Shown here one piece after another: positions 1-64,000 of a DNA stretch of 64,000 bases. A program made the position numbers and the translations under genes. The stretch is from Candidatus Scalindua sp. (lineage in GTDB: Bacteria > Planctomycetota > Brocadiia > Brocadiales > Scalinduaceae). The notes beneath the pieces were generated by a model that was given only the letters and a program-made list of their open reading frames with translations, made no database searches and was not told the DNA's origin. Every line of letters begins with the position of its first letter. Within the stretch, counting starts at the first letter, position 1. The stretch covers positions 1 through 64,000 of the forward strand of contig JAIQZU010000006.1 in assembly GCA_021776915.1 (NCBI GenBank), given 5' to 3'.

Positions 1-1503
1 AAGCCACTTGGCATGCTGGTTAAACATTGAGTCCACAATATGGATAAACGCCTCATAGCTGGAGAACAGGCCGTGACGTCCGGTAAGCAGATAACCTTCA
101 AGCCAGCCCTGGCATGTATGTTCGCTGAGGATTTCCATCACTCTGCCGTCAGGGGCAAGGTGGTCATCTTCCGGTATGGTCTTTTCCATCCATGTCCGGC
201 CTGTTACCTCAAAAAGAGATCCAAGCCGGTTAGATGCCGTTTCATCCGGACCGAAGATCCGGAAATTCTTACTCTGTATGTTGAGTTTCATTATGTCCCG
301 TAAAAAATGGCCCATGATTCGTGTGGCCTCCGCCATTACCTGACCAGGCTCTGGCACTTCCACCGCATGGTCCCTGAAGTCAGGCATTTTCAGACTTTTG
401 AGTAGAAGCCCACCGTTGGCATGAGGATTGGCGCCCATGCGTCTTTCCCCCTTAGGAGCCAATTCAGCCAGTTCCGGCTTCATATGCCCGTTTTCGTCAA
501 AAATATCTTCAGGTTTATAACTCTTCATCCAGTCTTCAAGGAGTTTTACATGATCCGGCCTGTCGATCATTTCAGAGAAAGGAACCTGATGCGATCTCCA
601 GAAATCCTCTGTCTTTTTTCCGTCCACTTCTTTTGGCCCCGTCCAGCCTTTGGGTGATCGCAGTATGATCATAGGCCAATGTGGTCGTTTCATAACGCCC
701 TTTGAACGGGAGTGGTTCTGGATCGACTTAATATCGTTTATAACGGTATCCATGGTTGAAGCCATCAACTCATGCATGGCCTCCGGTTCGGAGCCTTCGA
801 CAAAATATGGTTTATAACCATATCCGATAAATAGGTTTTCAAGCTCTTCCCTGTCGATCCTTGCAAGGATCGTTGGATTCGCTATCTTATAGCCATTCAA
901 GTGCAGGATGGGCAGCACGGCGCCGTCCTGAGCGGGGTTGAGAAACTTGTTTGAATGCCAGGCAGCGGCAAGAGGGCCGGTCTCAGCTTCGCCATCGCCC
1001 ACAACACATGCAACTATCAGATCGGGGTTATCAAAAGCCGCCCCGAATGCATGTGAAATTGCATAACCAAGCTCACCACCTTCATGAATAGAACCGGGGG
1101 TTTCCGGCGCAACGTGACTGGAGATTCCGCCCGGAAAAGAGAACTGTTTAAAGAGTTTCCTCATACCATCCGCATCCTGTGATATATTAGGATAGACTTC
1201 ACTGTACGTACCTTCAAGATAGGTGTTTGCAACCATAGCCGGGCCGCCGTGACCTGGCCCCGCTATATAGATCATACTCAAATCCTGTTCCCTGATGACA
1301 CGATTGAGGTGAACGTAAATAAAATTAAGTCCCGGGGTAGTACCCCAGTGCCCCAGAAGCCTGGGTTTGACATGTTCCAGTTTAAGAGGTTCTTTCAGCA
1401 GTGGGTTGTCGTAAAGATATATCTGTCCAACTGAAAGATAATTCGCAGCCCGCCAGTAAGCGTCCATCAATTTTAATTGTTCGTTTGATACTGTTTCACT
1501 CAT
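1..1503 (-). CDS. xfp: Phosphoketolase (xylulose-5-P / fructose-6-P), C-terminus outside window
   Basis: This thiamine-diphosphate enzyme cleaves xylulose-5-phosphate or fructose-6-phosphate with phosphate to acetyl phosphate plus an aldose phosphate. I translated it directly from the minus strand: 501 codons are open from ATG at 1503 to the window edge, against about 790 residues for the family, so the last third is missing. Visible motifs are GHWGTTPG (residues 51-58), GPGHG (82-86), [11 protein letters not shown] (142-152) and the ThDP/Mg signature GDGEAETGP (169-177). An AGGAGG-type ribosome site lies a few bases before the ATG. It diverges from the ATPase operon. Whether it prefers C5 or C6 substrate cannot be read from sequence. 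Confidence 0.95.
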
Positions 1504-3565
<2,062 letters not shown>

Positions 3566-3608
3566 GGTTTGGGTCAAAATAACATGGCCCTAGGGAGGTG
3601 AACGGCGA

Positions 3609-3881
3609 TTGGGAGACCTGAGCAGAAAAATTGAAAAGAAAGAGGCCAGAAAAATGAAAGCGCTGGCCGATAAGGACAAAGGAGTTTTATTCGGGCTCGG
3701 CATGTTCGGCCTTGTAGGATGGTCCGTAGCGATCCCTATGTTACTTTTTCTCGGAATCGGAATCTGGATCGACGCCAGATGGCCTTCAAAATACTCCTGG
3801 ACGCTTATGCTTCTTATTACGGGTGTGATTACAGGATGCTGGAATGCCTGGTACTGGGTAAAGAAACAAAGCATGGGGTGA
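3609..3881 (+). CDS. atpQ: N-ATPase accessory membrane protein AtpQ (AtpI-like)
   Basis: A 90-residue protein with a lysine-rich N-terminus and two predicted membrane helices (about residues 32-54 and 60-85). Position third in the operon and the AtpI-like hydrophobic pattern identify it as AtpQ, one of two small membrane proteins special to N-ATPase operons. I chose the TTG at 3609 because GGGAGGTG lies about ten bases upstream and no ATG fits better. A role in assembly or in divalent cation handling has been discussed for AtpI-type proteins; nothing in this sequence decides that. Confidence 0.8.
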   Translation: MGDLSRKIEKKEARKMKALADKDKGVLFGLGMFGLVGWSVAIPMLLFLGIGIWIDARWPSKYSWTLMLLITGVITGCWNAWYWVKKQSMG

Positions 3882-3909
3882 ATGAGACGGTTAATTATGT
3901 GGAGACAAA

Positions 3910-4209
3910 ATGAAATTCACTTCTGAAATATTTTCTTTTGTGACGCCCTTTTTTGCAGGTATCTTTGTGAGTTTTCTCTATCACATCGGGCTCTGGTGGA
4001 CAGTAAAAGCGCTGCCATCTTCACAAAGGCCTGCCCTTCTGAGTATAGGAAGTTTTTATATCAGGATGGGAATCACACTATCTGTTTTCTATCTTGTGAT
4101 GAATAACAGTTGGCAGCGTCTTGTCGTATGCCTGCTGGGATTTCTTGTGGTAAAGTACACAATGACGCACAAGCTGAGGCCTGGAAAAAACGCTTCCACG
4201 TTTAAATAA
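3910..4209 (+). CDS. atpR: N-ATPase accessory membrane protein AtpR
   Basis: A 99-residue hydrophobic protein with three likely membrane helices (about 8-28, 38-60 and 63-82). It follows atpQ by 28 bases and precedes atpB, the fixed position of AtpR in N-ATPase operons. A conserved arginine within the membrane part (YIRMGITLSVFY) is visible and fits the family, where AtpR has been proposed to contact the c ring during assembly. Identification rests on position, size and topology more than on a diagnostic motif. Confidence 0.8.
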   Translation: MKFTSEIFSFVTPFFAGIFVSFLYHIGLWWTVKALPSSQRPALLSIGSFYIRMGITLSVFYLVMNNSWQRLVVCLLGFLVVKYTMTHKLRPGKNASTFK

Positions 4210-4228
4210 ATGTCAGGCGGGACACTTG

Positions 4229-4370
4229 ACCTATTATAATAATATTGTGCGTTTTCAAATTTTATATTACTGTAGCCGCAGGCTTTAGCCTGCGTTTCTC
4301 AACACTTGATGGGGTCACGTAAGTTACGCAACCTCAAGGTTGCGGCCACAAAACCGTTCAATTTAGGTTA
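4229..4370 (+). repeat. Dispersed element, family A, copy 1 (inside the atp operon)
   Basis: A 142-base copy of an element also found at 26695-26851 and, inverted, at 48065-48208. The core contains TGTAGCCGCAGGCT, CACTTGATGGGG and GTAAGTTACGCAACCT, and the ends approximate an inverted repeat built on CCTAAATTGA. It sits between atpR and atpB. The left end is more degenerate than in copy 2. Confidence 0.8.
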
Positions 4371-4379
4371 AAATAAATG

Positions 4380-4468
4380 ATTGATAAGTTAGGCCTTCGG
4401 CAAAAAAATATTGTCTTCGTTCTGTCTGATTAAAAAATGTCGGGTAAGAAACCCGACCTACTCGTGAA
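4380..4468. repeat. Dispersed element, family E, copy 1
   Basis: This stretch matches, in opposite orientation, 29704-29812: both hold GTCGGGTAAGAAACCCGAC or its variant, a TCTGATTAAA/TCAGACAGAA segment and a TAGGCCTTC end. Copy 1 lies directly after element A1, so two unrelated elements sit in tandem in the atpR-atpB gap. A separate 7-bp stem hairpin (GCCGCGT/ACGCGGC, 4487-4505) follows just before atpB. Confidence 0.7.
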
Positions 4469-4531
4469 TCATGTAATAAACCGTATGCCGCGTTTCTTAC
4501 GCGGCGAACATGACTATAGAGAGATTAACTA

Positions 4532-5227
4532 TTGAAACTAAGCCCTGACTTAATCATATTCCGGCAGTGGGGAGATGTTACGTTAAACGCCACGATAGTC
4601 TTTACATGGGCAATCATGGCCTTTTTAACAATCAGCTCGTGGATAGTAACCAGAAAGCTTTCATCTAAGACAGTGATCTCACGTTGGCAGAATATCCTTG
4701 AAATTCTGGTCACGTGGATACAGGGCCAGATAAAGGCTATCAGTCACAGTGAAACATACAGATACCTGCCATTTGTAGGAACTCTGTTTATATTTATTGC
4801 CGTTTCAAATCTGTTAACTATTGTTCCATGGTACCAGTCGCCTACAGGCTCACTGTCCACCACCGTAGCGCTTGCCGTTTGTGTGTTTTTTGCGACCCCT
4901 CTGTTCGGCATCATGGAAGGCGGGCTGAAAGGGTATTTCCGGTCATATCTCAAGCCTACATTCTTCATGCTGCCATTCAATATTATCGGGGAAATTTCAC
5001 GCACGCTCGCTCTTGCAGTAAGGCTTTTCGGTAACATTATGAGCGGCTCTATGATAGCGGGAATCCTGCTTTCAGTCACCCCGCTGTTTTTCCCTGTTAT
5101 TATGCAGGCTTTCGGTCTGCTTACGGGTCTGGTACAGGCATATATTTTTGCCGTGCTGGCAATGGTGTACATTGCCTCGGCAATACAGACACACAAGAGA
5201 AAAGATACAAAGGATGCTGAACATTGA
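4532..5227 (+). CDS. atpB: N-ATPase subunit a
   Basis: The 231-residue stator subunit that forms the ion path against the c ring. About five membrane helices are predicted. The essential arginine is R164 in TLALAVRLFGN, the counterpart of E. coli R210. The start is TTG at 4532; the preceding ribosome site (AGAGAG) is weak, so this gene may be poorly translated relative to atpE. Two repeat elements separate it from atpR, so whether transcription runs through is open. The family is usual in length. Confidence 0.93.
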   Translation: MKLSPDLIIFRQWGDVTLNATIVFTWAIMAFLTISSWIVTRKLSSKTVISRWQNILEILVTWIQGQIKAISHSETYRYLPFVGTLFIFIAVSNLLTIVPWYQSPTGSLSTTVALAVCVFFATPLFGIMEGGLKGYFRSYLKPTFFMLPFNIIGEISRTLALAVRLFGNIMSGSMIAGILLSVTPLFFPVIMQAFGLLTGLVQAYIFAVLAMVYIASAIQTHKRKDTKDAEH

Positions 5228-5288
5228 ATGAGAAGATACATATACTCTTAGAACATTTGATAATAATAGTAAAAGGAGGAAATTGATC

Positions 5289-5567
5289 ATGGATACGGCA
5301 GGTTTAATAGGCATTGCTTCAATAATTACTGCGGGTATTACTATATCGGTTGGCTCAATCGGGCCAGCCCTTGGTGAAGGCCGCGCCGTCTCTCAGGCTC
5401 TGCACTCCATAGCGCAGCAGCCTGATGAGGCAAACACAATAACGAGGACACTCTTTGTCGGACTGGCAATGGTTGAGTCTACGGCAATATACTGCTTTGT
5501 CGTGTCAATGATTCTGCTCTTTGCCAATCCATTCTGGAACCATTTTGTTAAAAATGTCGGAGGATGA
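5289..5567 (+). CDS. atpE: N-ATPase subunit c (rotor ring)
   Basis: A 92-residue two-helix proteolipid. I chose ATG 5289 over the upstream TTG because AAAAGGAGG ends nine bases before it. Helix 2 carries the ion site V62-E63-S64-T65 with Y68, the same pattern as the Na+-binding c subunit of Ilyobacter tartaricus (E65, S66, T67, Y70). At the helix 1 position of the I. tartaricus Gln32 this protein has E30 (ALGEG). N-ATPase c subunits with two acidic residues exist, and at least one has been reported proton-specific, so ion choice cannot be settled from the motif. The strong ribosome site fits a subunit needed in many copies. Confidence 0.94.
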   Translation: MDTAGLIGIASIITAGITISVGSIGPALGEGRAVSQALHSIAQQPDEANTITRTLFVGLAMVESTAIYCFVVSMILLFANPFWNHFVKNVGG

Positions 5568-5570
5568 TTC

Positions 5571-6347
5571 GTGATTGACTGGTTTACGGTATGTGCCCAG
5601 ATTGTTAATTTTCTGATACTTGTTTTTCTGCTCAAGAGGTTTCTCTACGGCCCCATAATCGCTGCAATAGATAAAAGGGAAGAGAAAATTTCCGCAAGAA
5701 TTAAGGAAGTAGAACAGAAACGCCTTGCTGCTGAAGAAGAGATAAATACGTTTCGGAAAAAGAATGAAGATTTCGAGTTGCAGCGGGCGGAGATGCATGC
5801 TCAGATGAAGGAAGAAAGCGAGTCTGAGAAAATACAGCTTCTCGAAAAGTCCCGTCAGGAGATTGAAGATATTAAAACACGCTGGAATGAATCGATTATG
5901 CAGGAGAGGGACGTCTTCATGAAGGATCTCAGGAGGCGTGTAATTGATCAGGTTTACGCAATAACAAGACAGGCCCTTGCCGATCTCGCCGCAACTGATA
6001 TCGAGCAACACATAGTTAACGTCTTTCTAAAGAAGATCAAGGAATTCAATGAGGCAAAGGGTGGAAAGAGTACACACGCCCTGCAGGACCCTGTAGTAAC
6101 AGGAATTACGATTGTCACGTCCTTTGAATTGCCGGGGGATCAACGGGATTTAATACTAAAGGCAGTTCATGGTCTTCATGTTGAAAACAAGGATGTTAAA
6201 TTTAATGTATCGAATGATATTCTATGCGGGATTGAACTCAGGGGAAATGGTTACGTAATCGGCTGGAATCTCGAGGATTATCTGAATTCACTGGAGAAGG
6301 ATTTTAATAAGGCGATTGATGTCGGTGCCGGGAAATTGAAAAGTTGA
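5571..6347 (+). CDS. atpF: N-ATPase subunit b with delta-like C-terminus
   Basis: A 258-residue peripheral-stalk subunit, about 100 residues longer than ordinary b subunits. It has one N-terminal membrane helix (residues 1-25), a long charged coiled coil to about 140, then a globular tail. The tail (ITIVTSFELPGDQRDLI, then CGIELRGNGYVIGWNLEDYL) resembles the C-terminal part of F-type delta/OSCP subunits. The operon has no delta gene, so this domain probably binds the head of alpha, as suggested for N-ATPases generally. The GTG start at 5571 follows CGGAGGATG; it lies 3 bases after the atpE stop. Confidence 0.9.
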   Translation: MIDWFTVCAQIVNFLILVFLLKRFLYGPIIAAIDKREEKISARIKEVEQKRLAAEEEINTFRKKNEDFELQRAEMHAQMKEESESEKIQLLEKSRQEIEDIKTRWNESIMQERDVFMKDLRRRVIDQVYAITRQALADLAATDIEQHIVNVFLKKIKEFNEAKGGKSTHALQDPVVTGITIVTSFELPGDQRDLILKAVHGLHVENKDVKFNVSNDILCGIELRGNGYVIGWNLEDYLNSLEKDFNKAIDVGAGKLKS

Positions 6348-6429
6348 AAACCTTTCTGCATGAAACGGAAATAAAAGTTTTTCAGAAAGCAATATCTATG
6401 ACGAGATCACCGAAAAATGGAGTACAAAA

Positions 6430-7956
6430 TTGAGTGACAGGAATGAGTTGAGCGCTTTTCTCGATGACACCTTTACCACTTTTGACCGTGTTATCAAGGA
6501 ACATCATTATGAACCGGCGGCTCACGAAACCGGTATCGTAAAATTCGTAGGACGAGGCATTGCGCTTATTGACGGATTGCCCGGAGTAAAGTCTGAAGAG
6601 TTGATCATATTTCCCGGAAATATATACGGCATGGTCTTCAATCTTGACCCGGAAGAGGTTGGCGTTGTCATGCTTTCAAAAAGCGATGATTTAAAGGCAG
6701 GCAGCACAGTGACCCGCATTGGAAAGATAATGGATGTGCCTGTGGGCGAAGCGCTTCTGGGCCGTGTTGTTGATCCGACAGCCAGGCCGCTTGATAATGG
6801 AGGTCAGGTTCGTACTCTCGAAAGAAAACCGATAGAGCGGGAAGCCCCCGCGATTATGGACCGCGAACCGGTAACCGTACCGCTTCAGACAGGCCTCAAA
6901 GTAGTGGACGCTCTCATCCCGATCGGAAGGGGGCAGAGGGAACTTATCCTCGGAGACCGTCAGACCGGAAAGACAGCTATCGCGCTGGATACGATCATAA
7001 ACCAGAGAGATATGAACGTAATATGCGTTTATTGTGCGATCGGTCAGAGGAGTTCTTCTGTCGCGAAGCTTATTGAAGACCTGCACAGCCATGATGCAAT
7101 GAAATATACCATAGTTGTGTCGACATCCGGCGAAGACCCCCCGGGGATGAAGTTCATTGCGCCCTATGCGGCAACTACCATGGCCGAATATTTCATGGAA
7201 AAAGGCAGGGATGTGCTGATTGTATATGACGATTTGACCAACCACGCTATTGCGTACAGGGAACTGTCTCTGCTCCTTAGACGCCCTCCCGGAAGAGAAG
7301 CTTTTCCCGGAGATGTTTTTTATATCCATTCCCGTCTCCTTGAACGTTCAACACATCTGAGAAAAGAACTTGGAGGAGGCTCGTTGACCGCCCTGCCCAT
7401 TGTCGCTACGGAAGCTCAAAATGTTGCGGCATACATTCCCACAAATATTATCTCTATTACTGATGGGCAGATTTATCTTTCACCGGATCTATTTCAGAAA
7501 GGCATTTTACCTGCGGTGGACGTTGGCAAGTCTGTGTCACGTGTGGGCGGGAAGACACAGCTTCCCGTATACCGTGCAGTTGCCGGGAATTTGAGGCTCT
7601 CTTATTCTCAGTTTGAAGAGCTTGAGAAATTTGCCCGTTTCAGCACAAGGCTTGACGAACAGACTCGAAAGACACTTGAAAGAGGCCGCCGTGTGCGTGA
7701 GGTGCTCAAGCAGGATCAGTACAAACCCTTTACGGTGTCAGAGCAAATTGCGGTGCTTCTGTCCGTAACGGAAGGAGTTTTTGATGATTTGCCGGTGGAA
7801 AAGATTGAAGAAGCTGAGCAGTCTATCAGGTCAGCGGTGACAAAACAATTACCCGACATAAGTGAAAAAATTCATACCGGCAATAAATTGTCCGATGAAG
7901 ACAGAAAGGCAATTGTTGAAGCCGCAAGAGCAGTGATTGCAGAAGAGAAGAGTTGA
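6430..7956 (+). CDS. atpA: N-ATPase subunit alpha
   Basis: The 508-residue nucleotide-binding, non-catalytic alpha subunit. The Walker A loop is GDRQTGKT (residues 175-182), followed by the typical [13 protein letters not shown] and the long C-terminal helical domain. The TTG start at 6430 is preceded by GGAG at 6418-6421. The 82-base gap after atpF is larger than other gaps in the operon but holds no clear terminator. In N-ATPase operons alpha comes after F and before G, as here. Confidence 0.95.
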
Positions 7957-8081
7957 ACCATTTTTTCGTTTTATAATTGACCGGACAGTTATCAATCAGA
8001 GCATGAAACAGATTACATTTTAGCAAGCAATTCAAATCCCTCGTTCCTTCCTTTGCTAAAGGGAGTATAGATTAACCTCAC

Positions 8082-8969
8082 ATGCAAACCATTAAAACCA
8101 TCAGAAGAAACATTACAAGCGCGGAAGATCTTCGGGATATTGTAAAAACTATGCGCACCCTGTCGGCGGTAAACATTCACCATTTTGAAAAAGCCGTTGA
8201 GTCTACGGGTGATTACTACCGGACAGTTGAAATGGGATTTCAGGTGGTACTCAACGGTGAAACGGTCGCTGCGCTGGAGCAGAAGGAAAACACTAAATGT
8301 GGATGCTACGCTGTTGTATTCGGTTCGGATCAGGGGCTTTGCGGAGGTTTTAATGAACAGATTGCGGCCTATGCGCTAAAGGAGCTTGAAGGTGAGAATA
8401 TGGATGAAAACAGTACCATCGTATGCGTAGGTGCGCGTGTCCTTGCGTCGATTGAGGAGAGAAAGCAGAAAGTTGCAAACATGTTTACTCTGCCAGGATC
8501 GCTTGCAGGTGTAACTCAGATAGTTCAGCAGATAGTAATAGCAATTACCGATTTGCAGGCAACCGGAAAAATCAACAGAGTGATTCTCTTTCACCATAAA
8601 CTGTTATCCCAGCTTTCGTATCAGCCTCACTACGTAACTCTCCTTCCGCTTGACCGGGCATGGATAGAATCAATCAGAGGGAAAAAGTGGCCTGGCCATT
8701 CACTACCATCATTTACCATGGACAGAGACGCTCTGTTTTCAGCGTTGTTCCGTCAATATATGCTTATCTCAATTTATCGGGCATTTGCTGAGTCCATGGC
8801 ATGCGAAAACGCTGCCCGCCTGCTGTCCATGCAGTCAGCCGAAAAAAATATTGAAGAGAGGCTTGAACAGCTCAATGCCATCTACCGCAGCGAACGCCAG
8901 AGTTCCATTACCAGCGAACTTCTGGACATTGTGTCTGGTTTCGAGGCATTGAGAACAGATAAAAAATAG
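8082..8969 (+). CDS. atpG: N-ATPase subunit gamma
   Basis: The 295-residue central shaft subunit and last gene of the operon. The N-terminal helix (TIKTIRRNITSAEDLRDIVKTMRTLSA) and the C-terminal helix ending with SSITSELLDIVSGFEAL give the expected antiparallel coiled coil; the middle holds GSDQGLCGGFN, the usual gamma signature. It lies 125 bases after atpA. No stem plus T-run terminator was found just downstream, although the next 270 bases are very AT-rich. Confidence 0.92.
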   Translation: MQTIKTIRRNITSAEDLRDIVKTMRTLSAVNIHHFEKAVESTGDYYRTVEMGFQVVLNGETVAALEQKENTKCGCYAVVFGSDQGLCGGFNEQIAAYALKELEGENMDENSTIVCVGARVLASIEERKQKVANMFTLPGSLAGVTQIVQQIVIAITDLQATGKINRVILFHHKLLSQLSYQPHYVTLLPLDRAWIESIRGKKWPGHSLPSFTMDRDALFSALFRQYMLISIYRAFAESMACENAARLLSMQSAEKNIEERLEQLNAIYRSERQSSITSELLDIVSGFEALRTDKK

Positions 8970-9242
8970 AAGTTCAACATACAGTCATCATTTTACATTA
9001 CCACATTCATTCTGATTCATTAATCTTTTATTGCTTTTGTATTCACTTTTCTTCATAATAAAAAAATTGTGGTAAAGGATTATCGTTGTTTCTAACCCAC
9101 TTAATTCATAAATTCTTTGAAATTTACTTTAACGCTCTATAATATTGAAGCTTATGTAATTTGATCAAAAAACACTCTGTTTTTTATTATAATGTCTATA
9201 AAACCTTGTAATATATTTTATCAGTATTGATAAGGAATTGTG
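8970..9242. other. AT-rich spacer upstream of the ferredoxin oxidoreductase
   Basis: No gene or repeat was recognised. The stretch is strongly AT-rich and probably holds the promoter of the oxidoreductase genes, but I could not pick a convincing pair of promoter boxes. Confidence 0.5.
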
Positions 9243-9724
9243 ATGCCTATTGATTTTAATGTCACCATCGCCGGGAGTGCGGGCCAGGGAATGCAGATAA
9301 TTGCCGGCATTCTCGTCAAAGCACTTGCCAGAAGTGGCTACCATGTATTCTCGTCACAGGACTATATGTCCAGAATTCGTGGCGGTCATAACTTTACCAA
9401 TATTCGGGTGAGTGACAAGCGGGTATATTCTACAGTAGTTTCCTCCCAATTACTGGTTGCACTCGATCAACAAAGTGTGAATGTTCACTACAAACGCTTA
9501 GCCGATCCGGCGATTATTATCCACGATTCAGATACCATAAAACTAAAAAAACAAAGGAGATACAGGACGTTGCGATTCCTCTGGAAAAATTATCGACGGA
9601 AAGCGGCAGTCCTGCTTATATAAACTCTGTAGCGGCAGGAGCTCTGTTTTCGCTTTTGAGACTCGACCTTAAATATCTCGTCGGTTTTCTTGAAACTCGC
9701 TTTGCAAAAAAATCTCCTGAATAA
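9243..9724 (+). pseudogene. 2-oxoacid:ferredoxin oxidoreductase gamma domain, frameshifted
   Basis: The gamma domain of a 2-oxoacid:acceptor oxidoreductase starts at ATG 9243 behind AAGGA. GSAGQGMQIIAG and SRIRGGHNFTNIRVSD are the family signatures. The reading frame is lost at a run of seven A (9545-9551): continuing in the -1 frame restores recognisable gamma sequence (VAIPLEKLSTESGSPAYINS, then AAGALFSLLRLDLKYLV) up to TAA at 9722-9724. Beyond that TAA the same frame runs without another stop into the alpha gene. So the ancestral gene was a gamma-alpha fusion (KorA type), now interrupted twice. Slippage at A7, a real pseudogene, or assembly error are the options. Confidence 0.8.
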
Positions 9725-9826
9725 ATCAAAGGAAACATAAATGCTGCTACAAAAGGATTCACATACACTTCAGAAAATTATCAAAATATTAAAACTACTT
9801 TTGGCAAGGTAAGCAAGAAAAACCGG

Positions 9827-10954
9827 ATGTTGATAAATGGGGCGGAGGCGATATCAATCGGGATGATTGCCGGTGGAATACGGTTTATCAGCGCGTATCC
9901 AATGTCACCCTCTACCGGAATCTTCACTTATATAACCGGCAAGGCCAGAAAATTTGGAATAGTATCAGAACAGGCAGAGGACGAAATAGCAGCCTGCAAT
10001 ATGGCGCTGGGGGCAGGCGCTGCAGGTGCGCGCGCCGCTGTCACAACTTCCGGAGGAGGCCTTTCCCTGATGTGTGAAGGTATCAGTCTGGCGGGGGCTG
10101 CTGAAATTCCTATAGTGATAGCAAATATGCAGAGGCCGGGGCCCGCAACAGGTTTTCCAACACGTACTGCACAGGAAGATCTCGACCTGGTTTTGAATAT
10201 AGGTCATGGCGAATTTCCACGCTTTATTTTCGCTCCGGGTACAGCGGAAGAAGCCTTCTATACCTCTATTCACGCAATGAACCTTGCTGAAAAATATCAG
10301 GTACCCGTGTTTATACTCGGAGATCAGCATCTGGTTGACAGTTCTATTACCCTGGACAAGCTCAACCCCAACAAGGTTAAGTGCAAAAGCTATATGGTAA
10401 AAAGCGGCAATCTGAAAAAACCTTACCTTCGATATAAAAATACGAAGAGTGGCGTATCACCTCTGGCATACTATGGTCAGGACAAGATAACTTTTATAGT
10501 TGACAGCCATGTTCACACAGAAGATGGCCATATTTCCGAAGACAGCGATGTGGCAAATAAACTGGCAGAAAAACGCTTTAGAAAGCTTGATGGCATGAAA
10601 AAGGAATTGTATGGACCACAATATTATGGTCTGCAAAATGCTGAAACAGTGCTTGTGTCGTGGGGGTCTACGTATGGGGCTGTCAGGGAAACAATAGATT
10701 CTTTGCTTGAGAAGAAAAAGAGCGTGGCAATGGTTCATTATAATAAGATATGGCCATTCCCTGTGGAAGAATCAATCAAACTCCTGAAATCAAGGAAAGA
10801 TATTCGTGTGGTTGAAAACAACTATCAGGCACAATTCAATCGATTGCTTAGGAGAGAAACCAAGATAGATACAGGAGAACCTGTTCTCAGATACGACGGA
10901 CGTCCGTTCGACGCGCAGTTTATAATCGAAAAGCTTAAAAAGAGGCAGAAATGA
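9827..10954 (+). CDS. korA: 2-oxoacid:ferredoxin oxidoreductase, alpha part
   Basis: A 375-residue alpha subunit of a ferredoxin-dependent 2-oxoacid oxidoreductase, most like 2-oxoglutarate:ferredoxin oxidoreductases. Recognisable stretches are AYPMSPSTGIFTY, SEQAEDEIAACNMALGAGAAG and TSGGGLSLMCEGISLAG. The open frame extends upstream to the TAA at 9722, and the residues in between (IKGNINAATKGFTYTS) look like the natural linker from a gamma domain, so this is the second half of a fusion gene. ATG 9827 has no good ribosome site. It overlaps the beta gene by 4 bases. The enzyme would join acyl-CoA, CO2 and reduced ferredoxin in the TCA cycle, run in either direction. Confidence 0.85.
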   Translation: MLINGAEAISIGMIAGGIRFISAYPMSPSTGIFTYITGKARKFGIVSEQAEDEIAACNMALGAGAAGARAAVTTSGGGLSLMCEGISLAGAAEIPIVIANMQRPGPATGFPTRTAQEDLDLVLNIGHGEFPRFIFAPGTAEEAFYTSIHAMNLAEKYQVPVFILGDQHLVDSSITLDKLNPNKVKCKSYMVKSGNLKKPYLRYKNTKSGVSPLAYYGQDKITFIVDSHVHTEDGHISEDSDVANKLAEKRFRKLDGMKKELYGPQYYGLQNAETVLVSWGSTYGAVRETIDSLLEKKKSVAMVHYNKIWPFPVEESIKLLKSRKDIRVVENNYQAQFNRLLRRETKIDTGEPVLRYDGRPFDAQFIIEKLKKRQK

Positions 10955-11805
10955 CCAAAGAAAACTATTTCCATTATTCTGGTGAGAGGGCGTGGTGTCC
11001 GGGATGCGGGGATCACGGTATACTTTCATCGGTAGAAAATGCACTTACTAATTTGAAGAAGAAACCGTACGAGGTGCTAATGGTTTCAGGAATCGGGCAA
11101 GCGGCAAAACTGCCGCATTATATAAAAGCAAATGGTTTTGACGGCTTACATGGCAGGGCATTGCCGGCAGCCTTTGGCGCGAAAGTAGCAAACCACAAAC
11201 TCATGGTGCTTGTTACAAGTGGAGATGGGGACATATATGGGGAAGGTGGTAATCATTTCATACATGCCATACGTAGAAACATCGATATTACCTTGATAGT
11301 TCATAATAATCAGATTTATGGCCTTACTAAAGGACAGGCGTCACCTACCTCTGATTTGGGAATGGTAACGAAAACTCAGCCCGATGGTGTATTTACCATC
11401 CCTTTTAATCCATTACAGATGGCGATTACCTTAGATGCGGTGTTCGTAGCGAGAAGCTTTTCAAAGGAAATAGCATTTACTACAAAGCTGATAGAGGAAG
11501 GAATACGCACTCCCGGTTTTTCACTCATCGATGTGCTTCAGCCGTGCGTTTCTTTTAACCATGTTAATACATATAAATGGTACAGTGAGAGGGTGTATCA
11601 ACTTGACAATTCTTATGACCCCGCAGACAAATCGAAGGCATATCAAAAATCAAGTGAATGGGGAGATAAAATACCGATAGGTGTAATTTACAAAAATTCC
11701 CGGAAAACTTATCTGGATAATGTTGTAAAACCCAAAGACCCGCCGTTGATTAAAAGAATGTCAAGTATTAAGGGCGTAGAGTCATTAATTAATGAACTCT
11801 ATTGA
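10951..11805 (+). CDS. korB: 2-oxoacid:ferredoxin oxidoreductase subunit beta
   Basis: A 284-residue beta subunit carrying thiamine diphosphate. The N-terminal WCPGCGDHG (residues about 14-22) supplies the CxxC pair, and TSGDGDIYGEGGNHF is the ThDP/Mg motif with the conserved NNQIYGLTKGQ after it. The ATG overlaps the stop of the alpha gene (ATGA), so the two are translationally coupled. It is intact, which argues that the complex was useful recently even though the gamma domain reads as broken. Substrate (2-oxoglutarate versus other 2-oxoacids) is inferred from overall similarity. Confidence 0.92.
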   Translation: MTKENYFHYSGERAWCPGCGDHGILSSVENALTNLKKKPYEVLMVSGIGQAAKLPHYIKANGFDGLHGRALPAAFGAKVANHKLMVLVTSGDGDIYGEGGNHFIHAIRRNIDITLIVHNNQIYGLTKGQASPTSDLGMVTKTQPDGVFTIPFNPLQMAITLDAVFVARSFSKEIAFTTKLIEEGIRTPGFSLIDVLQPCVSFNHVNTYKWYSERVYQLDNSYDPADKSKAYQKSSEWGDKIPIGVIYKNSRKTYLDNVVKPKDPPLIKRMSSIKGVESLINELY

Positions 11806-12050
11806 ACTGTTTTAATAGTTAATAGCGGTTTAAAATCTTTAGATTTAAAACATAAATTCTCATTTCTGTACGAGAATTTTTATTCTGGTTTCGACTTTGG
11901 AATCAAATACTTTTGTAAGTACATGTAATTTCAATACCTTTAATTATGTTTTACAGATTATATTTTTTAGCTTCAGTCTTGCAAAGATCAGGGTTTGCAT
12001 GGTAGTGTTATATATATACTTTTTTTAAAACAATGAAGAAGGAGATTTTT

Positions 12051-13232
12051 ATGCGACTATTTTCCCTGCTTATTTTGATTATGTTCTTTGGTTTGGCCGG
12101 ATGCATGGGACCTCATTCTCTCCACAAAGCCGTGCTGGGTTATGATGAGACTATCAGTCAACTCGAAAGAGAGATGCTGTTAATCAATATCGCACGGACT
12201 CATTGCGAAATTCCCAACCACTACACCGTGACATCGAGCATTGCAGCCTCTTTTGATTATCAGGCAAATATGGGGCTGGAGAGCACATTCTTCGAAAGAG
12301 TGTCAGGCGGAGTAACTAAATATATCGCGGGCCTTGGGGTAAGCGCAACGGAAAAGCCCACACTCAGCATTATCCCGATACAGGGCGAGGAATTCACCAA
12401 ACGAATTTTATCTCCCCTGGACGAAAACAAGTTTCTCTTCCTTATTTTTCAAGGTGTGCCGATTGACATGGCAATGCGTATGATGGCACGCGGAATAGAA
12501 ATACAGAATCCCGATGGTACATTTAAGCGGTTTATCCTGAACTGGCCGATACGGCCCGATGAATACGAAGAATTCCGTCGTATTGCTCTCCACCTTTCCT
12601 GGTTAAATACTAATAGAAACCTTTTTGTAAGCAGGCTTTATTTTAATAAGTCTATAAGAACAAAGCTGCCGGGGCCGCTCTCCGCTAATGACATTGTCAG
12701 TTCCATGGAAAAAGGGCACCATTGGCAACAGGCAGGTGAAGATGGCATCTATGAACTTACCAGGCCAGCCGTTGGACGTGTAGTTATTACCAACTACGAT
12801 CCTGAAACACTGACGAACAGTGAAAGGGAGGCACTTAATGACCTTGCCGCCGGCCCTGACAACTTCATTTTTGTTGATATTCAGCCTGATCATCCCGGAG
12901 GTGAATTTCCGCTATTCGGAAGAATTAAACTCCGTAGTATGGGAGAAATCTCTAAATTTGTGGCTTCGGGAATAGATAAATATCCGGAATTTGATGTGAA
13001 CCCGGATCCCCGTAGCGGTAAGGTAGATCCAAATCCGGGAAATACCCTGAAGATTCTTATTGATGCCCCTGCAAAGCCGGGAGTACTCGAGGTGTCATAT
13101 AATGGACATGATTATGCAATTGGAAATACCTCCTGGGACCGTCAATCATTTAACCTGCTTTACCAGCTCTTTCAGATGACGGTAACTGACGTCGGTGGTG
13201 TAGGCGCCCCCGTAATAACGATTAATAAATAG
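12051..13232 (+). CDS. Outer-membrane-type lipoprotein, paralogue of the one at 37447
   Basis: A 393-residue predicted lipoprotein. ATG 12051 is chosen because GAAGGAG lies seven bases upstream; a weaker in-frame ATG exists at 12033. The signal sequence ends with the lipobox GLAGC, lipid-modified at C18. After it, QLEREMLLINIARTHCEIPNHYTVTSSIAASF and EKPTLSIIPIQGEEFTKRILSPL align with the second lipoprotein in this window (EQMLLNLVRLKYRDTPYFLEVASVTTSL; KPTITYTPLRGEDFLKSVLSP). I do not recognise a function. A long 5' AT-rich region precedes it. Confidence 0.8.
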   Translation: MRLFSLLILIMFFGLAGCMGPHSLHKAVLGYDETISQLEREMLLINIARTHCEIPNHYTVTSSIAASFDYQANMGLESTFFERVSGGVTKYIAGLGVSATEKPTLSIIPIQGEEFTKRILSPLDENKFLFLIFQGVPIDMAMRMMARGIEIQNPDGTFKRFILNWPIRPDEYEEFRRIALHLSWLNTNRNLFVSRLYFNKSIRTKLPGPLSANDIVSSMEKGHHWQQAGEDGIYELTRPAVGRVVITNYDPETLTNSEREALNDLAAGPDNFIFVDIQPDHPGGEFPLFGRIKLRSMGEISKFVASGIDKYPEFDVNPDPRSGKVDPNPGNTLKILIDAPAKPGVLEVSYNGHDYAIGNTSWDRQSFNLLYQLFQMTVTDVGGVGAPVITINK

Positions 13233-13271
13233 GTAATAAGAAATAACGTAACTTTCAGTTCTGTTCAGTAA

Positions 13272-13415
13272 TGTCCGGTCAAGTTAAGTCGCTGTTGCGA
13301 CAAAAACCATCCTTCGACTCCGCTCAGGATGGCATCAGACGGGGAGTTCTGAACGATGTCACACTGAGCGGAGTCGAAGTGTTATCAACATTGAAATCCC
13401 TATACATTTAATTAT
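13272..13415. repeat. Dispersed hairpin element, family C, copy 1
   Basis: An inverted repeat with arms CCTTCGACTCCGCTCAG (from about 13310) and CTGAGCGGAGTCGAAG (to about 13379), preceded by GTCAAGTTA and followed by GTTATCAACATTGAAAT. The same layout recurs at 56514-56655. Both copies are intergenic. The structure could fold in RNA and might also end transcription of the lipoprotein gene. Confidence 0.8.
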
Positions 13416-13482
13416 CATAATAATACGGTTATTATGCAATGTGTTGCATCTCTTTTTCAAGAAACGGCTAAAGAGCTTCTCA

Positions 13483-16400
13483 CTATTTTTTTTTGTCCTG
13501 TTGCTGGGAAAAGAACGGTGATATCTTCTTTACAGCCTCCTGTATATCTTCCACCCTGATATTTATGTCTCTTTGTGGGAAAGCAATTATTATACCTCTT
13601 GCATTCAGTTCCTTATTGATCAGGGTGTTCATTCGATCAGTCAATGGCAATCTTGAAGAGAGGTCTGAGACAAAGAACCGAAGGTCAAAGTTGAGCGTGC
13701 TGTCACCATGTTCCATAAAAAATACTGAGGGCGCAGGATCCTTCAATATTTCAGGTTGCTGACCTGCAAGATCAATAAGAATCTTGCGGACCAGGTCAAT
13801 GTCGCTTCCGTACGCCACACCAATCCTTATGACTAAACGGGTAATATTATCTGACAGTGTCCAGTTGGTTACCGCCTTTGTGATCAAGTCTTTATTGGGT
13901 ATAATATTTTCGAGTCGATCAAAACTGGTAATGGTTGTGGCTCTTATATTGATGCGTGATACAACTCCCAGAGACTCTCCTGCCTTAACGATATCTCCTA
14001 CCCGCACCGGCCGTTCTATCAGGAGTATGAGCCCACTGACAAAATTGGAAAAGATTTCCTGCATACCAAAACCAAGACCAAATCCAATCGCGGCCATAAG
14101 CCAACCGATCCGCGTGAGATCAATGTGTATTGCTGAAAGCGCAATTATAAAACCAATAAGGAATATGCAGTATCGGAATATCGTCAGTAATGCGTATCTT
14201 AATCCCGCATCAAATTTTAAACGGGGGAAAATGCTGATTTCAAGAATACTGGGGATATTCTTCAGAACCCATATCGTTACCGCAATAATTGCAATGAACC
14301 TGAATATGTCTGTTAAAGAGATAAATTCAGGTGGGTCCAGGTTTATATTGTAGAGGGAGATCTTATCAAAGGCGCTGAAAACCTGTTCATTTATTCCCCA
14401 ATACATAACAAATAGAAGTACTCCGAGTAATACAAAAAACGTTTTGACAAAACGGTGAATCTGTTTTTCCATTTGCGTCTTGGTTATCTGGGCCTCAGTT
14501 CCGGGGGCCGATGTAATCTGTTTTAACCGTTTTTTCATTACTCTATGTACAAAATTAGTTACTGTTTTATGAACATATACAAGGATGATGACGGTAGTAA
14601 AAGACAAAAGAGTCCCACTGGCTATCCAGCAAGCCCCAAAATGAAACCCCAGGGCATCCATAATTATTGTACTGAGCAAAATAAGCATGGTGAATCTGCT
14701 TATAATTGTCCAATACTTAAAGAAATAATGCGTTTTTTTACTGCCTGCAATATCCTGTGTTAACGGAGATGATTTTCTTATGAGAATAAATATACCGATC
14801 AGCGCAATAATGTTAAAGATGGTATAACCAATACGTGGAACAGTATCCAGATACAGTGGTGAACCTTTCAGGATAATTGAAGGTGCAAGCAGGAAAATAT
14901 AAGCGATGAGTAGAGTATTTATGAATTTAAAAACCGATCTTATCGATTCCGGGCTTAGGTTTACATATGGGTAAGTAATGGCATTCTTTGAAAAGAGTGA
15001 ACGGTTGAGTAGCCATACAAATGTAAAGAGAACCGTATGGAGAATAAACCGGTACAGGATCTCTCCCAGAGAAGCTGGAAGTTCTAGCAGACGGATTAAC
15101 ATGGCAACAAGAAACAGGCAGGCAGGATAACGGATAGTGCTTAGAAAGACGAGAGAGATAGGAACTATTTTTCTTTCAGGAAATCCGCTTTTTGATATAA
15201 AGGATTTTAACCTTGAACGGGTATTAATAAGGAAAAAAGGGGTAACAATAAATATAACAATCGCCAGAAATATTATGACAGGGTTTTTTAGCCTTGAATA
15301 GAGACTATAAAGAGTATGGAGAGAAATCGTTTCTCTTGCCCATCCGGAGAGATGAAGTACCTCTTTCAGTACGTATCCTGGAGTTTGTATCCCATAAGGT
15401 TTTATATCCCTGATCCATAGAAGTTTGGGCAGAATGAATTCTTCTATTTCATCAAAAGTTTCATTCAATACAAAACCAAGATTTTGAAGCTTGGTTTCCT
15501 GGCTGATAACATCGGTTAAAAGACCCTGTTCTTCAATGAGTTCGTTTTTATACGTATCTAACGATTTTAACGCCCGGGTTTTGAACGTGATCTTTTCATT
15601 CTGATTAATATTAATGATTGTTGACTCAAACTCCTGATTCCATGTATCATTTACCGTAAAGATTAATTCATCTACCTCAAAGAGGTTTGTTCTGTCTGTT
15701 GCTAAACTTTCTGAAACAGAATACCTGAAAATTTTTCCGGGGTCTTTACGTATTTCCTTAATGCGAAGATAGATTTTTTTAATTCTTTCTCCGCCTTTGC
15801 CGCTTGTTCCAAGCTTTGATACAAGTTGTTTGAGTGATTCAAAATTGTCTTTTTCAGTCTGAATTCGCCTTTCCAGTTGAATGATCATGTTTGAAAGCGC
15901 CACTTTCCTTGAACTGAGATCAGCATTATTAATATTTATCTGTGCGGTCTTCTCTTCCCATGAAGCGAGAAACTGCTCACCTTGCGTTTTTGCGGTTTCA
16001 GTCGCCAGCTTTTTCTCATCGTGTTCTTCCTGCAGGGATGTTTTTTCCTTTTCAAGATTGTTTACCATTACCGCCTGGTACAGATTGTATTCCTCTTCAC
16101 TCCTCTTGACCAGGGCCTGTAAATATTCCAGATATTGACTTCTATATGGTGCAAATTCCTTTTCGAAACTGATTTCTTCATTAAAGAGCTGTAACGATTC
16201 CTTGATAGTACGATTTTCCAGTTTTGCATTTTCAAGTTGTATAGTTAATAGATCCTTCCCGCTTAATTCTTTTGCTTCAGAAAGTTTATTGGATATCTCT
16301 GCTATGGTTTTCTCGATAGTGGAGATTTGTGCAGTATAATTGTTTTGAAGTTCCGGTATCTTTTCAAGTCTCCCGGCACGGAGATTCAGTTCCTCTTTAA

Positions 16401-16995
16401 ATCGATTGAGTAAATCCCGTTGAGTATTAAGTTTTAATTCAAGAGATTCTAATTCTTTCTGAGTCGGTGTTTCAGGCTGCTTTACAGGACCTGATCGATT
16501 AAACTCAAAGATTTCTTTCTTAAGATCAGCAATCTTTTCAGAAATTGTTTTAAGTTTGAGAGAAATGCCTTCACGATCTTCCACTGTTGTTGAAAACTCT
16601 TTCAGGATTTCTATGCGTTTTTTCAGTGCGGTTCCGATCTTTCCCTCTGTTGTATCTTCTTTTAGATCTGGAGGTATTTGCTCCAGCCTTTTTGCCGTAT
16701 CATCAAGAAATACAGCAATCCTGTCTTTCGTTATACTTTCTAAATCCAGTAATTCAGCAATGCTTGAAAAATGACTGATTGGTTTTGCCTCTGAGGTTTC
16801 TTCCTTTTTCTCACCGGCTTTTTCTTCGGTAATTGTTTCAGACGAATTTTGTTCTTTTGTTGCAATGTTAAAAAGAAGAGGGTTCTTGATATCACCGGCT
16901 GAAGTTGAAGGGATTACATTGCAGAGGAATAGAAAAAAGATGATAATCTTTTGAGCGGAGAGAGTTGAGTATTTCTGGAAATACGCGCTTGACAT
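13483..16995 (-). CDS. Giant MscS-family mechanosensitive channel (MscK/KefA-like), first copy
   Basis: A 1170-residue membrane protein. It opens with a cleavable signal sequence (about residues 1-33), then some 500 residues of periplasmic coiled coil rich in Glu, Lys and Leu. About ten membrane helices follow (570-960) and the MscS pore and beta domain (GFGLGFGMQEIFSNFVSGLILLIERPVRVGDIV, around 965-1000, and INIRATTITSFDRLENIIPN). This is the MscK/KefA architecture; such channels open on membrane stretch and release solutes or K+. It stands alone between repeats. A second copy of like design lies at 30106-33768. The start at 16995 gives a complete signal peptide. Confidence 0.88.
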   Translation of the reverse strand: MSSAYFQKYSTLSAQKIIIFFLFLCNVIPSTSAGDIKNPLLFNIATKEQNSSETITEEKAGEKKEETSEAKPISHFSSIAELLDLESITKDRIAVFLDDTAKRLEQIPPDLKEDTTEGKIGTALKKRIEILKEFSTTVEDREGISLKLKTISEKIADLKKEIFEFNRSGPVKQPETPTQKELESLELKLNTQRDLLNRFKEELNLRAGRLEKIPELQNNYTAQISTIEKTIAEISNKLSEAKELSGKDLLTIQLENAKLENRTIKESLQLFNEEISFEKEFAPYRSQYLEYLQALVKRSEEEYNLYQAVMVNNLEKEKTSLQEEHDEKKLATETAKTQGEQFLASWEEKTAQININNADLSSRKVALSNMIIQLERRIQTEKDNFESLKQLVSKLGTSGKGGERIKKIYLRIKEIRKDPGKIFRYSVSESLATDRTNLFEVDELIFTVNDTWNQEFESTIININQNEKITFKTRALKSLDTYKNELIEEQGLLTDVISQETKLQNLGFVLNETFDEIEEFILPKLLWIRDIKPYGIQTPGYVLKEVLHLSGWARETISLHTLYSLYSRLKNPVIIFLAIVIFIVTPFFLINTRSRLKSFISKSGFPERKIVPISLVFLSTIRYPACLFLVAMLIRLLELPASLGEILYRFILHTVLFTFVWLLNRSLFSKNAITYPYVNLSPESIRSVFKFINTLLIAYIFLLAPSIILKGSPLYLDTVPRIGYTIFNIIALIGIFILIRKSSPLTQDIAGSKKTHYFFKYWTIISRFTMLILLSTIIMDALGFHFGACWIASGTLLSFTTVIILVYVHKTVTNFVHRVMKKRLKQITSAPGTEAQITKTQMEKQIHRFVKTFFVLLGVLLFVMYWGINEQVFSAFDKISLYNINLDPPEFISLTDIFRFIAIIAVTIWVLKNIPSILEISIFPRLKFDAGLRYALLTIFRYCIFLIGFIIALSAIHIDLTRIGWLMAAIGFGLGFGMQEIFSNFVSGLILLIERPVRVGDIVKAGESLGVVSRINIRATTITSFDRLENIIPNKDLITKAVTNWTLSDNITRLVIRIGVAYGSDIDLVRKILIDLAGQQPEILKDPAPSVFFMEHGDSTLNFDLRFFVSDLSSRLPLTDRMNTLINKELNARGIIIAFPQRDINIRVEDIQEAVKKISPFFSQQQDKKK

Positions 16996-17211
16996 TTTTC
17001 TTTCTTAAATGATTAATATAACAGTCGCTTTATTTTTACCTTTATATAGCAGACTTGTATATAAAATTCTACAGATTTCTCTTTCAAGATTAAAAATATG
17101 TGTGAATGGGATGGTGAGAGGCCAGACGATGTTACTGCTAGTTGCGATAACCATCTGGCTGACCAATGTAAAGATTCTTTTTCAAAGGTAAATATAAGCG
17201 GAAACAGCAAG

Positions 17212-17310
17212 TTAGGCCTTTGGCGACTTTTGACACGGTAGGAGCCGTCTCCTGACGGCGATCGCCAACGGGAGTTGGCTCCTACCAAAACATTGAAAAT
17301 TCCTCACACT
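17212..17310. repeat. Dispersed hairpin element, family B, copy 1
   Basis: An element built on the palindromic core GGAGCCGTCTCCTGACGG, CGATCGCC and GGAGTTGGCTCCTACC, with a TAGGCCT left end and CATTGAAAATTCCTCA right end. Further copies lie at 36675-36780 (same strand) and 50284-50390 (inverted). It precedes the superoxide dismutase gene by about 90 bases. Confidence 0.85.
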
Positions 17311-17399
17311 AAAACAGAGTAGAATTTTGTTTTAAAATAATTATCTGTTAAGTATAATTCACCATTATAATTTTGTCGTAGGAAATGGAGGATATTTAC

Positions 17400-17990
17400 A
17401 TGATTACATTACCCGAATTGCCATTTACAAAAGATGCATTGGAACCTTATATCAGTTCAAAGACGCTGGATTTCCATTATGACAAACATCATAACGCATA
17501 TGTTGTCAACACTAACAAATTGCTGGAGAGTCACGCGTTAAAAGACAAAACTCTGGAAGAAATCATAAAGGGTACTGCAGGTGATTCTTCACAGGTGGGA
17601 CTGTTCAACAATGCCGCACAGGTCTGGAACCATACTTTTTACTGGAGCAGTATAAAGCCAAAAGGTGGCGGGAAACCAACAGGCAAAATAGCTGACAGGA
17701 TAAACAGTGACCTTGGTGGATATGATAAATTTATTGAGACTTTTCAAACAGCGGCAGTGGGTCGATTTGGAAGCGGCTGGGCCTGGCTGGTTGAGAATAA
17801 AGACGGGAAACTTGAGGTTATCAAGACAGCGAATGCTGATACGCCTCTGGCGCAAGGATTGAAACCTGTTCTTACAGTGGATGTGTGGGAACATGCATAC
17901 TATCTGGATTATCAAAACCGGAGGCCTGATTATGTTAAAAGTTTTATGGAGAATCTAATCAACTGGGATTTTGCGAATGCAAATATATAA
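17400..17990 (+). CDS. sodB: Superoxide dismutase, iron type
   Basis: A 196-residue cytoplasmic enzyme that dismutates superoxide to oxygen and peroxide. Metal ligands are all present: H26 (FHYDKHH), H77 (VWNHTFYW), D160 and H164 (DVWEHAYYL). Gln73 in AAQVWNHTFYW is the second-shell residue placed as in iron enzymes; manganese enzymes carry the Gln elsewhere. I chose ATG 17400 because GGAGG ends eight bases before it; an in-frame ATG at 17385 lies inside that ribosome site. It appears to be monocistronic. Confidence 0.95.
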   Translation: MITLPELPFTKDALEPYISSKTLDFHYDKHHNAYVVNTNKLLESHALKDKTLEEIIKGTAGDSSQVGLFNNAAQVWNHTFYWSSIKPKGGGKPTGKIADRINSDLGGYDKFIETFQTAAVGRFGSGWAWLVENKDGKLEVIKTANADTPLAQGLKPVLTVDVWEHAYYLDYQNRRPDYVKSFMENLINWDFANANI

Positions 17991-18614
17991 ACAGATAGTT
18001 TCATAACAGAAAAGACCATTTTAAAATAATCTTATTCCATATCGTCAGTATATTTTCCTTCAGTTGCCAGACCATTAAGCCGCTTCACGGCGGCAGTCGT
18101 TCGTAAAGATGGTAAGCTCCCGGCCTTTGCCAATCTATGGGCAGGGGGCAGATCATCATGAACTTTTTATAGACTTAATGCGTTACCGCTCTGTAGCTCC
18201 AACTTGAACAGGAAAAGTTAATAGTGCCTAAGATAAAAACTGTTTTTTCTCAACTTTAGACACTTTAGTTCACTTCACACTTCCTGCCCGAACTGATTGG
18301 CAGGCAGGTAGTCACTTCTTTTCAACTCATTACATTGTTCAGACTTCTAAAGGATTAAAAAAAGTAAAGATCATTAAATCAAATAATAAAAATATACGTG
18401 ATGAAATAAAAATCAAAGAATTGTAGTTATTCTGACCTCGTTTTCCATAAGCCAATTAAATATGTATGGTGTCCCCCGATTTTCTAGTTTGTCTCAACGG
18501 TTTGTGCAGTTTGTTAACGGTATGGACAATAATCGCGATGTAATCCTTTTCCCACGTACACCCTAATCGGCTGAATTCCAGTTCCTTTTCGTATGACATG
18601 GTTTTCTGAAGCTT
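17991..18614. other. Gene-free stretch with remnant repeats
   Basis: No coding region was supported in these roughly 620 bases. A short GC-rich piece (CTTCCTGCCCGAAC, then GGCAGGCAGG near 18290-18305) resembles the cores of other dispersed repeats in the window. The rest is AT-rich without a clear palindrome. Confidence 0.5.
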
Positions 18615-19469
18615 TTATAGTGTATTACCACAATGTTTACAATAAACCGCATCATCATCATGCCACCGATACCCACACCCCTCACAGATGTTTGATGCAA
18701 CTTTTTTATGCCCCATGGCTCTTGTAATTTCAGCTGTAACGATTCCTGTAGGGACAGCTATTATTCCATAACCCATAACCATAATTACCATGGATATTGC
18801 CTGTCCAATAGGTGTTTTTGGAACCATATCTCCATATCCTACTGTCGTAAGGGTTACAACGGCCCAATAAATACTGCGTGGTATACTGGTGAAACCATTT
18901 TCTGGTGTTTCAATTAAATACATTATTGAACCAAATATTATAACAATTGTTAAAACGGAAAAGAGAAATACTGTAATTTTTCGTCGACTTGATCGTAAAG
19001 CATCTATAAGCAGATCAGATTCGCCAACATACTTAACAAGCTTAAGCACGCGAAAAACACGTAGCACTCTGAGGATTCGTATTACAATTAATACCTGGCT
19101 CCCAGGCAGAAAAAGACTTAAATATGTTGGTAAAACAGCAAAAAGATCTACAATGCCAAAAAAACTGCGAGCGTAGGCAATACGTTTTTTGCAACAAATC
19201 AATCTTAAGATATACTCAATAGTGAATATTATTGTAAATGCCCACTCTGCCAGATTCAGTATATCCCCATACTTTTGTTCTATAGTACTAACGGTGTTAA
19301 TAATTACAGTTATAACGCTCAAGGCTATAATTATTATCAATGCTACATCAAAGCTTTTACCTGAGATAGTATCTGCCTTAAAAATAACGTTGTACATGGA
19401 TTCCTGCCAGTTACTGGATTCTTTATGTTCAATGGTTTGTGTTGCCTGTTCTTTTATCTCTGTACTCAT
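18615..19469 (-). CDS. Voltage-gated potassium channel with C-terminal zinc ribbon
   Basis: A 284-residue six-helix channel subunit. S4 is the arginine-rich RILRVLRVFRVLKLVKYV, and the pore loop holds the selectivity filter TVGYGD. The C-terminal 25 residues contain CEGCGYRWH and YCKHCGNTL, a four-cysteine zinc ribbon after the S6 helix. The frame is open further upstream (to 19571), but that part translates a GC-rich repeat remnant, so I start at ATG 19469 (MSTEIKEQ). It would set membrane potential or K+ release. Its neighbours give no clue to pathway. Confidence 0.88.
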   Translation of the reverse strand: MSTEIKEQATQTIEHKESSNWQESMYNVIFKADTISGKSFDVALIIIIALSVITVIINTVSTIEQKYGDILNLAEWAFTIIFTIEYILRLICCKKRIAYARSFFGIVDLFAVLPTYLSLFLPGSQVLIVIRILRVLRVFRVLKLVKYVGESDLLIDALRSSRRKITVFLFSVLTIVIIFGSIMYLIETPENGFTSIPRSIYWAVVTLTTVGYGDMVPKTPIGQAISMVIMVMGYGIIAVPTGIVTAEITRAMGHKKVASNICEGCGYRWHDDDAVYCKHCGNTL

Positions 19470-19754
19470 TTTGATATTACCTGACCAGTTCGTGCCAGCC
19501 GCTAAAGTCGCCACCTGTGAGCGACTCAAGGTCCGCCCAGGCGGGAACCAAACAGGATTAATAAATAACAAATCTCAAACGATAAGCTACAAATTCGTCT
19601 TTCATGCGGGCAGCCTACGATTTACTGTAAAAAACAGGAGTCTATCACATAATAGCATGAGAGCACAAGCATCATATTGTTTGAGTATTTTTCTTCATTT
19701 TACGGGATCATATCCTGTTTACAATTTGTTCTATATTTAAAAAACGTTTTAACG
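19470..19754. other. Spacer upstream of the potassium channel
   Basis: No gene is supported. It contains a GC-rich patch around 19500-19550 (CGCCACCTGTGAGCGACTC, then CCGCCCAGGCGGG) that looks like a degraded dispersed repeat, and is otherwise AT-rich. Promoter elements for the channel gene should lie here but none is clear. Confidence 0.4.
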
Positions 19755-19829
19755 ATGGCTAAAAAATTATTTCCTCTATTTGCTATGACTGTTGTGCTTC
19801 TTATGGGAACTACTGGAAAGGCTGAATAG
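19755..19829 (+). pseudogene. Possible orphan signal-peptide fragment
   Basis: Twenty-four codons (MAKKLFPLF, then VVLLMGTTGKAE) followed by TAG read like a complete cleavable signal peptide with a lysine start, a hydrophobic core and a small-residue end. No mature protein follows in any frame. It could be the leftover start of a lost exported protein, or chance. Confidence 0.3.
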
Positions 19830-19919
19830 ATACACTCTATTGTCTAAAACCCCCCTTCTCCAATAGGAAAATATAAAATTAACAAAATAATAATTTTACA
19901 ATTTATTAAAGGTAATATT

Positions 19920-20111
19920 ATGAAAACACGTGTTATTTACAAAGAAGAAGATGGATGGTATGTAGGGCATATACAGGAGTATCCCGATTACGAGAGTCAG
20001 GGCAAAACTTTAGAAGAATTAAAGGGAAATTTATTGGAGATATATAAGGATATTAAAGAAGGATTAGTTCCTAATGCAAAACCATCAAAAGTGTTGGAAT
20101 TGGTTGTTTGA
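19920..20111 (+). CDS. hicB: HicB-family antitoxin
   Basis: A 63-residue protein with the HicB core: VIYKEEDGWYVGHIQEYPDYESQGKTLEEL. Short HicB antitoxins like this bind and block a HicA RNase and often repress their own promoter; this one lacks an added DNA-binding domain. It is followed with a 4-base overlap by a hicA reading frame that carries a stop codon in the middle. The order hicB-hicA is one of two seen in the family. The gene itself looks intact. Confidence 0.85.
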   Translation: MKTRVIYKEEDGWYVGHIQEYPDYESQGKTLEELKGNLLEIYKDIKEGLVPNAKPSKVLELVV

Positions 20112-20281
20112 AGAGAAAAGCACTAATAAAGAAAATCAACTCAATCGGTTGCGTATTTATTCGTCATGGAGGCAATCATGATTGGTATTAAAATCCTGAA
20201 AATGGAAAATGCCAACCGGTCCCAAGGCATAAAGAAATAGGAGAAGGATTAGCTAAGAGAATTATCAAAAAACTGTCTTAA
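20108..20281 (+). pseudogene. hicA: HicA toxin with an in-frame TAA
   Basis: From TTG 20108 the frame encodes MKRKALIKKINSIGC, then FIRHGGNHDWY, TAA, then NPENGKCQPVPRHKEIGEGL and AKRIIKKLS before the true stop at 20279. The RHGGNHD segment holds the catalytic histidine and PRHKEIGEGLAK is the C-terminal HicA signature. One codon, directly after Tyr, has become TAA, so the product would end halfway and be inactive. Everything downstream is still in frame, so the change is recent or a sequence error. An antitoxin kept beside a dead toxin may have gained another job or be decaying. Confidence 0.82.
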
Positions 20282-20333
20282 TCTATTTGTGAAAAAACGG
20301 TCGCTGTCCCTGTTTTAACAGTTTACTGTATGA

Positions 20334-23300
20334 TTATTTTTCCTCTAAGTTCTTAATCATCTGGCCTAATTCTCCCATTTTTCTTAACGCGATGATGTCC
20401 TGCCCGCCCACGGCTCCGGCATTCTTTCCAAAACGTTTTCTTCTTTTATCGGGATCCAGAACTTCATCAAGGGCATTGATTCCTTTCTTCAATAATTCAA
20501 CACTTTTAAATCGCTTTCCAAACTCTTTATAAAGATCGACTTTATTTTTCTGTTGATAGACGTAAGGCAGGTATCCGATGGATTTATCGATCATTCGATC
20601 TAAAGCTGCAATAGCTTTTGCCAGATATTCTTCCGCTCCTCCGGGACGACCCAGCACAATTAATTCTCGGGCGTGATAAGCATTTATTTCTGCCTCAAAA
20701 AGGAAGATACCCTGCTCCAGATTATAATCCAATACATTATTCTGTTCCTGTTGTATTTTTTCTCTCTGTTTTTCCTGGTGAATTATCTGTTCTTCGATGG
20801 TTAAGCTGGTTGGCCGCACAAATTTTGCTTCTACTTCTACTAAAATATCATCTGCTTCTTGAAGCTGTTTCTTCGTTGGGACTATAGCAGACAAAAACCG
20901 CATAATAAAATCATTTTCCAGGAGAATCGGGATTTCAAAAAGTTGTGAAATATTAGTGATCTTTCCAGCATCCTGCTTGTCCCGATACTCGATAATAGCC
21001 TGAACCATTTCTCCGGATAAATCATACCTGTCTTCATAGTGAAAAGAAAGTGTTGGGGTAGTAATCTGTTCGTTGATTATCTGGTTATTTTTCTCCTCGT
21101 TGATATTATCAAGAAGATCAAGACAGGCTTTAATCATTCCGTTCCGTATGGATGGAGGAGATTCTCTAAAGACCGTAACCAGGAGATAACTCATCCAGAT
21201 ATCACCCTGTCTTTTATGTAATTCCTTTTCGTATTCACTGACTATCTTAGTTTTCCGCAGTTTTACAAATACCTCATAGGCTTTTTTTAATCTGAACTGT
21301 AGCCTGAATTTTCTTTTCTTTGGAAACTCTTTTCTCTGCCACGTGTCGACAATCTCATCATGATAATTATGGGTCGTCACCCAGAGATTAAGTTCGTTGT
21401 ATCTTTCCATCAACCCGACCTCATTGCCGGTATATTTATACGCTTCCTTCCAGCATTCAAAGGCTTCCGGGATATAATTGAGGGCTTTCTCTTTTCCTTC
21501 CAGCCCCTTCATCCAATAGTCTTCGGCTTTTTGAATGACCATGTCCATTTTATCAATAGCTATTCTTCTGAGAAAACGGCGTATGTGCAGAGAATCATCA
21601 TGATCAATACAGTCCAATGCTTTTTCAAAAAACTCTGCTGCTCTTTTATTAGCAACGTCAGGGTTTCCCAGACCAAATGCCTCTAATCCTTTGATATATA
21701 ACTGCACGGTGGTTATTTTTTTCTGGAATTCTTTTGAACTGTTTTCTGCTGAATGCTTTAATGCCTTCTGAATGGTATTCGCGGCCTTCTTCCATTTTCC
21801 AAATTCCGCATAGGCAAGGCTCAAGTGATAGAGATCATCTGCGTTTCTGTCTTCTGACCCGGACATCCCAATCTTTGACAGATAATAAGAGATACTTGTC
21901 TCAAACTCCAACTCAAGGTTAATGATCCCTTTCTCTGCAGGACCGAGCCACAACACATTCACCAGGGCCTTGCCTGTTTCCTCATCGCTCCGGACGCCTT
22001 GAATTCCACCCCCCAGGCAGGGATTCTCCCTGATTATCCCGATGGCCATGATACTTTCATTGAGATCACCTTTGATCATGTCCAGGTGAGTATAGACTTT
22101 ATTTCGACCGGTAACCGGATCGATCAGATCAAGGTTGAATCGCTTCGCATTACTTTGCTCGCGTGGTGAAAAATTATTGACATTATCAAAATGAGTTCTG
22201 GCCTCACCCTGATAAAGATATTGTGTCGCAATAGGGATGCTGGCAAAATTACCGCCATATTTTGCTACAAGCCAGGCGCTGTTAAGGGTCCCCGGCATCC
22301 TGCCTGAGCCAATCAGCAGATCAATACCCCCGAGAGCTATCTCCAGACCCTGCGACCAGTCATCATGTAATACCCACTCAATATGTCCTTCAGTAAGCCT
22401 GCCTGAACCTTCTCTAAGTTCTCTGCCTATTTTAAAAAAATCCTTTTTTCCTACATGGAAACCATTAATCTTGAATGCATTATAAAGATCCTCATGACGC
22501 TCCCTCCAGAGAAGAGCAATCTTCATGTTCCACCGGGTTTTCGCGGTTTCTCTTCCTATAGTATCGATTCTTTCACCAAGTAATTTCACCATGAGATTAA
22601 TATCCAGGGTATTGCTCATTGATTCAAGAGAACGTTCAAAGATTTCGTTTAAATCAACAGTTTTATATTCTTCACTGACAACGATCTTAAACATATAATC
22701 ATCCGGAAGGCCCGGAAAGGCATATGGATGCCCTTCCTTAACAGCTCCAAAGAGCAGAGAGATAAGTGTTCGTACCTTCTGAGGTTGGATAATACCCTGT
22801 TCGGATTCTAAGATATTTAAGACCAGATCAACTTGCCTTTCTTCAAAACAATATCCCAGAGTTTCTCCATGGATCAGGGAGGGTTTTTCGACTAAATGAA
22901 TACCCTTTCGTTCGCATTCAGTACATTTGACAACGACAAATACACCACGGGTATTTATCAATTCTCGCAACCACCAGACCTGCATACCACGATATCGTAA
23001 TAAATTTATAGGATTCCCATTCGTAATAATATATTTGTCTGCATGGGCAGATATTCTCCCCGCCATTATGCCTGCCCCCACCACAAGCTCTCCCAATGGA
23101 CCGTTCAAATCCACCAATATTTCATGAGAAGCAATTTTTTCCTGTCGATTACCACTCATAAGACGATTGACAGACTTAACTTTAAGCCCGCGCACATGTG
23201 GATCCCGTTTTGGTTCAAAAAAGGCCTCTATTGCCTCCTTTAAACTGAGTATATTTGGCTTTTGGACTTTGCTAATGGGCTTTATATTACTATTTATCAT
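20334..23300 (-). CDS. Unknown large protein: GlpX-like domain fused to helical repeats
   Basis: A 988-residue soluble protein that I do not recognise as a named family. Residues about 255-465 resemble class II fructose-1,6-bisphosphatase (GlpX): LLWRERHEDLYNAF, GGIDLLIGSGRMPGTLNSAW with KYGGNF, and KVYTHLDMIKGD line up with GlpX segments of the same order. The GlpX metal ligands (the GEGE and DPxEGT segments and the DGD) are not visible, so it is likely not a phosphatase. Residues about 485-960 are helical, with TPR-like pieces (LYHLSLAYAEFGKWKKAANTIQKAL). A CxxC pair sits at 126-129. AGGA lies ten bases before the ATG. The homology is my reading and needs a profile search. Confidence 0.6.
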   Translation of the reverse strand: MINSNIKPISKVQKPNILSLKEAIEAFFEPKRDPHVRGLKVKSVNRLMSGNRQEKIASHEILVDLNGPLGELVVGAGIMAGRISAHADKYIITNGNPINLLRYRGMQVWWLRELINTRGVFVVVKCTECERKGIHLVEKPSLIHGETLGYCFEERQVDLVLNILESEQGIIQPQKVRTLISLLFGAVKEGHPYAFPGLPDDYMFKIVVSEEYKTVDLNEIFERSLESMSNTLDINLMVKLLGERIDTIGRETAKTRWNMKIALLWRERHEDLYNAFKINGFHVGKKDFFKIGRELREGSGRLTEGHIEWVLHDDWSQGLEIALGGIDLLIGSGRMPGTLNSAWLVAKYGGNFASIPIATQYLYQGEARTHFDNVNNFSPREQSNAKRFNLDLIDPVTGRNKVYTHLDMIKGDLNESIMAIGIIRENPCLGGGIQGVRSDEETGKALVNVLWLGPAEKGIINLELEFETSISYYLSKIGMSGSEDRNADDLYHLSLAYAEFGKWKKAANTIQKALKHSAENSSKEFQKKITTVQLYIKGLEAFGLGNPDVANKRAAEFFEKALDCIDHDDSLHIRRFLRRIAIDKMDMVIQKAEDYWMKGLEGKEKALNYIPEAFECWKEAYKYTGNEVGLMERYNELNLWVTTHNYHDEIVDTWQRKEFPKKRKFRLQFRLKKAYEVFVKLRKTKIVSEYEKELHKRQGDIWMSYLLVTVFRESPPSIRNGMIKACLDLLDNINEEKNNQIINEQITTPTLSFHYEDRYDLSGEMVQAIIEYRDKQDAGKITNISQLFEIPILLENDFIMRFLSAIVPTKKQLQEADDILVEVEAKFVRPTSLTIEEQIIHQEKQREKIQQEQNNVLDYNLEQGIFLFEAEINAYHARELIVLGRPGGAEEYLAKAIAALDRMIDKSIGYLPYVYQQKNKVDLYKEFGKRFKSVELLKKGINALDEVLDPDKRRKRFGKNAGAVGGQDIIALRKMGELGQMIKNLEEK

Positions 23301-23381
23301 TTCTTTAAATTCCTATGTCTGCTTTTTTTCTACACCAACGCTTTTCATGAAAAAATTCATTTACCGGTAATACAGCCAAAG

Positions 23382-24695
23382 TTAAGCACTTTTTGCATCA
23401 TTTGTTTTAAACTCTTTCAGGAGTCGCAGAAATACCAAAGGGATAAGGCTCATGGCAGAGGAAATAATTACCATCCATGTAAAACCATGCCCCGGCTCTT
23501 GATAAACAACTGTCCCATCAATATATTTTACAACACCGAAGAAATCGAAAATTTTTCCTCCTACCCAAGCGCCGGCCATTGAACCGATATTGCATAAACT
23601 CATCATAACCGCAAACACAGTACCTTCAATCCCTTCAGGGCACGCTCGCACAGCAACCCTCATCGAACAGACAAACCCGATCATAGATACAAAAGCACCT
23701 ATAATAAAAATAAAAAGTAGTAAGGTGTAGTAATAAACTGTCCATACATAGGTCAGACTAATTCCTGCTCCAATAAGAAGTGTTATCTTAAGTATAATTC
23801 TTACATCCACTTCTCGTACATATTCCCGGTAATAGCGTAATCCCAGAAATCCGCCAAAAGCGCCAACCGCACCTATTATTCCGCGCATAAATGGGGAATA
23901 ACCAAGTATCTTTCCCATAAAATACTGCAAGGCGCTGGGGCTGAATACAGGAGCCATATTCAAGATGAACAAGAATATGGCCGCAGCAATCAAAAACTTT
24001 ACTGAACCTTCATAAGACGATCTCTTGAATAGTTTACCCCAGTCTTTAGTAATATGAACATTTTTATCCTCTTCTTCTAAAGACCCGAAAGCGACAAAAC
24101 AGAGAGCTAGAGGGGCGAGTGACATCAGCACAAAAGTAAATTTCTCTCCACAGTAATTTATCAGCATACCTCCTCCTATGCCGCTCAAACAAGCTCCAAG
24201 ACTTCTTGTTTCCCACATTATGGCTTGTATCATTCCCTCTTCACGGGTATCTTTTTTGCACATATCAACACCATGTGCATCGCATGCTACATCGGTAAAA
24301 CCAAATCCAAAATTCAGGCAAAACGCGGCAAATACAAATATCCAATAAGAATCTACGACACTTCCTATAGCAATAGAGCTTGAAAAAACTATAAAGCTGC
24401 AGATGATAATATACGGCATCCTGCGCCGTCCAAAAATCGGAATATGATCGGAAATAAAACCCCAGAATGGCTTTATAAACCATGGAAACTGCATCAATAT
24501 TGTCATTGATACAAGTTCACCCATGGTTAAATTAAATCGTCTCTGCAGATAAATCGGGAAAGCAATGCCTATTACTCCAAATACAAGTCCCTGGGCAAAG
24601 TAAGAAGCCGAGAAAATCCTGTACCGTGCTTCAAATAACTTTTTTGTTGAATGCCAACCCAGAAAATCTTTAACCGCAACAATTAACTTTATCAT
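23382..24695 (-). CDS. MFS transporter, BT1/PucC-like
   Basis: A 437-residue carrier with about twelve membrane helices. The loop after helix 2 (KPFWGFISDHIPIFGRRRMPYI) is the MFS signature in the form seen in folate-biopterin (BT1) and PucC-like carriers; VACDAHGVD in helix 5 fits the same group. It ends 81 bases before the start of the GlpX-like gene and on the same strand, so the two may be cotranscribed. The substrate cannot be told. Confidence 0.78.
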   Translation of the reverse strand: MIKLIVAVKDFLGWHSTKKLFEARYRIFSASYFAQGLVFGVIGIAFPIYLQRRFNLTMGELVSMTILMQFPWFIKPFWGFISDHIPIFGRRRMPYIIICSFIVFSSSIAIGSVVDSYWIFVFAAFCLNFGFGFTDVACDAHGVDMCKKDTREEGMIQAIMWETRSLGACLSGIGGGMLINYCGEKFTFVLMSLAPLALCFVAFGSLEEEDKNVHITKDWGKLFKRSSYEGSVKFLIAAAIFLFILNMAPVFSPSALQYFMGKILGYSPFMRGIIGAVGAFGGFLGLRYYREYVREVDVRIILKITLLIGAGISLTYVWTVYYYTLLLFIFIIGAFVSMIGFVCSMRVAVRACPEGIEGTVFAVMMSLCNIGSMAGAWVGGKIFDFFGVVKYIDGTVVYQEPGHGFTWMVIISSAMSLIPLVFLRLLKEFKTNDAKSA

Positions 24696-24910
24696 ATGCG
24701 TATATTAAATCTGTCCAATCGTGAATTATAGTAGAAGAATTGAGGTGCAAGGCTAACTCCATTAAAAAGCTTAGTCAAGAAAAATCATGGAAGAAATCTC
24801 CCATCTGATTTTGAATTGCCAGCCTTAAACATTTTGTTATAATGTCTGTTGTACCGGAAGTAAACAGCTTTATAATTTAGCTATTTTTAAGGGAAAGGGA
24901 GTTGATTTAA

Positions 24911-26686
24911 TTGCCTGATCTGCAATCTATGATGGTCCTTGCAGTAGTTGTTGCTGCAATGGCGCTCTTTATAACTGAAAAATTCCGGGTAGACTTGATA
25001 GCCCTCTGTGTGCTGCTTGCTTTAATCCTGCTGGGTTTATTAGATTCTAATCAGGCGCTATACGGTTTTGCAAATCAGGCGACAGCAACTATAGCAGCCA
25101 TGTTTATCCTGAGTGCAGGACTGGTTCGCACCGGTCTGGTGGAATGGCTTGCTCTTCATTTAGATAAACTGGCCGGAAAAACCGAGCCGCGACTAATTAT
25201 CGTTCTCTGTATCACTATTGCCTTTCTATCGGCATTCATCCTGAATACTGCTACTGTTGCAGTATTCATTCCTGTTGCAATCGTTCTTGCAAAAACACGG
25301 AAGCTTTCGGCATCACGGGTTTTGATACCACTGTCCTTCGCAAGTCAATTCGGCGGTGTATGTACCTTGATCGGCACATCTACCAATATTCTGGTTAACT
25401 CGATTGCGGTTGACAAAGGTATGAAGCCCTTCACGTTCTTCGAGTTTGCACCCCTGGGATTGGTAATGACCATTGCCGGTATAATCTATCTGATATCGGC
25501 TCGCTGGCTTCTGCCAAAACGCAAGGGAGAGGAGCAGCAGGTAGACAGATATCATCTTGCTGGCTACCTGGCCGAACTGGAGATTACTGACAAATCCTCA
25601 CTAATCGGTAAGAATTGGGAAAAGAGCAAGGTGAAACTGAATGAGAAGGTAGATATCATTAAATTAATACGGAATGATAAGGCAACTTCAAAACCCACAA
25701 AGACCAAGATTAGAGAGGGAGATGTCCTGCTGCTTCATGGCAAAATGGACAAACTTATTGCCATGCAGGACAAGTATGGTCTAAAATTACATGCAAAAAC
25801 AAAAATAGATGACCAGAAGATCAGTTCTGACGAGGTAAAGTTGATTGAGGTTCTTATCCCACCCAGGTCAAGACTGGTTGGCCGAACTCTGCAGACTTTT
25901 GAATTTTTCCGTCGATACGGCTGTATTGTCCTTGCTGTACAGCGTCTGGGGAAGATAATACGAGAGCGCGTAGCAGAGGTGACTCTCGATGAAGGAGATA
26001 CGTTACTCCTTGAGGCAGATAAAGAGGTAGTATCAAGATTACTGAAATCTCGTGATCTGATAGTGACAAACGAATTGACAGAGCTTTATGTCCGTAAAGA
26101 TAAGGCCATTATTGCTTTGATCATGTTTTTTGCCGTGGTAACCTTAACAGTGTTAAATATAATCCCGATCTTAGTTGCAGCTTTAATTGGGGCAGTTGGT
26201 ATGGTCTTGGGCAGATGTCTTACTATTGAGGAAGCATATCAGGCTATAGACTGGAAGATCATCTTCCTGCTTGGAGGTATTATACCATTGGGGCTTGCTA
26301 TGGAACAGAGCGGAGCCGCCCTCTGGCTGGTGAGTACGGTATTGAGCCCTTTTCTGGATCTTGGACCTCTTGTGGTGTTGGCTACCCTGTACATAATTAC
26401 GGCAATACTTACAGAGACTATGTCAAATAACGCTGCGGCAATAATACTTGCGCCTATATGTCTGTCAGTTGCAGCAACTATGAATGTGGATCCAAGGCCG
26501 TTTCTGGTGGCGATAACCTTTGCCGCATCTACCAGCTTTGCGACTCCGATAGGTTATCAGACAAATACAATGATCTATGCTCCCGGAGGGTATAGATTCT
26601 TTGACTATACACGCATTGGCGTGCCGCTTAACCTGATATTCTGGGGACTGTCTGTACTTTTAATACCTATGATATGGCCATTCTGA
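24911..26686 (+). CDS. SLC13/DASS-type permease with two TrkA-C domains
   Basis: A 591-residue permease. The membrane part is split by two TrkA-C regulatory domains (about residues 205-290 and 310-395), a layout common in bacterial divalent-anion:Na+ symporters of the SLC13 family. Conserved SLC13 pieces are [24 protein letters not shown] and [10 protein letters not shown] with [13 protein letters not shown]. Transported ion may be sulfate, phosphate or dicarboxylate. TTG 24911 follows GGGAG. An A-family repeat starts 8 bases after the stop and may act as the transcript end. Confidence 0.87.
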
Positions 26687-26694
26687 TTTATTAT

Positions 26695-26851
26695 TACCTA
26701 AATTGAGCGATTTTATATTACATGCCATTGTAGCCGCAGGCTTCCTGCCCGAATAGGTACAGGCGGGTAGCCTGCGTTTTTCACCATTTGATGGGTTCAC
26801 GTAAGTTACGCAACCTTAAGGTTGCGGCTACAAAATCACTCAATTCAGGTA
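26695..26851 (+). repeat. Dispersed element, family A, copy 2 (best terminal repeats)
   Basis: A 157-base element with imperfect inverted ends of about 20 bases: TACCTAAATTGAGCGATTTT on the left and AAAATCACTCAATTCAGGTA on the right. Inside are TGTAGCCGCAGGCT, CCATTTGATGGG and GTAAGTTACGCAACCTTAAGG. It has no reading frame and looks like a non-autonomous mobile element. It fills most of the convergent gap between the permease and citrate synthase. Confidence 0.82.
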
Positions 26852-26922
26852 TTAGTATATTTTCCATGTTAATTTCGTATTTCTCGGCATTCAGCAATAG
26901 TAGTCTGACCGAAAGACGTTAA

Positions 26923-28221
26923 TTATTTCCTTTTTCCTATAGAAACATATTTCCTTAATTTATGGCCGGTATAAAGTTGGCGTGGACGGCCGATTTTCAG
27001 TTTCGGATCTTCAATCATTTCTTTCCATTGGGCAATCCATCCAATTGTTCTTGCAATTGTAAAAATGACAGTAAACATATTTGAAGGTATACCCATTGCC
27101 TTATATATTATGCCTGAATAAAAATCTACATTAGGATAAAGGTTGCGTTCTATAAAATATTTATCTGTCAATGCTATTTCCTCTAATTTTACAGCAATTT
27201 TAAGTAGTGAATTATTCAGCATACCAAGCTCGGCAAGAACCTTATGACATGTATCCTTCAGCAAAAAAACTCTTGGATCATAATTCTTATATACCCTGTG
27301 ACCAAACCCCATAAGCCTGAAAGGGTCATCCTTGCCTTTAGCCTTTTTAATAAATTTAGGAATATTTTTTACATCACCAATTTCCTCCAGCATATTGATA
27401 ACGGCTTCATTGGCGCCGCCATGAGCAGGTCCCCAAAGTGAAGCAATACCTGCGCTGATACATGCAAACGGGTTAGCTCCGGAAGATCCCGCAAGCCTTA
27501 CGGTAGAGGTAGAAGCGTTTTGTTCATGATCAGCATGTAAAATAAAAATCGTATCCATTGCCTTTGCAAGAACCTTATTAACCTTATAATCTTCAGAAGG
27601 CACCGCAAATAACATATGTAAAAAGTTGGTTGTATAATCAAGCTCGTTTCTTGGGTAATTAAAAGGCTTGCCAATCGAGTACTTATAGGCCATTGCTGCA
27701 AGTGTCGGAGTTTTTGCGATCATCCTTAATGCAGCATTATTTCTTTGTTTTTCATCATGAATATCCAGGGAATCATGATAAAATGCTGAAAGAGAGGCAA
27801 ATGCCCCACACATTATAGCCATAGGGTGTGAAAATCGAGGGAAACCTCTATATAAAAATAGCAGCTGTTCATGCACCATTGAACGATTCTTTATTTCTGC
27901 AATAAAAAGTTCAGATTCTTTTTTATCTGGCAATTCTCCATTTAATAATAAGTAACAAACCTCCATAAAGTTACTTTTTCCGGCAAGTTCTGTAACATCA
28001 TAGCCTCTGTATCTGAGAATACCTTTTTCACCATCAACATATGTTATGCTCGATTCACAGGATGCAGTGGACATGTAGCCAGGATCATATGTAAATAGCC
28101 CCGATTCCTTATATAGTGCAGTTATATCAATTACTTCAGGACCTTCAGTGCCCTTATATACAGGCAGATCGCGGATCTTCTTGCCTTTTCCAATTGTCAG
28201 CATGGCTTTTCTGGTAGTCAT
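26923..28221 (-). CDS. gltA: Citrate synthase
   Basis: A 432-residue type II citrate synthase that condenses oxaloacetate and acetyl-CoA. The catalytic triad is present: H267 (GPAHGG), H308 (GFGHRVY) and D366 (NVDFYSG), and HADHEQN (229-235) is the usual signature. Length and N-terminal domain match the hexameric, NADH-sensitive Gram-negative form, though allosteric sites were not checked. AAAGG lies eight bases before the ATG. With the oxoacid:ferredoxin oxidoreductase in the same window it suggests a ferredoxin-linked TCA cycle; the genes are not linked as an operon. Confidence 0.95.
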
Positions 28222-28478
28222 TTTTAATAACCTTTTGTCAGTTTTTAATATACGATGTGATAATAAATTGCTTTCTGGCCAAACATAAAGATCAAAATAA
28301 AATCCACATTATTCTTCAACTATTATTACTTGAATTCAGATCACATTTTACCACAAACGGCTTTTCTTTGTATATAGAAAGATTTCATTAAATAAACTAT
28401 AGAATCAACTTTTTTTTAAGAGACACTCCTTGTCTTATGCCATGCTTACAAAAAATCTGGTTATCTTTAACTACCACC

Positions 28479-29495
28479 TTATTTTTTTAATCGAATTACT
28501 ATTCCTCTTAATAAACGTCCCAGTATGTCCGCCCCGGTAATGACGCGCTTTTCATCACTCCAGACCAGGATAACATCATGGTCAATAACATCGTCTTCAG
28601 CAGCCTCAGGCTTTACCCGCAATTTCAATATTACATTGCCTAATTCAATATGAGGATCTTTTACAATAATAGGACGGTGACAATAAGCATATGGATGGCC
28701 GGTCTTCTCGTTGAATAAGGCCGACCTGAGAAATCCGTCTGAATCAAGGATAAGATGAGGCTCGTCCGACTCATCAGTGATAATGACCCATTTTTTGCCT
28801 GATGCCTGAATCTGCTTAAGAAAAGGGTTTGAAGGGCGTCTTGCAAAATTCGGGAAAACAGGCAGCCCTCCGGAAAAAGGTAATTTAATTATACTTTTGG
28901 GATCAACCGGTTCCCCTTCATGTCCAACAAGAAGATCGTCAATATCGAGAAAATTCAGCGCCCCCAATCCTTCAAGCCGGTCGATATCCACATCACTGGC
29001 TTTTACATGTTTTTTTATTACTTCGCGCAGGCCTTTTTCGTGAAAATATTCTATACCCTCCTGCCCGAGCCACAGGTCAAGAAGCATAGCAGAAGGTTTT
29101 AAAATAGGGTAAAGAATTATTTGATATACTTTGAAGATGGGCATCAACAATGTGGCCATCTTGAGGGCGTTTCGCGAAAAATATGCCTGTGGCATGATTT
29201 CTCCGAAAATTGTAATAACAAAAGTAGAAAAACAGAATGCCCAAAGTCCAGACAGGATGGAACCTGATAAGAGTGTGAGCAGGACGTTCACTCCCACATT
29301 TCCCCACAAGACAGTTGTTAACAGGTAGTTTGAATCTTTTCTCAGCGCTAGAACTTCTTTAGCGCTGTTGTTGCCGGTTGAAGCTTCAACCTCAAGACTC
29401 AGCCTGCTAATGCTGAAAAAAGCAAGATTCAGTCCTGAAAACATCGCTGACTGAGAGATGCAGAAAACTACGCCTAACCATGTTAACGTTTGCAT
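28479..29495 (-). CDS. DUF21 (CNNM/CorC-like) membrane protein
   Basis: A 338-residue protein. Residues 1-150 form a DUF21 transmembrane domain: SAMFSGLNLAFFSISRLSLE, and the conserved FGEIMPQAYFSRNA. CNNM/CorC relatives normally have a CBS pair after DUF21; here the soluble part (about 175-330) has only poorly CBS-like pieces such as KKWVIITDESDEPHLILDSDGFL, so the domain is divergent. Relatives export Mg2+ or Na+. GAGGAG precedes the ATG. It lies apart from corA at 35.5 kb. Confidence 0.82.
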   Translation of the reverse strand: MQTLTWLGVVFCISQSAMFSGLNLAFFSISRLSLEVEASTGNNSAKEVLALRKDSNYLLTTVLWGNVGVNVLLTLLSGSILSGLWAFCFSTFVITIFGEIMPQAYFSRNALKMATLLMPIFKVYQIILYPILKPSAMLLDLWLGQEGIEYFHEKGLREVIKKHVKASDVDIDRLEGLGALNFLDIDDLLVGHEGEPVDPKSIIKLPFSGGLPVFPNFARRPSNPFLKQIQASGKKWVIITDESDEPHLILDSDGFLRSALFNEKTGHPYAYCHRPIIVKDPHIELGNVILKLRVKPEAAEDDVIDHDVILVWSDEKRVITGADILGRLLRGIVIRLKK

Positions 29496-29616
29496 TAAAG
29501 AAGCTCCTCTTACTGGATTATTGTAAAGTAACCTTAAAATGAACTAATGAATAATATATGTATAAGAAATTCAAAGTCGGCGGGTAAGAAACCCGCCCTA
29601 CAGAAATATTAATATA

Positions 29617-29683
29617 CTTATCCGGTTGACTGCCTGCATAACAAGACAAAATTTTCAGTACTAACGGCAGTCAACCGGATAAG
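29617..29683. repeat. Inverted repeat sharing ends with the 46.1-kb element
   Basis: Perfect 18-base inverted arms (CTTATCCGGTTGACTGCC at 29617-29634; its complement at 29666-29683) enclose 31 bases. The arm core TATCCGGTTGACTG is the same as in the terminal repeats of the element at 46139-46308. It may be a shrunken copy of that element or an unrelated hairpin. Confidence 0.75.
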
Positions 29684-29703
29684 CCTAAATATTAAATTGT
29701 TAC

Positions 29704-29812
29704 GCGTAGGTCGGGTTTCCCCGCCTGAATAGCGAAGTCGGGCAGGTTACCCGACATTTCTTATCAGACAGAATGAAGAAATAAAATTTTTGCAGAAGGC
29801 CTAATTTGATAA
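29704..29812. repeat. Dispersed element, family E, copy 2
   Basis: Inverted relative to copy 1 at 4380-4468: GTAGGTCGGGTTTCC, GTTACCCGACATTTC, TCAGACAGAATGAAG and GAAGGCCTAATTT appear in order. The stem sequence is longer here through an insert (CCGCCTGAATAGCGAAGTC). No coding capacity. Confidence 0.7.
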
Positions 29813-30105
29813 TATAGATATTCCCATTTTAAATGTTTTTGTAGAAAATGGGTTAGAGTTTTTGACGTAAAGAAGGTAGCTTGATGTCGAGGGATTTCAA
29901 AGTTTATGTCGTTCCTCCCTCTGCCTCCCCCACAAAGGAGGCTATGTTACAATTGTAAAAACGCACTCAATGTCATTCTAAACGAAGTGAAGAATCTAAT
30001 ATTTACAATAGTCAACCCGGAACAGGGGAAAAACTTCTTTCTTTTTAGTAGTGGTTGTCACGCTATTTATAAAACCATTACTGGTCACAAAGTATCTTTT
30101 GAAAA

Positions 30106-33100
30106 TCAAACGGTAGTGGAATCACTATCAGTAAACGGTTTATCTTTCGCTTTTCCGTCTCCTACCACACGAACTTCTATAGGCTTATGGCTATCCAGAT
30201 GGACATCACGCTGAGGGAATGCAATCACAATACCAGCCTCGCGAAACAGGCTGTCTACTTGATAGCGGAGGTCGCTTTCTATTTGCCGTCGATCGAACAT
30301 ACGTTTCACTACTATCCAGAAGTGCACCTCAAACTGAAGAGAGTTATCTCCAAAATCAGTAAAAAGCAGACGGGGTTCAGGGATTTTTAATATCTTTTCA
30401 TGTTCTTCTACGGCTTTACTTAGCAGGCGCTCCACCTCTCTTGTTGGAGAGCCATAAACGACGCCAACCTTAATACTTGTCCTTATCAGATTATCAGAGA
30501 GAGTCCAGTTCAATACATTATTCTGCAGGAAAGAGCTGTTAGGCACAATGATATGGGTATTCTGGGAGGAACGGACTCGTGTACTCCTTGCTCCGATGTA
30601 TTCTACCGTGCCATACAACGTGTCAACTTCAACTAAATCTCCGATCTTTATCGGGCGTTCAGCCATCAGGATTAAGCCGCTGACAAAATTGTTGATGATA
30701 TTCTGCATCCCGAAACCAATTCCAATACCGAATGCGCCTGCAAAGATAGAAAGGCTTCTTAAGGGTATCCCTGTCACGTTTAAACCTATTATTGCTGCAA
30801 TGCCGATTATAAAATATCTTAAGCCGGATGAAATTGCATGCCGTGCCCCTGCTTCTAATGCTGTTTTTTCTTCAAATCGTGTTTGCAGAACATTCTTTAA
30901 ATATCTGGCGGATATAAAGGCCGCCACAAGGATTAATATGCCAAATAGTATCTTAAAAGGGGTTGTGTATCTGCCTTCAGCAAGTACAAATCTATAAGCC
31001 AAACTGTTCTTTATAGAGATAAACACGTAGAGGATTTTTTCATATATTTCTCGAAACAACTTTGGCGCGGCTGCTGAATTCACAACATCTTTAAACGTAT
31101 CGGTCCATATCACGAAAATGATAATTACAGAGATTATTACAATTCCATAGTCTAGTAAATACTTAGAAGACCTGAATCTTGTTTTTATTGCACTTTCTTC
31201 TAATTCTGATTCTTTTGTTTCAAGCGTCTTTAATTGCTGCATCCTCTTTTCTTGTAAGAGAAATTGTTGCCTTAATAGATATCGATATACAAGGTAAGCG
31301 ATGACGGCAACAAACATGCTCTTTATAAGCGTCGCCATAAGGGTATATGTCAACAGGGCATATCCGAGACTGCGTATGGCAAAAAGTGAAATAATGAATG
31401 CAATAAATAACGGATAAAGAACATTAATAACTTTATTAATAAACTTACCAAGAGCGCTTTCCGGATATGGTAATATCTTTAGCAGATATGACCTCTGACT
31501 GGCAGCTATCCAGATAACAAGTAAAAGCATAACTATCCTGTAGATAAACCACAATAACTCTACAACTTCTCTTTTATAACCATAGGCATTCAAGACAGCA
31601 ATTGTCGTTATCGTTATTGCTGAAAAGAGTAATATCACATTTATACCCTTGAAGATATATTTCGCAGAAGAGTAAGTAATCTTAACCCACCGCTTCTTTC
31701 CTCTACGTGGACTTAATGACTCTACAGCAATTCTGTTTAGAAGCTTATAAACAGTAACTATTGCAAATCCATAAATGAATGACAGGACGATGGGTGCATT
31801 AGATGGGACAGTAAGGGATATTGTAAGAGATATAATAAATAAAAAGAGGGGAGTCAATATACCCCGCATAATGCTAAACAGGCCCGGTACGAACTTGAAT
31901 GTAAAAGATGTCTGCGGAGATACCGCCGTGAATCTTTCTATCTCTTGATTCGCCCATCTATTAAGGTAACGCCTGACAAAATAAACCAGCGAAATAACAG
32001 CTATAATGATAGAAAGCTTTACGACGAATAGCGGTATATTCTTAGTGTTTGACAGGTAGATACCAAGCATCTTTAAATTCTGGATTGACGCCTTATGTAA
32101 ATCTAGCGGCCAGCTTTTAAGAGCCTTAATGTCTGATAAAACCACTATCATTGTATTTGTTGAAATCCCGCTTTCGCGCCTTGCCCAGACATTTGCCGCC
32201 CGTATTTGAGAAAGGGTTTCCCGGGCTTCTGTTAATTTGTCCAGTAAGACCTTGTTCAGCTCCAACCTCTCGTTCGACCTGTCTATCTTTGCCTCTATGA
32301 GCCGGCTTTGTTCTTCGATGTGTTTAACACGTAGATTCGCAAGTCTTATTAACTTTTCACCCAGCGCCTTATCTGAGAACCCTTCCGACTCCTTCTCTAT
32401 GCCCAATCTTTCTCCAGACATAGCAGGCAACAGGTCGTCACGCGCACTCTTTAAACTTTCAGTTACAATGGATTTCTGTTTTTCCGCAGCAGTCAACAGA
32501 CTTTGAATAGTTTTCGCCTTGTCCTGTATCCTCTGAAAATCTTTGCTGATTATGTCTAACCCCAGCGTAATTTCATCAGGCGTATTTTCACCGCCAAGTA
32601 TCTCTTCAATTTCCTTTTGTATCTTTTTAAATTCTGTGAGGTCTTTATGCCTCTCATTGCCTGTAGTAATTAATTCATCCTTTATTGCCGCTATAAGCCC
32701 CTGCTGCTTATGGACGTCGGCCTCAACCTCTAAAACCCTCTTCTTCTCGGGAGATGTCTCCTCTAACTGCTTCTGCACGGCAATCTCTTCCTTCTTTAAC
32801 GCTACCTTCTTCTCCAATTCTGCCTTTGCCTTTTCCTCTTCAGCTATCCTTCTTCTCTCTTCTTCGGCCTTTTTGGCCTCTTCCGCCTCTTTTGCCTTTC
32901 TCTGCTCCTCCGCTTCTTTAAATTTCGTTGATAAAATACCGGCAACCCCGGACTTAATATCAATTTCCATCTGTTTATTTAATTTTTGAATCTGGACATA
33001 TAGCAGATTAAGCCTTGCCAGTTCGGTTTGTGCCAATAACAAATTAACCTTTTCATCCTGTAATTTAATCTCGCTCTCTATACTGCGTTTCCTGTTTTCA

Positions 33101-33768
33101 ATCTGGTAGGATTCTTCCTGTGTTGAAGGTTTCTGGCTTTTAAGCGTTTTCAGTTTGTCTTTGAGTTTCTTTTTTTCCTCGTCAAGCTTTAATCTTGAGG
33201 CGTCAAGGGATGTCTTTGATGTTACAAGATATGTTTCCTTTTCTTTAACGGTTGCCAGGATTGCTTCCAGACGCGCCTTAAGCAGTTCTGTTTCTTTTTG
33301 AATGCTTTCAAATTGAGTTGTGGGCAGCAGGGCAGCTTCATGGCTTATCCTGTTCTTCTTGTCAGACAGAGTTGACGTAACCTCGACCTCCTTTCCTAAA
33401 GAGCCCACAACTTCTGTTATCTCCTTTCTTACTATTACGGTTTCATTTAATGTATTAATCCTCTCTTCGATAATATTCTTACGTTTCCTGGCTAATTCTA
33501 AGATTGATCCCTCTGCATTATTTTCAATTAGTTTTTCTGTCGTTCCGTTTAATTCTTCTTTAAGGTTGTTTAAGTTTGATTCGAGGTCCGTTACATCTTG
33601 CCCGTGGCCTTCAATGGCCTTCCTTATATCTTCCAGAAGATCTGTTCGTTTTAACGCTATATCCTTAATCTCAGGAGGTTGACCATAAAGCTCGGCATCG
33701 GACATACTGAAAGATATGGAAACCAGAATGGTAATGACAGAGGCTGCTTTTCTTATATTTATATTCAT
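30106..33768 (-). CDS. Giant MscS-family mechanosensitive channel (MscK/KefA-like), second copy
   Basis: About 1220 residues from ATG 33768, chosen because it begins a plain signal peptide (MNINIRKAASVITILVSISFS); an in-frame ATG 75 bases upstream would bury that peptide. Next come about 480 residues of charged coiled coil, including an Ala/Glu/Lys-rich run (KAEEAKKAEEERRR) near residue 300. About eleven membrane helices follow, then the MscS domain (GIGFGMQNIINNFVSGLILMAERPIKIGDLV) and STRVRSSQNTHIIVPNSSFLQNNV. The layout matches the gene at 13483-16995 but the sequences have diverged strongly. It follows the glycosyltransferase on the same strand. Confidence 0.87.
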   Translation of the reverse strand: MNINIRKAASVITILVSISFSMSDAELYGQPPEIKDIALKRTDLLEDIRKAIEGHGQDVTDLESNLNNLKEELNGTTEKLIENNAEGSILELARKRKNIIEERINTLNETVIVRKEITEVVGSLGKEVEVTSTLSDKKNRISHEAALLPTTQFESIQKETELLKARLEAILATVKEKETYLVTSKTSLDASRLKLDEEKKKLKDKLKTLKSQKPSTQEESYQIENRKRSIESEIKLQDEKVNLLLAQTELARLNLLYVQIQKLNKQMEIDIKSGVAGILSTKFKEAEEQRKAKEAEEAKKAEEERRRIAEEEKAKAELEKKVALKKEEIAVQKQLEETSPEKKRVLEVEADVHKQQGLIAAIKDELITTGNERHKDLTEFKKIQKEIEEILGGENTPDEITLGLDIISKDFQRIQDKAKTIQSLLTAAEKQKSIVTESLKSARDDLLPAMSGERLGIEKESEGFSDKALGEKLIRLANLRVKHIEEQSRLIEAKIDRSNERLELNKVLLDKLTEARETLSQIRAANVWARRESGISTNTMIVVLSDIKALKSWPLDLHKASIQNLKMLGIYLSNTKNIPLFVVKLSIIIAVISLVYFVRRYLNRWANQEIERFTAVSPQTSFTFKFVPGLFSIMRGILTPLFLFIISLTISLTVPSNAPIVLSFIYGFAIVTVYKLLNRIAVESLSPRRGKKRWVKITYSSAKYIFKGINVILLFSAITITTIAVLNAYGYKREVVELLWFIYRIVMLLLVIWIAASQRSYLLKILPYPESALGKFINKVINVLYPLFIAFIISLFAIRSLGYALLTYTLMATLIKSMFVAVIAYLVYRYLLRQQFLLQEKRMQQLKTLETKESELEESAIKTRFRSSKYLLDYGIVIISVIIIFVIWTDTFKDVVNSAAAPKLFREIYEKILYVFISIKNSLAYRFVLAEGRYTTPFKILFGILILVAAFISARYLKNVLQTRFEEKTALEAGARHAISSGLRYFIIGIAAIIGLNVTGIPLRSLSIFAGAFGIGIGFGMQNIINNFVSGLILMAERPIKIGDLVEVDTLYGTVEYIGARSTRVRSSQNTHIIVPNSSFLQNNVLNWTLSDNLIRTSIKVGVVYGSPTREVERLLSKAVEEHEKILKIPEPRLLFTDFGDNSLQFEVHFWIVVKRMFDRRQIESDLRYQVDSLFREAGIVIAFPQRDVHLDSHKPIEVRVVGDGKAKDKPFTDSDSTTV

Positions 33769-33867
33769 CTTGATCCAATTGTGAAAAAAGAAGGGTATAT
33801 GTTCTTTTGCAGATTTTAGATAATCCATTTTGTCGGATAACATTAAATAACTAACAAAGTTGTTAAT

Positions 33868-35127
33868 TTATTCCCATACTTCATATTTTTTTATCAAATA
33901 AGACTTCGTGTCTTCAAATATATTTGCCTGATACTCTACAACCTCTTCAGCCTGTTCAGTGTCCAATTCCGCCACTTCATGACAATAAGCCGCCGTTCTG
34001 CCAAAATAAAGCGGAACCATAATATCTATAAGCCTTTTTCTGTTTCGGCTCCAAGTCTGGTATGTAAAGGCAAAGTCGTATAATATCTTTGCCCACAGGT
34101 CAGGAGGAAAGGCAACTTTCCCTGTCTTTTTTAATTTACGGACATTTTTAGCAAGCTGCTCGTAACTTTCATGTTCGATTATCTGTTTATAAAGTGGTTC
34201 AAAGTGAGAGAAACCTTCCAGAAATTCAATTTCAAGCTTATTAAAATTTACAGACACAGGTTCTATCTTTGATATCTCCTTTGGCTCTCCTATCGTATCA
34301 ATCGGACTACTGCCTTTTACGTTTCTCCATTTTGTTTCATATTTTCCCATAAGATACATTAAAGTGCTGACAACCTGTCTGAACATAGGTCCCAAATGCT
34401 CGGCCGGATCTTTTGCATCGTGCACCTTTGTGCCCAGTTGAGCTTGCACTATCTTAAGTCCTGTATTTATGGCGGTGGTGCTCATCCATATATCGATACC
34501 GAATCTGGCAACGTCTGTAGCCCAGACATCTTCTTTTGTGTATAACGCTGTCATTTCACCGCTAAAACCAAAGTCGCCGCCTATAGGCTGTCTTATTCTT
34601 AACCCGTATAGAGCCCTTGTCAATGGATAAATGATATTGTTGGTAATCGTGCCGTCATTTTTGTGTCTTACATAGCATGGCGCTACAAACCCTGCATGTT
34701 TATCAAGAACAGGTTCAGCGAGCAGTTTAATCCATTCGGGAGTAATGCTTCTTAAATCAGAATCAACAACTATGCAACAATCAGCTTTTAAATGCACTGC
34801 AACTTCAAATACTGCCCTGAATGATGTGCCCTTTCCCGGCATGCCCCGGTATATTGTAACTCTTCTTTGAAATCCTTCAGGAACAGGCGCCGCATAAGCC
34901 CTTTCCCGCGTATCATCTGTAGACCCTCCATCAGAGACGAAAAGAGCGCTCTTCTTATCAGGAAAATATTTCCTTAAACCTTCTGCCGCAGTCGATACTA
35001 CATGGGCTATTGTGTCTTCGTTATTATAACAGGGTATGCCAACGAGGATGTTTACGTCCTTAACATCTTTTGTCCATTCATACACATTATCACGAACAGC
35101 GCTTGGATATCTTTTCACTGAATCCAT
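33868..35127 (-). CDS. GT-A glycosyltransferase, glucosyl/mannosylglycerate synthase-like
   Basis: A 419-residue cytoplasmic glycosyltransferase. The N-terminal GT-A fold shows ILVGIPCYNNEDTI (27-40), VSDGGSTDDT and the metal-binding DSD at 122-124. RQPIGGDFGFSGEM and RFGIDIWMST further on resemble enzymes that transfer glucose or mannose to glycerate or phosphoglycerate, which make compatible solutes. The C-terminal 150 residues are helical. It lies beside an osmosensing-type MscS channel on the same strand, which suits an osmotic role, but acceptor and donor are inferred. AGGAGG precedes the ATG. Confidence 0.72.
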   Translation of the reverse strand: MDSVKRYPSAVRDNVYEWTKDVKDVNILVGIPCYNNEDTIAHVVSTAAEGLRKYFPDKKSALFVSDGGSTDDTRERAYAAPVPEGFQRRVTIYRGMPGKGTSFRAVFEVAVHLKADCCIVVDSDLRSITPEWIKLLAEPVLDKHAGFVAPCYVRHKNDGTITNNIIYPLTRALYGLRIRQPIGGDFGFSGEMTALYTKEDVWATDVARFGIDIWMSTTAINTGLKIVQAQLGTKVHDAKDPAEHLGPMFRQVVSTLMYLMGKYETKWRNVKGSSPIDTIGEPKEISKIEPVSVNFNKLEIEFLEGFSHFEPLYKQIIEHESYEQLAKNVRKLKKTGKVAFPPDLWAKILYDFAFTYQTWSRNRKRLIDIMVPLYFGRTAAYCHEVAELDTEQAEEVVEYQANIFEDTKSYLIKKYEVWE

Positions 35128-35545
35128 ATATCCCTCCTATGTTTTTTCTTTAGTGCTATTATACTAAAAATAACATGTTTAAACACAAAACAAAATATCG
35201 GTATCCAAATTTCTAATCCCGAAACAATACCGTTTCAACTCGTAAAAATCAGCGCCGCAGACGTTGCCGTAACCTGAAATGAGGAAACTTTTTAATCAAT
35301 GAACAAATCTCTACCCTGTTTAATTACTTCATAAGCAATGATGCCTCCCCGCTAAAGGTTCGCGTGTCGCCCGATATACCCAATCTAAAGCTTGCTTTTC
35401 CATCCGTTTTTCTTCATAATATTCTCCTTACTGAAAAGGTGAAAGTATTTATTACCGGGGGAGATGTATTGTAACAAACTAATGTCGCATTTTCAGTGGA
35501 TTTTTAGAAAACTTGATTACAATCCGAATAACAGGGATGAATATA
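35128..35545. other. Divergent spacer, glycosyltransferase / corA
   Basis: About 400 bases that should hold two divergent promoters. I see no repeat family member or palindrome of note and cannot pick convincing promoter boxes. An AGGG at 35533-35536 serves as the corA ribosome site. Confidence 0.4.
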
Positions 35546-36610
35546 ATGTCCAGAATAAATAGAAAACGATCAAAGAAAGCCGGCCTTCCACCCGGTACAC
35601 TCGTTCATATAGGTAAGAGGAAAACAGAAAAGGCAGGGATTACCATTATTGATTATGATCAAACGAATTTCCAGGAAAAAGAGGTAAAGTCGGTTGAAGA
35701 ATGTTTTCCATTTAAAGATACATCTACTGTCACCTGGATAAATATTGATGGCATTCATCAGACTGAAATTATAGAGAAAATAGGAATGCATTTTAATCTG
35801 CATCCGCTAATATTGGAAGACATCCTGAATACTGAGCAACGTCCGAAAATGGATGATTTTGAAGATTACATTTTTCTTGTCCTGAAAATGCCTTATTTTG
35901 ACGAAGAAAATAATAAAATAAAGATAGAGCAGGTCAGTCTGGTACTTGGTTCAAACTTTATTATATCATTTCAGGAAATGGAGGGCGACGTGCTTAATCC
36001 AGTCAGGGAAAGGATTAAAAACGGAAGGGTCCGCATTAGAAAATCCAGAACTGATTATCTTGTATATGCTTTAATAGATGCGATAGTCGATAGCTACTTC
36101 ACAATACTTGAGAAAATAGGAGAAAGGATAGAAAATATAGAAGAAGATCTGGTGACCGAACCCGGAACAGAAACCTTACAAAGTATCCATGACCTGAAAA
36201 GGGAGATGATATTTTTTCGCAAATCAGTGTGGCCTTTAAGGGAGGTGGTAAGTACCCTGGAAAGAGGAGAATCAGAATTGATTAAGGAATCTACCAGGAT
36301 ATACTTAAGGGATGTTTATGACCATACGATTCAGGTGATTGACACGATGGAGACATTTCGGGACATGCTTTCAGGTATGCTGGATTTATACTTATCAAGT
36401 ATAAGCAATAAAATGAACGATGTCATGAAGGTCTTAACAATTATTGCCACAATATTCATTCCCTTGACATTTATAGCAGGTTTATATGGGATGAATTTTG
36501 AATATATGCCGGAGCTTAAGTGGCGCTGGAGTTACCCAATAGTCTTGATTGTAATAGCGGTTATCGGTATATTCATGCTGTTTTATTTTAGAAGAAAGAA
36601 GTGGTTGTGA
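35546..36610 (+). CDS. corA: CorA-type magnesium transporter
   Basis: A 354-residue Mg2+/Co2+ channel of the CorA family. The long cytosolic domain is followed by two C-terminal helices; the selectivity motif G315-M316-N317 (YGMNFEYMPEL) sits between them. The C-terminal tail is basic. ATG 35546 is preferred because CAGGG precedes it by nine bases; a TTG at 35513 and an ATG at 35537 are also in frame. It enters Mg2+ driven by membrane potential. Confidence 0.93.
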   Translation: MSRINRKRSKKAGLPPGTLVHIGKRKTEKAGITIIDYDQTNFQEKEVKSVEECFPFKDTSTVTWINIDGIHQTEIIEKIGMHFNLHPLILEDILNTEQRPKMDDFEDYIFLVLKMPYFDEENNKIKIEQVSLVLGSNFIISFQEMEGDVLNPVRERIKNGRVRIRKSRTDYLVYALIDAIVDSYFTILEKIGERIENIEEDLVTEPGTETLQSIHDLKREMIFFRKSVWPLREVVSTLERGESELIKESTRIYLRDVYDHTIQVIDTMETFRDMLSGMLDLYLSSISNKMNDVMKVLTIIATIFIPLTFIAGLYGMNFEYMPELKWRWSYPIVLIVIAVIGIFMLFYFRRKKWL

Positions 36611-36674
36611 CAGGCCCCATTTCTAGACTATGAAAGATTATCAGTTCCATTACGGTTTTATAATACTGCCTGAC

Positions 36675-36780
36675 TCTAGCCTTCGGCGACTTCTGACACG
36701 GTAGGGGGCCGTCATGGCGGGCGATCGCCAACGGGAGATGGCTCCTACCAAAACATTGAAATTCCTCATACATTAAATTA
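36675..36780. repeat. Dispersed hairpin element, family B, copy 2
   Basis: Same order as copy 1: GCCTTCGGCGACTTCTGACA, GCGATCGCCAACGGGAG, GGCTCCTACCAAAACATTG and AATTCCTCATACATTAAATT. It fills nearly the entire corA-DUF502 gap and ends one base before the ATG region of the next gene. Confidence 0.85.
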
Positions 36781-36781
36781 C

Positions 36782-37384
36782 ATGAAAAACCATATTCGTA
36801 AATATTTACTTGCCGGACTTCTGTTCATATTGCCTGTAGGAATTACCCTGTTCTTTCTGCGGTTTTTAATGAGAATTTCCGCAGGCAACATAGTAGGAAT
36901 CACAACGAAATATTGGGATAGTACTCATCCAATTCTGGCATGGGGAATATCACTTGTGATATTTATACTATTTATTTACGGATTAGGAATCTTTGCCACT
37001 CATATAATTGGACGCCGCCTGATTGCATTTGGAGAATATATAATTATGCGGGTCCCTTTCTTAAAAACAATCTACGGTGTATCCAAACAAGTCGTAAGCG
37101 CATTTATTGACCCTAATCGCATGACATTCAAATCCGTAGTGCTGGTAGAATTTCCTCAACCTGGGGTTCGAGTAGTCGGTTTTGTTACCGGTAAAATAGA
37201 GGATACCCAGGGACAAAACTGCTATAAGGTATTTGTGCCGACCTGCCCTAATCCGACAACAGGATTTTTCTTAATTGTCACGCCGGATGAAATGCAGCAT
37301 ACTGATCTTTCTGTAGAAGATGGCATGAAAATGATTATATCGGGAGGAATTGTAGGCCCTTCTACACTTCAAGAGGGCAGGTAA
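36782..37384 (+). CDS. DUF502 family membrane protein
   Basis: A 200-residue protein with two N-terminal membrane helices (about 8-30 and 55-80) followed by a soluble domain. FILPVGITLFFLRF, RVPFLKTIYGVSKQV and TCPNPTTGFFLIVTPDE are standard DUF502 signatures. The function of the family is unknown. The ATG at 36782 sits immediately after repeat B2 and has no purine-rich ribosome site, so this gene may be leaderless, coupled to something else, or mis-started; no in-frame upstream start is possible within the repeat that I could find. Confidence 0.87.
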   Translation: MKNHIRKYLLAGLLFILPVGITLFFLRFLMRISAGNIVGITTKYWDSTHPILAWGISLVIFILFIYGLGIFATHIIGRRLIAFGEYIIMRVPFLKTIYGVSKQVVSAFIDPNRMTFKSVVLVEFPQPGVRVVGFVTGKIEDTQGQNCYKVFVPTCPNPTTGFFLIVTPDEMQHTDLSVEDGMKMIISGGIVGPSTLQEGR

Positions 37385-37446
37385 ATGCAGTTCAAGAAAA
37401 GTACATATGCTTTTACAACTACCTGAGTGAAATTTAAAAGAAAAAC

Positions 37447-38532
37447 ATGCACAGGAAAATCTTATTATTATTCTCGTTTTGCTTTCTATTTGGTGGCTGT
37501 CAGTCTGCATTTGGACCTCGCTCCATAGAGAGCACACACCCTGCTTACAACCAGGCTATTATTAACACGGTAGATGAGCAGATGTTATTGAATCTGGTGC
37601 GATTGAAATATCGCGACACTCCATATTTCCTTGAAGTTGCAAGTGTAACTACGTCTTTGTCTATTGAGACGAACGTAGGGCTTAGTGCGCTAATTCCCTT
37701 TAGTTCTGCACATAACACATTGTCGCCCAATCTTGGCTATAAAGAATCCACGAAACCTACAATCACTTATACACCGCTTCGTGGTGAAGATTTCCTGAAA
37801 AGTGTTCTCTCCCCGATATCGCTTGATGCCATCCTGCTCATAACACAGTCCGGCTGGAGTATTGAACGTGTCTTTGGCGTCTGCATTGAGCGTATCAACA
37901 ATCTAGACAATGCTTCCAGGGCATCAGGGCCAACACCTGAAAACGAACCGAAGTATAAAGAATTCAGGATTCTGCTGAAATTATTACGCCAGTTGCAACT
38001 TGAAGGATTAGTAGAAATGGGCCCTGATTCAGATGTAAATTCAAAGAATCTGACACTTCTTTTTAAGAAGAATCCAGATTATGAAAACACAATTACTGAG
38101 ATCAGATCACTACTTGGCATTACACAACAATCTCATCAGTTCACTATCAGTACAAATTTCCTGGATATCAAAGAAAACCGGTGGAATATGCGAGCCCGTT
38201 CAATTATAAGTGTCCTCTTTTATCTTGCCCAGAATATAGACATTCCGGAAGAACATAAAGAAGCCGGATTGGTTACCGTTACGAAAACACAAAATGGAGA
38301 AGAATTTAACTGGGATGAAACTCCTGGTGGTATGCTGTTCAAGGTAATGTCCGGTAAAAATAAACCAGGTAATGCCTTTGTTACTGTGCCTTATCGTGGA
38401 ACCTGGTTTTACATCGCTGACAATGATCTGGATTCAAAATCAACTTTTTTACTTCTTAAGCAATTATTCAGTCTGCAGTCCGGCCAGAGAAGATACATAG
38501 GTCCATCACTCACCTTGCCGGTAGGTGATTAA
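37447..38532 (+). CDS. Outer-membrane-type lipoprotein, paralogue of the one at 12051
   Basis: A 361-residue lipoprotein with a short signal sequence and lipobox (FLFGGC, C18). The mature part starts with NTVDEQMLLNLVRLKYRDTPYFLEVASVTTSLSIE and KPTITYTPLRGEDFLKSVLSP, clearly paralogous to the lipoprotein at 12051. The C-terminal third (KSTFLLLKQLFSLQSG) also matches that paralogue's end (NLLYQLFQMTVTD). It follows DUF502 by 62 bases on the same strand and may share its transcript. Function unknown. Confidence 0.82.
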   Translation: MHRKILLLFSFCFLFGGCQSAFGPRSIESTHPAYNQAIINTVDEQMLLNLVRLKYRDTPYFLEVASVTTSLSIETNVGLSALIPFSSAHNTLSPNLGYKESTKPTITYTPLRGEDFLKSVLSPISLDAILLITQSGWSIERVFGVCIERINNLDNASRASGPTPENEPKYKEFRILLKLLRQLQLEGLVEMGPDSDVNSKNLTLLFKKNPDYENTITEIRSLLGITQQSHQFTISTNFLDIKENRWNMRARSIISVLFYLAQNIDIPEEHKEAGLVTVTKTQNGEEFNWDETPGGMLFKVMSGKNKPGNAFVTVPYRGTWFYIADNDLDSKSTFLLLKQLFSLQSGQRRYIGPSLTLPVGD

Positions 38533-38663
38533 TTAACTTCATAATACTGCTTAGAAGCAAAGAAGATATTCATGAATATTGCTGCACAGATATTATACTC
38601 CAGTTACAAAGAACAACGGAACAAATAGCTACAACAGAATTACACTGAAACATAACTTATCAC

Positions 38664-39707
38664 TTATAATGATCTTTTTAATACTATCTCGTATTTTGAT
38701 ATTTCAGATAGTTTTACACCGCTAATTACTCCATCAAAAGGTCTTGTGGCGCCGCTTTGAAAGCTGACGATGGAGAAATCAAATTCATAAACTATCTTAT
38801 TGTTTTCACTAAAAATTTTCATATTAAATGATACAGTTGCAAAGTCGTTCCTTGAATTGTTACTGATCTCTCCTTTTACAATAGATGCGGAACTGTAATC
38901 GGCAAAAACAACATTCCTCGCATAGAAATCATTACCGATTTCTTTAAAGTCATTCAATCCTTTTGGCGTTTCCGCCTTTATTTTTTCCACAGATTCTTTT
39001 GCTGCAATTTGAGCTTGCTCTTTTTTAGCCTCTGTTATTGCAGACCCCTGATCATTTTTAATTGTTGTTGCTATTGCTTCTTTGGCTCCAGAAGAGACTG
39101 ATTCTGCCGTCTGTTCTTTTATTGCTTCTTTGGCTCCAGAAGAGACTGATTCAGCCGTCTGTTCTTTTATTACTTCTTTGGCTCCGGAAGAGACTGATTC
39201 AGCCGTCTGTTCTTTTATTACTTTTTTGGCTCCGGAAGAGACTGGTTCAGCCGTTTGTTCTTTTGTTACTTTAATTGGCGTTTCTAAAGATTTGTAAGAC
39301 TCTTGGTATAACTTTTCCCTGACAGCAATATTAACTTCCATATCTTCCGTTTTCTTTGCGATATCTGATAATCTCTTTTTAATAACATCTAATATCCCTT
39401 CGAATGATGCTAATGTATCTTTTAAATCTAAAAACGACGTTGTTTCTTCAATCTTAACAAGCCTTTTATTCATTTTTACCATAGTATCTTTCATCAATGT
39501 ATCATCGCTATTAGTATCTTTCAATTGTTTTTCTTTTGTCTGAAAATTATTTTCAAGGGTTGAAAGCCGTTTATTAACATCATTAAGTAATGCAGTAAAG
39601 GTTTCCAATGACTTTTCATAATCTTCTGAACTCTTTAATTCGCCAGATACGCTATTAGCACCAATAAGAAAGATTGTTAAAACACAAATAATATAAAGTT
39701 TCTTCAT
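38664..39707 (-). CDS. Secreted coiled-coil protein with four 16-residue repeats and an FxLYD-like domain
   Basis: A 347-residue exported protein. Residues 1-22 are a signal peptide; 25-140 form coiled coil. Then come four tandem copies of a 16-residue unit, consensus KEQTAESVSSGAKEAI, encoded by a 48-base direct repeat at about 39067-39260. The C-terminal 95 residues (DFYARNVVFADYSSASIVKG, then EISNNSRNDFATVSFNMKIF) resemble FxLYD domains found in exported proteins. Units differ at a few bases, the outermost (PVSSGAKKVI) most. AAAGGA precedes the ATG. Function unknown. Confidence 0.78.
   Translation of the reverse strand: MKKLYIICVLTIFLIGANSVSGELKSSEDYEKSLETFTALLNDVNKRLSTLENNFQTKEKQLKDTNSDDTLMKDTMVKMNKRLVKIEETTSFLDLKDTLASFEGILDVIKKRLSDIAKKTEDMEVNIAVREKLYQESYKSLETPIKVTKEQTAEPVSSGAKKVIKEQTAESVSSGAKEVIKEQTAESVSSGAKEAIKEQTAESVSSGAKEAIATTIKNDQGSAITEAKKEQAQIAAKESVEKIKAETPKGLNDFKEIGNDFYARNVVFADYSSASIVKGEISNNSRNDFATVSFNMKIFSENNKIVYEFDFSIVSFQSGATRPFDGVISGVKLSEISKYEIVLKRSL
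39067..39260 (-). repeat. 48-base tandem repeat, four units
   Basis: Direct repeats of a 48-base unit in frame within the coiled-coil gene (for example GCTTCTTTGGCTCCAGAAGA). Units 1-3 are near identical on the DNA level, suggesting recent expansion by slippage or unequal recombination. Because the period is a multiple of three, copy number could vary without breaking the protein. Confidence 0.9.
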
Positions 39708-39786
39708 AAGAATCCTTTCTCGTAAACCGTAAGATATTAATTCGCTTTTCTTTTTTCTTTAAGATACGTCTATTTTAACACAATTT

Positions 39787-40485
39787 CTATGATTTAGTAA
39801 CTGTATTGCACCATTTTTTAAGAGCAGATATGACTGAGTTTCTTTTGTATTCAACAGATAAAGAGGGATCGCGGGACAATTCCAATTGCAGCCAGGAAAT
39901 TTCTCTGGAGTGTCGCCTGATTATATATCCTCCCCTGAAAGGTTTGTTTAGCGATACCTCGCAACCAAAAGCCTCGTTCAGATAATCTGCTAATAAATAG
40001 AACCACTCTTCAGGGCAAGTACCATCGGCATTGCTCAAACAAACCATCGGGCGCAACGATCCTGGGTCGGGGCCTACAGGTGGACCAGACGATGCCATGG
40101 TGTGGCAGTCAATGGCAAGCATGATATCCTTGCCTGCAGAATTTGTAAGTTGTTTATGGTACGGAAAATAGTAGCGATCCAATAATTGTTTAATCACTGC
40201 CGGGGATAATGGAAATTTATAAACAGGTATGTTCCAGCAGGTATGTGTTTTCACAACACCATCTGCAGACAAATCATTCGCTTTCCGGTTCATGTCAACA
40301 AAAGCCCTGGCAATATCAGTGGTAACAAATTCATTGACCAGTTCTTCAATGGCATAGATTTCCCTTGCCCCTTCATCTCCGTCAGCAATAATCTGGTCAG
40401 ATGTCAGCAGGTTGAATGGTTCTACTTCCGGTGGAATGGTCAAACCTGCATGTGGCACGGAAATCAGGAGGGGCAGCTTGTTCAC
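39787..40485 (-). CDS. N-formylglutamate amidohydrolase family protein
   Basis: A 232-residue hydrolase of the N-formylglutamate amidohydrolase (FGase) family: LLISVPHAGLTIPPEV near the N-terminus and the metal-site-like AIDCHTMASSGPP in the middle. Characterised members free glutamate from N-formylglutamate in histidine breakdown, but no hut gene is nearby. Instead it overlaps the gamma-glutamyltransferase stop by 4 bases as the third gene of a minus-strand operon with an ATP-grasp ligase, so an N-acyl- or gamma-glutamyl amino acid is a likelier substrate. Confidence 0.85.
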   Translation of the reverse strand: MNKLPLLISVPHAGLTIPPEVEPFNLLTSDQIIADGDEGAREIYAIEELVNEFVTTDIARAFVDMNRKANDLSADGVVKTHTCWNIPVYKFPLSPAVIKQLLDRYYFPYHKQLTNSAGKDIMLAIDCHTMASSGPPVGPDPGSLRPMVCLSNADGTCPEEWFYLLADYLNEAFGCEVSLNKPFRGGYIIRRHSREISWLQLELSRDPSLSVEYKRNSVISALKKWCNTVTKS

Positions 40486-42098
40486 TGTTTTGGCCCTTTA
40501 GCGGAACCATCACGCCGTGGATCGGCGACTCCAACAAATTCGCCTTTCCTGTTACGCATGATCAGTTGCACACAGCCTAAGTAAAAGGAATACGGGTTAC
40601 GAACATCTATCTCAAAGCCTTTAGAAGCTAACGCATCGGTTATATCATCTCGCATGCGGCTTGCTTCCAGTGATACTTTGCCATTTAGAGAACAAAAAAG
40701 CCTTGGTGCAGCCACCGCTTCATATGGAGAATTTTTGCCAAGGCGTAATAACACTTGAATAATTGTTGATGCAATACGTTCGCTTCCCGGAGAACCGATA
40801 ACCAACCAGGGTTTTCTACCACGAAAGATAATTGTGGGAGAAACACTCGCCCACGGTACCGCATTAGGTCGTAAGTAATGAGGATGGGTAATATCATCGT
40901 ACTCAAAAGCGCTCATGTAATTATTGTAGAGAAAACCAAGTTCTGCTGACGCGCAGAATGATCCGTATACACGTTCTATGGATTGTGTAAGGGAGACTGC
41001 GTTGCCGTAACGATCAACAACAGACAGATGAGTCGTTTCTCCCTTGCCTTTCAGTTTCCTTCTTATTTTTTTTGCGATACGTTGCGCGTACTCGGGTCTT
41101 CTCATACGCTCGTTGTCAATTTGATGGTACAGATTCGGTTCGATGGGGCGGCCCTGACGATCAAGGTTTGCCTGCCGAATGACATTTGCCAGCAATAATG
41201 CCCCTCGCGGTGTGTCCGGATCCCTCTTTTTCGGTGAAAACTGTGACAATATGTTCAACATTGCTATTAAAGCCCTTCCCGCGCCTGGAGGGCACATGGT
41301 AAACACACGGGTATTTTCAAAGCTCGTGGTTAGTGGCCTGCGTTCGACCGGCCAGGGAATTTGTGCAAGATCGTCTGCACGAATAAGTCCGTCATTTGCT
41401 ATCATATCAGCTTCAATCATCTTCGCAATATCACCAAGATAGAAATCCTCAACGCCTGCCGTAGCGATTCTTTCCAACGTCCCGGCAAGTTTTGCCTGTT
41501 TAAATAAGGAACCAACAGGGTAAGGACGTTTACCTTCCTTGAGGAATAGTGGCGCTGCACTGTTGCTGCGTAAATGTTTCCGTTCACGCCTGGTTAAATC
41601 ATATTGCAGTTGGGATATTTCGTAACCATTTTTTGCCAGATCAACAACAGGGCCTAATACATCTTTCAGGTTTAGACTTCCGTAATTTTTTTGAGCATAG
41701 GCCAGTACAGCGGGAGTACTGGGAACGGTGCTGGCTTTGTGCCCCCTGAGAAGTTCTGATTTCATTGATTCACCGGGAATGATTCTATGAGGCGCTCTCG
41801 AAGAGCCATCCAGGGCGATTTTTTTGCGACTTTGAGCGTCATAAAACAATATCATGGTTTGACCGCCCAGGCCCGAAGCTGCCGGTTCGCAGACACCCAA
41901 TGCGAAGGCCGCAGTCACAGCCGCATCCATAGCGTTGCCACCGGCGTTTAATACATCAAATGCCAGCTCAGTGGCACGATAGTGAGCGGTCGACACCATG
42001 CCATATTTAGATACGGACACTTTTTGTGGTTTAGCCAAACGGCGATTACCGGGTTCTAATAACTCGGTATCGACTTTCTTTTTATGTAAAAGCGTCAT
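40482..42098 (-). CDS. Gamma-glutamyltransferase family protein, apparently cytoplasmic
   Basis: A 538-residue Ntn-hydrolase precursor. The autoprocessing and nucleophile segment TTHLSVVD places the catalytic threonine at T355, the match of E. coli T391; EPAASGLGG and GSPGSERIASTII near the ends are family motifs. Ordinary bacterial GGT is periplasmic with a signal peptide; here the N-terminus (MTLLHKKKVDTELLEPGNRR) has none, so it should act in the cytoplasm. It lies 4 bases after the ligase gene and overlaps the FGase gene. It could move or remove gamma-glutamyl groups. Confidence 0.88.
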   Translation of the reverse strand: MTLLHKKKVDTELLEPGNRRLAKPQKVSVSKYGMVSTAHYRATELAFDVLNAGGNAMDAAVTAAFALGVCEPAASGLGGQTMILFYDAQSRKKIALDGSSRAPHRIIPGESMKSELLRGHKASTVPSTPAVLAYAQKNYGSLNLKDVLGPVVDLAKNGYEISQLQYDLTRRERKHLRSNSAAPLFLKEGKRPYPVGSLFKQAKLAGTLERIATAGVEDFYLGDIAKMIEADMIANDGLIRADDLAQIPWPVERRPLTTSFENTRVFTMCPPGAGRALIAMLNILSQFSPKKRDPDTPRGALLLANVIRQANLDRQGRPIEPNLYHQIDNERMRRPEYAQRIAKKIRRKLKGKGETTHLSVVDRYGNAVSLTQSIERVYGSFCASAELGFLYNNYMSAFEYDDITHPHYLRPNAVPWASVSPTIIFRGRKPWLVIGSPGSERIASTIIQVLLRLGKNSPYEAVAAPRLFCSLNGKVSLEASRMRDDITDALASKGFEIDVRNPYSFYLGCVQLIMRNRKGEFVGVADPRRDGSAKGPKQ

Positions 42099-42102
42099 GA
42101 GT

Positions 42103-44253
42103 TTATTTTTCGATAGTTTTTAAAAGAAACCCTGTCAGCAGTAATGTTCTTTGTACGAGGCTGATACGTTGCACTGCTGACTGCGAAGTATGTATATTGG
42201 TAGCTACGGGACCGATACCACAAACTACCGGAATGTTGGTGGGCACTAAACCGGCAACCGAGGGTATAAGGGAAGATTCTCTATCAAGGGGGATTTCCCA
42301 TTGATCGGCGACAGATTGTAAAGAATTAATCAGTCTGGCATTCACTCTTCTATCTTTCATTGATGGTCTATTCGACAACATGGCTAAATTCCAGCGAACA
42401 CTTTTGTCCTTGAGTATTTCGTGAATAGCCTCTTCTGTTTTATTTGCCGTCTTGGTGTCAGGAAAAGACATCTGTAATGTTGCGGTGATACGATGGGGCA
42501 GTAACATTGGAAAAGATTTAGTATGGAAGTCTACCGCAGCAATAGCGATCCTGTCTTTACCGGAAGACAGCCCGGATATTTTTTCAAGTTTTCTAAATAG
42601 CCATAACATTATATCAGGAGTTTTTGAAGATTGTCCCAGTTTTAATGATTTTCCTTCAACGGTCAGACGATATTTTCGCTGTCCACGACGCTTGGTAACC
42701 ATTTTATCATCTATGTTGCCCGCATTCAATACGAGTACCTGTTTAGCAAGACCGGCAATCTTTGAAATTGTAGCAGCGCTATAGCGGGTATCGTTACCTT
42801 CGTCTGTGTAATACATGACCCCCAAATGGATATGCTTAAGCTGACGACAGGATTTTAAGGCTTTAAGTGTATACTCAAGCATAACTAATGGTGCGCGGGA
42901 CGAGCCGACTCCTTCACCATGTAAACATTCCGGATCCCTGCGAAAAGGTTCTGTAGAAATACCTGTGTCTAATGGAACATCAAGTTGTCCAATCAGCAAA
43001 GTACCTTTTTCCAGCCCGGCAGGTGTTTGCCAGACCCAGACATGGGGGTCATCGCTGTATTCCGGCGCTTGTTTCAGGCCCAGTTCATTCAGCTTTTTAT
43101 CGAGTTCATTATGTGCAATCTGGATTCCAATAGGGTCGTTGGTACGGCTGGATATTTGACACCACTGTTGCACCTGTTTTTCCATTTGATCTCTTCGATT
43201 GGTCAGGAAACTAAACGCAACTTTATCAGGAGGTTGATTTCTACCGGCAACCTCAGGAGGGTTCGGAGTGCCGAAATAACGAGCGCTTGCGACATCCACC
43301 AGCCGGTTTACCAGAGCCGAAAAATTCATCCCCATATGTTCTGCCGCCGCCATATAAGATCCATGTTCACCTAAACTTGGCAGACTGTTTACTTCTAAAA
43401 TGTATAAATTACCTTGACAATCAAGCCGCATATCCACTCGCGCACAGTCATAGCAACCTAAAGTGGTGAATGCTCCTATCGCTATTTGTTGCGCCCTGGC
43501 TGCTATGTCTGCTTCGATCGGCGCCGGACATATGACCTCTATCTCACGTCCGGACTTTCTGGTTTTATCTTCATAGGTATAAATCCTTGGTCCGCTTTCA
43601 CCAAAGCCGATTTCTGCGGGTTCAAAAGCCATAGGAGGATTATTACCCAGAATACCTACGTTTATCTCCCTGCCTTCAATATAGCTTTCTACAAGGACAG
43701 GCTGGCTGAATTTATCAAAAATGACCTGAGCGGCGTCCCTGAGTTCCTGTTCATTATTGACGATTTTAATACCAAAGGAGACAGCCTCATTTTTTGGCTT
43801 TACAATGAGAGGAAAAGCCAGATCAGGCTTCTCGAAGCCAGGATTGGTGACTACTGCAAATGGGGGTGTTGGCAGGTTATTTTGCACAAACATCATCTTG
43901 GCCACGACTTTATCCAGAGCGAGTGAATGTGCCAGTGGGCCGGAGCCAACATAGGGAATTCCTATCATTTCTAATATACTGGGTACGTGTGTGTATCTTG
44001 CCTGGCCTTGAATACCATAGGAGAGGTTAAACACCATGCCGGGCTGTTCACCTTTCAGTACTCTAGGCATGAATTCTTCCAGATGATCAATTAAATCCTT
44101 ATCACCTTCTAAAGCGATAACCTGGTGCTTGCCTTTTTTTAGAGAGTCTGTGATACGTTTTATGGCCTTTAATCCATATTTTTCCCGGTTAGGAATACCA
44201 AAAAGGTTGATTACTTTCTGACTTTCTCGATTATAGGCAACTGCTATTTTCAT
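42103..44253 (-). CDS. ATP-grasp ligase fused to an M20 peptidase-like domain
   Basis: A 716-residue two-domain protein. Residues 1-330 resemble D-Ala-D-Ala ligases: FPLIVKPKNEAVSFGI (ATP site), VLVESYIEGREINVGI, YILEVNSLPSLGEHGSY (metal site and substrate loop). Residues about 350-716 follow the M20 peptidase fold: GTLLIGQLDVPLD, CLHGEGVGSSRAPLVML, MYYTDEGNDTR, YRLTVEG and the end GIGPVATNIHTSQSAV. The M20 zinc ligands are only partly kept (Gln where the first His should be), so it may not be a peptidase. It is the first gene of a three-gene operon. AAAGG precedes the ATG. Confidence 0.82.
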   Translation of the reverse strand: MKIAVAYNRESQKVINLFGIPNREKYGLKAIKRITDSLKKGKHQVIALEGDKDLIDHLEEFMPRVLKGEQPGMVFNLSYGIQGQARYTHVPSILEMIGIPYVGSGPLAHSLALDKVVAKMMFVQNNLPTPPFAVVTNPGFEKPDLAFPLIVKPKNEAVSFGIKIVNNEQELRDAAQVIFDKFSQPVLVESYIEGREINVGILGNNPPMAFEPAEIGFGESGPRIYTYEDKTRKSGREIEVICPAPIEADIAARAQQIAIGAFTTLGCYDCARVDMRLDCQGNLYILEVNSLPSLGEHGSYMAAAEHMGMNFSALVNRLVDVASARYFGTPNPPEVAGRNQPPDKVAFSFLTNRRDQMEKQVQQWCQISSRTNDPIGIQIAHNELDKKLNELGLKQAPEYSDDPHVWVWQTPAGLEKGTLLIGQLDVPLDTGISTEPFRRDPECLHGEGVGSSRAPLVMLEYTLKALKSCRQLKHIHLGVMYYTDEGNDTRYSAATISKIAGLAKQVLVLNAGNIDDKMVTKRRGQRKYRLTVEGKSLKLGQSSKTPDIMLWLFRKLEKISGLSSGKDRIAIAAVDFHTKSFPMLLPHRITATLQMSFPDTKTANKTEEAIHEILKDKSVRWNLAMLSNRPSMKDRRVNARLINSLQSVADQWEIPLDRESSLIPSVAGLVPTNIPVVCGIGPVATNIHTSQSAVQRISLVQRTLLLTGFLLKTIEK

Positions 44254-44464
44254 GGAATTTCCTTTCCAAAAAAGTAACGGTATTAAGAAATTGTGAATAG
44301 GATAAGACGCTCAGAAGTTTTATAATGGCAGAAAAACAGAATTGAAAGTATTTATGAAAGTGCACTAGAGTATAAGTGATGCTCGATGTATTCCTGGTTA
44401 CAAAAAATTCATACAACGGGGATACTTTAGAAAAAAAGGGTGATTTTAAGGATTCTGCCCATAT

Positions 44465-44758
44465 TTACTCATCCTTCATGGGTACTTTTATCTCATTGAC
44501 AAAATAATTATTATTCTTTTTTTTGGCAAGGTCTTTTGCCCTTGTCTGAGCTTCGTCCTTCTCAGAATAAGGATAGCAAGCCACCTCCTTATAGCCGGCA
44601 TCGAAAACCTTCCAAACAGCTTTGTACCGTTTTATGGTTTCGACTTTTTTCTTACGGGTTGTTGGCTTCTTCTTTTTTTCCGCTTTCTTTTCTTCACCTG
44701 CAGCGGCTTCCTCAGCCATCTGCATAATTCTTTCTTTGCTGGTCATTCTTTTAACCAT
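44465..44758 (-). CDS. Small lysine-rich protein of unknown function
   Basis: A 97-residue protein. Residues 1-45 are basic and low-complexity (AAAGEEKKAEKKKKPTTRKKK); residues 46-97 look globular (RYKAVWKVFDAGYKEVACYP, then DLAKKKNNNYFVNEIKVPM). A ribosome site GAAGGGG precedes the first ATG. Alternative ATG four codons on. The basic tail could bind nucleic acid; that is inference. It lies upstream of the ligase operon on the same strand, with a 211-base gap. Confidence 0.7.
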   Translation of the reverse strand: MVKRMTSKERIMQMAEEAAAGEEKKAEKKKKPTTRKKKVETIKRYKAVWKVFDAGYKEVACYPYSEKDEAQTRAKDLAKKKNNNYFVNEIKVPMKDE

Positions 44759-44968
44759 AGGTTGTTCCCCTTCCTGTTGTTATTGTAGATCTTATAGCAA
44801 AGATCATTTTATTTCATTATACAGATAAATGAACAAACAGCAATGTAAATATAATTTCAGAATTAAAACCTCTTTTAATACGCCTTTGTTTAAAGGACAA
44901 AATCCCCCTTTGGAAAAGAGGGAAACCCGCCTGCCACCTGTCGGGCAGGAAGGGGGGGATATTGAGAA

Positions 44969-46120
44969 TTATATCATACTCAAGGCTTCATCCGCAGCCT
45001 TTGCCGATGCACCTGGTGCCCCTATTAAGGATATTACATCATTGAGTCCGGCAATGCATCTCTCTCTCTCTTCTTCATTTAACAGAAGCTCTGTTGAGCG
45101 TGAGGCCATCCATTTATAATCATCCCTGTACATAAGTTTTTCAGGGACAACTGTTTTTTGTGCAATCGCATTGACCAGACTTATATATGGCGTGGTCATG
45201 AATGGTCTGGCAATAAAATAGGAAAATGGTGAGACACGGTAGCAGATTACCATGGGGACGTGATAATTTGCTATCTCCAGAACAACCGTTCCCGAACTGG
45301 TGATACAAAGTGAAGAGGCTTTTATCACTTCAGAAATCTTCTCTGTAACTATTTCAATCGGCAGATTTTTCTTACTATTTGTAGATGTAAAACTCTTTGT
45401 AATACCGTCTATCAATTCTAAATTTCTTACATTACTACAGGATACAAGAAATTTGACTGATGGGATCTTTTCATGAATAGCGGCTGCTGTCTTCAGGAGA
45501 ACAGGCAACAGCCTCCTTATCTCCTGTTTGCGGCTTCCGGGTAATAATGAAACAATCGCCTTGCCTTCTCCATCTTTCAATTTCCCAGCGAGGACTTCAT
45601 CTATATCCCTCGTATTAAGTTCATCAAAGAGCGGATGCCCGGCATATTTTACGGATACACCCTCATTGGCATAGAATGTCTCCTCAAAAGGATATATCAC
45701 CACCATCCTGTCAACCAGTTTCCTTATCTTCTTTACCCTCCATGGGCCATGCGCCCAGAGCTGGGGGCTTATGTAATACATGACCGGAATACCTCTTCTC
45801 TTTGCAGCTTTTGCAAGGTAGAAATTAAAACCTGCGTAATCAAGCAGTATGACCAGATCGGGTTTTCCTTCATCAAAAAAACGGGTGCAGTCTTTATATA
45901 TATTCCATAATTCCGGAATCTTTTTCAAAGCCTGCAGCCACATGACAGAACGGGAACTCATGTCGTGAATACATTGCAGACCCGCCTCAACCATTCTATT
46001 TCTGCCTAAACCGTGAATCTTGATTGACGGATTTTTCTTATGTATCTCAAGTATGAGGTTTGAACCATGAATGTCACCGGATGTCTCACCGGCGCTTATA
46101 AATATTTTTTTAGTTTCCAA
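44969..46120 (-). CDS. lpxB: Lipid-A-disaccharide synthase
   Basis: A 383-residue GT19 glycosyltransferase that joins UDP-diacylglucosamine and lipid X in lipid A synthesis on the inner face of the cytoplasmic membrane. ISAGETSGDIHGSNLI opens the protein, and PDLVILLDYAGFNFYLAKAAKRRGIPVMYYISPQLWAHGPWRVKKI, SLLPGSRKQEI and ASSLCITSSGTVVLEIA are all LpxB signatures. The start is TTG at 46120; no ATG fits. It shows that the cell makes a lipid-A-type outer membrane. Other lpx genes are not in the window. Confidence 0.94.
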   Translation of the reverse strand: METKKIFISAGETSGDIHGSNLILEIHKKNPSIKIHGLGRNRMVEAGLQCIHDMSSRSVMWLQALKKIPELWNIYKDCTRFFDEGKPDLVILLDYAGFNFYLAKAAKRRGIPVMYYISPQLWAHGPWRVKKIRKLVDRMVVIYPFEETFYANEGVSVKYAGHPLFDELNTRDIDEVLAGKLKDGEGKAIVSLLPGSRKQEIRRLLPVLLKTAAAIHEKIPSVKFLVSCSNVRNLELIDGITKSFTSTNSKKNLPIEIVTEKISEVIKASSLCITSSGTVVLEIANYHVPMVICYRVSPFSYFIARPFMTTPYISLVNAIAQKTVVPEKLMYRDDYKWMASRSTELLLNEEERERCIAGLNDVISLIGAPGASAKAADEALSMI

Positions 46121-46128
46121 GGTATAGA

Positions 46129-46318
46129 ATTATTAAATATGGGTATCCGGTTGACTGACCTTTATCCTATATCAAGCGGTATATTAATTTCTGCCGCCGT
46201 GAATGTCCTGACAAATACACTTTTCAAGCTCTAGTATCATCTTGGGATAGAAATACATGGTTACAATATTCAACAAATTGTAGCAAGGTCAGTCAACCGG
46301 ATACCCATATTATTAAAT
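46129..46318. mobile_element. MITE-like element with perfect terminal repeats and target duplication
   Basis: A 170-base element (46139-46308) has perfect 24-base terminal inverted repeats: the outer 20 bases of the left end read ATGGGTATCCGGTTGACTGA. It is flanked on both sides by the direct repeat ATTATTAAAT (46129-46138 and 46309-46318), as expected of a target-site duplication. No reading frame lies inside, so a transposase elsewhere would be needed. Its right end supplies the stop codon of the small ORF at 46293-46625. Confidence 0.82.
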
Positions 46319-46625
46319 TTACAGGAAGTAATATTGGCGAAAATATCCATGCTATTATTGATGAAAAAGAGGTGTCGATGCAGAATATTCCGTATTTTAC
46401 GTCAAGGGCAAACGCTGTCAGGCATGAAACCGGCAACACAACACACGGCGCCAGGAGCAGGTAGAAGAAAAGCGTATAATCCTCATATAGAAGGCCATGT
46501 GCAAACATTATATTCGAAACGAAAAATATTAAGGCAAATATAATACACAGCTTAATCTTCGAATAAAAATAACATGCCGCCGTTAACGGTAATGAAAGTA
46601 TGGATAAAATTATTAATAGTGTCAT
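46293..46625 (-). CDS. Small hydrophobic membrane protein, C-terminus made by the element
   Basis: A 110-residue frame with three or four probable membrane helices (starts MTLLIILSILSLPLTAACYF). No ribosome site is evident. The last five residues (IWVSG) and the TGA lie in the terminal repeat of the MITE-like element, so the original protein was cut or altered there if this is a gene. It lacks recognised domains. It could also be a chance AT-rich hydrophobic frame. Confidence 0.45.
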   Translation of the reverse strand: MTLLIILSILSLPLTAACYFYSKIKLCIIFALIFFVSNIMFAHGLLYEDYTLFFYLLLAPCVVLPVSCLTAFALDVKYGIFCIDTSFSSIIAWIFSPILLPVNLIIWVSG

Positions 46626-46642
46626 TTTGTAAAAGTTCAGCC

Positions 46643-46715
46643 ACTAAGTCACCAAGACACAAAGAAAAAATATTTGAAAATAGTCTTCTTGGTGCATTTG
46701 TGTCTTTGTGGTGAA
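46643..46715. repeat. Imperfect palindrome before the antiporter terminus
   Basis: CACCAAGACACAAAGA on the left pairs imperfectly with TCTTGGTG and GTGTCTTTGTGGTG on the right, enclosing an AT-rich loop. A related half (CCACCAGGACACAAAGCC) occurs at about 62859-62880. It may terminate transcripts of the antiporter gene. Confidence 0.6.
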
Positions 46716-46724
46716 AACATCCTT

Positions 46725-47777
46725 TTATCTATAAAACAGTAGAAAAATAAATACAAAGTATCCCAAAACAAGCAGAATACCTTCAAGCCTGTTAACCCTC
46801 AGATTGCCTCTGATCACTGGTATTAAGGCTATAGAGAAAAGGAGCATTGCCGGGAATTCAAAAAGGAGGGTCTCTCTTGCCACATTTAATGGACTTACCA
46901 ATGCTACTGATCCTATGACCATGAGTATATTGAAGATATTGCTCCCGATAATATTCCCCACGCAAATATCCGCCTCTTTTCTGAGGGCACTTACAACCGA
47001 GGTTGCCATTTCCGGTACTGATGTGCCAAAGGCAACAACCGTCAGGCCGATAACCATTTCACTTATTCCCAGCCAGCCGGCTATAATAATTGCAGAATTA
47101 ACTAATATATGCGCACCGACTAAGAGACATGTTAATCCAACCATAATATACATTATATTAAATAATAAATGCCTTCTTCCTGCCTGGCTTTGTTTATCTG
47201 TCCGCTCTGTTGTGCCTGCATTGTCATCAGGAATACCTGAATCTGAATGCTGATGGGAAGAGAGTGCGGGTGATGCTGGAAAAGAGGTTTCATACGTGAT
47301 GTCCGTAGAATTGAGCAACTTTCTTTTAGAATTCAAAGTACTATAAACCTGATAACTTATATAGAATATAATACCGGTAAAAAGAAAAATCCCATCAACA
47401 AGGCCAATCTTTCTGTCCATTGCCATAAGATAAAGAACGGCTGAGATTGCAATCATCAATGGCAGATCCCTTTTTACAATGATTCTTTCGACCTGTAAGG
47501 GAAGCACTATTGCGGCAATACCAAGAATAAGGCCGATATTAGCTATATTGCTTCCGATTATATTCCCGATCGCTATGTCATTAGACCCTTTTATAGACGC
47601 GGTTAGACTGACGGCTAATTCTGGGCTGGAGGTTCCAAAGGCAACAACGGTTAAACCTATTACTATGGGCTTTATCCCCAGATCGCGTGATAGCTTTGAT
47701 GAACCCTTGACCAGCCACTCAGCGCCAAAGTAAACGCCCGTAATTCCCGCAATAAACAGGATAGATTGAATTAACAA
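46725..47777 (-). CDS. Calcium/sodium antiporter, CaCA family (YrbG-like)
   Basis: A 350-residue exchanger with ten predicted helices in two inverted halves. Each half carries its alpha repeat: FGTSSPELAVSLTAS with GNIIGSNIANIGLILG, and FGTSVPEMATSVVSA with GNIIGSNIFNILMVIG. The acidic residues needed for Ca2+ binding (the E of PEL and PEM) are present. A hydrophilic, possibly cytosolic loop of about 40 residues (near 165-205) joins the halves. Start is TTG 47777 with GGAGAG eight bases upstream. It would export Ca2+ using Na+, fitting an N-ATPase that may pump Na+. Confidence 0.92.
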   Translation of the reverse strand: MLIQSILFIAGITGVYFGAEWLVKGSSKLSRDLGIKPIVIGLTVVAFGTSSPELAVSLTASIKGSNDIAIGNIIGSNIANIGLILGIAAIVLPLQVERIIVKRDLPLMIAISAVLYLMAMDRKIGLVDGIFLFTGIIFYISYQVYSTLNSKRKLLNSTDITYETSFPASPALSSHQHSDSGIPDDNAGTTERTDKQSQAGRRHLLFNIMYIMVGLTCLLVGAHILVNSAIIIAGWLGISEMVIGLTVVAFGTSVPEMATSVVSALRKEADICVGNIIGSNIFNILMVIGSVALVSPLNVARETLLFEFPAMLLFSIALIPVIRGNLRVNRLEGILLVLGYFVFIFLLFYR

Positions 47778-47892
47778 AATATAACTCTCCCTGGCTTTGT
47801 TTAATAGTTGAATTCAGGACTTACGAAAACGCACGCCATCGTAAGCAACGTTTTTTACAAAACAAATCTCCTTTAGTCCTCCTTTGAAAAAG

Positions 47893-47927
47893 GGGGAAAA
47901 GTCCTCGGCGTCGTTTGTCCGGGGAAG
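47893..47927. repeat. Repeat family F, left copy
   Basis: A 35-base segment containing GTCCTCGGCG and TTTGTCCGGGGAAG. Its reverse complement occurs with small gaps at 50197-50230, so the pair frames the porin gene as inverted repeats 2.3 kb apart. Confidence 0.75.
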
Positions 47928-48064
47928 AGGCGGATAGTATGGCAGAAGTATAATGACTTGAATTCTTCCGTCAAACATAAAAAACGTTGCAACTCCTCGG
48001 TGCCTTGGCTGACCATGTACCCAGTTCAGCCTTTCGATTGCTCAGTGCGGTGAGTTTGTCGAAC

Positions 48065-48208
48065 TGATATTGAGCGGTTTTTGTAGCCGCAAGCTTCAGG
48101 TTGCGTAACTTACGAGAAATTCTGACATATTCATCAAATGATGGGAAACGCCCTCTAAGGCGGACGACTACAATAATATACAATGTAAAATCGCTTAATT
48201 ATAGGTTA
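48065..48208 (-). repeat. Dispersed element, family A, copy 3 (inverted)
   Basis: Read on the minus strand it gives CCTATAATTAAGCGATTTTA at the left, CATTTGATGAA inside, GTAAGTTACGCAACC and GCGGCTACAAAAACCG at the right, in the same order as copy 2. The interior is more diverged than copies 1 and 2. Confidence 0.75.
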
Positions 48209-48242
48209 GAAAAAACTTTTCAAAAAAAATTTAAAAAAACTG

Positions 48243-48270
48243 TTGACATTTAAAGCGAAGTATGTAAAAT
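48243..48270 (+). promoter_or_regulatory. Sigma-70-type promoter of the porin gene
   Basis: TTGACA (48243-48248) and TAAAAT (48265-48270) are 16 bases apart. The first copy of the palindromic operator begins eight bases after the -10 box, so a bound repressor would cover the start site. This is the strongest promoter match in the window. Confidence 0.65.
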
Positions 48271-48277
48271 TGCATAA

Positions 48278-48296
48278 ATTGAGACTCAGTCTCAAT
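48278..48296. promoter_or_regulatory. Palindromic operator, copy 1 (porin)
   Basis: ATTGAGACTCAGTCTCAAT is a perfect 9-1-9 inverted repeat placed over the predicted transcription start of the porin promoter. Confidence 0.8.
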
Positions 48297-48390
48297 AAGA
48301 AGTATAGCGTTTACCTGAGCATTTCTTATATGTTACTTTGAGAGATTACGTAAAGGCTTAAAGAAAAATCACTATTTTTTTTGTCTATTA

Positions 48391-48409
48391 ATTGAGGTTG
48401 AGTCTCAAT
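48391..48409. promoter_or_regulatory. Palindromic operator, copy 2 (porin, weaker)
   Basis: ATTGAGGTTGAGTCTCAAT keeps the right half-site exactly and differs at two places in the left half. It lies 113 bases after copy 1 in the porin leader. Confidence 0.7.
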
Positions 48410-48493
48410 CAATAAGGCATAGACTTAAAATGCTTTCGAGATGCATAATAGTTAACAGCTTAAAGATATAAAAGTATATTTTTTTAATCAATG

Positions 48494-48512
48494 ATTGAGA
48501 CTGAGTCTCAGT
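48494..48512. promoter_or_regulatory. Palindromic operator, copy 3 (porin)
   Basis: ATTGAGACTGAGTCTCAGT matches the consensus in all but the last two bases of symmetry. It lies 103 bases after copy 2 and 43 bases before the porin start codon. Confidence 0.78.
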
Positions 48513-48555
48513 ATATAGTTGCGATTTTTTTTAACCACTTTGAAAGGAGTGTCTC

Positions 48556-50007
48556 ATGAAAAAATATTTTATCATGTTTATGTGCTTGTCTGCCCTTTTG
48601 TTTAGCACTGTATGCCCGGTGGTATATGGAGCAGAGGCTGACGAAGATTTGAAGGCAAAGGTTGCGGCCATGGAAAAGATGCTTATGGAGTTGAAAGGAC
48701 AACTCAAACAACAGGCAGAAACCACCAAAGAACTTGAGTCCCTGAGGGACGATGTAAAAGGCATTATGCCCGGCAATGAATTCTATTGGGCTAAAAAAGC
48801 CCAGGAGCTTCAAGACAAAGGTCTTGCACCCTATTTTGGTAAGCAGGATACCAAACCCTTCCTGCGCAGGTTTGGTAGAAATACTTATATAGGTGGATAT
48901 ATGGACCATGAACTTGAATTCGATGCAGGCAGTCAGACAAATAAGACATTTGATCAGCATAGACTCATTCCATTCATTTATTCTGATGTATCCGATAGAG
49001 TCAAGTTTGCTACCGAAATAGAGATTGAACATGGTGGCACAAATACACAAGGAGGAGTTAATGGTGACCGAGGTGAGATAAAAATAGAATTTGCCACAAT
49101 AGATTTCCTCATGACAGATTGGCTGAATTACCGTGCAGGTATAATCCTCAGCCCACTCGGCAAGTTTAATCTTGTCCATGATTCGCCTCTCCAGGATCTG
49201 ACAGACAGGCCAATGGTGTCCACAAATATTATACCTACAACTCTTAGCGAATCAGGTATGGGATTCTTTGGTACGTTTTACCCAACGGAAATGTCAAAGA
49301 TTGACTATGAAATCTATGCAGTAAATGGCTTTCAGTCGGTAAGTGTTAATACAAGCGTTATCAATGATACTTCTGTTGGTGACATTGAAAACTTTATACG
49401 CAATTCAAGGGGCAGTAAAGATACCGAAAACAATACTAACTTTGCAATAGTCGGGCGCGTGGCATATAGCCCGTTTCTTGGCCTTGAACTTGGGCTGTCC
49501 ACACATACAGGTTATGTAGATGATGATGACAGCAATAGAATGACAATTAAGGCGTTTGACTGGACTTATCAGAAAGGCCCGTTTGAACTGGTTGGTGAAT
49601 ATGCCCACGCCTCCATAGAAAGAGATGGCCTTCTGGCGAATGGTGGTCAAAAAAGTGATGTAATGTCAGGCGACATGTGGGGATATTATATAGAACCAAG
49701 ATACCACTTCATGCCACAGTTTCTTAAAGATCTTGCTCCAACTGTTTTTAAGGAAGACTCTACATTTACGGCAGTGTTACGCTGGGGGCAGATTGATGTA
49801 AATTCGCCTACCAATGTTGCAATAGAAGGTGATGTAAGAAGGACACGACTGACACCCGGAATTAACTGGAGATACACTGAAGACACTGTGTTCAAGGCAG
49901 AATACCAGATTAATACAGAACATGGCAGGCGTATAAACGCCGGAGATCCCAGAGGGACTGACCAAAATAATGACAGCCTTCTATTTTCAGTTACAACATA
50001 TTTTTAA
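48556..50007 (+). CDS. Outer-membrane porin with N-terminal coiled coil
   Basis: A 483-residue porin. A signal peptide (residues 1-25, ending VVYGA) is followed by a short coiled coil (DEDLKAKVAAMEKMLMELKGQLKQQ, about 28-55), which may trimerise or bind peptidoglycan. The rest is a beta barrel with alternating strands and the last residue an aromatic (LLFSVTTYF), the usual insertion signal. Pieces such as FGRNTYIGGYMDHELEFD and LNYRAGIILSPLGKFN resemble the phosphate-selective porin fold. AAAGGAG precedes the ATG. Three palindromic operators lie upstream, so expression is probably tightly controlled by a metal or redox sensor. Confidence 0.85.
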   Translation: MKKYFIMFMCLSALLFSTVCPVVYGAEADEDLKAKVAAMEKMLMELKGQLKQQAETTKELESLRDDVKGIMPGNEFYWAKKAQELQDKGLAPYFGKQDTKPFLRRFGRNTYIGGYMDHELEFDAGSQTNKTFDQHRLIPFIYSDVSDRVKFATEIEIEHGGTNTQGGVNGDRGEIKIEFATIDFLMTDWLNYRAGIILSPLGKFNLVHDSPLQDLTDRPMVSTNIIPTTLSESGMGFFGTFYPTEMSKIDYEIYAVNGFQSVSVNTSVINDTSVGDIENFIRNSRGSKDTENNTNFAIVGRVAYSPFLGLELGLSTHTGYVDDDDSNRMTIKAFDWTYQKGPFELVGEYAHASIERDGLLANGGQKSDVMSGDMWGYYIEPRYHFMPQFLKDLAPTVFKEDSTFTAVLRWGQIDVNSPTNVAIEGDVRRTRLTPGINWRYTEDTVFKAEYQINTEHGRRINAGDPRGTDQNNDSLLFSVTTYF

Positions 50008-50017
50008 TCCAAGAACA

Positions 50018-50073
50018 AGTCCTGGAATCCTCCCGAAAGGGAGGAAATATCCCTGCTTTCGCAGGGAATTCAG
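50018..50073. repeat. Dispersed hairpin element, family D, copy 1
   Basis: AGTCCTGGAATCC, CTCCCGAAAGGGAG and CCCTGCTTTCGCAGGG form two stems. Related, inverted copies lie at 51778-51830 and 52991-53052. It follows the porin stop by ten bases and may serve as its terminator. Confidence 0.75.
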
Positions 50074-50196
50074 AATTTGCATCATTCATGGTGCAATAAT
50101 TCATGAAAACTTTATGAATACATGATTATGGCTGAGGTATCTGAACCTCGGAATTGCAGGCGGTCGGACAGAGGTATAGATAAGGTGCGTTGTACG

Positions 50197-50230
50197 CTTC
50201 CCCGGACAAAAGGCGCCGAGGACTTTCCCC
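50197..50230. repeat. Repeat family F, right copy (inverted)
   Basis: CTTCCCCGGACAAAAGGCGC followed by CGAGGACTTTCCCC is the near reverse complement of 47893-47927. Confidence 0.75.
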
Positions 50231-50283
50231 GTTCAACGCATCGTCCTCGATTGTATAATTTATGCTGCAGCCGTTCCAGCCAT

Positions 50284-50390
50284 AATTAAATGTATGAGGA
50301 ATTTCAATGTTTTGGCAGGAGCCAACTCCCGTTGGCGATCGCCGTCAGGAGACGGCTCCTACCGTGTCAAAAGTCGTCGGAGGCCTAATT
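50284..50390. repeat. Dispersed hairpin element, family B, copy 3 (inverted)
   Basis: Inverted relative to copies 1 and 2: AAATGTATGAGGAATTTCAA, GGAGCCAACTCCCGTTGG, CGATCGCCGTCAGGAG, GGCTCCTACCGTGTC and AGGCCTAATTTT. It is the best preserved of the three. Confidence 0.85.
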
Positions 50391-50438
50391 TTAAAAAATA
50401 TTATTTTGAAGTAGAAGTATAAAATTTTTTATTACTAT

Positions 50439-50457
50439 ACTGAGACTGAGTCTCAGT
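50439..50457. promoter_or_regulatory. Palindromic operator, copy 4 (response regulators)
   Basis: ACTGAGACTGAGTCTCAGT is a perfect 9-1-9 palindrome with the same core as the porin operators, placed 82 bases before the first response regulator start. Confidence 0.8.
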
Positions 50458-50538
50458 CGCCTTATTTAGTTCAGGTTAATGTTTCATTTATCAAACTTGG
50501 AAACTGCGTTCTTATTAGAAAGGAAGAGAAAAACGAAA

Positions 50539-50904
50539 ATGCGTAAAACCGTAATGATTGTGGACGATGAACAGCCTTTTCATGACCTCTATACAAAGAT
50601 GCTGGAGGGTTCAAACTATAGAATGATCAATGTATACGATGGGTATGAAGCGTTGTCAAAATTAGAAGAGAAGAGACCTGATTTAATTATTACTGATCTA
50701 ACGTTAAACATGATGACCGGCGATACACTCTTTCTGCACTTAAAGAGTATACCAGAATATGAGGATATTCCTTTCATAATGGCGACAGACATATCCCATC
50801 TCCCTTATAACAATTTAAGGAAGGTTGATCCAAATCTGGTATTTCTTGACAAGACTTTTACAAGAGAAAGATTGATAAAGGAGGTTAAGGATAAGATTGG
50901 CTAA
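50539..50904 (+). CDS. Single-domain response regulator
   Basis: A 121-residue receiver with no output domain. D9-D10 and the phospho-acceptor D53 (LIITDLTL) are present, as is the conserved lysine in VFLDKTF. The open frame extends upstream to 50479, but MRKTVMIVDDE at 50539 is where the family starts, with AGGAAGAG upstream. It sits behind operator copy 4. Without output domain it must act by protein contact, like CheY or Spo0F. No histidine kinase lies in the window. Confidence 0.88.
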   Translation: MRKTVMIVDDEQPFHDLYTKMLEGSNYRMINVYDGYEALSKLEEKRPDLIITDLTLNMMTGDTLFLHLKSIPEYEDIPFIMATDISHLPYNNLRKVDPNLVFLDKTFTRERLIKEVKDKIG

Positions 50905-50999
50905 AGAAACCACTCTTTTGTTTCAAGTGTTTCTGGAAATAAGACAGAAAAACTTTACTCCGGAAATTTCACTTTTTAAAAATGAAAGGTAACCGCATA

Positions 51000-51380
51000 A
51001 TGAAAAATATACTGATTATTGACGACAACGAAGAAGTTCTTGATACTTTCAAACGACTACTTTTGGATGAAGGCTATCGTGTATCTACAGCAAATAATGG
51101 CACATCAGGCGTAGTACTATTCTTGAGACAAAGCTTTGATCTTGTGATAACAGACCTCAACATGCAGGGAATGGACGGCCTCGATGTAATAAGAAGGATA
51201 AATAATATTATTAAGGTTCCCATTATTCTAATGAGTTCTGACTATTTACCGGTTGAGCCGGACGAAGCAAGGTTTATGGGTGTAAATGCTGTAATTTCAA
51301 AGACAATTGATGATTATGATCTTTGTGAATTAGTCAAGTACTGCATGGAAGACAAGGTATATGCAAGTAAAGTCTTTTGA
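51000..51380 (+). CDS. Single-domain response regulator
   Basis: A second receiver-only protein, 126 residues from ATG 51000 (AAAGG ten bases upstream; an in-frame ATG at 50982 overlaps that site). D8-D9 in LIIDDNEE and phospho-acceptor D52 (LVITDLNM) are present; the expected lysine lies in AVISKTIDDY. It has about 25 percent obvious similarity with its neighbour, so it is not a recent duplicate. The two are 95 bases apart and probably one transcript. Confidence 0.88.
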   Translation: MKNILIIDDNEEVLDTFKRLLLDEGYRVSTANNGTSGVVLFLRQSFDLVITDLNMQGMDGLDVIRRINNIIKVPIILMSSDYLPVEPDEARFMGVNAVISKTIDDYDLCELVKYCMEDKVYASKVF

Positions 51381-51435
51381 TATCTTATTGAGAACAAGCA
51401 TTGGACTATATTAATTTTGAAGAAGGAGGTTTTAT

Positions 51436-51642
51436 ATGGAATTTGCAACACAAATAGAAGTAGCCGCAGACATTATCTGGATTCGCCTCCATGCGAATGG
51501 CGAGATGATGCTTCGCAGGTTAAGGTCTTTGCTGAGGATGGATAAATCTCTCTTTTACCAGGGTCTCGGTTGGCTCGCAAGAGATGGCAAGATATCTATA
51601 ACTAAAACAGGATGGAGGACAAGGGTAAGCCTTATCAAATGA
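51436..51642 (+). CDS. DUF2582 winged-helix protein
   Basis: A 68-residue protein matching the small DUF2582 winged-helix family: ADIIWIRLHANGEMMLRRLR, then LFYQGLGWLARDGKISITKT. It has the compact helix-turn-helix plus wing layout, so it may bind DNA or protein, but no target is known. A strong AAGGAGG precedes the ATG by seven bases. It follows the second response regulator by 55 bases. Confidence 0.78.
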   Translation: MEFATQIEVAADIIWIRLHANGEMMLRRLRSLLRMDKSLFYQGLGWLARDGKISITKTGWRTRVSLIK

Positions 51643-51777
51643 TGAATTGAGGATTTCAGATTGCGGAATAAAAGAAAAAAATCATTACCGATATACCGAA
51701 GAGTTACAATATGTAAGTAAGCAACCTTTGTATTTACACAATAAAATGTGGAAGATTTGAGAAATGGTAATCAATAT

Positions 51778-51830
51778 TCCCTCCCTTTCGGGAGGATTCC
51801 AGCGTTGGATTCCTTGCGAAAGCAAGGTTT
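51778..51830. repeat. Dispersed hairpin element, family D, copy 2
   Basis: CCCTCCCTTTCGGGAGG, ATTCCAGCGTTGGATTCC and CTTGCGAAAGCAAGG form stems related to D1 and D3 in inverted order. It lies between the DUF2582 and DUF2325 genes. Confidence 0.72.
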
Positions 51831-51899
51831 ATAATGTGCATGAACGCTTTCCTTCCACAAGTTATTGAACAAATACCAACCTTATATAGGAGGAAAAAT

Positions 51900-52187
51900 A
51901 TGTCCGTATTAATAGTTGGTGGAGACCACCTTGGCAGTATACCAAAGGAGCTTAAGAAGATTGGCGTAGACGATATCAGGCACATGGACGGCAGGAATAG
52001 AAACGTTATCAAGAGAGGAATGCCGATGACTATGGATCTGATTATAGTATTGCATGACTATGTTAATCATAATCTGGCGCATGTAACAAAGAAACGGGCA
52101 AAGGAATCTAATATTCCAGTTGTCTTTGCCAGGCGCTCATGGTCATCGATATACAAAAAGTTACCCGATTGTCTAACAAATAATTAA
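51900..52187 (+). CDS. DUF2325 family protein
   Basis: A 95-residue protein of the DUF2325 family: MSVLIVGGDHLGSIPKEL, then HMDGRNRN and TMDLIIVLHDYVNHNLAHVTKKRAKESNIPVVFARRSW. AGGAGG lies seven bases before ATG 51900, which overrides the upstream in-frame ATG at 51834. DUF2325 genes are often found near metal or redox regulation genes in other bacteria (my recollection, not a search); that would fit the operator here. Confidence 0.8.
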   Translation: MSVLIVGGDHLGSIPKELKKIGVDDIRHMDGRNRNVIKRGMPMTMDLIIVLHDYVNHNLAHVTKKRAKESNIPVVFARRSWSSIYKKLPDCLTNN

Positions 52188-52276
52188 CCCGATTCAGATA
52201 AAAATAAAATTAAGTGGAACTAATCAGGCGGTTTTTATGTTAACAAAGTAAAGAGAGTCTTAAAAACTTTCACAAA

Positions 52277-52320
52277 TGGGTGCACTGTCATTTTCTCCTT
52301 CTCCTTTCGCAGTGCACCCA
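52277..52320 (+). terminator. Stem-loop after DUF2325
   Basis: Perfect 11-base arms (TGGGTGCACTG at 52277-52287 and CAGTGCACCCA at 52310-52320) enclose a 22-base pyrimidine-rich loop, followed by TATTTTA. The loop is long and the T run short, so it may end the transcript inefficiently or serve as an RNA structure. Confidence 0.6.
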
Positions 52321-52462
52321 TATTTTACTTAGGCAAGCCAGCCATTAAAGTCGCCCTTGTAAAGCCAACCTCCCACACTCAGGATATTGATAATTGCTTG
52401 ACAAAAATATGTAGACTCTGTTAGCATCCACCACCCAAAACCAGGAACCCTTTCGCAATATT

Positions 52463-52957
52463 ATGTCTACATTAAAAATATTTTTGATAATATCGTTGTT
52501 TTTCTATACAGGATGTTCTTTGCTTGATCGTTCTTCAAGAAATCAGGTTCAGGATGACCGCCCTACAGATTCGCAATCTTCAAAATATACGAAGACTTTC
52601 AATGAGGACTTTGAGGATATGTGGTCGGCGGTTCTTATGTCACTGGGAGATTTGCCCCTGGACAAAATAAACAAGGAAAAAGGTATAATCAAAACCGGCT
52701 GGGTTGAAGGCTTTTCGCAAAGGAAGGCAAGAAGCATCGTTACGGATCAATTCCTTGATGATTACTGGAAAGAGCGATATCGAATTACATTCAGAATTTC
52801 CGGTAATAATCTGATGAGTTCCGTAAAGGTAAGCTGTCAGGTTCAGGAAAAAGCAAGGGGTGGAAGCGCTGCATACAGATGGGAGAGGAAAAAGTCTACA
52901 GGAGAGAGAGAAGAAGAGGCTTTATTGAGGATCGAAGAAATTTTGACTGAAGGTTAA
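52463..52957 (+). CDS. Lipoprotein with BamC-like domain
   Basis: A 164-residue lipoprotein with lipobox FYTGC (C18). The mature part (FNEDFEDMWSAVLMSLGDLP, then KGIIKTGWVEG and RYRITFRISG) has the pattern of the BamC/NlpB fold, which also occurs in many lipoproteins of unknown role. No strong ribosome site precedes the ATG. It lies 156 bases before the FMN-binding protein with a repeat between them. A role in outer-membrane protein assembly is possible but unproven. Confidence 0.72.
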   Translation: MSTLKIFLIISLFFYTGCSLLDRSSRNQVQDDRPTDSQSSKYTKTFNEDFEDMWSAVLMSLGDLPLDKINKEKGIIKTGWVEGFSQRKARSIVTDQFLDDYWKERYRITFRISGNNLMSSVKVSCQVQEKARGGSAAYRWERKKSTGEREEEALLRIEEILTEG

Positions 52958-52990
52958 GGGGTAATTACTCAATATCAAGTGGAGTTATGT

Positions 52991-53052
52991 ACCCTTCCTT
53001 TCGGAAGGATTCCAGCGCTAACTCCTGGAATCCCTGCGAGAGCGGGGTTGGT
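52991..53052. repeat. Dispersed hairpin element, family D, copy 3
   Basis: ACCCTTCCTTTCGGAAGG, ATTCCAGCGC, ACTCCTGGAATCC and CTGCGAGAGCGGGG form stems like those of copies 1 and 2. It separates the lipoprotein gene from the ApbE fusion gene. Confidence 0.72.
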
Positions 53053-53118
53053 ACGCTCTCCAGGTATTATGAAATTTAACTTGATATCAAACAAATACGT
53101 TAAAAGGATTTATTGAGA

Positions 53119-54801
53119 ATGAGAAGAGTAAACGTTTATTTAATATTAATACTGGCGTTAGTGTTTGCAATTAGTTCTACGTGCCATGCACAGGCGGGTT
53201 TTGAGGAAGAATCGGCGGAGAATTATCAACCCCAGGTTTTCCTGACGGAAGAACAGGCATTGCTGAAGGTGCTTCCTGACTGTGATGAGATAGTGTATGA
53301 CGAGATAATTCTTACTGATGAGAGCAAGACCGTGCTTCAGGACAGACTAAAGCGGAAGATATATGAAAATAGTTTTATCACATACATAGGCATTAAATCA
53401 GGCAAGGTTGCAGGATATGCAATAATTACCGAGGAGGTAGGCAAGTTCCATCCTTATACATTCATAGTGTCTGTGAGCCCGAAGGGTAAGATCATGGAGA
53501 TAGCCATACTCGTTTACCGTGAAAGCAGGGGGGCGGAGATTGCGCACAAGAGATTCCTTCACCAGTTTAAGGGCAAGTCTCTTAAGAGCCCTCTAAGAAT
53601 CAATAAGGACATCATTAATATTACCGGGGCTACCATGTCTGTTGTTACTATGTGTACGGGAGTGAAGAAGGTGCTTGCCGTCATTGATGAATTTTACCTG
53701 GGCGACAAAAGAACAGATAAGATCGCTTCCATGGAAAGGGTGAAGTTTGGTGATGAAGGCCTGGAGCAGGAATTAGCACTATTCAAAAAGGCGGCATTGA
53801 GTATGGGAACACTCTTTGAAGTTTCTGCTTATGTTGCAAATAAATATAAAGCTGAAGAAGCATTCAATGACGTATTCAAAGAGGTTAACAGACTTGATTA
53901 CCTGATGAGCAACTATAAAGAGGAGAGCGAGCTGTCAGGAGTTAATAAAAATGCTGTATCAGAGCCTACCACCTGTGACAACGAGCTTGCTTACGTAATA
54001 GAACAATCCTTACGGTATAGTGATATAACTGATGGCGCCTTTGATATTACGATAGGCCCTCTTATGAAAAAGTGGGGATTTTTCAAGGAGCAGGGAAGAA
54101 TTCCAACTAAAGAAGAACTGAACTCAGCGCTCGAATCAGTTTCTTATAAAAACATTATTATTGAAGAAACAGTTAAGAAGTCACTCTTCCGTGACCCGAG
54201 TATTGTGAAGACTATATCCTTCAGTAATTCCGGTACGCAGATTGACCTGGGCGGGATTGGAAAGGGTTATGCGGTTGATATGGCAACCAGGGTACTTAAA
54301 GGAAACGGAATAAATTCTGCACTCATAAACTTCGCCGGTAATATTTATGCTTATGGAGCGCCGCCGGGGAAAGATTCATGGGTTATAGGCCTGCAGCACC
54401 CACGCAAGAGCGAGGGACTCCTTGGTTCATTTGAGATTAGAGATAAAGCCGTATCTACTTCAGGTGACTACGAGAAATTCTTTACTATTGATGACGAGCG
54501 GTATTCACACATAATCGATCCAAGGACCGGCTATCCTGTTAAGGGCATCGTGAGTGTAACAATAGTTACGGACAATGCTACCAGGGCAGACGCACTCTCA
54601 ACAGGAGTCTTTGTCCTTGGGTTGGAGAAGGGCATGGAACTTATTGAAAAACTGCCGGATGTTGAAGGTATTATTATCTATGAGGATGCTGATTCCAGAT
54701 TATCCACCAAGGCCTCCAGTGGAATGGAGGCGCTTTTCAGAAGAAATATCGAAGGATCCCCGGAAGAAATAGAATCAGACGTAATTATGTCGGGTAGTTA
54801 G
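53119..54801 (+). CDS. FMN-binding domain fused to ApbE flavin transferase
   Basis: A 560-residue exported protein. Residues 1-24 are a signal peptide. Residues about 40-195 form an FMN-binding domain with the flavinylation motif T169-G-A-T172-M-S, where T172 would carry covalent FMN. Residues about 220-545 are ApbE (FAD:protein FMN transferase): AFDITIGPLMKKWGF, TQIDLGGIGKGYAVD, VSTSGDYEKFF and HIIDPRTGYPV. So substrate and modifying enzyme are one chain, able to flavinylate itself or a neighbour. AAGGA ten bases before ATG 53119 makes this the likely start. It would act in periplasmic electron transfer. Confidence 0.86.
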   Translation: MRRVNVYLILILALVFAISSTCHAQAGFEEESAENYQPQVFLTEEQALLKVLPDCDEIVYDEIILTDESKTVLQDRLKRKIYENSFITYIGIKSGKVAGYAIITEEVGKFHPYTFIVSVSPKGKIMEIAILVYRESRGAEIAHKRFLHQFKGKSLKSPLRINKDIINITGATMSVVTMCTGVKKVLAVIDEFYLGDKRTDKIASMERVKFGDEGLEQELALFKKAALSMGTLFEVSAYVANKYKAEEAFNDVFKEVNRLDYLMSNYKEESELSGVNKNAVSEPTTCDNELAYVIEQSLRYSDITDGAFDITIGPLMKKWGFFKEQGRIPTKEELNSALESVSYKNIIIEETVKKSLFRDPSIVKTISFSNSGTQIDLGGIGKGYAVDMATRVLKGNGINSALINFAGNIYAYGAPPGKDSWVIGLQHPRKSEGLLGSFEIRDKAVSTSGDYEKFFTIDDERYSHIIDPRTGYPVKGIVSVTIVTDNATRADALSTGVFVLGLEKGMELIEKLPDVEGIIIYEDADSRLSTKASSGMEALFRRNIEGSPEEIESDVIMSGS

Positions 54802-54912
54802 GCTTTTCCAAAATGTTGGAAAGGATTGAAAATTCTCTATAACGCCTGCCTGCCGGTAGGCAGGGAAACCTGGTTTTCACCAATAATCAGCCTTTCGCAA
54901 TAAAATTCCAGA

Positions 54913-55182
54913 TTATGTGACCACATCCAGTTGCATGTCAGGGATTTTATTGATAATCCTTTTTCTGTCTGCAGCCGTAAAATCACTCCCGTACATGCGC
55001 AGAAAAAGCTGTCCACGTAATTGCGAGGCATTGAGTTCTTGCCTTCCATTTTGTATTCCAGAGATTACAAGCTTTCTGCCTGAATCATACATTCTACTCA
55101 CCATCCTTAATCGTTCTGTAGGTGTTCGAGACATAAGCATCTCTTTGTACCGTTGTTGTATTTGCGTTGGGGTATCACTCAT
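54913..55182 (-). CDS. Small protein paired with a nucleotidyltransferase
   Basis: An 89-residue protein starting at MSDTPTQIQQRYKEML; ATG 55182 lies inside the end of the upstream gene, overlapping by 8 bases, so the two are coupled. The rest (MSRTPTERLRMVSRMYDSGRKLV, then LFLRMYGSDFTAADRKRII) is helical and charged. I do not know the family. Such small partners beside NTase genes are often the other half of a toxin-antitoxin-like pair. Confidence 0.72.
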   Translation of the reverse strand: MSDTPTQIQQRYKEMLMSRTPTERLRMVSRMYDSGRKLVISGIQNGRQELNASQLRGQLFLRMYGSDFTAADRKRIINKIPDMQLDVVT

Positions 55183-55738
55183 TTTCCTTCGCCTTTTGTA
55201 GAGGTTTTTCAATACCAAGGACGGTAGCCCATTTCTGCATATATTCCCAATCAAGTTCTGAAACAGTCGATATCATTTGATAAACATCGTGAAGCTGAAG
55301 ATCCGATTGTGATCGCTTTCCCCAGACCAACTTCGATAAAATAAGGTCCTCTGCAGCAACAACAGAGATAGTAATACCCTCGATATTTATTCTCTGTCTT
55401 CGTGCGAATTCTTCTCTACGGTAGTCTTCGTTTTTTCTTATGATAAAGTCAGCCTTGACTACCCACTCATTATGGATGATGTTGAACATCCCGTGAGTAT
55501 GTACTGCTTGTTTGACACTATCCTGATCTATATAACAATCTTCTGAAAAAATATCGACGATTTTGTCAACATCGGTGGGTGTAATATCAACAACCAGATC
55601 GATATCACGGGTCATTCTTGGTGTAGAATAGATTGCCATTGCCATCGATCCGGTCATCATATAAGGAATACCGGCGGAATCCAGTCGCGATGCTATCAAT
55701 TTCATAAATTCCAGTTGTTCATCCATTTTTTTACCCAC
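55175..55738 (-). CDS. Nucleotidyltransferase, AbiEii/MNT-like
   Basis: A 187-residue protein with the NTase fold: the G-S of MTGSMAMAIY and the acidic pair in RDIDLVVDI, with a further Asp in VKADFII. In the AbiEii and MNT groups these proteins act as toxins or as modifiers that inactivate a partner by adding nucleotides. Start choice is uncertain between GTG 55738 and ATG 55726. The 89-residue gene directly follows. No HEPN or AbiEi partner with its usual motif was seen. Confidence 0.82.
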   Translation of the reverse strand: MGKKMDEQLEFMKLIASRLDSAGIPYMMTGSMAMAIYSTPRMTRDIDLVVDITPTDVDKIVDIFSEDCYIDQDSVKQAVHTHGMFNIIHNEWVVKADFIIRKNEDYRREEFARRQRINIEGITISVVAAEDLILSKLVWGKRSQSDLQLHDVYQMISTVSELDWEYMQKWATVLGIEKPLQKAKENE

Positions 55739-55839
55739 ATTCCTTCAAAATTCTTAATATGTTTTACTTTTCAGATTAAGATTTCAAAACAACTATAGCG
55801 AAACGTTACCTCTCTGACTACTGTAACGTCAAAAGTCAT

Positions 55840-56151
55840 CTATAAATTCAAAGCAAACCAGATTGCTTTACTAACTTGAGTGAGTTTGTCATTTGAAAGT
55901 GTTGTTATTAATGAACCTATTTTGTCTTTTGAGACGGTTTGTATGTGGTCGCAGTTTATTGCACAATCTTTGTGCATACCATCTTCACGGGGCAGCAACA
56001 CTTCACTGGGGATATCTCTTATTGTTGAAGTTATTGGGGCAATTGTAACTTCATTCAGATACTCTAACACAGAATCTCTTGTTATAATTAAAACAGGACG
56101 CTTTTTGTCAGGGCTTTTGAACTTGTACCATCTAATTTCGCCTCTTTTCAT
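55840..56151 (-). CDS. mazF: MazF/PemK-family toxin
   Basis: A 103-residue mRNA interferase of the MazF/PemK fold: MKRGEIRWYKF, DKKRPVLIITRD and IPSEVLLPREDGMHKDCAINCDHIQTVSKDKIG. The ATG at 56151 overlaps the last base of the antitoxin stop. Toxin-antitoxin order and coupling are standard. It lies upstream of mutS on the opposite strand. Confidence 0.9.
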   Translation of the reverse strand: MKRGEIRWYKFKSPDKKRPVLIITRDSVLEYLNEVTIAPITSTIRDIPSEVLLPREDGMHKDCAINCDHIQTVSKDKIGSLITTLSNDKLTQVSKAIWFALNL

Positions 56152-56381
56152 CAATCAACCCATTCTTGTTCGGATTCCCAGATGCTGAACTCTGTTTTGC
56201 TGACAGGCATCTTCTCATATCCTCTCTTATGTTTATTTTCCATCTGTTTAATATTCGCCTGAGCAATAGCATTGCGCAACGCTTGACGCGTAAATGCAGA
56301 ACGAGTCATTCTTAGCTTCTTTACTACTTTATCAACGGCATCAACCAGATCATCATCTAAAGTCATTTGTATAGTTCGCAT
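56151..56381 (-). CDS. Ribbon-helix-helix antitoxin of the MazF pair
   Basis: A 76-residue protein. Residues 1-45 are a ribbon-helix-helix DNA-binding domain (TIQMTLDDDLVDAVDKVVKK, then MTRSAFTRQALRNAI); the C-terminal tail (PVSKTEFSIWESEQEW) is acidic and should bind the toxin. AGGAGG precedes the ATG. It is the first gene of the pair and would repress its own promoter. Confidence 0.87.
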   Translation of the reverse strand: MRTIQMTLDDDLVDAVDKVVKKLRMTRSAFTRQALRNAIAQANIKQMENKHKRGYEKMPVSKTEFSIWESEQEWVD

Positions 56382-56513
56382 AAATGCACCTCCTGATTAT
56401 GTGGATGTTTCTAGCTATAATATCCAACATCACTGGCAATGTCAATGCTTTCTGTTTATTTTATTTGAAAGATTATGTTCATGTGCTTTAATATCCATAC
56501 AAACAGATACTTC

Positions 56514-56655
56514 TTGTCAAGTTAGTTTGCTAACGTGACAAAGGACTATCCTTCGACTCCGCTCAGCCGCCTGCCGGACGGGCAGGGGATGACGTCACAC
56601 TGAGCGGAGTCGAAGTGTTATCGACATTGAATTCTATGCATTTAAATAATTTGAC
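56514..56655. repeat. Dispersed hairpin element, family C, copy 2
   Basis: Same layout as copy 1: GTCAAGTTA, arms CCTTCGACTCCGCTCAG and CTGAGCGGAGTCGAAG, then GTTATCGACATTGAA and TGCATTTAAAT. The loop differs (GCCTGCCGGACGGGCAG). It lies in the divergent region between the toxin pair and mutS, close to the mutS start. Confidence 0.82.
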
Positions 56656-56680
56656 CAGACGTAAGAGATAAGGAAATAAG

Positions 56681-59308
56681 ATGCCTTTTTCAAGCCCTAT
56701 GATGAAACAGTATATGAGTATAAAAAGGAAAAATGAGGATGCATTATTGTTTTTCCGTATGGGGGATTTTTATGAGATGTTCTATGATGACGCCAGGATT
56801 GCGGCAAAGGTCCTGGGCATCACATTGACTTCAAGGTCCAAGGGGGAAAAGGCCGTACCTATGGCCGGTATACCTCATCATGCCGCCGGGTCTTATATTC
56901 CAAGGTTGATAAAGGCAGGGTATAAAGTTGCCGTTTGTGAACAATTGCAGAATGGCGTCGAAAAAAATGATTCTAAAGCGGGCGTAAAGGGAATAGTTGA
57001 GCGGGATGTAGTGAGGGTTATCACTCCCGGCACGCTTACTGAAGATGAAATGCTGGAGGATAAAGACAACAACTATCTTTTATCTATATTCTTAAATGAT
57101 GATAAGATCGGTTTGTCATGGGTAGATATTTCAACCGGGAAATTCATGGTACAGGATATTAACAAGAGTTGTTTACTGGATGAATTGACCAGGATAAATC
57201 CGTCTGAGTGTATTATCCCGGAGAATATTACTTTTAATGAGTTTGATCTTTCGGAGAGAATATCTGCGGACTTTGATGCAATGGTTACGCGTCGTGCAGA
57301 CTGGGAATTTTCACGCGAGACGGCATATCAGAAACTTATTAACCATTTTTGTACCGCTTCGCTGGAGGGGTTTGGATGTGAGGATATCGGGCCGTCTCTG
57401 AGCGCTGCGGGCGCTTTGATTAACTACCTCAACGAAACACAGAAGACATCCCTTACACACATTAACAAGATTGAGAAGTATTCAAGCCGGAATCGCCTGA
57501 TCCTGGACCATTCCACACAGCAAAGCCTGGAACTGGTCAAGACTGCGAGGACACACCAGAAGGAAGGTTCATTGTTGAGCGTGATAGACCGAACGAAGAC
57601 CCCTATGGGGGGAAGGTTGATAAAGGGCTGGCTGGTAAGCCCGCTTTGTGTATCCGGGGATATAACGGTCAGGCAGGATGGTGTTGAGGAGTTATATAAT
57701 AATAAAAACCAGTGCAGAGAGGTTCGTGAGCTTTTAGGGGACGTGTATGATATTGAGAGGATTTCTGCAAAGATTAATTTCGGCCGTGCCAATGCAAGAG
57801 ACCTTATCTCTTTGAAACAATCGCTGTCTCTCCTGCCAAAATTAAAGTCGGAGGTTTCTGTCTGCAATTCGTCTATCCTGAAACTGTGCCATGAGGCATT
57901 GGATGTTTTAGAAGAGGTAAGGGTGCTTATAAGCACAGCCATAGTGCCTGATCCGCCGCATTCTGTCCGTGATGGTGGGATTATACAGGAAGGTTATGAT
58001 CATGACCTGGATGAGTTGAGAAATATCAGTAAGAACGGAAAGAGCTGGATTGCCGGTTTTCAGTCACAGGAAACAGACAGGACGGGTATAAGTTCTTTAA
58101 AGGTAGGATACACTAAAGTCTTCGGATATTATATTGAGATTACAAATGTACACAAAGACAGGGTTCCCGAAACATATATTCGCAAGCAGACCCTTAAACA
58201 TGCCGAAAGGTATATTACTCCGGAACTCAAGGAGTATGAGACAAAGGTACTTACCGCAGATGAACGTGCGAAGGAGTTGGAGTACGAAACCTTTCAGAAG
58301 ATCAGGGAGGAGGTTAGTACCTATACCGAACGTTTACAGAAGACGGCTGATGTTATTGCACATTTAGACGGCCTTTCAACACTTGCGAATATTGCAGCCG
58401 AAAACGGATATACAAGGCCTGAAATATCAGAAGGACTTAGTCTCAGGATTATTGACGGACGGCACCCCGTCCTTGATAAGACATTAATGGCAGAGAAGTT
58501 TGTCCCTAATGATATTGATATTAACGGGACAGATAAACAGATCATGGTCATTACCGGACCTAACATGGCAGGGAAGAGCACGTACATTCGCCAGGTGGCT
58601 CTGCTCGTGCTCATGGCACAGATGGGCAGTTTTATTCCGGCGAAAGAGGCAACGATTGGGGTTGTTGACCGTATATTTACCAGAGTGGGGGCAATGGATG
58701 AGCTGGCGAGAGGCCAGAGTACATTTATGGTGGAGATGAATGAGGCTGCGAATATATTAAATAATGCGACAGAGCGCAGCCTGATAATACTCGATGAGGT
58801 TGGTCGTGGCACCAGTACATTTGATGGTGTAAGTATTGCGTGGGCATTGACCGAATATATATATGAACACCTCAAGTCCAGGACACTGTTTGCTACTCAT
58901 TATCACGAACTTGCCGAGCTGGCCTTACTCTTTCCGGGCATCAGGAACTACAACATTGCAGTAAGGGAGTGGGAAGATGAAATAATCTTCCTGAGAAAGA
59001 TTGTTGAGGGTGGCGCCGATAAAAGCTATGGCATCCATGTCGCAAGGCTGGCCGGAATGCCCGGGGAGGTGATTCAAAGGGCAAAGGTGATACTTGCCAA
59101 TCTTGAGGCTGAAACACTGGACGTGGACGGCAAGCCAAAATTTGCAACTATCAAGAACAAAGAAGAAGATAAGCCAAAACAACTGCCTCTTTTTAATCCA
59201 CCTCAGAACGTGGTGATTGAAGAGATAAAGAACCTTGACACATCAAAGATCACACCAATCGAAGCGCTCAATAAACTTCATAAGATGAAAGAGAAATTGG
59301 AAGAGTAG
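56681..59308 (+). CDS. mutS: DNA mismatch repair protein MutS
   Basis: An 875-residue MutS of the usual length. The mismatch-reading motif F30-Y31-E32 (GDFYEMF) lies in domain I, and the ABC ATPase domain has Walker A GPNMAGKST at residues 626-634, DELARGQSTFMVEM and the Walker B DEVGRGTSTFDG. Domain boundaries follow the family. AGGAA precedes the ATG. Transcription probably starts near or within repeat C2. It is intact, so mismatch repair does not explain the repeats and broken genes elsewhere. Confidence 0.97.
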   Translation: MPFSSPMMKQYMSIKRKNEDALLFFRMGDFYEMFYDDARIAAKVLGITLTSRSKGEKAVPMAGIPHHAAGSYIPRLIKAGYKVAVCEQLQNGVEKNDSKAGVKGIVERDVVRVITPGTLTEDEMLEDKDNNYLLSIFLNDDKIGLSWVDISTGKFMVQDINKSCLLDELTRINPSECIIPENITFNEFDLSERISADFDAMVTRRADWEFSRETAYQKLINHFCTASLEGFGCEDIGPSLSAAGALINYLNETQKTSLTHINKIEKYSSRNRLILDHSTQQSLELVKTARTHQKEGSLLSVIDRTKTPMGGRLIKGWLVSPLCVSGDITVRQDGVEELYNNKNQCREVRELLGDVYDIERISAKINFGRANARDLISLKQSLSLLPKLKSEVSVCNSSILKLCHEALDVLEEVRVLISTAIVPDPPHSVRDGGIIQEGYDHDLDELRNISKNGKSWIAGFQSQETDRTGISSLKVGYTKVFGYYIEITNVHKDRVPETYIRKQTLKHAERYITPELKEYETKVLTADERAKELEYETFQKIREEVSTYTERLQKTADVIAHLDGLSTLANIAAENGYTRPEISEGLSLRIIDGRHPVLDKTLMAEKFVPNDIDINGTDKQIMVITGPNMAGKSTYIRQVALLVLMAQMGSFIPAKEATIGVVDRIFTRVGAMDELARGQSTFMVEMNEAANILNNATERSLIILDEVGRGTSTFDGVSIAWALTEYIYEHLKSRTLFATHYHELAELALLFPGIRNYNIAVREWEDEIIFLRKIVEGGADKSYGIHVARLAGMPGEVIQRAKVILANLEAETLDVDGKPKFATIKNKEEDKPKQLPLFNPPQNVVIEEIKNLDTSKITPIEALNKLHKMKEKLEE

Positions 59309-59328
59309 GCAAAAAAACTGACTGAGTT

Positions 59329-59430
59329 TGCGAGTTACAAGTTACGGGTTTCGGGTTAAATCAGGACTATTTTCTGTAACTTGTAACCCGAAACGCTCAA
59401 CGCTCAACACGTAACTCGTAACCCGCAATA
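59329..59430. repeat. Palindromic spacer after mutS
   Basis: Variants of GTTACGGGTT and AACCCGTAAC occur several times in both orientations (GAGTTACAAGTTACGGGTTT, CTTGTAACCCG, GTAACTCGTAACCC). The segment could fold into more than one hairpin and may end the mutS transcript. Confidence 0.7.
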
Positions 59431-59441
59431 CTTAACAAAAT

Positions 59442-61085
59442 ATGATTTTGAAATCATTCACAATTCCACGGCAGAACAAAGAGATATTCATAAAGCCCGC
59501 CTATGATGACATTCCGGGATTAATCGGTTTAAATAAGAAAAGATTTCAATCTTACGGTTTTGACATAAACGGCATGCCTTTTTCTGAATTTCGTGAACGG
59601 GTTAGATACGAGACGTTAAAGAAGGCTTGGGAATATACTGAAGGAATAAAATCACTCTGTTCAAAACTGAATATAGCAGGCACAGAGAATTTGCCTTGTA
59701 TTGATGACGCTTATAAATCCGGGAGGAACATAATAGCAACCGGGCACTCCCCTATACTTGCACACCCGGGCGTGCTGATAAAACATGGCCTCGTAAACAG
59801 TATTGCGAAAAAGGTAAGTGGTATCGGGATAAATATGGTCGTTGATAATGACGCCTGTCATGATAATTGTTTACACATTCCGGACATAAACGGCCTGGAT
59901 TCCTCTGTGGAAAGGATAGAATTCCTCCCAAGTCTATACAATCTTGCCTTTGAAGAGATCAGATATTCAGATTCAACACAACTGACGGCCTTTAAAGAAA
60001 GTGTTTTAAAGGTCCTGCATAATCCTGATATGAAGAAGCCATTTGAAGATTTTATAAACATAGTAATAAAATTATCAGGAGAGACGCTGCAATTCACTGA
60101 TCTGTTTACCTGTGCAAGACATGCGTTCTTATTGAGATTTGGGATCGGTAATTTAGAGATTCCTGTTTCCCTTATAAGTCAGACAGAGCCTTTCCTGAAT
60201 TTCTTTCTGCACATTACGGCGAATGCGAGGAGTTTTGTAGATATCTATAATGCAAAGCTGAAGGAATATCGCAGATTAAAGAAGATAACCTCTAAGGCCA
60301 ATCCCCTGCCTGATTTGATGGAAAAAGGGTATGTGGTGGAGCTGCCGTTCTGGATGTGGGGTAAGGGTGAATCACGTAAAAGCCTTTATGCATCTGTAGC
60401 AGACAACAGGCGCATAAGCATAATATGCGAGAACAGGATAGTTGATCATTTTGATTTTAGTGAAGACGGTAATTCGTCAGAAAATTTAAGAAGGTTGAGA
60501 GACTTGATAAGTAAGGGCATAAAGATCCGCCCGAAGGCTATAGTCAATACTATGTACTCAAGGATGTTCCTCTCTGACCTCTTTATTCACGGGATTGGCG
60601 GGGCAAAGTATGATTTGATTACTAATGAAATCATAAGGGATTTCTTTGGTGTAGAGCCTCCTGCGTATGCAGCCGTTTCGGCAACCCTGCATCTGCCGTA
60701 TAAACCATTTAATGTCTCTGATAACGATGTTATAGAACTGAAACACGTCATCAAAGACATGGGATATAATCCGGACAAATACGCTTCCGGGGAGGTCATG
60801 GAAGATACCGGGATGAAGTCTATGGTAGATGAAAAAAAAGACCTGATAGCTAAAGAGGCACACGAAAGTGAAGAAAAGCATCGGGCTTTTGAGAGGCTGA
60901 AAGAGCTTAATGCCCTGATGAAAGAGAAGATCAGTCCATTGGTCAGTGAGAGGGAAAAGGAACTGGAAGGTTTAGAGAAGAAAATAAAGTATAACTCTAT
61001 TGTAAACAACAGGGAATATCCTTTTTGTCTCTATCCAGAATCAGTGCTGGGGGAACTGTTTACTTTTGATAAGAATATTATATAA
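59442..61085 (+). CDS. BshC-like protein of unknown function
   Basis: A 547-residue soluble protein. NIIATGHSPILAHPGVLIKH, INMVVDNDACHD and FIHGIGGAKYDLITNEIIRDFF resemble parts of BshC, the putative cysteine-adding enzyme of bacillithiol synthesis, in matching order, but much of the rest differs. The C-terminus (about 450-520) is a charged coiled coil. BshC in Firmicutes works with BshA and BshB, which are not in this window. The assignment is by motif likeness only. No clear ribosome site before ATG 59442. Confidence 0.6.
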   Translation: MILKSFTIPRQNKEIFIKPAYDDIPGLIGLNKKRFQSYGFDINGMPFSEFRERVRYETLKKAWEYTEGIKSLCSKLNIAGTENLPCIDDAYKSGRNIIATGHSPILAHPGVLIKHGLVNSIAKKVSGIGINMVVDNDACHDNCLHIPDINGLDSSVERIEFLPSLYNLAFEEIRYSDSTQLTAFKESVLKVLHNPDMKKPFEDFINIVIKLSGETLQFTDLFTCARHAFLLRFGIGNLEIPVSLISQTEPFLNFFLHITANARSFVDIYNAKLKEYRRLKKITSKANPLPDLMEKGYVVELPFWMWGKGESRKSLYASVADNRRISIICENRIVDHFDFSEDGNSSENLRRLRDLISKGIKIRPKAIVNTMYSRMFLSDLFIHGIGGAKYDLITNEIIRDFFGVEPPAYAAVSATLHLPYKPFNVSDNDVIELKHVIKDMGYNPDKYASGEVMEDTGMKSMVDEKKDLIAKEAHESEEKHRAFERLKELNALMKEKISPLVSEREKELEGLEKKIKYNSIVNNREYPFCLYPESVLGELFTFDKNII

Positions 61086-61233
61086 TTCATTAAAAATATT
61101 AACATGGCAATTAAATAGGCTCAACCTATCAGAGCTTAAAAGAACTAAATATTTATAAATAAACGAAAAATAGTTCACGTATTTAATTGCCGGAGTAATA
61201 TTATCCATCTTTTCTTTAGAAAAGGAGGGAAAA

Positions 61234-61929
61234 ATGAAAACATTAATTATTCTAATATTATCATTTTTATTATTTTCGTATTCAATTAGTGCTGAGGAAA
61301 AGAATGGAGCTATTACTGAGATAGTCAAAAACTCTGAAGTAAAAGTTCTGGAAAAGCAAATTAATATACAGTTAAAAGCATTAAAGGATGAACTTGCCTT
61401 AAGGTCAAAACCTATGGAAAAATGGTATCTCTTCGGGGCAGTGATATTAGGTGCTGTTATAGGATTCTTTTTTACGGAAATATCTGCACGTCGACGCAGA
61501 AAAGAAGAACAAATAGAAAAGCAGAAAACCTTAACAGACAACATTGTTGCGGACAGCTTGAAATTTATCTTTAAAACACGTGACACAATAGACAATATTA
61601 TTACAAAGAAACAACAATATCTAAATTTAAAAGAGACAAATCGTCCGGCAGCAGCTGAATTCCATTCTAGGCTTATGAACGACTGTGATGAAGACTTGAG
61701 AAAAGGGTTTTATACTGAATTAAACTTCCATTCATTTCAACTTAATCGACTAAGAAATCAAGAAATATGGAAAAGATATGGGAATATAGTAAATGTTCAA
61801 AGTAAATTATTTGCTATGCTTTTCAAAGATGATTCCTTAGATGATGTTAAGAAGACAAAAGACCAATGGCGAGAACTAGTAAAAGAATTTACGTCTTATT
61901 GTATTGAAATAACCAAGGTTAAACCTTGA
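61234..61929 (+). CDS. Membrane-anchored protein of unknown function
   Basis: A 231-residue protein with an N-terminal signal-like helix (MKTLIILILSFLLFSYSISA), a short outside segment, a second helix (WYLFGAVILGAVIGFFFTEI, about 68-88) and a basic patch SARRRRKEEQ that places the rest (about 95-231) in the cytoplasm. That part is helical and charged. I recognise no domain. AAAGGAGGG precedes the ATG by five bases. AT content is higher than in neighbours, which hints at recent arrival. Confidence 0.7.
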   Translation: MKTLIILILSFLLFSYSISAEEKNGAITEIVKNSEVKVLEKQINIQLKALKDELALRSKPMEKWYLFGAVILGAVIGFFFTEISARRRRKEEQIEKQKTLTDNIVADSLKFIFKTRDTIDNIITKKQQYLNLKETNRPAAAEFHSRLMNDCDEDLRKGFYTELNFHSFQLNRLRNQEIWKRYGNIVNVQSKLFAMLFKDDSLDDVKKTKDQWRELVKEFTSYCIEITKVKP

Positions 61930-61992
61930 GACCAGAAAAAGGAATCACAAAATGAAAACTGATTACAACTTTAAAGAAAAAGGAGAGGGATT

Positions 61993-62496
61993 ATGGAACC
62001 GGTAAACGTCTTTCTTGACGTAGAAACTGACGATGAAGCCCTGGGGCGGATAGTGATTGAATTACGCACGGATATTGTGCCCATTACAGCGGAGAATTTT
62101 CGTGCCTTGTGTACGGGAGAAAAAGGGTTTGGATACAAGGACAGTACGTTTCACAGAATCATCCCCAATTTTATGGCACAGGGCGGTGATTTTACGAATC
62201 ATAACGGGACGGGAGGCAAGTCGATCTACGGATCAAAATTTGAAGATGAGAACTTTGAACTCAAACACACCGAGCCGGGACTTTTGTCAATGGCAAACGC
62301 AGGCCCCAACACAAACGGTTCCCAATTTTTTATCACCACAGCCATTACCTCATGGCTTGACGACAAGCACGTTGTCTTTGGAAAGGTGACCGAGGGCATG
62401 GATGTAGTCAGGAAAATAGAGGCTCTGGGATCACGAATGGGCGAACCATCGACACAGGTCACAATCAGCGACTGCGGTGAACTGCCACAGGAATAA
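61993..62496 (+). CDS. Cyclophilin-type peptidyl-prolyl isomerase
   Basis: A 167-residue cytoplasmic prolyl isomerase. [25 protein letters not shown] and [12 protein letters not shown] carry the active site (R, F, Q, W and H in their usual places); [14 protein letters not shown] is close to eukaryotic-type cyclophilin A rather than the short bacterial PpiB form. No signal peptide, so it acts in the cytoplasm. GGAGAGGG precedes ATG 61993. The next gene follows by 25 bases. Confidence 0.93.
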
Positions 62497-62521
62497 CTTA
62501 TTAATTAAGAAAGGTTAGTAA

Positions 62522-62815
62522 ATGATTGATAAGAGAGATTGCTGTGATCATGGAGATCATATCCATAATCAGGAAGTCAACATAGATTATCCTTGCGAAT
62601 GGTTATACAAGGTTATCGGGAGTGATAAAGAGTCAGTGCATAACGCAGTTGCCGGCATAATACAGGACAGGGAGTATCATATCAACGATTCCAATACCAG
62701 CAGGACGGGGAAATACCAGAGCTTTAATGTGAAGGTTGTCGTAAGTGATGAAACATACCGTAACAATATCTATCAAGCACTCAAGGGGCATGACGATATA
62801 AAATTTGTGTTTTAA
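62522..62815 (+). CDS. DUF493 (YbeD-like) protein
   Basis: A 97-residue ACT-like small protein: IDYPCEWLYKVIGSDKESVH, then YQSFNVKVVVSDETYRNNIYQALKGHDDIKFVF matches DUF493/YbeD. The first 20 residues hold a His/Cys/Asp cluster (DCCDHGDHIH), unusual for the family and able in principle to bind a metal. Family members in enterics sit near lipoate genes; not here. It follows the cyclophilin and probably shares its transcript. Confidence 0.82.
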   Translation: MIDKRDCCDHGDHIHNQEVNIDYPCEWLYKVIGSDKESVHNAVAGIIQDREYHINDSNTSRTGKYQSFNVKVVVSDETYRNNIYQALKGHDDIKFVF

Positions 62816-63236
62816 AAACAGTTGATTTGCAGATTTGGATTTGCGGTTACATTTTGCCACCAGGACACAAAGCCACCAGGATATTTCTTTGGCCACTGAC
62901 TTTCACAGACAAACGCTATTACTTCCTGTCCTCTCCACTTTTTGAGTCCTCGATGTTTTCCTCTATATTCTTCGTGCTATTTCGTGTGTTTTCGTGGCTA
63001 GCCTCTCTTTTGATTCTTTCTGAATTGGTGCTTAACAAATAAATAATGCAGTGTTATAATTTTGAGTCTGTTTAAATATTTATTGTTCTGAAAATAGCCA
63101 AGGCATCCCTGCCCGACTAATGGCAGGCGGGTTGCCTTGGAATTGCCAATGGTCAGGCAAGATGCCTGACCTATATTAATTCAAAATTCAGGGTTATCTT
63201 CCAACTCGATGAAGAAAAGAGTCTACAAAATTTAAA
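62816..63236. other. Spacer with degraded repeats before the DUF362 gene
   Basis: No gene is supported. There is a CCACCAGGACACAAAGCC segment near 62860 related to the palindrome at 46643, a TTCGTGTGTTTTCGTGGC segment near 62980, and a hairpin-forming stretch (AAGGCATCCCTGCC, then GGCAGGCGGGTTGCCTTGG) at about 63098-63140. Confidence 0.5.
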
Positions 63237-64000
63237 ATGTCTATGAAGAGTAAGGTATTTTTTGTTGAAACCAGAAACGGCGAATCTCTTTCCTCGCAAG
63301 CTAAAAAGGTAAAGCTTCTTTGTGATGCTGTTGGAATCAAGAGTATTATTAATAGAGGTGATATGGTTGCGGTAAAGACCAGTTTCGGGGAGAAGGGGAA
63401 TATCGGCCACCTTAAACCTCCGTTAATAAAGGCGGCTGTGGATAAGGTAAAGTCAAGCGGCGGCAAGCCTTTTCTGGTTGAGACGAATACGCTATATGTG
63501 GGAAAACGTTCCAATGCAATAGACCATTTAATGCTTGCTCATGAGCATGGATTCACGATAGAAAACACGGGGGCTCCTGTTATTATCGGCGATGGGCTTC
63601 TTGGTGAGCACGATTACATTGTTGAAATTAACCAGGAATTGTGTAAGAGCGCTTATATTTCAGGTGTGGCAAAGGCGTCAAACGCCATCATCTCTATTGC
63701 ACATGTTACAGGGCATCTTGCTACCGGCATGGGGGCAACATTCAAGAATATCGGTATGGGGTTGTCTGCAAGGGGTGGCAAATTAGCCCAGCACTCCGGC
63801 GTGATACCTCAGATTATCAGAAAAAAATGTACAACATGCAAGGTCTGTCAGATATGGTGTCCTGCCGATGCAATTACAATGGCAGATGATACGGCAGTGA
63901 TTGATCCTGAAATATGTATCGGCTGTGGAGAATGTCTTGCCGTCTGTCAATTCGATGCTGTCAAGATTGCATGGGACGAAGACACTGCAAATTTACAAAA
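63237..64000 (+). CDS. DUF362 protein with two [4Fe-4S] clusters, C-terminus outside window
   Basis: Translated from ATG 63237 to the window edge, 254 codons so far. The DUF362 part (VFFVETRNGESLSS, VKTSFGEKGNIGHLKPPL, FLVETNTLYVGKRSNA, SIAHVTGHLATGMGATFKNIGMG) is followed from residue about 197 by a bacterial ferredoxin domain with CTTCKVCQIWCP and CIGCGECLAVCQ, enough for two [4Fe-4S] clusters. Role unknown; electron transfer is likely. No strong ribosome site was seen. An ATG two codons later is an alternative start. Confidence 0.88.
   Translation, partial: MSMKSKVFFVETRNGESLSSQAKKVKLLCDAVGIKSIINRGDMVAVKTSFGEKGNIGHLKPPLIKAAVDKVKSSGGKPFLVETNTLYVGKRSNAIDHLMLAHEHGFTIENTGAPVIIGDGLLGEHDYIVEINQELCKSAYISGVAKASNAIISIAHVTGHLATGMGATFKNIGMGLSARGGKLAQHSGVIPQIIRKKCTTCKVCQIWCPADAITMADDTAVIDPEICIGCGECLAVCQFDAVKIAWDEDTANLQ

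Follow-up and report, generated by a model that had tools for sequence, protein, structure and literature searches.

Layout and distribution of the cassette

The locus raises the question of what a three-gene cassette does when the database labels to be expected for its products, namely a cell-wall ligase, a glutathione enzyme and a histidine enzyme, all look wrong. The window, i.e. the whole stretch of DNA that was analysed, is 64,000 nucleotides long, and its ORF listing places the cassette of Candidatus Scalindua, a marine anammox bacterium, in three adjoining minus-strand ORFs (44253-39787), with the following features:

42103..44253, minus strand: LIG gene, ATP-grasp/M20-like fusion, 716 aa (ORF, Pfam, AlphaFold model)
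43264..44253, minus strand: LIG residues 1-330, Ddl-like ATP-grasp ligase domain (Pfam, residue mapping)
42106..43236, minus strand: LIG residues 340-716, M20-like (carboxypeptidase G2-like) domain without zinc site (profile, fold)
40482..42098, minus strand: GGT-fold Ntn amidase, 538 aa, without signal peptide (ORF, Pfam, alignment)
39787..40485, minus strand: FGase-family amidohydrolase, 232 aa, GTG start (ORF, Pfam, motifs)

The ORFs lie exactly where the sequence-only reading had placed a three-gene operon, and its 4-bp gap (LIG/GGT, +4 bp) and 4-bp overlap (GGT/FGase, -4 bp, the GTG start of FGase overlapping the GGT stop) were confirmed. The window proteins matched the Pfam families Dala_Dala_lig_C (E-value 2.6e-41), G_glu_transpept (4.9e-106) and FGase (1.4e-38), and the cassette is flanked by genes for CorA, DUF502, LpxB and a Na/Ca exchanger. 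A gene for a coiled-coil-like protein with a signal-like N-terminus (window 38664-39707) lies 79 bp downstream of FGase; such a gene is also found downstream of the cassette in the Scalindua loci L004 and L019 and is absent there in L005. Recent foreign origin was rejected on composition, the GC3 of the cassette (0.39-0.43) being ordinary against a window mean of 0.41, and a reading as a defence system was set aside when PADLOC gave no match.

A neighbourhood search for the fusion protein, as proposed earlier, was carried out, and loci were counted as informative when the contig continues past LIG. LIG-GGT-FGase is the gene order of 20 of the 22 informative loci (the window, L003-L007, L019-L024, L049, L050, L052-L055, L057 and L087) from Planctomycetota, Acidobacteriota, Zixibacteria and Pseudomonadota, i.e. 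at least four phyla, with junctions mostly of -4 to +6 bp and flanks that mostly vary between lineages. Since the order is the same in these loci, the adjacency is not due to chance, and the earlier view of one amide ligase and two amidohydrolases as a functional unit gains support. Among the 20, the contig end cuts LIG in L004 and FGase in L023, LIG is short in L057 and the GGT frame is broken in L052; L009 and L025, which end at a contig edge, fall outside the 22. The shortened LIG (L057:7878-9380) lacks its N-terminal part, matching residues 214-715 only, and lies in a 3.27-Mb contig, while the broken GGT frame (L052:9436-11024) is split into two overlapping frames by a frameshift or an assembly error. 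The exceptions are L056, in which LIG has neither partner beside it, and the acidobacteriotal genome G392, in which LIG stands with a GGT bearing a lipoprotein-like signal (L008) and a GGT+FGase pair is found elsewhere (L047). A protein-kinase-like gene was observed right after the cassette in the Zixibacteria phylum (L054:12796-13536 and L055:5802-6524) and directly after LIG in L056 (L056:8397-9110), where GGT and FGase are missing.

The pairwise distances of the three proteins, calculated after removal of members that are near-identical or very distant, correlate with r values of 0.66, 0.52 and 0.49 (permutation with shuffled labels, 0.0002-0.0006), which would be expected of a unit travelling together, although shared host history contributes in part. 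The closest relatives (90-91% identical) belong to Candidatus Scalindua MAGs and one Ca. Brocadiaceae MAG, and GGT was found in 5 of 62 Brocadiales genomes, all five within Scalindua (13 genomes in the sample), the names of the order and the genus being taken from these relatives. LIG-like matches, some of which are free-standing ATP-grasp proteins only, were obtained in 9 of 392 genomes of the window's phylum, 3 of 347 in the phylum of an Acidobacteriota MAG, 7 of 132 in that of a Zixibacteria MAG and 3 of 398 in that of a Hyphomicrobiaceae MAG. The cassette is thus a compact three-enzyme unit present in several phyla, yet in a few percent or less of the genomes sampled.

The fused ligase and its relatives

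The best family match of LIG is Ddl, and a stand-alone Ddl was not found in the cassette's own genome, which is 95% complete; both findings favour a role of LIG in peptidoglycan synthesis as D-Ala-D-Ala or depsipeptide ligase, next to which the hydrolases would lie by chance. However, LIG scores 182.5 bits against the 243-bit cut-off of the best NCBIfam Ddl model and reaches none of the NCBIfam Ddl cut-offs of the 25 models listed. LIG was mapped on E. coli DdlB by alignment, the DdlB residues being divided by role into ATP/Mg/phosphate binding and D-Ala contact. All 16 LIG sequences compared share the ATP/Mg/phosphate residues (K115, K152, K230, R272, D274, E287 and N289, equivalent to DdlB K97, K144, K215, R255, D257, E270 and N272), whereas V158, T231 and G298 of LIG stand at the D-Ala-contact positions S150, Y216 and S281, which across the 16 sequences are replaced by V, mostly T (variable) and G, respectively. 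In addition, 4 of the 5 cassette-bearing Scalindua genomes carry a Ddl-type gene apart from LIG, so that LIG as a stand-in for a missing Ddl was ruled out, and the linkage to GGT and FGase is maintained across phyla. The peptidoglycan assignment is for these reasons considered highly improbable. The retained ATP/Mg residues, the replaced D-Ala contacts and the separate Ddl of the relatives indicate that LIG probably retains ATP-grasp ligase activity, with a predicted substrate other than D-Ala. The earlier opinion that LIG is not a plain Ddl was borne out, and when relatives were checked for a plain D-Ala-D-Ala ligase unlinked to the other two genes, both the residues and the linkage spoke against it. 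A second Ddl-like protein of the cassette's own genome (L002:460-3414, contig C27) is a methyltransferase/ATP-grasp fusion of 644 aa, adjoined on the other strand by an AstE/AspA-type deacylase gene; long frames resembling this fusion occur in several further genomes of the same family.

The M20-like half of the window LIG lies below Pfam detection, although a distant LIG relative passes the Peptidase_M20 cut-off. Its best match by both sequence and fold is carboxypeptidase G2 (CPG2), with a profile E-value of 6e-21 and a TM-score of 0.77 on the target (AlphaFold model, mean pLDDT 82). The zinc ligands of CPG2, numbered as structure chain number plus 22, are taken by us to be H112, D141, E176, E200 and H385. 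In the window LIG four of these positions are changed (D141 to S, E176 to G, E200 to N and H112 to Q), and D141 (S or other), E176 (G or other) and E200 (N, R or K) are lost in 16 of 16 sequences, in agreement with the sequence-only reading that typical zinc ligands are missing; the H112 position is Q in Scalindua and H or N elsewhere, and the position assigned to H385 varies among the 16. Judged from these residues, zinc hydrolysis by the M20-like domain would be impossible via the known mechanism. R629 of LIG is invariant, as is R696, and corresponds to CPG2 R324, which presumably contacts the substrate. With this candidate substrate-binding arginine kept, the M20-like part probably serves as a binding domain.

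Among free-standing homologues of the ATP-grasp part, the nearest are either fused to 7TM_transglut proteins or encoded next to them (L026, L058). The 7TM gene is preceded by GGT both in L058 and on a plasmid of Bradyrhizobium barranii, where the operon (L079:4282-9047) opens with lysine 2,3-aminomutase and further comprises GGT, 7TM protein and ATP-grasp genes, the last encoding a protein with 46% identity to LIG 1-329. The pairing of this type of ATP-grasp protein with a GGT-fold amidase is common to two architectures, a cytoplasmic one with the M20-like domain and FGase and one with a membrane protein. In Mesorhizobium AR10 (L081:3502-9041), panD and lysine 2,3-aminomutase genes lie near the ATP-grasp gene; other rhizobial ATP-grasp copies stand alone. 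An ATP-grasp homologue without GGT next to it was seen on the symbiotic plasmid pNGR234a (L086:6001-7011). A tie of lysine 2,3-aminomutase to the cassette itself was rejected, the cassette loci examined containing no such gene. The distant cassette L050 (LIG 32%) adjoins a RimK-like/GCS2/FGase/C39 operon, whose RimK-like (RLAN), GCS2, FGase and C39-like genes (L050:3303-7499) lie on the strand opposite to the cassette.

The two amidohydrolases

GGT was aligned to E. coli GGT (2e0w, E. coli numbering being the chain number plus 24). The nucleophile T355, equivalent to E. coli T391, is invariant in the family, and the score against TIGR00066 is 340 bits, below the cut-off of 357.85. In the published structure of the E. 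coli enzyme, the gamma-glutamyl group is held by six residues, R114, N411, Q430, D433, S462 and S463. Only S463 is kept throughout the family, R114 being replaced by S, N411 by E, Q430 by Y, D433 by A (S once) and S462 mostly by A. The gamma-glutamyl substrate suggested by the sequence-only reading is not supported, because the pocket is replaced family-wide, and a gamma-glutamyl (glutathione-like) cycle inside the cell, for which the family names GGT and N-formylglutamate amidohydrolase speak, is given very little credence on the same ground. The same reading had described GGT as cytoplasmic and free of a signal peptide. This agrees with the window GGT, on which no hydrophobic N-terminus is visible, and with the acidobacteriotal genome G730, where LIG and GGT form a single 1235-aa ORF and GGT is cytoplasmic as part of the same ORF, unless an assembly error joined the genes.

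FGase retains the motifs PHAG, RAFVDMNR, DCHTM, FRGGY and LQLELSR, the key residues of which are invariant, and scores 133.7 bits against PF05013 (cut-off 28.9) and 62.8 bits against the HutG model TIGR02017 (cut-off 278.75). As had been noted from the sequence, no histidine-pathway gene is found among the neighbours of the window cassette; HutU, HutI and an FchA-like gene are clustered together on another contig of the same genome, and the FchA-like gene points to a folate route, without need for HutG. Score, linkage and this gene led to rejection of HutG as the identity of the cassette FGase, which is probably a different enzyme. Two urocanase genes with near-equal scores were observed in the same genome on separate contigs (L090, C51; L091, C15).

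Proposed function and comparison with known systems

The interpretation favoured, with moderate confidence, is that the cassette is a dedicated intracellular system that makes and trims an amide-bonded small molecule or conjugate. This model draws on the observed gene order and its conservation, on the domain folds, on which residues are retained or lost and on the separateness from Ddl, and adds to them a predicted ligase activity, M20-like role and order of reactions; the ligase and hydrolase roles we infer from the kept residues. The ATP-grasp domain of LIG would use ATP to activate a carboxylate as an acyl phosphate and then join it to an amine other than D-alanine. The fused M20-like domain, the role of which is presumed to be binding or regulatory, would most likely bind a carboxylate-bearing substrate or product and either present it to the ligase or regulate the ligase. 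Amide bonds in the LIG product would then be cut by the two hydrolases, the Ntn amidase of GGT fold and the amidohydrolase of FGase type, either to remove a group added earlier or to recycle the molecule; the recycling of a dipeptide, as first suggested from the sequence, may be one form of this. A more specific version is put forward tentatively as a possibility: an unknown amide metabolite or conjugate would be made and trimmed with a zinc-less former glutamate carboxypeptidase as the ligase's substrate-binding domain and a relative of GGT that has given up gamma-glutamyl recognition; the rhizobial sister form, which consists of 7TM protein, GGT and ATP-grasp and on some plasmids has a lysine 2,3-aminomutase gene close by, would use a beta-amino acid to make a related compound.

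RimK glutamylates the ribosomal protein RpsF, and RimB is its partner protease. By analogy, LIG might add an amino acid to a macromolecule (a protein or peptide) and the two hydrolases might remove it. Such reversible modification would be in keeping with the 7TM_transglut proteins, RloB's kind of protein, beside or fused to the nearest free-standing LIG homologues, and with RloA of the rlo operon, which cleaves polyglutamate (PMC12239564). However, it seems rather unlikely, as LIG is of Ddl type and not RimK type, the form with the fusion lacks a membrane partner, and the loci compared share neither a substrate protein nor a precursor peptide next to the cassette. Since both downstream enzymes are hydrolases, a purely catabolic or salvage role was also considered, in which GGT and FGase would degrade a compound of N-acyl or amide type, the product of which LIG would activate or re-use. 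Two of the three enzymes are indeed hydrolases with intact catalytic residues, but an ATP-spending ligase heading the operon would be unexpected in such a route, and the loci compared have neither a transporter gene nor an oxidation gene in common alongside the cassette, which makes this role distinctly unlikely.

The product of the proposed make-and-trim system, if found, would count as a new metabolite or modification of amide type in anammox bacteria and related bacteria of sediments, and LIG would show clearly how a dead peptidase can be put to new use within a ligase; with only three genes, the cassette is testable in a laboratory host. A search of the open-access literature found no paper describing the LIG-GGT-FGase combination. 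Its parts resemble known enzymes to differing degrees: LIG shares the fold and ATP/Mg residues of Ddl but differs in substrate-contact residues and operon context; it shares the fold and the R324 equivalent of carboxypeptidase G2 but has lost the zinc ligands; and the cassette GGT shares the fold, the Ntn nucleophile Thr and S463 of E. coli gamma-glutamyltranspeptidase but has most gamma-glutamyl contacts replaced and no signal peptide. LysX and LysK of LysW-mediated lysine/arginine biosynthesis likewise pair an ATP-grasp ligase with an M20-type peptidase; however, LysK is an active metallopeptidase and the system needs the LysW carrier, whereas the M20 part of the cassette has no zinc site, and no LysW was noticed among the genes next to the cassette. 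Operons of amidoligases and hydrolases were reportedly predicted by comparative genomics by Iyer et al. in 2009; like the cassette, these short operons join hydrolases, FGase among them, to an ATP-grasp ligase. The cassette differs in that its ligase is of Ddl type and carries a zinc-less M20 domain as a fusion, and in that its partner is a GGT-fold amidase. The Pseudomonas aeruginosa rlo operon (RloA protease, RloB 7TM, RloC ATP-grasp), which acts in osmotic stress tolerance (PMC12239564), is similar in joining an ATP-grasp protein to a hydrolase and through the 7TM_transglut proteins that accompany LIG homologues, but the cassette has neither a 7TM protein nor a retropepsin and its hydrolases are of the GGT and FGase types. 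With a predicted ATP-grasp ligase and amidohydrolases in an operon conserved in 20 of the 22 loci, the cassette is an amidoligase/hydrolase operon in the wide sense, and it is best read as an uncharacterised variant within these predicted operons.
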